41,517 nucleotides of DNA from Flexistipes sp. (lineage in GTDB: Bacteria > Chrysiogenota > Deferribacteres > Deferribacterales > Flexistipitaceae), in NCBI RefSeq assembly GCF_036172515.1, contig NZ_JAXKVW010000017.1, forward strand, positions 1 through 41,517. The letters are read 5' to 3'. Positions 1 to 41,517 of the stretch are shown piece after piece. Numbering within the stretch: the stretch's first letter is position 1; every line of letters starts with the position of its first letter. The position numbers were made by a program, and so were the translations under genes. The notes beneath the pieces are model-generated. The model did not search any database. It saw only the letters and a program-made list of their open reading frames with translations, and was not told where the DNA came from.

Positions 1-998
1 AGATTAGACTCAAAATGTTCTTCTTTTGCAAGGTTGGGAATTAGAAAACATGTAATATTAAATAAATAAGTGTTGAAATTATTCTCAACGAATTTCATTC
101 CTGCAAAAGCATCTCTTGCACAATCCTCACAAATTGCAAAAGATTGATAAGACTTTTTGTTATCTAAATCATTAAAAAAGAGAAAATTAGTTGTTCCAAA
201 AAATTTCATTGGTAAGGGATAGCTGGATTTTAATACAGTTGTTTTTTTATTGCAAACATGGCAGATTTTATTTTCTAATTTATCTTTTGTAAAATGGCTT
301 CCAAGTAAAGCGTAGTATATAATATTAACGTATGATTGAGCAAATTTATTTTCTTTGTGTTCAAGTATATATTGATTATTTATAAGCAGTTTGGTTACAT
401 TTGGAAAGCTATTAGTATTTTTGGAGTCCCTATCAAAATAAAGACTGTTTAATAAATATTTATAAATAATTTCATTATTTTTTTCCTGCTTTTCTTCTTT
501 TATTTTATAAAACTTTTCTTTGTTTTTATCACTTAACTTTTCTGGGTTTAAAATATATTTTTTTGTATGTTGATCATAATAATAAAATTTCTTCATTAAC
601 TGTTTTAATAAGTTAATATAATCGCTATCTACATTGTTTTTACTCCAGTTTTTCCAATCTTCTGTTAGTGCTTTAATTGAATCAGAAGCTGTACTTGTAA
701 TGAGTGTTATAATGGAACTTGTATTAAGAAAAATATTTTTAGTATTGCCTTTTTGGGAATGAGCAAAAAATTTAGATTTATTTTCTGAAGATAAATCGTC
801 ATCAGATAAAATAAATTCAGCACAATCTTTATTTAAGTTAAAATTTAAACATATGGCTTTTCCTAAAGCATTTTTGTCATTTTTTATATATGGTGTGATG
901 GCAACCTGCTCTAAAAATCTTTTTTTAGCTTCATATTCTGATGAAGTTTTTTGATTGGTTAATAAAGATTTTCCAATATTCGCAAAACTATTTATCAC
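1..998 (-). CDS. CRISPR-associated protein Cas8 (Cas8b/TM1802-like), 3' part missing
   Basis: About 332 codons are visible and the frame stays open to the window edge. The GTG start at 998 overlaps the cas6 stop by 3 bases (GTGA) and has a GGAGG ribosome site at 1004-1008, so the two genes are probably translationally coupled. The protein is lysine- and asparagine-rich and carries two CxxC pairs (about Cys246/249 and Cys290/293), a zinc-ribbon arrangement typical of the large subunit of type I-B Cascade (Cas8b, TM1802/Csh1 family). The cas6-then-cas8 order also fits subtype I-B, where Cas8 recognises the PAM and holds the crRNA 5' handle. The exact Cas8 subfamily is inferred. AT content is clearly higher than in the hydrogenase genes next door, which is usual for cas loci. 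Confidence 0.72.
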   Translation of the reverse strand, partial: MINSFANIGKSLLTNQKTSSEYEAKKRFLEQVAITPYIKNDKNALGKAICLNFNLNKDCAEFILSDDDLSSENKSKFFAHSQKGNTKNIFLNTSSIITLITSTASDSIKALTEDWKNWSKNNVDSDYINLLKQLMKKFYYYDQHTKKYILNPEKLSDKNKEKFYKIKEEKQEKNNEIIYKYLLNSLYFDRDSKNTNSFPNVTKLLINNQYILEHKENKFAQSYVNIIYYALLGSHFTKDKLENKICHVCNKKTTVLKSSYPLPMKFFGTTNFLFFNDLDNKKSYQSFAICEDCARDAFAGMKFVENNFNTYLFNITCFLIPNLAKEEHFESN

Positions 999-1759
999 GA
1001 ATTCCTCCTTTGATTTACAACCATCTCCACCATACCGTAGCCCTGGGAGTTTCGGTCGCCGAGGCCGGCGTCCAGTGCAAACTGCAAAAGTTGAGGATCT
1101 CCTTCGATTTCGAACATTCCCGTCCAACCTTTTATAAGTGTTCCCTTGAAATATCGTATTTTTTCTTTTCTGTTTGTTGCGAACATTGGTTTTATGGAAA
1201 AATGATTATATGGACAGTCTTCTCTGTACAGCGACTGCCATTTTTTCTGCAGATTTATTTTTAAAAGCTCTTGGAAATCATCTTCAAACGGACTGTAATA
1301 ATGAGTTACTTTTTTTCCATCAGGTTTTTCAAAAGTGGAGTGCATTGTGATCGGGGAAAGTGTTTTTACTCTTATTTTATCTGAAGTAATTTTATCTTGC
1401 CTTAGAACACTGACTGATGAAATGTATGCATCATTACTGCCGAATCGTATTTTTTCAGATGTTATAAGATTTTGAGCAGATTGCTGAAGTATCCAGTCAA
1501 CAGGAGATGCCACATAAAAGCTTACTTGTCCGTTTGGAAATGTAAGCCTTTTTTCTTTATGATTTGGAAATCCTCTTTCAATAATGTCGGAAAAAGTAAG
1601 CATTTTAAAAGAACGTTTTTCGTACTCGAAACCTTGATTGTGCAGCCACTCGGCGGCTTCTTTTTCCAGAAAATTGTATATCAATCCCTGCTGGACAGGG
1701 CTATGGGAAAATGGCAACACAATTTTGTCAGTACTTACAATTTCAAATTTTACCCGCAT
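995..1759 (-). CDS. cas6: CRISPR-associated endoribonuclease Cas6
   Basis: The 254-residue protein has the layout of a Cas6 (RAMP superfamily) pre-crRNA endonuclease. There is an N-terminal ferredoxin-like beginning with a His near residue 20 in FSHSPVQQGLIYNFL, a position compatible with the catalytic His. The C-terminal glycine-rich loop GLGDRNSQGYGMVEM is the most diagnostic part. Family members cut the CRISPR repeat to release crRNAs. Start choice: ATG at 1759 has GGGTGAT just upstream. A GTG at 1765 is in frame but has a poorer site. It is the first gene of the operon and overlaps cas8 at its 3' end. Confidence in the family is high; the catalytic residue is inferred. Confidence 0.85.
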   Translation of the reverse strand: MRVKFEIVSTDKIVLPFSHSPVQQGLIYNFLEKEAAEWLHNQGFEYEKRSFKMLTFSDIIERGFPNHKEKRLTFPNGQVSFYVASPVDWILQQSAQNLITSEKIRFGSNDAYISSVSVLRQDKITSDKIRVKTLSPITMHSTFEKPDGKKVTHYYSPFEDDFQELLKINLQKKWQSLYREDCPYNHFSIKPMFATNRKEKIRYFKGTLIKGWTGMFEIEGDPQLLQFALDAGLGDRNSQGYGMVEMVVNQRRNS

Positions 1760-1810
1760 AATCACCCTATTGATTTAGTTCCAGTTACTTCGGTAGTTAC
1801 GCTGTTTCAG

Positions 1811-1833
1811 GGAGGAGACCCCCGCCTCCTTAA
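1811..1833 (-). other. G-rich hairpin in the cas operon leader
   Basis: On the minus strand the untranslated leader of cas6 contains AGGAG and CTCCT arms around a G-rich loop (GCGGGGGT). The hairpin would form about 10 bases after the predicted transcription start. It places a GGAGG sequence in a stem far from any start codon, so it is not the cas6 ribosome site. Its role is unknown: it could be a leader structure, an RNA stability element or chance. Confidence 0.3.
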
Positions 1834-1849
1834 AAAATACATCAATATA

Positions 1850-1878
1850 ATTTTACCGGGTGGAATCAGCGGATGCAA
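1850..1878 (-). promoter_or_regulatory. Putative sigma-70 promoter of the cas operon
   Basis: Reading the minus strand, TTGCAT (1878-1873) and TAAAAT (1855-1850) are separated by exactly 17 bases. This is a near-consensus -35/-10 pair. Transcription would start near 1843 and give a leader of about 85 nt before cas6. No other gene lies between this site and cas6. Confidence 0.55.
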
Positions 1879-1916
1879 GTGAAATGTATGAAAAAATATT
1901 ATTAAAAGAATTTTGG

Positions 1917-1984
1917 AATTGGTTGAGTTGTGTATTGGTGATTTTGTTTAGTTGTGTATTAGTTGAGATGGTTTAATTGGTTGA
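1917..1984. repeat. T/G-rich degenerate repeat tract at the 3' end of hybD
   Basis: AGTTGTGTATT occurs at 1926-1936 and 1950-1960 (24-base period), and AATTGGTTGA occurs at 1917-1926 and 1975-1984. The second AATTGGTTGA copy overlaps the hybD stop codon. The tract is T and G on the plus strand with almost no C. It resembles the other short-period degenerate tracts seen at 40341-40385 and 41313-41364. Confidence 0.45.
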
Positions 1985-2461
1985 TTTTTTATAAAATGGT
2001 ATGTTTAACGACTCCAGTTCTTTTAATAAAATATTTTCAACTTCTTTCAAGCAGTTTTTCAGCGTTTTACTCAGTGAATCTCCGATAGTCATTGATTCCG
2101 GAACGACGCTGATAAGTTTCAGATTTTCAGGAGAGACACCCCTGATATCGCACATGAGAAGCATTTCCTGGACGCCGATTTGATGAGGGGAGAGCTTGGC
2201 AGGCATTTTATTCAGCCTTATATCATCGTAGTCATAAATCAAAATTGTACCGGGTTTATCCTTTATCTCGACCACATCGATAATAAAAACATAGTCATAA
2301 TTTTCAATAAAACCGGATGCAAGCATTCCCATTGTACCTGCATCCACCACATCAATATTTTCCGGGAAGTTGTATCTGCTCTGCAAATATCTTACAAAAT
2401 GAACACCGAAGCCCTCATCTGAGAGGAGTGTGTTTCCGGCTCCGAATATGCTTATTTTCAT
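1973..2461 (-). CDS. hybD: [NiFe] hydrogenase maturation endopeptidase (HyaD/HybD family)
   Basis: This 162-residue protein matches the M52 family of proteases that trim the large-subunit C-terminus after nickel insertion. Visible hallmarks are the N-terminal GAGNTLLSDEGFGVH, which contains the Ni-sensing Glu, the VVDAGTMG segment carrying the second acidic ligand, and LSPHQIG with the conserved His. The size is normal for the family. Its ATG overlaps the hybC stop by 4 bases (ATGA), and it is the last gene of the hyb operon. Its substrate should be HybC, whose C-terminal tail is still present in the gene. Maturation factors HypA-F are not in the window. Confidence 0.93.
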   Translation of the reverse strand: MKISIFGAGNTLLSDEGFGVHFVRYLQSRYNFPENIDVVDAGTMGMLASGFIENYDYVFIIDVVEIKDKPGTILIYDYDDIRLNKMPAKLSPHQIGVQEMLLMCDIRGVSPENLKLISVVPESMTIGDSLSKTLKNCLKEVENILLKELESLNIPFYKKSTN

Positions 2462-4140
2462 AAAACTTTAACTTTTACAATATCTCCGCCATCCGGATCT
2501 ACGGCATGAACGGCGCATGCAATACAGGGGTCATAAGAGTGTATAGTCCTTAGGATTTCCAGAGGTTTTTCTGTTTCAGCAAGTTGTGTATTGATAAGGG
2601 AGTTTTCATAGGGGCCCATTACTCCGTTTTCATCTCTCGGGGAGGCATTCCAGGTTGACGGAACAACGGCCTGATAATTTTCAATCTTTTTGTCCTTTAT
2701 ATGTATAAAGTGGCTCAGCATACCCCTCGGCGCCTCATGAAATCCGACTCCCTTGTATTCTCCCGAGGGAATTTCCGTAGGGTTGGCGTAATCGCTGTCG
2801 CCTGCTGCAATATTTTCTATCAGCTTGTCAAGGAAATGTTCGGCAGTCTCAGCTGAAAATTTAGCTCTGTATCCTCTGGCCAGTAATCTGCCCATGGTGG
2901 AGTTGTATTTGCTGTTGTCTATGGAGAGAGTTGAGTTGTAAAAATCAATCTCTCTTTTAATAAACTCATTGCCTGTGTGGTATCCGGCTAGAATCTGTGC
3001 TACCGGCCCTGTTTCTATCGCTTTTTCTTTAAATCTAGGCGCTTTGCACCATGTGTATTTTGAGTCATAGTCATACCCTGTAAACCGGGGATCTGAACTG
3101 CCATCCCATGGATGAAGCGGGGCAGGATTGTTATACCATGCAAACTCGGATGATTCGGTGATATTGTTAATAAGGTAATCGTCTGAATGATCCAGTATTC
3201 TGTGGTGAATATTCTGCTCACCGTTAAAAAAGATACCGCCCTGTATGAGAAATTCTTTGCTGTTTGTATCCAAAGGGTATTCCGGAACCGCAATATAATT
3301 ACCGACGCTCCGTCCGATATCGAACCATTCTCTGTATCTGTTGGCAAGAAGAACAAGATCATTCATATATACTTTGTCTATGAACTTTTTGACTTCTCCC
3401 AGTTTTTTCCTGATAAGACTGAGACGCTCCACATTGAGAGTTGCCATATTGTCCATATTAACTGCAGTGGCAACTCCGCCCACAACAAGATTCTGGATAT
3501 GAGGATTCTTGCCTCCAATTACAGCAACAGCCTGGGCTGCTTTTTTCTGGTAATCCAGTGCTGTAAGATAGTGTGAAAATAACAAAAGATTTTCTTCCGG
3601 ACTGAGCTTCATCGCCTGATGTCCCCAGTAACCGGATGCGAAAATTCCCAGCCTGCCGCTGTCCACAAAGTGTTTCAGTTTTTCCTGAACATTCTTAAAA
3701 TCATCGACGCCGTGTCCGCCGAAATCTGACATACTTTCTGCCAGCAGTGAGGTTTTTTTGGGATCAGCCTTCAGACATGATGTGATGTCCACCCAATCAA
3801 GTGCTGAGAGATGATAAAAATGAACTATATGATCCTGCATAGAATGCATGGCAATCATGAGATTTCTCAGATACTGCCCATTTAAAGGAACCTGGACATT
3901 CAACGCATTTTCAACGGAACGGATGGAGGCTATGGCGTGAACAGTTGTGCAGACACCGCAAAAACGCTGAGCATATGACCAGGCGTCTTCCGGTCTTTTG
4001 CCTTTTAATATTGTTTCTATGCCACGGAACATCTGCGCTGAAGACCAGGCGTTTGTAACCCTGTCATTGTCCACTTCAACATCGATTCTCAGATGCCCCT
4101 CTATTCTCGTGACCGGATCTATGGTAATTTTTTTAGACAT
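2458..4140 (-). CDS. hybC: [NiFe] hydrogenase large (catalytic) subunit, Hyb type
   Basis: The 560-residue protein carries both nickel-binding motifs: RFCGVC (Cys61, Cys64) near the N-terminus and DPCIACAVH (Cys539, Cys542, His545) near the C-terminus. A 15-residue tail after His545 is the expected peptide removed by HybD. The N-terminal DPVTRIEGH motif is also canonical. The enzyme splits H2 at a Ni-Fe(CN)2CO site in the periplasm after Tat export with the small subunit. The ATG has an AGGAGG site about 5 bases upstream and overlaps hybB by 8 bases. Gene order O-A-B-C-D matches E. coli hydrogenase-2, a quinone-linked uptake or reversible enzyme (group 1). Confidence 0.96.
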   Translation of the reverse strand: MSKKITIDPVTRIEGHLRIDVEVDNDRVTNAWSSAQMFRGIETILKGKRPEDAWSYAQRFCGVCTTVHAIASIRSVENALNVQVPLNGQYLRNLMIAMHSMQDHIVHFYHLSALDWVDITSCLKADPKKTSLLAESMSDFGGHGVDDFKNVQEKLKHFVDSGRLGIFASGYWGHQAMKLSPEENLLLFSHYLTALDYQKKAAQAVAVIGGKNPHIQNLVVGGVATAVNMDNMATLNVERLSLIRKKLGEVKKFIDKVYMNDLVLLANRYREWFDIGRSVGNYIAVPEYPLDTNSKEFLIQGGIFFNGEQNIHHRILDHSDDYLINNITESSEFAWYNNPAPLHPWDGSSDPRFTGYDYDSKYTWCKAPRFKEKAIETGPVAQILAGYHTGNEFIKREIDFYNSTLSIDNSKYNSTMGRLLARGYRAKFSAETAEHFLDKLIENIAAGDSDYANPTEIPSGEYKGVGFHEAPRGMLSHFIHIKDKKIENYQAVVPSTWNASPRDENGVMGPYENSLINTQLAETEKPLEILRTIHSYDPCIACAVHAVDPDGGDIVKVKVL

Positions 4141-5332
4141 TGCTTCCTCCTATTGCTTTGCTTTTGTGAACTGCCGGCAGTACCGGAAAAATCTTAACAA
4201 AAATGCTGTATAAAAGAATTTCAAAGGAAACGATTCCCACTGTTATCATGAACTCACCGAAAGCCGGGAAATAAGAAAATCCCACACCCGGATCAAAACC
4301 TATGATGTAAGTATTGAAGCGATACAGCCCGCCTCCAAGAACAATCAGAGAAGCGCTGATGAACAGCTTACGGGGAGAATTAAGGTTGTGTCCGGACATC
4401 AGTATTACTGAGCCTAAAATTATCAGAGCGGATTCTATGAGAAACATAACAGAATAGAAGTCGAAACTGAAAGCTTCCATCAGCTGGTTTCTTACAAAGA
4501 GGTCTGTAAATCTTATTGCAATCCACCCAAGAGCCAGAAATAGGGCTATTCTGCCGAGTCCCGCAAGTTGGCTGGTTTCGTAAGGTCTGCCAAATTTAAA
4601 TGATGATGTGATGGATTCAAAAATTACAATTGAATATCCGATGAAAATGCAGTTTATCAGAAATAAAAGCGGCAGAATAGGTGTATGCCAGTTCGGGTGC
4701 AGTTTGAATGCGGCGATTATCATCATTGAGCCCAGAGATGACTGATGCATTGTTGGCAGTGTAATTCCCAGAATTATAAAATATATAAGATATTTATCGA
4801 GGAATTTTGAGAATTTTTCGGAAAGTCTGGCCATCCCGTAATTTTCCGATTCCTGCAGTTTTTCGAAGATGGCCGGACTGAATTCTAAAAATAATACAAA
4901 AGTATATATCATAACACACATTGCAACTTCGAACATAATAGAATTCAGCTGCCAGAACTGCGGTTTTAAAAGGTTAAACATATTCCAGAATCTTCCCAAA
5001 TCTATAACCACTGAAAAACCGGCCAACCCGTATCCGAAAAGGCTCGTCAGCATAGCTGAGCGCATCAGCGGGTGATAATGATTATTATTCAGGATATATA
5101 CCAGGATAGCTACTGCATATCCCCCGCAGGCTATGGCAGTTCCTGTGGCTACATCATAAGCAATCCAAATCCCCCAGGGATAAGCATCGCTGAGGTTTGT
5201 CACTGCGCCTATTCCTTCGAAAAACCTTACCCCTATAAAATAAAAGCCTATCGCTGTAAGAACAGACAATATTACAAAAGAGGGGGTTAAAATCTTTCTG
5301 TTTAAGATTTCATATTCTTTATGACTGCTCAT
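4133..5332 (-). CDS. hybB: Hydrogenase integral membrane subunit (HybB/NrfD family)
   Basis: The 399-residue protein is very hydrophobic, with roughly ten predicted membrane helices. It resembles HybB, the NrfD/PsrC-family subunit that passes electrons between the ferredoxin-like subunit and menaquinone in the membrane. It has no haem-binding motif, consistent with HybB and unlike the cytochrome b subunit HyaC. I place the start at 5332 (MSSHKEYEI) rather than the in-frame ATG at 5341, because the purine-rich ribosome site would abut the earlier codon. The gene overlaps hybA by 14 bases and hybC by 8. Confidence 0.9.
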   Translation of the reverse strand: MSSHKEYEILNRKILTPSFVILSVLTAIGFYFIGVRFFEGIGAVTNLSDAYPWGIWIAYDVATGTAIACGGYAVAILVYILNNNHYHPLMRSAMLTSLFGYGLAGFSVVIDLGRFWNMFNLLKPQFWQLNSIMFEVAMCVMIYTFVLFLEFSPAIFEKLQESENYGMARLSEKFSKFLDKYLIYFIILGITLPTMHQSSLGSMMIIAAFKLHPNWHTPILPLLFLINCIFIGYSIVIFESITSSFKFGRPYETSQLAGLGRIALFLALGWIAIRFTDLFVRNQLMEAFSFDFYSVMFLIESALIILGSVILMSGHNLNSPRKLFISASLIVLGGGLYRFNTYIIGFDPGVGFSYFPAFGEFMITVGIVSFEILLYSIFVKIFPVLPAVHKSKAIGGSNV

Positions 5333-6212
5333 TATCACCATCCTTTTTTGACTTTCTGTTGCGGAAAGCTACAAAGCAGAGTGTTCCGTACAAGGCAACA
5401 GGTGCTATAAACCCTTTGTAAATGGTGTGCTGAATATTTTCCGAAAGTGCAGCTGCAGAAGGATTAGGCAGGTTTGGAAAGGAAAGTTTATTGAAATCCA
5501 CACCGGCCAGGTAAATGCAGTTTGCTCCTCCTACTTCGTGCTCACCGTAAATATGATGTATGTAAATATCCGGATGATCTTTAATACGCTTTTTTGCAAT
5601 TTTAATCAGATCACCGCGTTTACCGAAAAGAATTGCATCTGTTGGGCAGACTTCCGCACATGCCGTGATTCCTTTCTGTTTAAAGTTCGTGAATTTGCAC
5701 ATATCGCATTTAACAATTTTTGGTATAGGTTTTTCCCATTCAAATTTTGGAATATTGTAAGGGCATGCTATAAGACAGTAACGGCAGCCTATACAAATGT
5801 CTTTGTCGTAAAACACTATACCGTTGTCTGATTTTTGCATTGCGGATACCGGACAAGCGGAAACGCAGGATGGCTTTGCACAATGCATGCACTGCTTTTT
5901 AACAAAAGCATATTTTTCCGGTGATTCCTTATAGAGTTTGATTATTGTCCGTGTGTTACTGTCCAGTTTCTCAGGGGAATCCCATAAATTGTTCTTATCA
6001 AATTTTCCCTGTTCTGTGGCAAGATCGTTAACCTGCTTGCAAGTCGTAACACAGGCTTTGCAGCCCACACATATTGTGGAATCATAAAGCATGGAGAAAT
6101 CTTTGTTATCTGTGAAAACCTTCGCGCTTGAAGCGTCTGCGGCTGCAGGAACAGCTGTGCCCAAAGCAGCAGCGCCGCAAATTTTAAGAAAATCCCTTCT
6201 ACTTTTCTTCAT
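5319..6212 (-). CDS. hybA: Hydrogenase ferredoxin-like electron-transfer subunit with Tat signal
   Basis: The 297-residue protein begins with a twin-arginine signal (KKSRRDFLK followed by an Ala-rich hydrophobic stretch). Four Cys groups follow: CVGCKACVTTC, CMHCAKPSCVSACP, CIGCRYCLIACP and a final CDMC...CAEVCP. This is the pattern of a four-[4Fe-4S] protein such as HybA. A C-terminal hydrophobic helix (about residues 265-285) should anchor it on the periplasmic side. It links the small subunit to HybB. The start at 6212 is favoured because GAGGGAG lies 6 bases upstream; an ATG two codons earlier is too close to that site. Confidence 0.92.
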   Translation of the reverse strand: MKKSRRDFLKICGAAALGTAVPAAADASSAKVFTDNKDFSMLYDSTICVGCKACVTTCKQVNDLATEQGKFDKNNLWDSPEKLDSNTRTIIKLYKESPEKYAFVKKQCMHCAKPSCVSACPVSAMQKSDNGIVFYDKDICIGCRYCLIACPYNIPKFEWEKPIPKIVKCDMCKFTNFKQKGITACAEVCPTDAILFGKRGDLIKIAKKRIKDHPDIYIHHIYGEHEVGGANCIYLAGVDFNKLSFPNLPNPSAAALSENIQHTIYKGFIAPVALYGTLCFVAFRNRKSKKDGDNEQS

Positions 6213-7290
6213 TGTCATCTCCCTCGTCGGGAAGCTTTTTTATCATGACTGCTCCTGCTCCGAGAGCGACCCCGGCAAGTCCACTTACAGCTGCAACCGC
6301 TCTTAAATCCACCGGTTTATCTTTTTTCTTGGGCGCAACGGATGGGTAAAAGTTGGGAGGTGTTTGATTATGGATTCTGATATGATCAGCAATGTCCCTT
6401 TTGAACAGGATGTCTTTTTCAGTGCACCCGATACATGGATGACCTATGGAAACCGGCCAAACTCCAACATCGTTAAACCGCTGGACAGAACAGTTTGCAA
6501 ATGTTGCAGGACCTTTACAGCCGAGTTTATACAGACAGTATCCCAGTCTGTGACCTTTGTCTCCATATTCTTCTGCAAATCTTCCGGAGTCAAAGTGAGG
6601 CCTTCTTTCGCAATGCTCATGTATAACCCTTCCGTATGCGAAAAGAGGGCGCTTTTTATCATCCAGCTTTGGAAGTTTTTCAAACGAGAGCAGATACAGT
6701 ATTGTGGACAAAAAGTTATAAGGATTGGGGGGACAGCCGGGTATATTTACGATAGGTTTGTCTTTTATAATATCTTCCACACTTTTGGCATTTGTCAGTT
6801 CCGGCATAACAGCCGGTATTCCGCCGAAAGAGGAACAGGAGCCTATGGCAATAACAGCTGATGCATATTTGGAAGCCTCTTTAAGTAATTTATAAGCTTC
6901 TTTGCCCCCGATTTTGCAGAATCCTTCATTATCAGAAGGTATTGAGCCTTCGATAACCAGCAGATACTCTCCTTTATATTTCTCAAATGCGTGATGCAAA
7001 GTTTCTTCAGCCTGGATTCCTGAGGCGGGCATAAGAGTTTCGTGATATTCAAGTGAAATCATTTCAAAAAGGAGTGAGACAACATCAGGATGGGTGGATC
7101 TTAAAATACTTTCCGAGCATCCTGTGCATTCCTGAAAGTGCAGCCATATCACAGGTGGTCTTTTTTTATGCTCGGCGGCTTCAGCCATTTTAACACCGCT
7201 GGCGTAGGGAAGCCCCATTAATGATGCTGCTGAAACAGAAAATTTGAGGAAACTTCTTCTGGATAACCCTCCGAGTTGTAATGAAAACAT
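6199..7290 (-). CDS. hybO: [NiFe] hydrogenase small subunit, Tat-exported
   Basis: The 363-residue protein has a Tat signal (LSRRSFLKFSVSAASL) and the Cys set for three FeS clusters: ECTGCSES, IGSCSS and PGCPP for the proximal cluster, HEHC with later Cys for the distal cluster, and HPCIGC for the medial region. The proximal motif is CTGC, not the CTCC of O2-tolerant membrane hydrogenases, so a standard oxygen-sensitive enzyme is inferred. A C-terminal Ala/Gly-rich helix before a charged tail is the usual membrane anchor. The start at 7290 is set by GGAGG at 7298-7302. The longer frame to 7344 would begin inside the predicted -10 box. This is the first gene of the hyb operon. Confidence 0.94.
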   Translation of the reverse strand: MFSLQLGGLSRRSFLKFSVSAASLMGLPYASGVKMAEAAEHKKRPPVIWLHFQECTGCSESILRSTHPDVVSLLFEMISLEYHETLMPASGIQAEETLHHAFEKYKGEYLLVIEGSIPSDNEGFCKIGGKEAYKLLKEASKYASAVIAIGSCSSFGGIPAVMPELTNAKSVEDIIKDKPIVNIPGCPPNPYNFLSTILYLLSFEKLPKLDDKKRPLFAYGRVIHEHCERRPHFDSGRFAEEYGDKGHRLGYCLYKLGCKGPATFANCSVQRFNDVGVWPVSIGHPCIGCTEKDILFKRDIADHIRIHNQTPPNFYPSVAPKKKDKPVDLRAVAAVSGLAGVALGAGAVMIKKLPDEGDDNEEK

Positions 7291-7339
7291 ATTCATTCCT
7301 CCGTAAATAAAAATCCTAATTAAATGATTGAACCGGAGA

Positions 7340-7367
7340 ATCATATTAAAATTACAGAAGTTGTAAA
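7340..7367 (-). promoter_or_regulatory. Putative sigma-70 promoter of the hydrogenase operon
   Basis: On the minus strand TTTACA (7367-7362) and TATGAT (7345-7340) are spaced by 16 bases. Transcription would begin near 7333, about 43 nt before the hybO ATG. I saw no sigma-54 -24/-12 pair in this gap, although rpoN is in the window. Confidence 0.45.
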
Positions 7368-7555
7368 TATTTTTTTATTGTATTTTCAATGGTTTGCAGA
7401 TTAATAACAGGGTTTTGGTAACGGCGGATTTGTGAACAGTGCTGAGCAGAGAATCAATGAAAATAAACTTGTTTTTGAATAGAACAATATTAATTTATGT
7501 TATATTTCTTATTGGTATATATGAATATTTATATAATATGATCGTAATATTTTGC

Positions 7556-7593
7556 AATTCCGGATTAAGGTTGTAGGGTTTTCATCCGGAATT
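7556..7593. repeat. Perfect 10-bp inverted repeat after the DUF2325 gene
   Basis: AATTCCGGAT (7556-7565) and ATCCGGAATT (7584-7593) are exact reverse complements around an 18-base spacer, 7 bases beyond the 7600 stop codon. In the sense of the upstream gene (minus strand) no U-tract follows, so it is not a textbook terminator in that direction. On the plus strand it runs into TTTTT, but no plus-strand gene precedes it. It could still stop or stabilise the DUF2325 transcript before the hyb promoter. The rest of the 7368-7599 gap is AT-rich with no ORF that I can support. Confidence 0.5.
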
Positions 7594-7599
7594 TTTCGT

Positions 7600-7911
7600 T
7601 TATATACTGCATGCTGCGGGATTGTTTTTCCTGCTTGCCATGCATGATATTACATTATCAAGAGAATTCACGCTGGCTTTGTCCGTAAATATCATCGGAA
7701 TATTGTTTTTTTTGCATGTTTGTTTGGCACTCTGTACCATCTTATGGCTGGCGTTATCCACCATAAAAATTACTGCGTCGCTGTCTTTCAGGCATTTATT
7801 GCAGTTTGTGCAGTGGGTGTTCAGCACACGGGTCTTGCATCCGTGTTTTCTGCCTACTTTTTTGTATTCCTTTTCAAGTCTTTTTAAACCGCCCAATATG
7901 TATACATTCAT
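7600..7911 (-). CDS. DUF2325 domain protein
   Basis: The 103-residue protein opens with MNVYILGGLKRLEKEY and continues with CKTRVLNTHCTNCNKC, then DAVIFMVDNASHKM and KKNNIPMIF. This is the Rossmann-like pattern of DUF2325 (PF10087), a family without a settled biochemical function. Three closely spaced Cys (CTNCNKC) could bind a metal or act in redox chemistry; that is inference. The ATG at 7911 has a GGGGG site about 6 bases upstream. It is a single-gene unit with its own promoter, transcribed toward the hydrogenase operon and divergent from the PilB-like gene. Confidence 0.75.
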   Translation of the reverse strand: MNVYILGGLKRLEKEYKKVGRKHGCKTRVLNTHCTNCNKCLKDSDAVIFMVDNASHKMVQSAKQTCKKNNIPMIFTDKASVNSLDNVISCMASRKNNPAACSI

Positions 7912-7959
7912 AAGAATCCCCCTTGTTAATTATTTAAGACTATTTAAATCTTATTAAGT

Positions 7960-7987
7960 ATGATATTTTATATCATGAAAATGTCAA
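7960..7987 (-). promoter_or_regulatory. Promoter of the DUF2325 gene with overlapping palindromic operator
   Basis: On the minus strand TTGACA (7987-7982) and TATCAT (7965-7960) are 16 bases apart, a strong sigma-70 match. A perfect palindrome, ATGATAT-TTT-ATATCAT at 7960-7976, covers the -10 box and half the spacer. That is where a repressor would block RNA polymerase. A second imperfect palindrome (TAAGA...TCTTA, 7935-7953) lies near the start of transcription. I cannot match either to a named regulator with confidence. Confidence 0.5.
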
Positions 7988-8035
7988 TAAAAAAATTAGG
8001 AGAATCTAACTTTTTTATTATTGTTAAAATAATGA

Positions 8036-8064
8036 TTAGAAAATTCATGAAATTGTGTTAATAT
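8036..8064 (+). promoter_or_regulatory. Possible extended -10 promoter for the PilB-like gene
   Basis: TGTTAATAT (8056-8064) is an extended -10-like box. The -35 position (TTAGAA at 8036-8041, 17-base spacer) is weak. The predicted start would leave a leader of about 50 nt before the ATG at 8120. It could serve the head of the long plus-strand gene run. Confidence 0.3.
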
Positions 8065-8119
8065 AAAGTAATTTACGAAAATATTGTTTTTTTGTATACT
8101 TATTTTGCGGAGGATTTTT

Positions 8120-9670
8120 ATGAAGAAACTTGGTGAAATCCTGGTGGAAAAGGGACTCATTAGCCATGAGCAGCTTAATAAAGCGCTGAAAAGACAGTCT
8201 GAAACCGGTGACAGACTGGGGAAACTTCTCATTAAGATGGATATTGTATCCGAAGAACAGCTTTTCACGTTTTTGTCAAAACAGTATGGTGTTGTAATGT
8301 TTAACGAGCAGGAGCTGACAATACCCGCCGATGTGCAAAAGCTGGTTAAATATGATCTGGTGTATAATTACGGAATCATACCCTTCAAAGTGACCGACAA
8401 AGGTGTCCATATTGGATTTTCTGATTTCAGGGTTTTGAACGATATAGATGAGATTTCTTTTAAAACCGGAAAAAATGTTATTCCGGTACTATTTCCCGAC
8501 TCTATGTATGAAAAGATTCTGAGCGATATAAAAGAAATAGATTACGGCGAAGAAGACTATTATTTTCAGTCGTTTAAAAAGAAGATTGAAACAGAGTTCA
8601 ATAAAAGTGCAGGTGTTGAGGCTCTTTTATCTGCTATAGTATCTTTTGAGCCGAACCTTACAAAGGTTTTCTTTGCGGAAGGCTCTGCCCCGGCAATCAG
8701 AAAAATCGGAAGATTTTATAAACTGAACACCGATCCGATGAAGAAAGAGGATATTCTCAATTATATTAAATCGTTAACGGATGAGGCAACGAGAAAGACT
8801 TTACTTCACAAGAAAACGGTACGTTTTTATAAAACAATTGCCGGTAAAAACTTTTTCATAAATATAGTGAGACAGAAGAGCAGCTATCTGATCGTTTTAA
8901 CGATTACATCCAGTGAAATTCCTAAATTTAATAATCTCGGTTTCAAAGATGATGTTTCCAAGTATATACTGGAGCCTACGAAAGGCTTTTATTTTTTCAT
9001 TGCACCTTTAGGGCATGGCAAAGCCACAACAATGGCTTCTATAGTAAACCATTTTAACAAGTCCAAAACACGGAATATACTTTACCTGGAAAAGAAAGGC
9101 ATGTACGAGATTGCCTCTGACAAAAGCGTTGTTACTCAGCTTGATTTGGGTATGCGTACTTATAATAAAGAAAACTTTTTCAAAATAATATATGATATCG
9201 ATCCGGAAATTATATTTCTTATGGATATTGACAGTCTGGAAATACTGGACATGGCTCTGAAATTTGTGGAGTCGGGGAGAACCGTTTATGCATGTTATGA
9301 AGCGGGAAGCATCTCCGGAGCTCTGGAAAAACTTTTCCTGCTGGACAACAGTGAGAATAAATATTATGTGAATAAATTCGCAAGCCTCTTGCGGCTTGTT
9401 GTGAATTTCAGGCTGGTGCCGGTGGAAACAATAGAAAGGAAGGCTATGATTTATGAGTATATGTACAATTCATTTAAACTCAGAAAAGCCCTTATGGAAT
9501 CAAATTTTATGTATATAGATACTCAGCTGAGAGGAACAGCGGATTATATGCCTTTTGAAAAAATACTGGCAGAGTTTTACGTAAAAAAACTGATTGATCT
9601 GGATACTGCTGAAAACTACTCGCTTAATTTTGAGCTTTTTAAGAACTATGCGGGTATTAAAGAGAGCTGA
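8120..9670 (+). CDS. MshEN-domain PilB/GspE-like protein with degenerate ATPase site
   Basis: The start at 8120 has GGAGG 6 bases upstream. Residues 1-60 hold two tandem MshEN half-motifs (KLGEILVEKGLISHEQL and RLGKLLIKMDIVSEEQL), a fold that binds c-di-GMP in MshE/PilB relatives. The rest follows the secretion/pilus ATPase (T2SSE) layout, but the active site is eroded. The Walker A equivalent is APLGHGKATT (295-304): Lys301 is kept, while Ala302 replaces the Mg-binding Thr/Ser. The Walker B equivalent reads FLMDIDS (366-372) instead of GEIRD, the His box is missing, and no CxxC zinc motif is seen. It is probably not an active motor and more likely a regulatory or structural pseudo-ATPase. 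No pilus genes are adjacent. Its TGA overlaps the next ATG by one base. Confidence 0.75.
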   Translation: MKKLGEILVEKGLISHEQLNKALKRQSETGDRLGKLLIKMDIVSEEQLFTFLSKQYGVVMFNEQELTIPADVQKLVKYDLVYNYGIIPFKVTDKGVHIGFSDFRVLNDIDEISFKTGKNVIPVLFPDSMYEKILSDIKEIDYGEEDYYFQSFKKKIETEFNKSAGVEALLSAIVSFEPNLTKVFFAEGSAPAIRKIGRFYKLNTDPMKKEDILNYIKSLTDEATRKTLLHKKTVRFYKTIAGKNFFINIVRQKSSYLIVLTITSSEIPKFNNLGFKDDVSKYILEPTKGFYFFIAPLGHGKATTMASIVNHFNKSKTRNILYLEKKGMYEIASDKSVVTQLDLGMRTYNKENFFKIIYDIDPEIIFLMDIDSLEILDMALKFVESGRTVYACYEAGSISGALEKLFLLDNSENKYYVNKFASLLRLVVNFRLVPVETIERKAMIYEYMYNSFKLRKALMESNFMYIDTQLRGTADYMPFEKILAEFYVKKLIDLDTAENYSLNFELFKNYAGIKES

Positions 9671-11460
9671 TGGATATAAGAAAATATTTCCTGGAAAGTG
9701 AATATTTGCAGCGGTTTATTCCGAACTTTTCATTCAGAGATTACCAGGCTGATTTGGCTGAATATATTATGAATGCACTGGCTGACTATAATACGACTGT
9801 CATTGAGGCTCCCACCGGCTCCGGAAAAACACTGGCGTACCTGCTGCCGGTTTTTGAGCTTGGTCGTAAAACGATTGTGTCCACTAAAACCAAGCAGCTG
9901 ATGAGTCAGATATTGAATAAAGATATTCCGACAGTATCCGCTCTTTTCCCTGAGAAAGATACCGAGGTTGTGTCACTGAAGGGAAGGAAAAATTATTTTT
10001 GTTATTACAGGTATTTTAAGTTTATATCCCCTGATGCCGATATGTATCCGGATGTAATACGCTGGTATGAAAGCAATACCCCGGAAATCAGCGAGGTTCC
10101 GCAGCATCTTTTTGGTTTCAGCACTACTGAAAAGATGACAGCTGACAGTATGCAGTGTATAGGTGGCAAATGTCCGTATTTTGAAGTCTGTCCTTTTTAT
10201 CTGAAAAAAGCTGAAGCAGCTGATGCGGATATTGTTGTTACAAATCATTTCATGCTGCTCAGTGATATGGGGATGCGGTATAAAAATGATATGATGTATA
10301 ATTTTGAGTTTGCTGATAATATTATTTTTGATGAGGCACATTCCTTGCCGGATATTTTTCCTCAGTTTATCGGAGATGATGTTAATTTCGGCTCATTGAT
10401 GACTTTTCTGAAAGAAAACCGGGTTTTGATGAGTGAATCGACATACTCATTTTTTCAGAATAAGTTTGCAGGGATAAAAGGGGAGCTGGAATCGAAAAAG
10501 GTTATCAATGATAGAATACAGGATGAACTTGAAATATTTTTCAGTGAATTGAAAAGTCTTGCGGAATCAGATTTTGATGATGAAAATTATGAGTTGTACA
10601 AAAAATACAGGGATAAGTTTAAAAATATTTTCAATACCGAAGGGTTAAGGTTAATTGAGCCTCACAAAAACAGCTTCAGCTTGAAGAACCTCCCCTTAAG
10701 TGTTTCTGATTCATTTGGTGAGTCATTGGGAAAGATTTGTGTCAGTTCAATCTTTATAAGTGCAACGTTGTCGGTGAACGGCTCTTTTGATTATTTTTGC
10801 AACGAACTGGGTCTGTCTGATGTTGCCACCAAAAAGGTTGAGGGCGGGGGCGATTTTTTGAAAAACGGTGTATGCTGTATCCCCGAAAAAGAGTTTTACG
10901 GAGAAAAGAAACTTGAGGCTTATTTTTCCATTATTAAAAAGTTAGAGGGCGGATGCCTGATTATTTTTAACAGCCTGGAGATGATGAATAAGGTGTATAA
11001 TTATCTGCGCATGAAAAAAACAGGAAGGCAGCTGATACTGCAGACCGAAGTTGATTTGTCACAAATTGACATAACAGCTGAAACTGTTGTTTTGGGGTGT
11101 TCGATTGTGCGTGAAGGTATTGATTTTTCGGGAAATAACCTTAAATATGTTATCCTTGATAAGCTCCCATTTGAAAATATTTCTGATGTTTATCTTAATG
11201 CACGTAAAGAAGCCTTTGAAAAAGAATATGGGAACGCATTTATGAATTTCTATTTGCCACGTGCAGTAATTTACTTTAAACAGGCTGTGGGAAGATTAAT
11301 AAGGCATGAAGATGATAACGGTGCCTGGATAATCCTCGATAACAGGGTATTGACAAAAGCCTACGGTAAATATTTTATGGACGTACTAAAAGATGTGCAG
11401 GTATGTCACAGATTAAGCGATTTGCCGTCTTTTGCAGGAGGTAACAATGAGTTACATTAA
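9670..11460 (+). CDS. DinG/XPD-type ATP-dependent DNA helicase
   Basis: The 596-residue superfamily-2 helicase has Walker A APTGSGKT (47-54), a DEAH box at 221-224 and motif VI QAVGRLIR (from 538). Four Cys (111, 163, 168, 174) lie between motifs I and II in the spacing of the [4Fe-4S] cluster found in DinG and XPD relatives. Such enzymes unwind 5'-to-3' and act on R-loops, D-loops or damaged DNA. There is no N-terminal exonuclease domain, so it is closer to YoaA/DinG than to Firmicute DinG. It is translationally coupled to the gene before it (TGATG), and its end overlaps pgi by 14 bases. Confidence 0.88.
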   Translation: MDIRKYFLESEYLQRFIPNFSFRDYQADLAEYIMNALADYNTTVIEAPTGSGKTLAYLLPVFELGRKTIVSTKTKQLMSQILNKDIPTVSALFPEKDTEVVSLKGRKNYFCYYRYFKFISPDADMYPDVIRWYESNTPEISEVPQHLFGFSTTEKMTADSMQCIGGKCPYFEVCPFYLKKAEAADADIVVTNHFMLLSDMGMRYKNDMMYNFEFADNIIFDEAHSLPDIFPQFIGDDVNFGSLMTFLKENRVLMSESTYSFFQNKFAGIKGELESKKVINDRIQDELEIFFSELKSLAESDFDDENYELYKKYRDKFKNIFNTEGLRLIEPHKNSFSLKNLPLSVSDSFGESLGKICVSSIFISATLSVNGSFDYFCNELGLSDVATKKVEGGGDFLKNGVCCIPEKEFYGEKKLEAYFSIIKKLEGGCLIIFNSLEMMNKVYNYLRMKKTGRQLILQTEVDLSQIDITAETVVLGCSIVREGIDFSGNNLKYVILDKLPFENISDVYLNARKEAFEKEYGNAFMNFYLPRAVIYFKQAVGRLIRHEDDNGAWIILDNRVLTKAYGKYFMDVLKDVQVCHRLSDLPSFAGGNNELH

Positions 11461-12808
11461 ACTGGACTATAATTACACTATGTCTGAGTTTCTGGAAAAC
11501 GGACTCACGGATGAGGAGCTGGAAGAATCCAAAGATGCTGCTAAAAAAGGGCTGTCGGATTTTATTACCCTTAGTGAAGAAAGCGAAGTGGGGTTTTCTC
11601 ACCTGCCAGAGTTTGATCTGTCTCAGATAAAGGAGACGGTTAAAGCTTCCAAAGGACAATATAACGATCTGATAATAGTGGGTATAGGCGGTTCATCCCT
11701 TGGAGTGGAAGCTGTGACCAATGCACTTCTGCCGCATGGATACAACGCTCTTTCTTTCGGAGAGAGGGGGTGTCTGCCCAGGGTATGGTTTGCCGATAAT
11801 GTTGATCCTCATAAACTTTACTGGATATTAAAAAAGTGTGAGGCTGAAGATACACTTGTGTGTGTTATTACCAAATCGGGCAGTACAGTTGAGACAATTT
11901 CCAATTTTTCAATAATTTACAAGTGGCTTAATGAAAATCTAAAAGACCCTTTTTCCCATATTTATGTTATTACCGACCCTGAAAAAGGCCCTCTGAGAGA
12001 ATTTGCTGAAATGCATAATATAAAAACATTTTCCATCCCGTCCAATGTTGGGGGGAGATTTTCAGTACTAAGTCCGGTGGGAATTGTGCCGGCGGCGTTG
12101 CTCGGTCTTGATATTGACCGTATGATGGAAGGGGCTGAGGAAATTGTTAAGTCGGAAAAGGAAAAAATACTCCATTTATCTGCAATTTATCTCAGTTTTA
12201 TCAAAAGAGGGTTAAACATAAACGTTATGATGCCTTATACTTCGAGACTGAAATCTTTCTGTGAATGGTTTTCCCAGCTGTGGTCTGAAAGTCTGGGGAA
12301 ACGATACACTAAAGACGGCTCAGAAATTAATGCAGGTACAACGCCGGTGGGGGCAGTTGGAGCAAATGACCAGCATTCCCAGCTTCAGCTGTATAAAGAA
12401 GGACCTTCGGACAAACTGATTACATTTGTGGAGTTGGGCAGTCATGATTTTGATGCAGAAATTCAGGCTGGATTTCATCCTGAATTTTCCTATCTTACGG
12501 GTCACTCACTGGGGCAGCTGATGAATTATGAACTTCATGCTACTGAACTGTCTTTACGTAAAGCCGGTAAACCTTCACTAAAACTTGTGATGGACGGTGT
12601 CGATGAATGTTCTGTGGGTAAGCTTTTTATGCTTATGCAGTATGTAGTGGCTGTGACCGGGCTTTCTATGGATATAAATCCGTTTGACCAGCCGGGAGTG
12701 GAGGAAGGAAAACACTTTGCCTATGGTATGCTTGGCAGAGAAGGTTTTGAAGAAAAGAAAAAAGAGTTTGATGATCAGTATATAAAATCAGATGAATACA
12801 TCCTTTGA
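11447..12808 (+). CDS. pgi: Glucose-6-phosphate isomerase
   Basis: The enzyme interconverts glucose-6-phosphate and fructose-6-phosphate. The 453-residue product shows the family signatures: IGGSSLGVEA, a sugar-phosphate loop TKSGSTVET, GGRFSVLSPVG and the catalytic region GANDQHSQLQLY. The length matches the shorter Bacillus/thermophile type rather than the 550-residue E. coli type. The start at 11447 is fixed by AGGAGG at 11436-11441; an in-frame codon at 11432 precedes that site. Fructose-6-phosphate also feeds amino-sugar synthesis, which links it to glmM downstream. Confidence 0.94.
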   Translation: MSYIKLDYNYTMSEFLENGLTDEELEESKDAAKKGLSDFITLSEESEVGFSHLPEFDLSQIKETVKASKGQYNDLIIVGIGGSSLGVEAVTNALLPHGYNALSFGERGCLPRVWFADNVDPHKLYWILKKCEAEDTLVCVITKSGSTVETISNFSIIYKWLNENLKDPFSHIYVITDPEKGPLREFAEMHNIKTFSIPSNVGGRFSVLSPVGIVPAALLGLDIDRMMEGAEEIVKSEKEKILHLSAIYLSFIKRGLNINVMMPYTSRLKSFCEWFSQLWSESLGKRYTKDGSEINAGTTPVGAVGANDQHSQLQLYKEGPSDKLITFVELGSHDFDAEIQAGFHPEFSYLTGHSLGQLMNYELHATELSLRKAGKPSLKLVMDGVDECSVGKLFMLMQYVVAVTGLSMDINPFDQPGVEEGKHFAYGMLGREGFEEKKKEFDDQYIKSDEYIL

Positions 12809-14036
12809 AAGAAAACTGTATGAAAGGCTGAGTGAGTTCAGGAACAAAAAATTTGTTGTTGGTTTTTCCGGCGGCAGAGATTCATCTGCTTTGCTTCATT
12901 TTCTGAACCGCTTCAGGGATGAATTTTCTTTTGAACTGTATCCTTGTCATGTAAACCACCGACTCAGAAAGAATGCCGGTGAGGATGAAGGATTTGCGTT
13001 AAAAGTGTGCAGAGAGCATTCTCTGAAGCTTGAAGTTATAAGCGGGGACGTGAAGAATATTGCAGAAACACAGGGCATAAGTGCAGAGCAGGCTGCCAGG
13101 AAGTTCAGAATCGAAAGTTTTACAAAGCTAAAGGAAAAGTATAATGCCGATTATATAATTACAGCTCACCACATGGATGATTTGATTGAAACGTTCTTTC
13201 TGAAAATTTTTCAGGGTACGACTGTGTATAATCTTAAAGGTTTTAACCTTGAAAGCGGAACTTTTCTCAGGCCAATGCTGGAAATCAGCGGAGATGAGAT
13301 AGATGAATATATTGATAAATACAGGATAATGTATGTTAATGATCCTACAAACAAAGATATAAATATACCAAGGAACTGGATCAGACATAAAATTATTCCG
13401 GAAATTAAAGAATATAACCCCGGGTACCTTAAAAATATTCTGAAACTGCAGAATGAGTCGAGTGTACTGGACGGATATCTGAGCTCGAAAGTTGAAAAGG
13501 TTCAGGTGAGGAAAAACGGAGCGGTATACACAATCAATCTGAATGATTTTAATACGCTCAGTGAATATGAAAAACGATATCTTGTCAGTGCTGTTATCGC
13601 TGATTTTTGCAGACCGGGAAAGCAGATTATAGAGAATATTCTGGGCATTAGTAACAAAAGAGAGTCGAGAAGGATAAATCTTCCGAACGATTTTATATTT
13701 GAAAAATCGTATAGTTATATTTACTTTTTTCCTTCATCCGCTGTGGAAAGTTATGAATATTTAAAAAAACCTTCCGAAAAGGTTGTAATTTTGTCAAAAA
13801 TAGGTAAAATCATAACTTTTGGTAATGATTTAAAAAATAAAAGTCTGAGAGTGCGTAACAGAAGAAAAGGAGACCGTTTCGGAAGAAAAAAATTAAAAGA
13901 TCTTTTCATAGATGCAGGCAAAGATCTTTTTGTAAGAGACACTTCTGTTATTGTTGAGAAAGAAGGGGAAATTATTTTTGTGGAAGGCTTATCAGACAGT
14001 AAAAATATACGAATTGATAAAATCAGTCAGGGGTAA
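12792..14036 (+). CDS. tilS: tRNA(Ile)-lysidine synthetase
   Basis: TilS modifies C34 of the CAU-anticodon tRNA-Ile to lysidine so that it reads AUA. The 414-residue protein carries the PP-loop SGGRDS (26-31) in the N-type ATP pyrophosphatase domain, a HHMDD segment, and a C-terminal substrate-binding region ending in a TilS-C-like domain (RNRRKGDRFG). It overlaps pgi by 17 bases and is followed by hpt and ftsH, an order conserved in many bacteria. Confidence 0.93.
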   Translation: MNTSFERKLYERLSEFRNKKFVVGFSGGRDSSALLHFLNRFRDEFSFELYPCHVNHRLRKNAGEDEGFALKVCREHSLKLEVISGDVKNIAETQGISAEQAARKFRIESFTKLKEKYNADYIITAHHMDDLIETFFLKIFQGTTVYNLKGFNLESGTFLRPMLEISGDEIDEYIDKYRIMYVNDPTNKDINIPRNWIRHKIIPEIKEYNPGYLKNILKLQNESSVLDGYLSSKVEKVQVRKNGAVYTINLNDFNTLSEYEKRYLVSAVIADFCRPGKQIIENILGISNKRESRRINLPNDFIFEKSYSYIYFFPSSAVESYEYLKKPSEKVVILSKIGKIITFGNDLKNKSLRVRNRRKGDRFGRKKLKDLFIDAGKDLFVRDTSVIVEKEGEIIFVEGLSDSKNIRIDKISQG

Positions 14037-14038
14037 AC

Positions 14039-14569
14039 ATGAAGGCAGAAGGTCTTGATATTTTTCTTGGAGAAAAAGAGATAAGAGAAAAAGTGAAAGA
14101 ACTCGGGCAGAAGATAACAGAAGATTTTAAGGGTGAAGACGTACTTCTCGTTGGGGTTTTAAAAGGCTCGTGGATTTTTTTAGCCGACCTTGCAAGAGAA
14201 ATTGATACAAATGTTGAAATCAGTTTTATTTCGGTATCCAGTTATGCCGGAAAAAAGACTGTCAGCAGCGGCGTTGTAAGGCTTTTATGCGATATAGACA
14301 GGCCGCTGGATAGCCGCAATGTTATTTTGGTGGAGGATATTGTTGATACCGGTCTTACTCTGAGCTATCTGAAAAAGCTTTTATATGTTCGTAATCCCAG
14401 CACCATAAAAATCTGTACGCTTCTTGATAAACCGTCCAGAAGGCTTGCTGATATTAATCCTGATTATGCAGGGTTTGAAATACCGGACGAATTTGTTGTG
14501 GGGTACGGTCTGGATTATGACGGAAAATATCGGAATTTAAAAAATGTATGCAAATTAAAGGTTAAATAA
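14039..14569 (+). CDS. hpt: Hypoxanthine phosphoribosyltransferase
   Basis: This purine salvage enzyme transfers hypoxanthine or guanine to PRPP. The 176-residue protein shows VLKGSWIFLADL near the N-terminus and the PRPP-binding motif VILVEDIVDTGLTL (Glu99, Asp100, Asp103). Both length and motifs are standard. It starts 2 bases after tilS, with GGGG ahead of the ATG, and sits in the tilS-hpt-ftsH cluster. Confidence 0.93.
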   Translation: MKAEGLDIFLGEKEIREKVKELGQKITEDFKGEDVLLVGVLKGSWIFLADLAREIDTNVEISFISVSSYAGKKTVSSGVVRLLCDIDRPLDSRNVILVEDIVDTGLTLSYLKKLLYVRNPSTIKICTLLDKPSRRLADINPDYAGFEIPDEFVVGYGLDYDGKYRNLKNVCKLKVK

Positions 14570-14582
14570 TTGAGGAGGAATG

Positions 14583-16487
14583 ATGAAAAATAACTTTTTC
14601 AAAAATATTACACTGTGGTTCGTCATCGCCCTTTTAATGGTGATGATGTTCAACTTTTTTAATACAGGACAGGGGGTCAGGGAAAAGATATCCTATACGG
14701 CTTTCCTTGAAAAGGTTCAGAAGGGGAATATAAAAACCGTTGTTATAAAGGAACAACATGTAACAGGTGAATTTGCAGATGGAACTCAGTTTGAGACCTA
14801 TACTCCCAAAGATTCCGGAATGGTTAGTATTCTCAGGGAAAACAATGTCCAGATTTTTGCCAAACCGCCGGAGCAAAACCCGTGGTATGTTCAGGTTCTT
14901 ATATCCTGGCTTCCTTTTATACTGCTGATCGGCATATGGATATTTTTTATGCGGCAGATGCAGGGTGGAAGTGGAAAGGCTTTTAATTTCGGCAAAAGCA
15001 AAGCAAAGCTTCTGACCAAAGATCAGCAGAAAGTTACTTTTAAAGATGTAGCCGGCGCTGATGAGGCTAAGGAGGAGCTTGAAGAGATAATAGAATTTCT
15101 CAAAGAGCCTCAGAAATTTCAGAAACTCGGAGGCAGGATTCCCAAGGGTGTTTTATTGGTGGGGCCTCCCGGAACCGGGAAAACACTGCTTGCAAAAGCT
15201 GTGGCCGGTGAGGCGGGTGTTCCTTATTTCAGTATAAGTGGTTCTGATTTTGTGGAAATGTTTGTCGGTGTGGGAGCATCGAGAGTAAGGGATTTGTTCG
15301 AGCAGGGAAAGAAAAATGCTCCCTGCATTATTTTCATGGATGAGCTGGATGCCGTTGGCAGGCACAGAGGTGCCGGTCTTGGAGGCGGGCATGATGAAAG
15401 GGAACAGACCCTTAATCAGCTTCTTGTTGAAATGGACGGATTTGAGTCCACCGAAGGTGTGATTTTGATAGCGGCAACAAACAGACCGGATGTTCTCGAC
15501 CCGGCTTTACTGCGTCCGGGACGATTTGACAGACAGGTTGTTGTTCCGCCGCCGGACAGAAAAGGTAGACTGGAAATTCTTCAGGTTCATGCTAAAAAAA
15601 TACCTTTGTCCGATGATGTTGATCTTGATATTGTGGCAAAAGGTACACCGGGATTTGCAGGTGCGGAACTGGCTAATCTTGTTAACGAAGCTTCCCTGCT
15701 TGCTGCACGACAAAACAGAGATAAAGTCACGATGGATGATTTCGAAGAAGCTAAAGACAAGGTAATGATGGGTAAGGAGCGCAGAAGTATTGTGATCTCA
15801 GATGAGGAGAAGAAAAATACGGCATATCATGAGGCCGGTCATGCTATTGTGGCAATACTGACCCCGGGAGCGGATCCTTTGCATAAAGTCAGTATTATTC
15901 CCAGAGGAATGGCACTTGGTGTTACCCAGCAGCTGCCAGAGGACGACAGATATATGCACACCAAAGAGTATCTTCTCGGAAGGCTGGCTGTTCTTATGGG
16001 CGGAAGAGCTGCGGAAGAGCTTGTTTTCGACAGACTTACCACCGGGGCAGGCAATGATATAAGCAGAGCAACGGATATTGCCAGAAAGATGGTTTGTTCC
16101 TGGGGGATGAGCAGTAAAATCGGGCCACTGTTTTTCGGCAAAAAAGATGACGCTGTGTTTCTCGGTAAAGAGATTTCATCTTCAAAGGATTACAGTGAAA
16201 AAACAGCTGTAATGATAGACGAAGAGATAAAAACTATAGTATCCAACAGTTACAAGAGAGCCACAAATATATTGAAAGAAAATTTTAATCTGCTTGAACA
16301 AACTGCTCAGCTTCTTTTGGAAAAAGAAACCATTGAAAATAAAGATATTCAGGATTTAATCAAAAAACTGAATGAAGATGAAGAGGAAAATAAGGAAGCT
16401 GAAGACGAGAATGAAGAGAAAAAAGAAGATAGTCAGAAAGGTGGAAATGTAGAAGATGAGCCGGTTCCTCCAACTGATCAGCAATGA
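14583..16487 (+). CDS. ftsH: ATP-dependent zinc metalloprotease FtsH
   Basis: This membrane-anchored AAA+ protease degrades misfolded membrane proteins and regulators such as LpxC. The 634-residue protein has two membrane helices (about 9-26 and 105-123) around a periplasmic domain, Walker A GPPGTGKT (194-201), Walker B FMDELDA, an arginine-finger region RPGRFDR and the zinc site HEAGH (416-420). The acidic, low-complexity C-terminal tail is typical. Of two adjacent ATGs (14580 and 14583), the second has the better distance from GAGGAGG. The 3' end overlaps folP by 32 bases. Confidence 0.97.
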
Positions 16488-17652
16488 TGCTGAGCGGTTA
16501 AAATATGAATTTAAGCGTATAGGTGTAGATGAATACGCCTTTAAAATGGCAGGAAAGGGGAAATCTCTGAATATAAAAGTCAGGGATCTCATCCCTGCTC
16601 AGGCCAATATTATCAAGCAGGAATCGCTGGCTGCAGGTATGGATGCTGCTGTCAGCAGGGGAACCGTTGGTTGTAATGTAAACAAAACAGACCTTCTTTT
16701 GATGGGTAACGCAATACAGTATAAACGTTTGATTGACAGACTTAAAGTTCAGCCGTATTCTTTAAAGTTACTTGCTGAAGAACTGTTTAACTTTTTGGGC
16801 AAGAAGAAAAATAGGATGTTGATTATTCCATCAGGCGAGTTGGCTCTCGATGAGCCTGAGATTATGGGAATCCTTAATGTTACCCCGGACTCATTCAGTG
16901 ACGGCGGTGAGTATTTATTGCATACCGACTATAAGCGCCGTATAGATGAAATAAATGCCGCTGGTGTTAAGGTTATCGATATTGGCGGAGAATCATCCCG
17001 ACCGGGCTCGACCCCTGTGGATGCGGAAACGGAAAAAGAGAGGATTGCCGGTGCTGTTGAATATGCTTTGAGCATCGGTTTAAAGGTATCTGTTGATACG
17101 TATAAGTCGGCAGTTGCCGAGGACGTGCTGAAAAAAGGCGCAGATATAATTAACGATATCAGCGGTTTTAAATTTGACCGGGATATGCCGAAAGTTTGCG
17201 CGGATTATGGTGCAGCCGTGTGCCTTATGCATACAAGCAGTACACCTGATAAAATGCAGCAAAAAACGGATTATGCTAATTTTCTGGAAGAAGTAAAAGC
17301 CTATTTATTCGACTCTGCAGAAATGGCTCTAAAAGCCGGGATAAAGGAAGAGAGTATAATTTTGGATCCAGGGTTCGGATTTGGCAAGAAACTTAATGAT
17401 AATTATCTTTTGTTGAAATATCTTGATGAGTTTACATCTACGGGGCTGCCGATATTGATTGGTGTTTCCAGAAAATCTATGATAAACAGGGTTGTGGATA
17501 AATCTCCCGGTGAAACTGCACTGGCATCAAAAATTGCTGAAACCATTGCTTTGGTTAAGGGTGCAGATATTGTGAGAACCCATGATATATCGGAAACTTT
17601 GGATATGGTTAAAATAATACGCGAATACAGGAAGGCAGATCCTGATGGTTGA
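16456..17652 (+). CDS. folP: Dihydropteroate synthase with N-terminal extension
   Basis: FolP joins p-aminobenzoate to dihydropterin pyrophosphate in folate synthesis. The catalytic TIM barrel starts at residue 136 ([16 protein letters not shown]) and contains [28 protein letters not shown] and GVSRKSM. Residues 1-130 are an extra domain ([24 protein letters not shown] and QPYSLK are its clearest parts) that E. coli FolP (282 aa) lacks. Similar long forms occur in Deltaproteobacteria-like lineages, to my knowledge. The ATG lies inside the 3' end of ftsH; a shorter product starting near 16816 is possible but would discard this conserved-looking domain. Confidence 0.9.
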
Positions 17653-18430
17653 TATATTTTCCGTTGTTTCTTTGATTGACGTTCTGGATATAGCCATTAT
17701 CAGCTATATTATTTACAGACTTCTTCTCCTTATTAAAGGCACCAGAGCCTTTAATATGTTGTTCGGCATAATTTTTCTGATATTCATGTCTTTTGTTGCG
17801 AAGTATCTTGGATTGAAAACCACCAGCTGGGTTTTGAGTAATTTCTCCGGTTATCTGTTTCTGACAATAATAATCCTGTTTCAGCCTGAAATAAGACGGG
17901 CGCTTGCCTTTATCGGTGAGACGAAAATGTTCGGTTACCAGGGAGAAAACATTGCCCAAACTATAGATGAGATAGTTAAGGCCGCAACAATTCTTGCTAA
18001 CAGGCAGATAGGGGCTTTAATTGTTTTACAGCGTGATACAGAGTTGTCACATTATATACAGGCCGGCACAGTGCTGGATTCAGTTGTGGGAAAAGACCTT
18101 CTCATAAGTCTTTTTATTCCATATTCGCCGCTGCATGACGGAGCAGTTATTATCTCGGAAGGTAAAATAAAATATGCCGGTTCAATTTTACCTCTCACCA
18201 AACATGAAGATATAGACAAAAAATTCGGCACAAGGCACAGAGCGGCCTTGGGAATAACGGAAGAGACAGATGCTGTAAGTATTGTTGTAAGTGAAGAAAG
18301 GGGCACAATATCTGTAGCGTATAAAGGCAATATTACCTCAGAACTGGACGCAGATATGCTTAGGGATACATTGTATAATATTTACCAACATCCGGGTAAA
18401 TCGAAGAGTAAAAAAAATGCTGCTGAATAA
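17645..18430 (+). CDS. cdaA: Diadenylate cyclase (c-di-AMP synthase) CdaA
   Basis: CdaA converts two ATP to the second messenger c-di-AMP. The 261-residue protein has about three N-terminal membrane helices (to roughly residue 80) followed by the DAC domain, with the catalytic DGA (165-167) in PLHDGAVII and RHR (197-199) in GTRHRAALG. Its ATG overlaps the folP stop by 8 bases, and cdaR and glmM follow. That is the same trio known from Firmicutes, where CdaR and GlmM modulate CdaA. No recognised c-di-AMP phosphodiesterase is in the window. Confidence 0.95.
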   Translation: MVDIFSVVSLIDVLDIAIISYIIYRLLLLIKGTRAFNMLFGIIFLIFMSFVAKYLGLKTTSWVLSNFSGYLFLTIIILFQPEIRRALAFIGETKMFGYQGENIAQTIDEIVKAATILANRQIGALIVLQRDTELSHYIQAGTVLDSVVGKDLLISLFIPYSPLHDGAVIISEGKIKYAGSILPLTKHEDIDKKFGTRHRAALGITEETDAVSIVVSEERGTISVAYKGNITSELDADMLRDTLYNIYQHPGKSKSKKNAAE

Positions 18431-19319
18431 TATTTTTTTGAAAATTTTGAGTGTACTTTTGGCAATTTCCCTTTGGCTTATTGTTGCTACATCAGACTAT
18501 GATCAGGTGCAGTTCAATGTACCTGTAAAACTTATTAATGTTCCTGACAAAAAAGTTGCCGTTACTGACGAAAGTTTGATAAATGTTACACTCAACGGGC
18601 CGAGACTTGTACTGAATTCCCTTTCTTATAATGATGTGAGTGTTGAAGTAAATGTAAGAAATTTTTCCGCATACCAAACGGATTACCGGATAAAACCTTC
18701 CGACGTAAAAGTACCGTCCAGTGTTAATGTTGTCAGAATACAGCCGGCTGAAATTACTGTTACTATAGATAAAATTGTTCATAAAAATATTGAGGTGACT
18801 CCAGCTTTTATCGGTGAGCCTGCTGAAGGGTTTAAAGTGGGGAGTCTTCAGATAACACCTTCGGAAGTGGAAGTCACCGGAGCCGCTTCCACATTGAACG
18901 ACATTGATTATATAGAAACTCTTCCCATTAATTTATCAGGTAAATCGGAGAAGATGAGCTACTCTGTAGGACTGAAAAAATTCAGCGGAATAAAAAGCAT
19001 TGATCCCTCTCAGGTGGAGGTAACTGTTATTTTTAGTGAAAATATGGTCAAGCGAAAGCTCAGCAATATAGCTGTAACGGTTGTTAAAAAAAATAAGGAT
19101 TACAATTATAAACTTCTGACAAATGAGGTTGATGCTCAAATTGATGTCAGGAGCGATATTGCTGATAGTAAAGATTTGAAAAAGAGGATAAATATTTACG
19201 TTGATGTTTCACAGCTGACCCCGGGTCAGTATTTGCGTAATATTGAATATTCTTCAGGCGAAAATATTAAAATTATTGAAATTATTCCTGGTAAGGCACG
19301 TGTGGAGGTAACAAAGTGA
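18417..19319 (+). CDS. cdaR: YbbR-domain protein, CdaA regulator
   Basis: The 300-residue protein has one N-terminal membrane helix (about residues 5-25) and a long extracytoplasmic part made of beta-rich YbbR repeats, for example at VPVKLINVPDKKVAVT and IEVTPAFIGEPAEGFKVG. CdaR-type proteins bind CdaA and adjust c-di-AMP output in Firmicutes; the same role here is inferred from the overlap with cdaA (14 bases) and the following glmM (4 bases, GTGA). Confidence 0.85.
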   Translation: MLLNNIFLKILSVLLAISLWLIVATSDYDQVQFNVPVKLINVPDKKVAVTDESLINVTLNGPRLVLNSLSYNDVSVEVNVRNFSAYQTDYRIKPSDVKVPSSVNVVRIQPAEITVTIDKIVHKNIEVTPAFIGEPAEGFKVGSLQITPSEVEVTGAASTLNDIDYIETLPINLSGKSEKMSYSVGLKKFSGIKSIDPSQVEVTVIFSENMVKRKLSNIAVTVVKKNKDYNYKLLTNEVDAQIDVRSDIADSKDLKKRINIYVDVSQLTPGQYLRNIEYSSGENIKIIEIIPGKARVEVTK

Positions 19320-20677
19320 GAAAATATTTCGGTACGGACGGAGTCAGAGGGAAGGCCAATGTTTTTCCGATGACTTCTGAATTTGCGCTTTTGCTGGGTA
19401 AAGCAGTGGCACAGACATTTAAAAACGGTAACAAAAAACATAAAATTGTTGTGGGAAAAGATACAAGAATCTCCAGTTATATGTTTGAAAATGCAATTGT
19501 CTCAGGTATTTGTTCAATGGGTGTTGATGCCATAATGCTTGGAGTTCTTCCCACTCCGGCTATTGCGTTTATTACCAGAAGCCTGCGGGCTGACTCCGGT
19601 GTTGTGATTTCTGCATCACATAACCCTTATGAAGATAACGGAATTAAATTTTTCTCCAATACCGGTTTCAAACTGAATGATGATATTGAAGCGAAAATAG
19701 AGAATATAATAGACACTGAGGACTTTAATGAAAGTTCAAAAGAAGTGGGAAAAGCTTATCGTATAGAAACGGCAATCGGCCGTTATGTGGAGTATACCAA
19801 AGGAACGTTTGATAAAAATTATGATTTAAAAGGCCTGAAAATTGTACTTGATTGTGCCAATGGAGCCACATATAGGGTTGCTCCTATGGCTTTTGAAGAA
19901 CTGGGTGCCGAGGTTTATGTAATAGGTGACGAGCCGGACGGTTATAATATTAACGATAACTGCGGCGCTGTCCACCCTGAAAGGGTTGCCGAAAAAGTTG
20001 TTGAACTCGGGGCTGATTTGGGTATTTCGTTTGACGGCGACGGAGACAGAGTGATTTTTGCCGATGAAAAGGGAAATATAGTCAACGGAGACCATATCCT
20101 TGGAATTTGCGCACAGTATATGCATACCAGAGGTTTATTAAACGGTAATACTGTTGTAGCAACGGTGATGAGTAACATTGGTCTGGAGAAGACGCTGCAG
20201 GGGATTGGAATAGATTTTATCAGAAGCGGAGTTGGAGACAGATATGTTATTGAGGAAATGCTGAAAGGCGGTTATAATTTAGGAGGTGAGCAGTCCGGGC
20301 ACATTATTTTCAGCGACTATAACTCAACCGGTGACGGTATGATCAGCGCGTTTCAGCTGCTCAGGGTTATGGTGAACGAAAATAAACCTTTAAGTGAATT
20401 GGCTGCTTTTGTAGAGATATGTCCTCAGGTGTTAAAGAATTTTGCCGTCAGCAGCAAAGTTCCTATTGAGAATCTTAAAGAAACAAGACGTATGATAGAT
20501 GATTATGAAACCAAATTCAACGGAAAAGGGAGAATACTGGTAAGATATTCCGGAACTGAGAATAAACTCAGGGTTATGGTTGAAGGTGAAGATTTAAATT
20601 TTATAAAAGGAATTACAGAAGAAGTGGGGCTAAAGGCTGTGGATGAAATAAATAAAAATTTTGCAGGAAAAATCTGA
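19316..20677 (+). CDS. glmM: Phosphoglucosamine mutase
   Basis: GlmM turns glucosamine-6-phosphate into glucosamine-1-phosphate for UDP-GlcNAc, hence peptidoglycan and lipid A. The 453-residue protein carries the phosphoserine loop SASHNPYEDNG (Ser101), the metal loop DGDGDR (240-245), the sugar loop GGEQSGH and the C-terminal phosphate loop RYSGTEN. It starts with GTG overlapping the cdaR TGA. GlmM is also a known CdaA partner in Firmicutes. Confidence 0.96.
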   Translation: MRKYFGTDGVRGKANVFPMTSEFALLLGKAVAQTFKNGNKKHKIVVGKDTRISSYMFENAIVSGICSMGVDAIMLGVLPTPAIAFITRSLRADSGVVISASHNPYEDNGIKFFSNTGFKLNDDIEAKIENIIDTEDFNESSKEVGKAYRIETAIGRYVEYTKGTFDKNYDLKGLKIVLDCANGATYRVAPMAFEELGAEVYVIGDEPDGYNINDNCGAVHPERVAEKVVELGADLGISFDGDGDRVIFADEKGNIVNGDHILGICAQYMHTRGLLNGNTVVATVMSNIGLEKTLQGIGIDFIRSGVGDRYVIEEMLKGGYNLGGEQSGHIIFSDYNSTGDGMISAFQLLRVMVNENKPLSELAAFVEICPQVLKNFAVSSKVPIENLKETRRMIDDYETKFNGKGRILVRYSGTENKLRVMVEGEDLNFIKGITEEVGLKAVDEINKNFAGKI

Positions 20678-21396
20678 TGATAAAGCTTGGTGTAAACGTT
20701 GATCATGTGGCTACTCTGAGACAGGCCAGGCTTATAAAAGAGCCGGATCCGGTGGAAGCGGCAGTGTGGGCGGAACATGCAGGTGCTGACGGAATAACGG
20801 TGCATCTCAGGGAAGATACAAGGCATATTCAACACAGAGATGTTTCACTGCTGAAAGATATATTAAAGACACGATTAAACCTTGAAATGTCTGTGAATCA
20901 TGAAATATTGGATTTTGCATGTGATATAAAGCCTTATATGTCAACACTGGTTCCTGAAAAAAGAGAAGAACTGACCACCGAAGGCGGCCTTGATGTTAAA
21001 GGTAACGAAAAAGAGGTCTCGGAGGCGGTAAAGCACTTAATGAGTAACAATATAAAGGTGAGTCTTTTTATCGATCCGGATATACAGCAGATAAAGGCAG
21101 CAAAAAATCTTGGTGTGAATATTGTTGAGCTGCATACAGGTTCTTATGCCGAAGCTGAAGATGATGAGCAAATTCTGTTTGAACTGCAGAAACTGACAAA
21201 GGCGGCAGAATTCGCAAAGGATTCAGGGATGGTGGTTAATGCCGGGCATGGCCTGAACTACAGGAATACAAAGAAGCTTTGCCGGAATATTCCGTTCTTG
21301 AATGAGCTTAATATAGGTCATTCAATTGTTGCCAGAAGTGTGTTCACAGGGATATTTGAGGCGGTGAAAGAAATGAAACGTCTTATAGGCGAATAA
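20677..21396 (+). CDS. pdxJ: Pyridoxine 5'-phosphate synthase
   Basis: PdxJ condenses 1-deoxyxylulose-5-phosphate with aminoacetone phosphate in the DXP-dependent vitamin B6 pathway. The 239-residue TIM-barrel protein begins with the diagnostic LGVNVDHVATLRQAR and includes GADGITVHLREDTRHI, ELHTGSYA and the phosphate-binding GHGLNY. The size is typical. Its ATG shares a base with the glmM stop (TGATG). It is followed by acpS, a neighbour pair common in bacteria. Confidence 0.96.
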   Translation: MIKLGVNVDHVATLRQARLIKEPDPVEAAVWAEHAGADGITVHLREDTRHIQHRDVSLLKDILKTRLNLEMSVNHEILDFACDIKPYMSTLVPEKREELTTEGGLDVKGNEKEVSEAVKHLMSNNIKVSLFIDPDIQQIKAAKNLGVNIVELHTGSYAEAEDDEQILFELQKLTKAAEFAKDSGMVVNAGHGLNYRNTKKLCRNIPFLNELNIGHSIVARSVFTGIFEAVKEMKRLIGE

Positions 21397-21743
21397 ATGA
21401 TGATCGGTTGCGATATAGTTGAAATTGAAAGAATTAAAAATGCATACACTAAACTGGGGGATTCGTTCTCCGACAGGGTACTTTCCGAAAGGGAAAGAGA
21501 AATTTTTATACAAAAAAAAAGAAGTATGAGCTTTCTCAGCGGACGTTTTGCAGCCAAGGAGGCCGTTTCAAAAAGTTTGAAAACGGGGCTTGGAAAGCTT
21601 GGACTTAAAAATATAGAAATCTTGGCCGGTGAAGACGGAGAACCGGTTGTTTATTTAAACGGACAAAAAGCAGACATGGAGGTTTCCATCTCTCATTCGA
21701 AAAATATGGCTATGGCTGTTGCCATAGAAAACAGAGGAAATAA

Positions 21744-21747
<4 letters not shown>
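21397..21747 (+). CDS. acpS: Holo-[acyl-carrier-protein] synthase
   Basis: AcpS moves 4'-phosphopantetheine from CoA to acyl carrier protein. The 116-residue protein shows IGCDIVEIERI with the Mg-binding Asp, FLSGRFAAKEAVSK with the second acidic residue, and SISHSKNMAMAVAI near the end, all standard for the trimeric AcpS family. Either of two adjacent ATGs (21397 or 21400) could be the start. It abuts pdxJ and overlaps kdsB by 4 bases. Confidence 0.94.
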
Positions 21748-24869
<3,122 letters not shown>

Positions 24870-24873
<4 letters not shown>

Positions 24874-25832
24874 AAATTAAAGAAATTGCTCAGAAAACTT
24901 TAAGAATAGAAGCAGATGCCATCTATCGCTTGGCTGACAGGATTAATGATGATTTTGAGAGGGCAGTGGAAATACTGATGAGCTGCAAAAGCCGTGTTGT
25001 TGTAACTGGAATGGGCAAGTCCGGTATAATAGGAAAAAAAATTGCCGCCACTTTGTCTTCCACCGGCACCCCATCGCTGTTTCTGCACCCGGCTGAGGGT
25101 GTTCACGGAGATTTGGGGATGCTTATGAAGGGTGATGTTGTCATTGCTATCTCCAACAGCGGCGAAACCGAGGAAATTGTTTCAATACTTCCCATTATAA
25201 AACGGTTTAACGTTCCAATAGTTTCCCTTGTTGGCAGAATGGATTCCACTTTGGCAAGACGGAGTACCTGTGCAATTGATGCTTCTGTTGAGAAGGAAGC
25301 CTGTCCGCTTAACCTTGCTCCCACTGCAAGCACAACTGTTGCTTTGGCAATCGGGGATGCTCTTGCTGTTGCCCTGCTTGAAAAACGAGGATTTAAAGAA
25401 GAAGATTTTGCTGTATTCCATCCTTCCGGCTCTCTCGGAAAAAAGCTTCTGTTAAAAGTTGGTGACTTATACCATACTGGGGAGGAAGTCCCGGTTATCA
25501 ATGAGAATGAACTTATTTCAAAAGCTGTAATCGAGATGAGCAGCAAAGGTTTTGGCTGCACATCAGTGGTTGATAATGACGGGAAACTTGTTGGAATTAT
25601 TACGGACGGTGATTTAAGGCGTTCTCTGGAAAAGTACCAAAACATTTTCGATAAACCTGTTTACCAGCTGGCAACGAAAAATCCCAAAACGATTTCTCCG
25701 GATGCTCTGGCGGCAAGAGCACTGCAGATAATGGAGGAATTTTCAATTACCACAATTTTGTCGGTTGATGATAATAAGCACCCGACGGGTATTATACATT
25801 TACACGATATTCTGAGTGCAGGGATTGTGTGA
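24870..25832 (+). CDS. kdsD: Arabinose-5-phosphate isomerase (KdsD/KpsF family)
   Basis: The enzyme makes D-arabinose-5-phosphate from ribulose-5-phosphate for KdsA. The 320-residue protein has an SIS sugar-isomerase domain (GMGKSGIIGKKIAATLSSTG, then SNSGETEEI) followed by two CBS domains in the C-terminal 120 residues. I choose the ATG at 24870, which overlaps the kdsA stop as ATGA, over an in-frame ATG at 24849. Confidence 0.94.
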
Positions 25833-26326
25833 TGATAAAGATTCTGATTATGGATGTGGACGGAGTTCTCAGCGACGGGAAAATTATATATGATGAAACC
25901 GGCAAAGAGATTAAAAATTTTGATGTAAAAGACGGTTTTGGGATAAATATGGCAAGAAAAGCCGGGTTGCAGTTGTGTATTATTTCCGGCAGGAAATCAA
26001 AAGTCACTGAAATAAGAGCCAGAGAGCTGCTGATCGATGATGTCTATCAGGGTGTTGAAGATAAACTGGATACATTTAAAAAAGTAATGCACATAAAAAA
26101 CTTACTTCCTGAAGAGGCCGCTTTTATAGGTGATGATCTGAACGATATCAGGTTGATGAATGCTGTGGGTTTTTCAGCTGCAGTTGCTGATGCTGCAGAA
26201 GAAACCAGGAAAGCTGCGAAAATTGTGTTGGAAAATAAAGGCGGCAGCGGTGCAGTGAGGGAATTCGTTGAAAAAATATTAAAGTTAAATGGTTTATGGG
26301 AAAAAACGTTAAGCTTGTATTATTGA
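25832..26326 (+). CDS. kdsC: Kdo-8-phosphate phosphatase
   Basis: KdsC is a HAD-family phosphatase that frees Kdo from Kdo-8-phosphate. The 164-residue protein carries the nucleophile motif MDVDGVLSDG (Asp8, Asp10), the SGR motif IISGRKS and the acidic motif GDDLNDI. The lack of a cap domain agrees with the tetrameric YrbI type. The start may be ATG 25832 (sharing one base with the kdsD stop) or GTG 25829. The 3' end overlaps lptC by 31 bases, so export genes directly follow the Kdo synthesis genes. Confidence 0.95.
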   Translation: MIKILIMDVDGVLSDGKIIYDETGKEIKNFDVKDGFGINMARKAGLQLCIISGRKSKVTEIRARELLIDDVYQGVEDKLDTFKKVMHIKNLLPEEAAFIGDDLNDIRLMNAVGFSAAVADAAEETRKAAKIVLENKGGSGAVREFVEKILKLNGLWEKTLSLYY

Positions 26327-26841
26327 TTATGTTTTTATTAATTATTCTTTTATCGGTTGTCTATTATTCAACCCGGAATGATAAAAATAAGCTTGAAAAG
26401 ATTGATATTGCAAAGAATAATTTGGTAATAAAGAATTTCGATCTGAGCAAAAATCTGACAGACAGTCAGGGCTTTTACAGGGTGACAGCAGCCATTGCAA
26501 AGTTTGATAAAGATATCGGGAAATCAAAACTTGATAACTGCTCTATAGAATATAAAACAGATAATACATCTGCAACTTTTCATGCTGCAGAATGTACATA
26601 TTGGGTGGATAAAAAAATTGTGTTAGAAGGTAGTGTAAAGGGTCAAATAAACAGTGTAAAAATAAATACAGATGATAACGGCGTATTTAATTACTACTTT
26701 GACAATGCTACAGGAATTATTAAGAACGGTGTGGAAGTTCATGGAAACAATATTATTATTACTTCCGAAAAGGCATTAATGTCCAGGTCTAACCGCATCA
26801 TTGAATTTATAGACAATGTAGAGGTTGATTATGCATATTAA
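26296..26841 (+). CDS. lptC: LPS export protein LptC
   Basis: The 181-residue protein has a single N-terminal membrane helix (about residues 5-24) and a beta-rich periplasmic part with LptC/OstA-like strands. LptC is the inner-membrane-anchored link between LptB2FG and the LptA bridge. The sequence is divergent and assignment leans on topology, size and position between kdsC and lptA-lptB. Confidence 0.82.
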   Translation: MGKNVKLVLLIMFLLIILLSVVYYSTRNDKNKLEKIDIAKNNLVIKNFDLSKNLTDSQGFYRVTAAIAKFDKDIGKSKLDNCSIEYKTDNTSATFHAAECTYWVDKKIVLEGSVKGQINSVKINTDDNGVFNYYFDNATGIIKNGVEVHGNNIIITSEKALMSRSNRIIEFIDNVEVDYAY

Positions 26842-27355
26842 GAAATTATCTGTATTATTTTTAATTATTGTCTGTATCTCAGTTGCAGGTGCAGCTCAAA
26901 ACAAGGTTCAGATTGAGTCCGACTCTCTAAAGTATTTCGGCAATAGGAATGTATCATATTTCAGAGGTAATGTGTTTGTAAAAAGTGATAATCTGACAAT
27001 GCATTCGGATAATATGAGTGTTTACTTCAATGATAACAGAGAACCGGAAAAGATAGTTGCAGAAGGTAATGTAAGTATCACTAAACAGGAGTTGTACGCA
27101 TTGTCCAATAAAGCTGAAATGCTGATGAATGAGAATGTGATAAAGCTGTCCGGAGATGTCAGGGTCTGGCAGGGGGAAAATTATCTTGAAGGTCAACAGG
27201 TAATCATATACAATGATGAAAATCGGATTGAAGTGAAAAAAAGTGATAAGAGCAGAGTAAAAATTATTTTCTATCCGGATCAAAAGGGGAAATCTATTGT
27301 CAATACAGGCAAACCATCTGAAAAAGAGCTACAAGAAAAGGACGGTAGTAGATAA
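26831..27355 (+). CDS. lptA: LPS transport periplasmic protein LptA (OstA-like)
   Basis: The 174-residue protein has a cleavable signal peptide (KKLSVLFLIIVCISVAGA, cut near residue 21-23) and repeated OstA-type strands such as SDSLKYFGNRNVSYFRGNVF, IVAEGNVSI and IKLSGDVRV. LptA oligomers form the periplasmic bridge that carries LPS to the outer membrane. The start at 26831 follows GAGG by 6 bases. It overlaps lptC by 11 bases and lptB by 59. Confidence 0.88.
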   Translation: MHIKKLSVLFLIIVCISVAGAAQNKVQIESDSLKYFGNRNVSYFRGNVFVKSDNLTMHSDNMSVYFNDNREPEKIVAEGNVSITKQELYALSNKAEMLMNENVIKLSGDVRVWQGENYLEGQQVIIYNDENRIEVKKSDKSRVKIIFYPDQKGKSIVNTGKPSEKELQEKDGSR

Positions 27356-28037
27356 CGTAACATTAAAAGTCGACAAGGGCGAGATTGTCGGCCTGCTTGG
27401 ACCGAACGGTGCAGGCAAAACAACCACTTTTTACATGATAGTCGGTATTGTTAAATCTGATGAAGGCAGTGTGGTTCTGAATGACTCCGATATTACCCAT
27501 GACGCAATTCATACGAGAGCAAAAAGAGGGATAGGATATCTACCCCAGGAACCTTCAGTTTTTCGTAAACTTACGGTATATGAAAATATAGCTGCAGCTA
27601 TTCAGCTTAAATTTCCTTCAAACACCAAAACAAGATCCGGTAAAAGAATGATCAGAGAAAGAGTTGAGAGACTTATCGAAGACTTCGGTCTTAAAAAAGT
27701 GATTGATTCTTACGGGTATTCACTCAGCGGCGGAGAACGCAGAAGAGTTGAAATTGCAAGATGTATGAGTATTGATCCTGAATTTATTTTGCTGGATGAG
27801 CCGTTTGCAGGTATTGACCCGATATCTGTAGCTGATATACAGAATATGATATTTAAACTAAAAGAGATGGGAATAGGTGTTCTTATTACTGATCATAATG
27901 TAAGAGAAACTTTAAAAATTACAGACAGAGGCTATATTATATATGAAGGGAATGTTCTTACAGAGGGCGTTCCTGAAGAAATAATAAGCCACAGGGAAGT
28001 TATTAACAGGTATCTTGGCGAAGGGTTTTATTTATAA
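27297..28037 (+). CDS. lptB: LPS export ABC transporter ATPase LptB
   Basis: LptB powers LPS extraction from the inner membrane. The 246-residue protein has Walker A GPNGAGKT (35-42), the signature YSLSGGERRRVEIAR, Walker B FILLDEPFAGID and the switch His in DHNVRET. The start is a TTG at 27297 preceded by AAGGGG, and it lies 59 bases inside lptA, an unusually long overlap that follows from the frame. rpoN follows almost directly, a lptB-rpoN pairing that is common in Gram-negative bacteria. Confidence 0.95.
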   Translation: MSIQANHLKKSYKKRTVVDNVTLKVDKGEIVGLLGPNGAGKTTTFYMIVGIVKSDEGSVVLNDSDITHDAIHTRAKRGIGYLPQEPSVFRKLTVYENIAAAIQLKFPSNTKTRSGKRMIRERVERLIEDFGLKKVIDSYGYSLSGGERRRVEIARCMSIDPEFILLDEPFAGIDPISVADIQNMIFKLKEMGIGVLITDHNVRETLKITDRGYIIYEGNVLTEGVPEEIISHREVINRYLGEGFYL

Positions 28038-28038
28038 T

Positions 28039-29430
28039 ATGCAAAACACAAAAATGGGTCTGACGCTTGAAAACAAGCTTTCGCAGAAATTAATGATTAC
28101 TCCTCAAATGAAGCAGTCATTAAATCTGCTTCAGATGCCTGTTGTGGAGCTTTTGCAGGAAGTTAACAGTATTCTGGAGGATAACCCTGTTATTGAGGAA
28201 ATGGAAAGCAAACAGGAAGAAGAATATTTTGAAAAAGATGAATTCCTTGAAGACTTGAAAAAGGTTGAATGGGATGATTATTTTCAAAACGATGAATGGT
28301 ATTATTTGCCACGTGATGATGAAGAGGTAAATTTTGAAAAATTTGTAAGCAGCAATGAAAATCTATATGAGCATTTGTTGTTTCAGCTTACCATTTCGGA
28401 TGTCAGTAAAGAAGTTAAACGAGCAGGGGAATATATTATAGGGAATATTACGGAAAATGGTTATTTTACTTTGGATCCCTCTGTTATTGCAGATGAGATA
28501 AATATTGGTGTTGATGTTGTAAATGAAGCGCTAAGTGTAATCAGGGAGTTTGATCCGGCAGGGATAGCCCAGACAAATCTGAAGGACTGTATTTTGAAGC
28601 AACTCCACAGTTTCGGTATTAATCCGAACGATATAGATTTTATTGCTGAGATACTGGACAATTATGAAGAAGAAATAATTATAGGCGATCTTAATAAAGT
28701 GGCTGAGACTTTGTCTATTGATATGGAAAGTCTTGAAAAGCTTTTTGGATATATTAAGATGACAGATCCCAAGCCGGGGTTAAAGTTTTCTTCTACTGCA
28801 AGATATGTGGTTCCCGATGTGTATATTGTGGAAAGAGACGATTTTTTTGATGTTGTTTTGAATGAAGAGGGGTTTGCTCCCATGAAGCTGAACAGCTATT
28901 ATGTTAAACTGCTCAAGAATGACAGTCTTGACAGCAATACAAGGGAATATGTGGAAGAGAAGGTAAAAAATGCACTTTGGCTTCTGAAAAGTCTCAATCA
29001 GCGTAAAAAAGCTATTCAGAGGGTTGTGGAGGAAATTGTAAAAAAACAGTATGATTTTCTTAAAAAAGGGAAGGAATTTCTGAAACCGCTGAAGCTTAAA
29101 GATATTGCAGAAGCCACCGGTTTGCATGAGTCCACAGTCAGCAGAGTCACATCAGGAAAATATGCCATGTGTACACATGGGGTTCTTGAATTGCGCTCTT
29201 TTTTTATTAAAGGGATTGAATCGGAAAATGGTGAAATCTCTACAATGAACATAAAAATGCAGATCAGGGAACTTACAGAGAATGAGCCGAAAGAAAAACC
29301 GTACAGTGATCAAAAAATTGTGGAAATTTTAACAAAAAAGGGTATAAAGATTGCAAGGAGAACTGTGGCTAAATACAGGGAAAGTATGAGTATCCCTGCT
29401 AGATCAGAAAGAAAAAGGAATAGGAGGTAA
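28039..29430 (+). CDS. rpoN: RNA polymerase sigma-54 factor
   Basis: The 463-residue protein has the Gln/Leu-rich activator-interaction region I (LTLENKLSQKLMITPQMKQ), an acidic linker, the core-binding region, the HTH (LHESTVSRVTSGKYA) and the RpoN box ARRTVAKYRE (439-448). It recognises -24/-12 promoters and needs AAA+ activators, none of which is encoded here. A TTG at 28015 is in frame but lies within lptB; the ATG at 28039 is one base after the lptB stop. The following hpf-ptsN order is the classical rpoN cluster. Confidence 0.97.
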   Translation: MQNTKMGLTLENKLSQKLMITPQMKQSLNLLQMPVVELLQEVNSILEDNPVIEEMESKQEEEYFEKDEFLEDLKKVEWDDYFQNDEWYYLPRDDEEVNFEKFVSSNENLYEHLLFQLTISDVSKEVKRAGEYIIGNITENGYFTLDPSVIADEINIGVDVVNEALSVIREFDPAGIAQTNLKDCILKQLHSFGINPNDIDFIAEILDNYEEEIIIGDLNKVAETLSIDMESLEKLFGYIKMTDPKPGLKFSSTARYVVPDVYIVERDDFFDVVLNEEGFAPMKLNSYYVKLLKNDSLDSNTREYVEEKVKNALWLLKSLNQRKKAIQRVVEEIVKKQYDFLKKGKEFLKPLKLKDIAEATGLHESTVSRVTSGKYAMCTHGVLELRSFFIKGIESENGEISTMNIKMQIRELTENEPKEKPYSDQKIVEILTKKGIKIARRTVAKYRESMSIPARSERKRNRR

Positions 29431-29431
29431 T

Positions 29432-29965
29432 ATGCACATTCAAATTACGGCGAAAAATATTGATCTGACCGATGCCATAAGGTCTTATGTGAATAAGAAG
29501 ATTGGTAAAGTGAAAAAGTATTTCGATCAGGTTATAGAGGTCCATGTAGTGCTTGAAGTACAGAAAAATCTTCATATTGCTGAAGTACTTGTAAATGCAA
29601 AGGGTGTTTTTCTGAAAGGTCTGGAAAAATCGGAAGATCTGTATGCTTCCATCGATCTGGCTGTCGATAAGATTGAAAGACAGCTGGTGAAGTACAAAGA
29701 GAAAATTCAAAGTAAAAAGCTAATGAACAAAGACTTTGAAGAACCTTTCAGGCTTAATGTCATAGAAACCGGCAGCCTTGATACTGATAATCCCGTAACT
29801 GTGATATCGAAACAGATACCTGTAAAACCCATGGATGTGGAAGAGGCTGTTATGCAGATGGATTTGTTAAATAAAAACTTTTTTGTTTTCAGAAATGCAG
29901 ACAGCTCTGAAGTAAATGTAGTATACAAAAGAGATGATGGAAATATCGGATTAATTGAGCCATAA
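29432..29965 (+). CDS. hpf: Ribosome hibernation promoting factor, long form
   Basis: The 177-residue protein combines an N-terminal S30AE/YfiA domain (MHIQITAKNIDLTDAIRSYV) and a C-terminal dimerisation domain (VKPMDVEEAVMQMDLLN). Long HPFs pair 70S ribosomes into inactive 100S dimers in stationary phase. An AGGAGG site sits 4 bases before the ATG, one of the best in the run. Located between rpoN and ptsN as in many Gram-negatives. Confidence 0.95.
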   Translation: MHIQITAKNIDLTDAIRSYVNKKIGKVKKYFDQVIEVHVVLEVQKNLHIAEVLVNAKGVFLKGLEKSEDLYASIDLAVDKIERQLVKYKEKIQSKKLMNKDFEEPFRLNVIETGSLDTDNPVTVISKQIPVKPMDVEEAVMQMDLLNKNFFVFRNADSSEVNVVYKRDDGNIGLIEP

Positions 29966-29974
29966 GAGGTTGGT

Positions 29975-30436
29975 ATGAATTTGAGTGATTATGTTGATGA
30001 GGATCTTGTATGCGAGGTTGACGGGAGTCCTGATAAGAATACCGTTTTGAGTGACCTTGTGGAAATTCTTTATGATAAGGAATTATTGAAAGACAAAGAG
30101 GGTGCATATGACGCCCTCGTGGACAGAGAAAAATTAGGAAGCACCGGCGTGGGGGAAGAAGTTGCCATCCCCCATGCAAAACTTGATTCAATAGATGATG
30201 TCATTGTCCTTTTAGCAATTTCAAAAAAAGGTATTGACTTTGAGTCTATTGATAAGCAGCCGGTAAAGGTTATTTTTCTGGTGCTGGCTTCTGTTAAGAA
30301 AATGAATCTGCATTTAAAAACACTGGCAAGAATTTCCCGCTTGATTAAATCCACCGATTTCAAAACCAAGGTTTTGAGTGCATCAAGTAAAAGTGAAATT
30401 TTGAATATTCTGAATGAAGAGGAAGCTAAATTGTAA
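29975..30436 (+). CDS. ptsN: PTS IIA-like nitrogen-regulatory protein PtsN
   Basis: The 153-residue protein is an EIIA of the fructose/Ntr family, with the phosphorylation His67 in EEVAIPHAKLDS. Such proteins do not transport sugar but sense phosphoryl flow and affect potassium, nitrogen and envelope regulation. It may be phosphorylated by the HPr and EI encoded 4-5 kb downstream, since no PtsP or NPr gene is seen here. It overlaps hprK by one base. Confidence 0.94.
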   Translation: MNLSDYVDEDLVCEVDGSPDKNTVLSDLVEILYDKELLKDKEGAYDALVDREKLGSTGVGEEVAIPHAKLDSIDDVIVLLAISKKGIDFESIDKQPVKVIFLVLASVKKMNLHLKTLARISRLIKSTDFKTKVLSASSKSEILNILNEEEAKL

Positions 30437-31413
30437 TGAACAAAGTCGCCGTATCCGAATTATTGGGAGATGATGCGAAACATCTCAAACTGGAGTTGCT
30501 GTACGGCAAAGCCTGGCTGGATTCGAAATTTATAAGCAGTTTTCGAATTCAAAAGCCCGGGCTTGGCCTGGCAGGCTATACCGATCATATACACGGCGGC
30601 AGAGTCCAGATATTAGGTAATACGGAGATATCTTATCTCCAAACGCTCACCAGGGATGACAGATATTTTTCCATATCAGAGCTTTGTAAAAAAGACATTG
30701 CCTGTTTTGTAGTCACAAAAAATCTTAAAGTTCCTTCCGAACTTTTAACATGTGTAAAAAAACATAATATTCCGCTTATGAGAACAGCTTTGGTTAGCTC
30801 TGAAGCAATAACAAAAATATCTGACTTTTTGGAATATAAACTTGCACCGGAAACAGTAATTCATGGTGTTCTGATGGATGTTTATGGTGTGGGCGTACTT
30901 ATAATAGGCCGCAGCGGCATAGGTAAAAGTGAATGTGCATTGGAATTAATCAAAAGAGGTCACAGATTAGCGGCGGATGATGCTGTTCATATCATAAGAA
31001 AACAGGACTTTTTGATAGGAGCAAGTAACGACCTTTTGCATTACCATATTGAATTAAGAGGTCTGGGTATACTGAACGTAAAGGATATGTACGGTGTGAA
31101 TGCAATAAGAGTGAGGAAAAAGGTGGAGCTTGTTGTGAATTTTGTAGACTGGAACAGTGAGGAAAGCTATGAAAGAACAGGCCTTGATAATAAATATTTT
31201 GAGATTCTGGGTATTCATCTCCCTATAATAATGCTTCCTGTTTCGCCGGGACGTAATATGGCCGTTATTGTTGAATCAGCCGCCAAAAATCAGCTTTTAA
31301 AATATATGGGCTATGATGCTGCCAGGGAATTTGAGAATAAACTCAACAAAAAGCTTAAGGAAAGCGAGAATATCGAATCCGACAGTTTTTTTGACAGTAA
31401 AGGGGTTGAATAA
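30436..31413 (+). CDS. hprK: HPr kinase/phosphorylase
   Basis: HprK phosphorylates and dephosphorylates a serine of HPr. The 325-residue protein has an N-terminal domain of about 130 residues, the HGVLMDVYGVG segment with a conserved His, the P-loop GRSGIGKS (158-165), ADDAVHI, and the C-terminal signature region LPVSPGRN. Its target residue, Ser52 of the HPr encoded in the same run, is present. rapZ follows directly. Confidence 0.95.
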   Translation: MNKVAVSELLGDDAKHLKLELLYGKAWLDSKFISSFRIQKPGLGLAGYTDHIHGGRVQILGNTEISYLQTLTRDDRYFSISELCKKDIACFVVTKNLKVPSELLTCVKKHNIPLMRTALVSSEAITKISDFLEYKLAPETVIHGVLMDVYGVGVLIIGRSGIGKSECALELIKRGHRLAADDAVHIIRKQDFLIGASNDLLHYHIELRGLGILNVKDMYGVNAIRVRKKVELVVNFVDWNSEESYERTGLDNKYFEILGIHLPIIMLPVSPGRNMAVIVESAAKNQLLKYMGYDAAREFENKLNKKLKESENIESDSFFDSKGVE

Positions 31414-32268
31414 TTGCCGAATATCTCAGTGGTTGTTTTGACAGGACTGTCAGGTGCCGGCAAATCTGTGGCGGCGAATGCCCTTGAAGATATTGGCTTT
31501 TATACGATAGATAATCTGCCGTTGGTGATTATAGAAAAGTTTGTTGATATTATTTTTGATTTTAACGTTGAAATAAACAAAATTGCTCTTGTTATTGACT
31601 CCAGAAGTAAGAATTTTGAAAAAATATATGAAATCATCAAGCTGCTTAAAGATAAATATTATGCTGAAGTTGTCTTTTTAACTTCGGATAACCAGACAAT
31701 CATAAATCGTTATAAAGAAACCAGACGAAAGCATCCTATGGGCGATGATTTGCCGGAAGCCATTAAAAGTGAAAAGGAAGGGATGTCAGGTGTTAAAGAT
31801 ATTTCCGATATAGTGCTTGATACTTCAGTTTATAATGTGCATCAGCTCTCAGCTGTTATAGAGGATTATTTTAAAGATGCCACCGCTTCCTCTATTTATA
31901 TAACCGTTCAATCGTTTGGCTTCAAATACGGGATACCTGCTGAATCCGATCTTGTTCTGGATGTCCGGTTCTTAAAAAACCCTCATTTTGTTAAAGAATT
32001 CAGAGATTTGACGGGGGTTGATACCGAGGTCAGAGACTATATCTTCAAAGATAAAAGGACAAAGGAGATGCTGAAGAAAATTAAACCGCTCTTTGATTTT
32101 CTTCTGCCAAATTACGTAACGGAAGGTAAAAAATTCTTAACAGTATCTATAGGCTGTACCGGCGGGAAACACAGGTCTGTGGCTATTGTTGAGGAAATTG
32201 GGAAATACCTGGAGAAGAAACATAAAAATAAAATTTATATAAAACACAGAGATATTGACAGGAGTTGA
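31414..32268 (+). CDS. rapZ: RNase adapter / nucleotide-binding protein RapZ (YvcJ)
   Basis: The 284-residue protein shows the P-loop GLSGAGKS (11-18) and the C-terminal signature SIGCTGGKHRSVAIVE. RapZ in E. coli controls GlmS amounts through small RNAs and RNase E; that role has not been shown for this lineage. A TTG serves as the start, immediately after the hprK stop. The hprK-rapZ pairing is widely conserved and suggests a link between PTS state and amino-sugar synthesis (glmM is also in this gene run). Confidence 0.94.
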   Translation: MPNISVVVLTGLSGAGKSVAANALEDIGFYTIDNLPLVIIEKFVDIIFDFNVEINKIALVIDSRSKNFEKIYEIIKLLKDKYYAEVVFLTSDNQTIINRYKETRRKHPMGDDLPEAIKSEKEGMSGVKDISDIVLDTSVYNVHQLSAVIEDYFKDATASSIYITVQSFGFKYGIPAESDLVLDVRFLKNPHFVKEFRDLTGVDTEVRDYIFKDKRTKEMLKKIKPLFDFLLPNYVTEGKKFLTVSIGCTGGKHRSVAIVEEIGKYLEKKHKNKIYIKHRDIDRS

Positions 32269-32269
32269 T

Positions 32270-32668
32270 ATGGTTGGTGTTATACTTTTAACACACGGTT
32301 CCTTGGGAATTGAGTTATTGAAAACGAGTGAAATGATAATAGGCAAGCAGGATAAAGTAGATTTCTTATCTGTACAGAGCGGAGCTTCTCTCGGGGACCT
32401 GGCAGGAGATCTTGACAGGCTGATTAACAAATATAAAGACGGAGGAGTGCTTATTCTGACGGATATGTTTGGCGGCAGCCCTTCCAATATTGCCATGGCT
32501 TACCTGGAGAAAAGCAAAGTGGATGTAGTTACAGGTGTAAACCTGCCTATGCTTATTAAAACTTTCAGTATGAGAAAAGACATCAAAAATCCGCAGGAAC
32601 TGGGAAGAGCTGCTATACAAACCGGAAAGGAGAGTATAATTCTGGCAGGGGACTTGATGACTAAATGA
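32270..32668 (+). CDS. PTS mannose-family EIIA component
   Basis: This 132-residue protein matches the ManX/EIIA-Man fold, with the phospho-accepting His9 in ILLTHGSLG and the conserved TDMFGGSPSNIA. The start at 32270 has AGGAG 5 bases upstream; an in-frame TTG at 32255 overlaps rapZ. It is the first of four adjacent mannose-type PTS genes. The sugar, if any, cannot be named from the sequence. Confidence 0.92.
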   Translation: MVGVILLTHGSLGIELLKTSEMIIGKQDKVDFLSVQSGASLGDLAGDLDRLINKYKDGGVLILTDMFGGSPSNIAMAYLEKSKVDVVTGVNLPMLIKTFSMRKDIKNPQELGRAAIQTGKESIILAGDLMTK

Positions 32669-33153
32669 ACAAGAAAATTATATTCAGAGTAGACGACAGA
32701 CTTATACACGGGCAGGTTATAGAAGGATGGATAAAATATTACAAAATTAATGATATTATAATTGTGAGCGACAGAATATGTTCAGATGATCTTCAAAGAA
32801 TGATTTATTCAAGTATACTACCTGCCAACTGTACACTTAATTTTTACTGTGTGGATGATTTCACCAAAAATTATAGGGAAATTTCTACCACAAAGAACAG
32901 TCTGCTTGTTTTGTTTGAATCGGTGAATGATCTCTACAGAGTGCGTGATATACTTGATGAGAGCATATTTATTAATATAGGGTGTGTTGCTTCTAGAGAG
33001 CATAAAATTGAAATTACGGATACAGTTTTTCTCGACAAAAAAGAAGTGTTGAAACTAAGTGAGCTTCGTGACAGGTTCAATATCTTTGTAAAAAAGCTGC
33101 CATGGGAGACAGCTGTTGAAATTAAAAATTTTATCAATCTTATAGAGGATTAA
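32665..33153 (+). CDS. PTS mannose/sorbose-family EIIB component
   Basis: The 162-residue protein has the EIIB-Man start FRVDDRLIHGQVIEGW with phosphorylation site His15 and the usual length for a stand-alone IIB. It receives phosphate from the IIA encoded before it, with which it overlaps by 4 bases, and would pass it to a sugar bound to the IIC-IID pair. Confidence 0.92.
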   Translation: MNKKIIFRVDDRLIHGQVIEGWIKYYKINDIIIVSDRICSDDLQRMIYSSILPANCTLNFYCVDDFTKNYREISTTKNSLLVLFESVNDLYRVRDILDESIFINIGCVASREHKIEITDTVFLDKKEVLKLSELRDRFNIFVKKLPWETAVEIKNFINLIED

Positions 33154-33154
33154 T

Positions 33155-33808
33155 GTGAATTATATTGCTTTGCTGCTCCTCGCCGGTTTTTCTTCTGTAG
33201 ACAGGAATGCGGCATTTCACATTATGCTTTCAAGGCCGCTGGTACTATCAACAATCATAGGTCTGTTGTTCGGCAATGTGTATCTGTGTTTTCTTTCCGG
33301 ACTGCTTATAGAGTTGTTCGGAAATATTGATGTTCCAGTGGGAACGAAAATATCCAAAGATGACACATTCATGGCATATTCTATGGGCATTCTTGTAAGT
33401 TTCGGAATAATTCAGACGTTGAGTGACTATCTTTTGGGCCTATTGTTGGTAATCATTTTTGTTTTTCCTGTAACATACGTGGATATGCTTACGAGAAAGT
33501 GGAATCAGCACATGCTTGACAAATATCTTAAATACAGAATCTACAAATCCCCTTTCGGGATTTTAATTAAAGGTATAACTGTAGCTTTTCTAAAAGGTGT
33601 GGTGCTTTACAACATTTTTTGTCTCATTGCTGCTTTTATCCTTGTTCGGATTGAAGATTATTTGAGTATACAGGGGGAAATAACGGCCTATATTTTTCTC
33701 ATAGCATCTTTTCTGGCAGGTTATCTTATAAGATTTTTGAGTTTTAAAAGTGTATATAAATATATTATTTTTTCATCGGGGTTGCTTTTAGGATGGTTGG
33801 TCATTTGA
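33155..33808 (+). CDS. PTS mannose-family EIIC membrane component (short)
   Basis: The 217-residue membrane protein has about six hydrophobic segments, the DRNAAFHIMLSRPLV segment near its start and FLSGLLIELFGN, in line with EIIC-Man (sorbose-IIC) proteins. It is shorter than E. coli ManY (266 aa), with the difference spread over loops and the C-terminus. The start is GTG with GAGG 6 bases upstream. It overlaps the IID gene by 16 bases. Confidence 0.82.
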   Translation: MNYIALLLLAGFSSVDRNAAFHIMLSRPLVLSTIIGLLFGNVYLCFLSGLLIELFGNIDVPVGTKISKDDTFMAYSMGILVSFGIIQTLSDYLLGLLLVIIFVFPVTYVDMLTRKWNQHMLDKYLKYRIYKSPFGILIKGITVAFLKGVVLYNIFCLIAAFILVRIEDYLSIQGEITAYIFLIASFLAGYLIRFLSFKSVYKYIIFSSGLLLGWLVI

Positions 33809-34503
33809 ACAAAGGTAAAAGCTTTCTGAAAAGTTTTATTTTTACCGGAAACTGGAACTATGAGAATATGCAGGGCTCCGGATTCAGATATCTTTTGGAA
33901 GAAATTGACCATGCAAATGACTTGGGTATGGACCATAATCAGCTAAGCAGACAGACAGAATACTTCAATACCCATCCCTTTTTGGTAACCTTTGTTCTTG
34001 GGGTATGGTTCAAAGAGTTTATCAGGGAAGGACAGCCGGATTACTTTAAGAAGGTCTACTCATCAGCGCTGGCTGCTCTTGGTGACAGCTTTTTCTGGCA
34101 CTCACTGCGTCCTATTTCTTTTATAATAGCTGCTTTGTTCGGTTTGATGAATCCTGTTTTAGGCGTTATAATGTATCTTTTGGTTTTTAATTTTTTTCAT
34201 TTTATTTTTCTATATATCGGTTTTGATATGGGATATGTTTTAGGCAAAGAAGTTATTTCATGGTTTAACAGAATTAAGTTTAACAAATGGTCGGCTTATT
34301 CCGACTTCATAACCTCTTTTCTTCTTGGGGTACTTCTTTCGCTGGGGCTTAAGGAATATGGTATGGAGACAGTAACCTACTATTTCTTTGCCACCTGTTT
34401 CTTGCTGGTCGGTTTTTTTATTGCTAAAAAACTGGATGTTTTGTTCAGTCTTATAATAGCAATAATAGCTTGTTTAGTTATGCTGTATGTAAAGGGGGGT
34501 TGA
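33793..34503 (+). CDS. PTS mannose-family EIID membrane component (short)
   Basis: The 236-residue protein contains the IID hallmark NWNYENMQGSGFRYLL, NTHPFLVTFVLG and ALGDSFFWHSLRP, followed by several membrane helices. It is about 40 residues shorter than ManZ. With IIC it would form the sugar channel. The G-rich 3' end also provides the ribosome site for the following HPr gene. Confidence 0.88.
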   Translation: MVGHLNKGKSFLKSFIFTGNWNYENMQGSGFRYLLEEIDHANDLGMDHNQLSRQTEYFNTHPFLVTFVLGVWFKEFIREGQPDYFKKVYSSALAALGDSFFWHSLRPISFIIAALFGLMNPVLGVIMYLLVFNFFHFIFLYIGFDMGYVLGKEVISWFNRIKFNKWSAYSDFITSFLLGVLLSLGLKEYGMETVTYYFFATCFLLVGFFIAKKLDVLFSLIIAIIACLVMLYVKGG

Positions 34504-34504
34504 G

Positions 34505-34792
34505 TTGGCTATGGCAGACACCAAATTGTCTACAGATGTAGAAATTGTTAATGAGCTGGGTATGCATGCAAGGGCTGCGGCCAATTTCGTGAAAGTGGCC
34601 AACAAATACTCGTCCGAGGTTACTGTGGAGAAAGACGGTGTTTTTGCTAACGGTAAAAGTATAATGGGAGTCATGATGCTTGCTGCCTCAAAAGGGTCTA
34701 AAATCAAAGTAACCACAGAAGGCGAAGATGCTAAGGAATCTTTGGAGGCGTTGGAGAAACTTATTAAAGATAAATTTGGTGAGGCTAAATGA
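34505..34792 (+). CDS. ptsH: Phosphocarrier protein HPr
   Basis: The 95-residue HPr carries the EI-phosphorylated His21 in LGMHARAAA and the HprK target Ser52 in NGKSIMGVM, so both controls can act. The Pro that usually follows HAR is Ala here. Start: TTG at 34505 is 5 bases from a GGGGGG run, while ATG at 34511 is 11 bases away; both are possible. It overlaps ptsI by 4 bases. Confidence 0.93.
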   Translation: MAMADTKLSTDVEIVNELGMHARAAANFVKVANKYSSEVTVEKDGVFANGKSIMGVMMLAASKGSKIKVTTEGEDAKESLEALEKLIKDKFGEAK

Positions 34793-36531
34793 ATATTATA
34801 AAAGGAATACCGAGTTCTGAAGGTATAGTCACAGGCAAGTGCCACCTTTTGGATAGATCCAAGATTCATGTGGTTAAATATAGGATTGATAAAAGTGGTG
34901 TGCCTGAAGAATACAAAAAGCTTGATGATGCAATAAAAAAGACTGAGGATTATATCAGTCATGTCCGGGAAATTTCTCTGGACAAGCTCGGCGAAGATCA
35001 TGCTTTTATCTTTGATGTTTATCTTCTCCTTTTGAAAGATGATATGCTAGTGGGGGAAACCAAAAGGTTTATTGAAAAAGAGCTGGTTAATGCCGAATAT
35101 GCCCTGAAAAAAGTATCCGGCAAAATTCTTAAAGTTTTTAATGAATCTGAAGATGAATATTTTCGGGAAAGAAAGAGTGACGTGGAGCAGGTGGTTCAAA
35201 AACTTCTGCGTTTTATGTCGGCAAATGAGTATGAAAGTGTACTTAATATAGATGATGAAAAGATAATTATTGCTCATGATCTCACTCCGTCAGATGCAGC
35301 AGCTGCGATAAAGAGAAAGGTGAAAGGCTTTGCCATGGATCTGGGAAGTAAGATATCCCATACTTCAATTCTTGCAAGAGCCATAGGGATTCCGGCTGTT
35401 GTCGGATGTGAAGATATCTCCAGTAATGTTACTTCCGGAGAAGAGGTAATTATAGATGGTTTTGAAGGGAAAGTGATAGTTAATCCAGATGAAAAAACGC
35501 GTGAAGACTACAGAAACAAAGAGAAACGTTACAATAAATATATCGAGGAACTCTCCAAGCTGAAGGATGCCGAAGCCAGAACCAGAGATGGTGAGAGGGT
35601 TACAATATGTTCCAATATCGAAATTAATGAAGAGATTAATATTGCTCGTGAATACAATTCAGAAGGAATAGGTCTTTACAGGACTGAGTATATTTATCTG
35701 GACAAAGGAGATATTTTGGAAGATGACCAGTTTGAGATACTTAAAAATGCTGTTTTACTGAATAATTCCTATCCCATAACTGTCAGAACATTTGATTTGG
35801 GTGGTGAAAAGCTTTCCGATGTCCTGCCCCATCCTGAAGAGGTGAATCCGGTAATGGGATTGAGAGCTGTACGGTATTCACTTCGCTTTAAAGATTTCTT
35901 TAAAAAGCAGCTGAAAGCTATCTTAAGAGCTGCGTATTTCGGTGATGTTCGTATTATGTTTCCGATGATTTCCGGAATAGAAGAGGTGAATATCTGCAAA
36001 GAGATGTTAAGAGAATCAGCTGAAGAATTGAAGAGTGAAAATAAGAATTTCAAGAGGGATATACCAGTTGGGGTTATGGTTGAATTACCATCTCTTGCCT
36101 TGATTACACATCTTATTGCCCGGGAAGTTGATTTTTTTAGTGTCGGAAGTAACGATTTGATTCAGTATACACTGGGTATAGACCGAAATAACGAATATGT
36201 AGCCTATCTTTACCGTCCCACCCATCCTTCAATTCTTATTATGCTGGATAAGATTATAACGGATGCAAAGAGTGCCGGCATAGAAGCCTCAGTCTGCGGA
36301 GAGATAGCGGGCGAGCCCAAATATATTCCTGTGCTGCTGGGGCTTGGTTATAGGAACCTGAGTATGAGCCCGGCTTCAATACTTAAAGCTAAGATGGTTA
36401 TTAACCGTATGGAAATCGATTCGTGTGTTAAACTTGTGCGGGAGTTAAAAGAGTGCAAGTATGCAAGGCTGGCAGAAGAAAAATTGTCAAAATTTATAAA
36501 TGCATATGCGGGTGATGTTTACTTTCACTGA
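34789..36531 (+). CDS. ptsI: PTS enzyme I (phosphoenolpyruvate-protein phosphotransferase)
   Basis: EI takes phosphate from PEP and gives it to HPr. The 580-residue protein has the phospho-His191 in GSKISHTSILARAIG, the PEP-binding barrel with VRTFDLGGEK and FFSVGSNDLIQYTLG, and catalytic Cys503 in SVCGEIAGEP. It has no GAF domain, so it is the sugar-type EI, not PtsP. With HPr, HprK and the IIA-D genes it forms a complete mannose-type PTS in one locus. Confidence 0.96.
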   Translation: MNIIKGIPSSEGIVTGKCHLLDRSKIHVVKYRIDKSGVPEEYKKLDDAIKKTEDYISHVREISLDKLGEDHAFIFDVYLLLLKDDMLVGETKRFIEKELVNAEYALKKVSGKILKVFNESEDEYFRERKSDVEQVVQKLLRFMSANEYESVLNIDDEKIIIAHDLTPSDAAAAIKRKVKGFAMDLGSKISHTSILARAIGIPAVVGCEDISSNVTSGEEVIIDGFEGKVIVNPDEKTREDYRNKEKRYNKYIEELSKLKDAEARTRDGERVTICSNIEINEEINIAREYNSEGIGLYRTEYIYLDKGDILEDDQFEILKNAVLLNNSYPITVRTFDLGGEKLSDVLPHPEEVNPVMGLRAVRYSLRFKDFFKKQLKAILRAAYFGDVRIMFPMISGIEEVNICKEMLRESAEELKSENKNFKRDIPVGVMVELPSLALITHLIAREVDFFSVGSNDLIQYTLGIDRNNEYVAYLYRPTHPSILIMLDKIITDAKSAGIEASVCGEIAGEPKYIPVLLGLGYRNLSMSPASILKAKMVINRMEIDSCVKLVRELKECKYARLAEEKLSKFINAYAGDVYFH

Positions 36532-36543
36532 CAAGGTATAGAG

Positions 36544-37053
36544 ATGCACAGTAAAGGTTTTGTTTTTGCGACAGTCCTTTTGGGGTTTATGGCAGTTGTT
36601 CTGACAACTCTTGCTTATTTCAGGGGTGACGGGGCACATATTGAGGGTTTGAAGAGTGCTTTCAGACTTACGCTGAATATTCTTCCTCTGATATTTTTTG
36701 CAATGATTATAGGCGGAATGATTCAAATCCTTATTCCCAAAGATCTGATTATGAACTGGATAGGTTCCGGATCAGGGATAAGGGGAGTTGTGATCGGAAG
36801 TTTGGCTGGTGTAATTACACCGGGTGCGCCCTATGTGAGTTACCCCATTGCCGCGGCATTGATACAATCCGGGGCTGGTATCCCCACCATTATTTCCTTT
36901 GTAACCTCATGGTCACTGCTTTCAGCCACCAAAATCCCCATGGAAATGGGGATACTCGGAGTAAATTTTACCTTTTTCAGGCTCATTTGTACTTTTTTAT
37001 TTCCCTTTATGGCCGGTATAATCGCTTTATTGATAAAGAATTTAATAAGATAA
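36544..37053 (+). CDS. Small membrane permease, YraQ/DUF318 (ArsP-like) family
   Basis: The 169-residue protein has about five membrane helices and the family features LTLNILPLIFFAMIIGGM and GVITPGAPYVSYPIA, which resemble half of the two-repeat YraQ/ArsP permeases (about 300-350 aa). It is thus a half-size member that may work as a dimer, or a partial relative. Its substrate is unknown. It starts 12 bases after ptsI and is the last gene of the long run. Confidence 0.68.
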   Translation: MHSKGFVFATVLLGFMAVVLTTLAYFRGDGAHIEGLKSAFRLTLNILPLIFFAMIIGGMIQILIPKDLIMNWIGSGSGIRGVVIGSLAGVITPGAPYVSYPIAAALIQSGAGIPTIISFVTSWSLLSATKIPMEMGILGVNFTFFRLICTFLFPFMAGIIALLIKNLIR

Positions 37054-37069
37054 TTTTTTATGTTATAAT
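37041..37069 (+). promoter_or_regulatory. Extended -10 promoter of the receiver-domain gene
   Basis: TGTTATAAT (37061-37069) gives a perfect TATAAT with an extended TGn element. The -35 position (TTTAAT, 17-base spacer) is weak, as is common with extended -10 promoters. The start would lie near 37076, about 30 nt before the ATG at 37107. It begins inside the end of the permease gene. Confidence 0.55.
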
Positions 37070-37106
37070 CAGTTATTGTTAAATTCTTTTTAAGAGAGGT
37101 TTTTTA

Positions 37107-37502
37107 ATGAGCAGTGAAACAGGTCTTTATAAAATACTTATTATGGATGATCAGGAACTCATTCTGGAGTCTTCCAGCGAACTTCTTACTATACTTGGTT
37201 ATGAGGCAGAAACTGCAAAAAACGGTGAGGGTGCCGTTGAGTTGTTTGAAAAGGCTTACCATGAGGGAGAGCCTTTTGATTTGGTAATACTGGATCTGAC
37301 CGTTCCAGGCGGAATGGGCGGAGTGAAAACTTTAGCAGCTATGAAGAAGATTTCTTCGGATTTCAAAGCGATTGTTTCAAGCGGCTATTCAAACGATCCC
37401 ATTATGTCCGATTTTAAAAATTACGGTTTTGATGGTGTATTGATAAAACCGTTTAAACTGGAAGTGCTTCAGGAAACACTTGATAAATTATTCGGGGATT
37501 AA
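37107..37502 (+). CDS. Stand-alone response-regulator receiver protein
   Basis: The 131-residue protein is a single CheY-like receiver: acidic pair Asp14/Asp15 in LIMDDQE, phosphorylation site Asp63 in LVILDLTVPGGMGG, switch Ser in AIVSSGYS and the Lys of LIKPF. There is no output domain, so it must act through a partner protein. The sequence around Asp63 resembles receivers of hybrid sensor kinases. The ATG follows GAGAGG. No histidine kinase gene is near. Confidence 0.9.
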   Translation: MSSETGLYKILIMDDQELILESSSELLTILGYEAETAKNGEGAVELFEKAYHEGEPFDLVILDLTVPGGMGGVKTLAAMKKISSDFKAIVSSGYSNDPIMSDFKNYGFDGVLIKPFKLEVLQETLDKLFGD

Positions 37503-37544
37503 TTATTGCTGTATTTTTATGTATAAATAAATTTTAAAAATTTG

Positions 37545-37572
37545 TTGACAAACGATATAAAAATACTATTAT
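37545..37572 (+). promoter_or_regulatory. Promoter of the tRNA-Met gene
   Basis: Consensus TTGACA (37545-37550) and TATTAT (37567-37572) are spaced by 16 bases, the strongest -35 match in this region. Transcription would start near 37580, giving a 5' leader of about 42 nt before the tRNA. Confidence 0.6.
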
Positions 37573-37598
37573 ACATATCCGTTTTTGATAGTAAAAAC

Positions 37599-37615
37599 AA
37601 CCGGCTTTGCCGGTT
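37599..37615 (+). other. 7-bp hairpin in the tRNA leader
   Basis: AACCGGC and GCCGGTT form a perfect stem around TTT, 6 bases before the tRNA. It shares ACCGGCT with the anticodon arm downstream, so leader and anticodon stem could compete for pairing. On the minus strand the same hairpin is followed by GTTTTTAC, but no minus-strand gene ends here. It might mark the end of the receiver gene transcript or guide 5' processing. Confidence 0.4.
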
Positions 37616-37621
37616 AATAAA

Positions 37622-37695
37622 GGGCCAATAGCTCAGTTGGCTAGAGCCACCGGCTCATAACCGGTAGGTCCCAGGTTCGACTCCTGGTTGGCCCA
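37622..37695 (+). tRNA. tRNA-Met(CAT), probably elongator
   Basis: A 74-base cloverleaf can be folded by eye: acceptor GGGCCAA/TTGGCCC, D stem GCTC/GAGC, anticodon stem ACCGG/CCGGT with loop CTCATAA (anticodon CAT), and T stem CCAGG/CCTGG with TTCGACT. The discriminator is A and the CCA end is not encoded. The 1-72 pair is G-C, so it is not initiator-like. A tRNA-Ile2 whose C34 becomes lysidine cannot be fully excluded, because tilS is in the window. A T-run follows at 37696-37701 and may end transcription. Confidence 0.93.
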
Positions 37696-37731
37696 TTTTT
37701 TTCGCTTTTATGCGGGTTTAACAAAAAAGAG

Positions 37732-38841
37732 ATGTCAGTGCAAATTGATGATATAAAAAGTTTTTTTGAAAAAAGTTTTTCTGATATTTCCCGTCAGTAT
37801 GACTGGGATAACAGCGGGGCTCAAATCCTATCCGGAAAAAAAGATGTGAAAAAGGTTGGATTTGCTCTCGATCCTACAGAGGAAATCATAGACCAGGCAG
37901 TTAATGAGGGGTGTGAGTTACTGATAACTCATCACCCCCTTTTTTTTACACCTTTCCGAAAAATAGATACCCGAAGCAGGATTGGCAGGATAGTTTCTAA
38001 AACTTTAAAAGCGGATCTTAGCATACTTTCATATCATACCTCTCTGGATATGGCTGATTACAGCCTGAATGATTATATAGCCGATTTACTTGGCGGTAAT
38101 GTTGAAGGGTATCTGGACTATTTTAAAACTGAAAATTTTAAGAAGTTTGTAGTATTTGTTCCCAAGGGGTTTGAAGACAGTGTTATCAGTGCTATCGATG
38201 AGGCCGGCGGCGGCTGTATCGGCAATTATTCTAAATGCACATTCTATACTGAAGGCACCGGCACGTTTTTACCCGGGGATAACACCGATCCTTTTATCGG
38301 TGAAAAAGGGAAACTGGAAAAAGCCGAAGAAGTCCGCCTGGAAACGATAGTCAGTGCAAAAAACATCAATAAAGTCGTGGAGGCTGTTAATAAAGCTCAT
38401 CCGTATGAAGAGATGGCCTACGATATATACCCCCTTGCTCTTGAAGAGAAGAAAGGTTTGGGGAGAATTTGCACATTTCGTGAGTCTGTTTCATTTAAGG
38501 ATTTTGTTGAAACAATTTATGAATTACTGGCGCTTAAGGTAATTAAACATAATGCAAGAGACACTCAGTTTGAATTTAGCAAATTCGCCGTTGTTACCGG
38601 CAGCGGTTCTTCACTCTGGAAAAAGTGCAAATCGGCAGGTGTTGATGTTTTAGTCACAGGTGATATGAAGCATCATGATGCCTTGGACGCCCGGGCCGAA
38701 GGAATTGTAATTGTTGACTGCGGTCATTTTGAAACAGAAAGAATATATATGGAGTATTTATCAACACTTGTAAAAGACAAGTTTGATATAGACACAAAAA
38801 TATTAAGGGAAACACCGAGCATTAAATACTTTTGGGGGTAA
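37732..38841 (+). CDS. Nif3-like dinuclear metal centre protein
   Basis: The 369-residue protein belongs to the Nif3/YbgI/YqfO family, often annotated as GTP cyclohydrolase I type 2 homologue. Metal ligands are visible in ELLITHHPLFF, SYHTSLD and the C-terminal VDCGHFETE. The length fits the form with a PII/CutA-like insert domain in the middle (around residues 135-235, containing AHPYEEMAYDIYPL). The true function remains unsettled. It begins 36 bases after the tRNA and precedes the zinc-ribbon gene, an association seen in many bacteria. Confidence 0.92.
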   Translation: MSVQIDDIKSFFEKSFSDISRQYDWDNSGAQILSGKKDVKKVGFALDPTEEIIDQAVNEGCELLITHHPLFFTPFRKIDTRSRIGRIVSKTLKADLSILSYHTSLDMADYSLNDYIADLLGGNVEGYLDYFKTENFKKFVVFVPKGFEDSVISAIDEAGGGCIGNYSKCTFYTEGTGTFLPGDNTDPFIGEKGKLEKAEEVRLETIVSAKNINKVVEAVNKAHPYEEMAYDIYPLALEEKKGLGRICTFRESVSFKDFVETIYELLALKVIKHNARDTQFEFSKFAVVTGSGSSLWKKCKSAGVDVLVTGDMKHHDALDARAEGIVIVDCGHFETERIYMEYLSTLVKDKFDIDTKILRETPSIKYFWG

Positions 38842-38843
38842 CA

Positions 38844-39578
38844 ATGTTAGAATCTGTTGAAAATCTTATAGAATTGCAGAAGATTGACAATCGAATTGCA
38901 GAACTGGAGAACTATCTTAATGAAATCCCGGATGAGCTTAAGAATCTGAAAAATGAAAAGGAGAGATTGGCAGTTCAGTATGAAGAACTTGAGACCAGGT
39001 TAAATTCGCTGAAGAGTGAAAGAAACGAACTGGAAACCTCTTCATCAGAAAAAAACAGACTTCTTGATAATGCACAAAAGAAGCTGACCACTGTGAAAAA
39101 CAACAAAGAGTATGAAGCTGTATTGAAAGAGCTGGATACATTAAAAAAAGAAATTTACGAGGAAGAACTGAAAGTTTTGGAACTTAACGATGAGATTGAG
39201 ACTAATGAGAAAGATTTTAAAGCCTGTAGTGAGAAGAAAGAGCAGGTGGACAAGCAGTACGAAGAATTAATAACAAAAAGGGATGAGGAGAATGTTTCTC
39301 ACAGGCAGGAGCTTGAAGAATTAAGAGAAAAGCGCAAAGAAGCTGTTAAGAATGTTAAAAAGCAGATTTTGTCCAAATATGAAATGATACGCAAAGCCCG
39401 GAATAATCTGGCTATTGTCAGAGTCGAGAATGAAACATGTACGGGTTGTTATATGAAAGTTCCGCCTCAGTTGTATGTTGAAGTGAAAAAAGAGCATGCA
39501 ATTCAACAGTGTCCCAATTGTCAGCGTTTCCTCTATTTTTATGAGGATGCAGAACAGGAACAGACGGCGAAGAGTTAA
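38844..39578 (+). CDS. Coiled-coil protein with C-terminal C4 zinc ribbon (DUF164 family)
   Basis: The 244-residue protein is a long Glu/Lys-rich antiparallel coiled coil (about residues 10-180) followed by a zinc ribbon, CTGCYMKVPPQL...CPNCQRFLY. This is the CT398/HP0958-like family. In Helicobacter, HP0958 stabilises RpoN and helps flagellar export, an interesting link because rpoN is nearby; the same role here is only inference. The start at 38844 has GGGGG 5 bases ahead. It adjoins the RNase HI gene with no gap. Confidence 0.9.
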   Translation: MLESVENLIELQKIDNRIAELENYLNEIPDELKNLKNEKERLAVQYEELETRLNSLKSERNELETSSSEKNRLLDNAQKKLTTVKNNKEYEAVLKELDTLKKEIYEEELKVLELNDEIETNEKDFKACSEKKEQVDKQYEELITKRDEENVSHRQELEELREKRKEAVKNVKKQILSKYEMIRKARNNLAIVRVENETCTGCYMKVPPQLYVEVKKEHAIQQCPNCQRFLYFYEDAEQEQTAKS

Positions 39579-40019
39579 ATGTATAAGGTTTTTTCAGACG
39601 GAGCCTGCAAAGGCAACCCCGGTCCGGCCGGTATAGGTTTCGTTATATATGATGATGACGGAGAGAAGGTTTACGAATGTTCCACTTATATTGGTGAAGG
39701 GACAAACAATATTGCCGAATACACAGCAGTCCTTGAAGCAATAAAGGTCATAAAGCAGAGGCTCAGTGAAGACACGGCAAACGGGAATTTAACCGGGAAA
39801 AATGAAAAAGTTATTTTTCATCTGGATTCTGAACTTGTCGTCAGACAGCTTAACGGTATTTATAAAGTAAAGGATCCCACTCTAAAAAAAATATTTTTTA
39901 AAATATTGGAAGAGCTCAAAGGTATGGAGTATGAGGTTGTTCATGTTCCCAGAGACCTAAACAAAGTAGCAGACAGACTCTCAAAGAGAGCTTTAAATGT
40001 CATAAATTCAGCCTATTGA
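39579..40019 (+). CDS. Ribonuclease HI family protein
   Basis: The 146-residue protein has the RNase H fold, starting with FSDGACKGNPGPAGIGF. The four acidic catalytic residues are in place: Asp7, Glu47 (NNIAEY), Asp83 (FHLDSEL) and Asp132 (KVADRLS). It degrades the RNA of RNA-DNA hybrids. It lacks the basic protrusion of E. coli RnhA and is nearer to the archaeal/Bacillus-type family. TTGACA overlaps its stop codon, but a matching -10 is poor. Confidence 0.9.
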   Translation: MYKVFSDGACKGNPGPAGIGFVIYDDDGEKVYECSTYIGEGTNNIAEYTAVLEAIKVIKQRLSEDTANGNLTGKNEKVIFHLDSELVVRQLNGIYKVKDPTLKKIFFKILEELKGMEYEVVHVPRDLNKVADRLSKRALNVINSAY

Positions 40020-40143
40020 CAAATACGGTATATGTCTACTTTAGAGTTTATTTTAAAAAATTAAGTCCTCTGTCCCTAACCTTTTTATTTTATATATCCT
40101 TAATAACCTTTGTGGCAACCACCATAGCATAAAAAAAACGTAG

Positions 40144-40292
40144 GAGAGCTTTGAATATTTCTGGAAGCGCGGCTTAATCCGTACAAAGTTTATTCCGAAA
40201 CCCAGTATTATCAAGCATGCGGGACTACCAGGGCACTTAATAATTAAGTGCCCTGGCCTAAAACTGGGAAAAACACATTATTCAAAGCTCTC
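40144..40292 (+). repeat. 149-bp nested inverted-repeat element (possible structured RNA or MITE)
   Basis: The ends GAGAGCTTTGAATA (40144-40157) and TATTCAAAGCTCTC (40279-40292) are perfect 14-bp inverted repeats. Inside, CCCAGT (40201-40206) can pair with ACTGGG (40263-40268), and a 29-base perfect palindrome forms a hairpin (40228-40256). A GGAA/TTCC pair encloses CGG-CCG in the left arm, which would give a three-way junction. It contains no ORF of note. The strand is arbitrary. TA dinucleotides lie at both borders, as in some MITEs. A structured ncRNA is the main alternative. Confidence 0.55.
40228..40256. repeat. 13-bp perfect hairpin with TAA loop
   Basis: CCAGGGCACTTAA and TTAAGTGCCCTGG are exact reverse complements around TAA. 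It is the apical part of the 149-bp element. No T-run follows, so it is not a standard terminator on either strand. Confidence 0.7.
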
Positions 40293-40325
40293 TAAGTATT
40301 AAGTTTACAGGACCGAGGAACAAGG
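40292..40325 (+). repeat. 34-bp repeat, copy 1
   Basis: The first 20 bases, ctaagtattaagtttacagg, recur exactly at 41365-41384, and 10 of the next 14 also match. This copy begins on the last base of the 149-bp element. Confidence 0.75.
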
Positions 40326-40340
40326 AAAAAATTATAAATA

Positions 40341-40385
40341 CCCGTAATACCCTTACAACCTTTTCAACCCTTACTACCTTTCCTC
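40341..40385. repeat. Degenerate 9-bp tandem repeat
   Basis: Five units start at 40341, 40350, 40359, 40368 and 40377: CCCGTAATA, CCCTTACAA, CCTTTTCAA, CCCTTACTA and CCTTTCCTC. Each begins with CC or CCC, so the minus strand has evenly spaced G-runs that might form a weak G-quadruplex. Confidence 0.6.
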
Positions 40386-40497
40386 CACGTATCACGGTTT
40401 TATTTTGGGTGGGTGCCGAAAATTCTTACTATGGTATTTTTATGTCATGAATGTTAATATTATATAAAAATTGAATTAAATTTGGAGGAGTAGTGTT

Positions 40498-41307
40498 ATG
40501 AATTGGTTTTTATCTTTGTCTCCTGTTATGCAGGCTTTTGTTGCAACAATGTTTACATATCTGATGACAGCAGCCGGAGCTGCCATGGTTTTTCCATTCA
40601 AATCGATTAATAAAAAAGCTTTAAATGCTATGCTGGGTTTTGCCGCCGGAGTTATGATTGCAGCCAGTTTCTGGTCCTTGCTTGCCCCGGCTATCCAGAT
40701 GGTTGAAGACAGAGGGGGCATTGCGTGGATTCCAGCTGTTGTCGGATTTATTTCAGGAGGTTTTTTCCTCTGGGTAATTGATAAAATACTGCCGCATCTG
40801 CATCTTAATATGAAAAGAGAAGACGCAGAAGGGATTTCCACTTCCTGGCAGCGAAGTGTTTTGCTTGTTCTGGCGATTACCCTGCATAATTTTCCTGAAG
40901 GTCTGGCAGTGGGAGTAGCTTTTGGAGCTGTAGCTGCCGGTTTGCCCTCTGCAACTATTGGAGGGGCTGTTGCATTAGCTGTCGGTATTGGTATTCAAAA
41001 CTTTCCGGAAGGAGCTGCAGTATCTGTCCCGTTAAGAAGAGAAAAACTCAGCAGATGGAAGAGCTTTGTGTACGGACAGTTCTCCGGTGTAGTGGAGCCG
41101 GTAGCCGGAGTGATAGGTGCTTTGGCAGTAATTTATATGAGGCCTGTGCTGCCTTATGCGCTTTCTTTTGCTGCCGGCGCTATGATTTATGTAGTAGTGG
41201 AAGAGTTAATTCCGGAATCTCAATTTGGGGATGAAGTGGATTTGTCAACCATAGGTGCAATGATGGGATTTGCTGTAATGATGACGCTGGACGTTGCCCT
41301 TGGATGA
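40498..41307 (+). CDS. ZIP-family metal transporter (ZupT-like)
   Basis: The 269-residue protein has about eight membrane helices. The metal-site motifs are HNFPEG in helix 4 (His130, Asn131, Glu134) and QNFPEG in helix 5 (Gln167, Asn168, Glu171), followed by a conserved VEELIPE near helix 7. ZIP proteins bring zinc, iron or other divalent cations into the cytoplasm; the exact metal is not evident. It has a strong ribosome site (GGAGGAG, 8 bases upstream). The gene stands alone between two copies of a 34-bp repeat and beside an IS element. Confidence 0.92.
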
Positions 41308-41312
41308 TGTTT

Positions 41313-41364
41313 AGGGATAAAGAGAGATAGGGAAGTGGTGAGAGAGTGAGATAGGGAGATAGTG
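41313..41364. repeat. Degenerate 8-bp tandem repeat
   Basis: Six and a half units in register: AGGGATAA, AGAGAGAT, AGGGAAGT, GGTGAGAG, AGTGAGAT, AGGGAGAT, AGTG (consensus AGnGAGAT). The tract starts 5 bases after the ZIP gene stop and ends exactly where copy 2 of the 34-bp repeat begins. It is almost pure purine on the plus strand. Confidence 0.65.
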
Positions 41365-41398
41365 CTAAGTATTAAGTTTACAGGGCCAGGGAGCAAGG
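41365..41398 (+). repeat. 34-bp repeat, copy 2
   Basis: Matches copy 1 (40292-40325) at 30 of 34 positions, with the first 20 identical and same orientation. It ends about 4 bases before the likely left end of the IS3-family element. Confidence 0.75.
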
Positions 41399-41401
41399 TG
41401 A

Positions 41402-41517
41402 TGTGGTACAAAAATAATGGACAAAAAATTAAGCACCTATTATACAAATAAGAGAGAGGTGCAAAATGACATCGAGACGCAGGAGTTATACTGCAGAATT
41501 TAAAGAATCTGCAGTAA
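41402..41517 (+). mobile_element. Left end of an IS3-family insertion sequence (cut by window edge)
   Basis: The stretch tgtggtac...aataatggaca at 41402-41423 looks like the left terminal inverted repeat of IS3-family elements, which often begin TG and contain a GGACA block. A transposase orfA start follows at 41466. The right end and orfB lie outside the window, so the exact border and group are inferred. Confidence 0.6.
41466..41517 (+). CDS. IS3-family transposase OrfA, N-terminal 17 codons only
   Basis: The visible peptide MTSRRRSYTAEFKESAV matches the start of HTH_Tnp_1 (Transposase_8) OrfA proteins, which bind the IS ends. GAGAGGTG lies about 5 bases before the ATG. The gene runs off the window. 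Confidence 0.75.
   Translation, partial: MTSRRRSYTAEFKESAV

Follow-up and report, generated by a model that had tools for sequence, protein, structure and literature searches.

The question raised by this locus is what kind of element lies at positions 40144-40292 (plus strand) of the window, the whole 41,517-nucleotide stretch of Flexistipes sp. DNA that was analysed, where a strongly folded segment of 149 bp sits between an RNase H-like gene (ending at 40019) and a ZIP-transporter gene (starting at 40498). A preliminary description, made from the sequence alone, had offered three candidates: a non-coding RNA (6S-like or novel), a MITE with TA borders, or the remnant of an insertion sequence (IS) end. 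It had also proposed that several copies with variable flanks would point to a MITE and a single conserved syntenic copy to an RNA.

The element is bounded by perfect 14-bp terminal inverted repeats (TIRs), the left one being GAGAGCTTTGAATA (40144-40157, plus strand; family consensus RAGAGCTTTGAATAAT) and the right one lying at 40279-40292 on the minus strand. Between them are a REP-like hairpin at 40163-40184 (plus strand), which reads GGAAGCGCGGCTTAATCCGTAC in the window copy and GGAAGCGCGGCTTCAGCCGTGC in most copies and is paired in 88% of the cells of the alignment, and an inner palindrome, CCAGGGCACTTAATAATTAAGTGCCCTGG, at 40228-40256 (no strand assigned), whose perfect 14-bp arms (40228-40241 and 40243-40256) are separated by a loop of 1 nt. 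The RNA minimum free energy of the window copy is -56.6 kcal/mol, whereas its shuffled versions average -29.65 (z = -8.0) and none of 200 is as stable; folding of the minus strand gives z = -6.4. It is clear that the architecture exceeds chance, as had been claimed. Of the three nested sets of arms described, the TIRs and the inner palindrome stand, but the 6-bp middle arms (CCCAGT at 40201-40206 and ACTGGG at 40263-40268) are an incidental level of the fold without conservation in other copies; across 20 copies the proportion of paired cells is 66.7% in this helix and 88-91% in the remaining three. No ORF of 80 amino acids is present inside the element, in agreement with the earlier observation that no protein frame explains it. 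At less than 500 bp, without coding capacity and with TIRs in the range of about 4-30 bp, it has the properties by which bacterial MITEs are defined.

The element matches 46 places in its own genome (G000, a 31-contig assembly), several of which are pieces of one copy, and the flanks of the copies are variable. Outside this genome, matches were found in only one of 60 related genomes, that of the congener G001 (one contig of 2,526,590 bp); a second congener, 88% complete, gave no match to the MITE, and scans of named genomes with the MITE pattern or with the IS5-family transposase described below gave no relatives. In fetched loci of G000 and G001, 72 non-nested TIR pairs of at most 320 bp were delimited; these loci were picked via the family's own ends, with the flanks unselected, and the pair counts are not a census. 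Half of the pairs (36/72) share their interior type with the window copy; most of these fall into length classes of 131, 149, 170, 209 and 289 bp. The 149-bp class, to which the window copy is assigned from own-genome matches, TIR pairs and flanks (in the orientation with the GGAAG hairpin first), carries CCAGGGCACTTAATAATTAAGTGCCCTGG in place of the AAGTCCCACTT of the 131-bp class, while the longer classes have a nested insert at roughly the position of this palindrome. Other pairs enclose different, likewise palindromic interiors, twelve of them of a 132-bp type (ACCCCACCCAACCTCCCC...).

Several further features were observed among the copies. The nested inserts (TAATGTATCC...GGCTGGTGCTAC; L024:3372-3580, L025:3248-3456, L055, L060 and others) resemble inverted GTAG-type REP pairs and are also found alone, for example in the flanks of L028. 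At L212:2253 to about 4290 (2,416-2,418 kb of G001) a group II intron (Rfam RF02003) splits a MITE copy at the GGAAG hairpin, and IS110-family end pieces in tandem adjoin the TIR of that copy. A 1,041-bp TIR pair at L103, considered as a possible autonomous element, consists instead of two miniature elements around small genes.

Exact direct repeats of 5 bp lie outside the TIRs in 34 of the 72 pairs, compared to 7, 2, 1, 1, 0, 0 and 0 pairs for exact repeats of 2, 3, 4, 6, 7, 8 and 9 bp; when the right flanks were shuffled among copies (2,000 trials), exact 5-bp repeats numbered 1.0 on average and 6 at most. All 42 copies with a duplication at no more than one mismatch fall outside ORFs of at least 120 amino acids; bacterial MITEs are usually found outside genes (PMC10969869). 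Furthermore, two sites occupied by the MITE in G000 are empty in G001 (at 1,247,903 and 994,885): at C20:12.4 kb and at C18:29.3 kb of G000, the two flanks of the MITE copy match DNA that is contiguous in G001, with overlaps of 4 bp and 3 bp respectively between the matches, and the joined flanks align across each site at about 93% identity. The folded element is a MITE, one member of a family with dozens of copies in two Flexistipes-type bacteria. The preliminary description was thus right to consider a MITE, on the grounds of copies, variable flanks and duplications, but not in its TA borders, since the family duplicates 5 bp.

A probable driver is present in the same genomes, with its transposase intact in the sister species G001. 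G001 contains at least 25 near-identical copies of an IS of 1,336 bp with one transposase gene (376-378 amino acids), whose product scores above the NCBIfam curated cut-off for the IS5-family model; exact 5-bp duplications are present at 21 of the 25 copies examined. G000 has a single decayed relative, which shares 94% identity with it along 1,337 bp and has a TGA and a TAG in the transposase frame. The ends of the IS (GAGACTTTTGAATCA and GAAACCTTTGCACAAG) are related to the MITE TIRs; the two are alike but not identical, the best agreement being 11 of 12 bases, and the duplication length is equal. Some MITE copies end in CTTTGCACAA or CTTTGCATAA, resembling one end of the IS. The interiors of the MITE and the IS are unrelated, and therefore the MITE did not arise from this IS by simple deletion. 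We estimate a probability of about 0.85 that the MITE is a non-autonomous transposon whose likely cognate is this IS5-family element, with its DDE transposase and 5-bp duplication. As judged from the sequences, the MITE would be moved in trans by the IS5-family transposase or a close relative; the enzyme would recognise the MITE ends of about 15 bp and insert the element while duplicating 5 bp of the target. The interior is a gene-free set of exchangeable palindromes. The ends seem to be all that the enzyme needs, because similar ends enclose unrelated palindromic interiors.

The transposase families searched for in the genomes were DDE_Tnp_1 and Y1; DDE_Tnp_1 gave 115 matches in G001 and one in G000, and part of this difference may be due to repeat collapse in the 31-contig G000 assembly. 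A 1.9-kb IS with a 568-amino-acid frame had been suspected as the driver since AGCTCTGAATAAT occurs in eight copies; it was rejected, the motif lying about 110 bp inside the boundaries.

Alternatively, the MITE could be moved by some other transposase with an equal 5-bp duplication, the IS5-family element being similar by descent or by chance. The ends of the MITE and the IS do differ at several positions, and the transposase searches covered only the two families named; nevertheless, the duplication length, the first bases and the CTTTGAAT/CTTTGCA end motif are common to both, copies of both are present in both genomes, and the ends of six other DDE-type ISs in G001 bear no resemblance to those of the MITE, which makes this alternative unlikely. 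It is far less probable still that the unit is a REP/BIME element that depends for its movement on a REP-associated Y1 enzyme. In favour of this reading, the interior contains a pair of REP-like palindromes in inverted orientation (GGAAGC..GC together with GGGACTAAAGTCCCACTTCC), and the genome has Y1 transposase genes. Against it, whole copies have TIRs at their ends and 5-bp duplications outside them, and Y1 enzymes are not known to make such duplications; in addition, neither the MITE palindromes nor the nested inserts flank the Y1 genes examined, the arrangement sought for a REPtron or BIME. The interior palindromes themselves may have been acquired via a Y1 route.

Least probable of all is that the element is a gene for a structured non-coding RNA, whether 6S-like or novel, a reading that is not supported here. 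The stability of the fold would be consistent with it, and covariation among 20 copies exceeds that of shuffles, a control that ignores relatedness. In the outer stem, however, the covariation largely follows the division into TIR subfamilies (five of the 20 copies have C-G in place of G-C, for example) and needs no RNA explanation, because it is enough that one enzyme recognises the two ends symmetrically. In the Rfam covariance-model search of the window, as the preliminary description had suggested, only a tRNA elsewhere reaches the gathering score, and matches to the element below it are weak and at chance level. The syntenic site in the sister species G001, where conservation would have spoken for an RNA, has no copy of the window MITE, and the dozens of dispersed copies carrying target duplications likewise argue against a gene of this kind.

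The window copy itself is without a target duplication, its left flank being CGTAG and its right flank TAAGT. Part of an IS110-family left end (40063-40143, plus strand), matching the corresponding end next to an IS110-family transposase in L207 and L034, stops exactly at the left TIR of this copy; the duplication is apparently missing because this IS110-family end abuts the TIR and neighbouring DNA has been deleted. The proposed IS end remnant is wrong for the folded element itself, even though such a piece adjoins its left side. The intergenic counterpart in G001 contains another TIR element, which is 140 bp long and has AAATT duplications; the right flank common to the two genomes resumes at 40292-40293. 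From this arrangement we infer that the MITE would have inserted at TAAGT, that the IS110-family element would then have entered its left TIR, and that a deletion would have taken most of the IS110-family element together with the left duplication and an older MITE. A short repeat, TAAGTATTAAGTTTACAGG, occurs to the right of the MITE (40293-40315), near the contig end (41365-41387) and on a different contig (G000:C8:112645-112663); by eye, the contig appears to end (41467-41517) within the start of an IS3-type OrfA (MTSRRRSYTAEFKES...).

The IS110-family element, identified by Pfam PF01548 and PF02371, has inserted repeatedly at the ends of the MITE and of the IS5-family IS (loci concerned: window 40063-40143; L207:1361-1580; L206; L209; L034:1880-3150; L210:590-620). 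Its left end is joined to a TIR-like GAGA sequence at six places in the two genomes, one of them in a copy of the IS5-family IS. At 1,844 kb of G001 the IS110-family element has ATAAA-GA next to one end and GAGACTTTTG next to the other. Since the right flank of that IS5-family copy is ATAAA too, the point of insertion is two bases within the TIR. The non-coding region of the IS110-family left end (L207:1361-1580) contains AAGACCTTTGAA, a stretch of 12 nt that is also present in the AAGACC-type TIR; matches in 300 shuffles reached at most 10 nt. The match is a candidate guide and, by analogy, agrees with the RNA-guided targeting described for the IS110 family (PMC11208160, PMC11187229). These insertions recall IS4321 and IS5075, which target the TIRs of the Tn21 family according to the citation of Partridge and Hall (2003) in PMC11187229. 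A broader picture can be offered only tentatively, in which one transposase type would serve a set of MITEs with common ends of about 15 bp, the interiors would swap small palindromes and the TIRs would be a programmed landing site of the IS110-family element; if true, this would be a layered mobile-element community with the MITE end as a common address.

Among known systems, the Chunjie MITE of Geobacter uraniireducens (PMC10969869) is similar in that it is short, intergenic and variable in length, has direct repeats and conserved TIRs, and occurs in dozens of copies besides many partial ones; the two are likened by description and not by sequence, and it is for the Flexistipes MITE that a probable driver IS has been identified. 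The Tn3-derived miniature elements known as TIMEs (PMC4133298) share short inverted ends, movement in trans, AT-rich 5-bp duplications and similar ends around different DNA, but have Tn3-type ends of 40 bp as opposed to IS5-family-like ends of about 15 bp. The interior palindromes resemble the inverted REP pairs of the REP/BIME-RAYT system (PMC3733652), and the nested inserts, which terminate in GTAGCACCAGCC..GGCTGGT, are reminiscent of GTAG-tagged REPs; unlike that system, the Flexistipes unit has TIRs and target duplications and does not flank the Y1 genes examined.

The Flexistipes MITE is a new family within a familiar class of mobile DNA and not a new RNA, and on its own it does not uncover a new mechanism. 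Many intergenic repeats in a Flexistipes lineage are explained by this family, which is paired with a probable driver of known ends and duplication length, and the insertions can be polarised where the sister species has an empty site. A by-product is a naturally occurring target set with which guide-RNA targeting by an IS110-family element could be tested.
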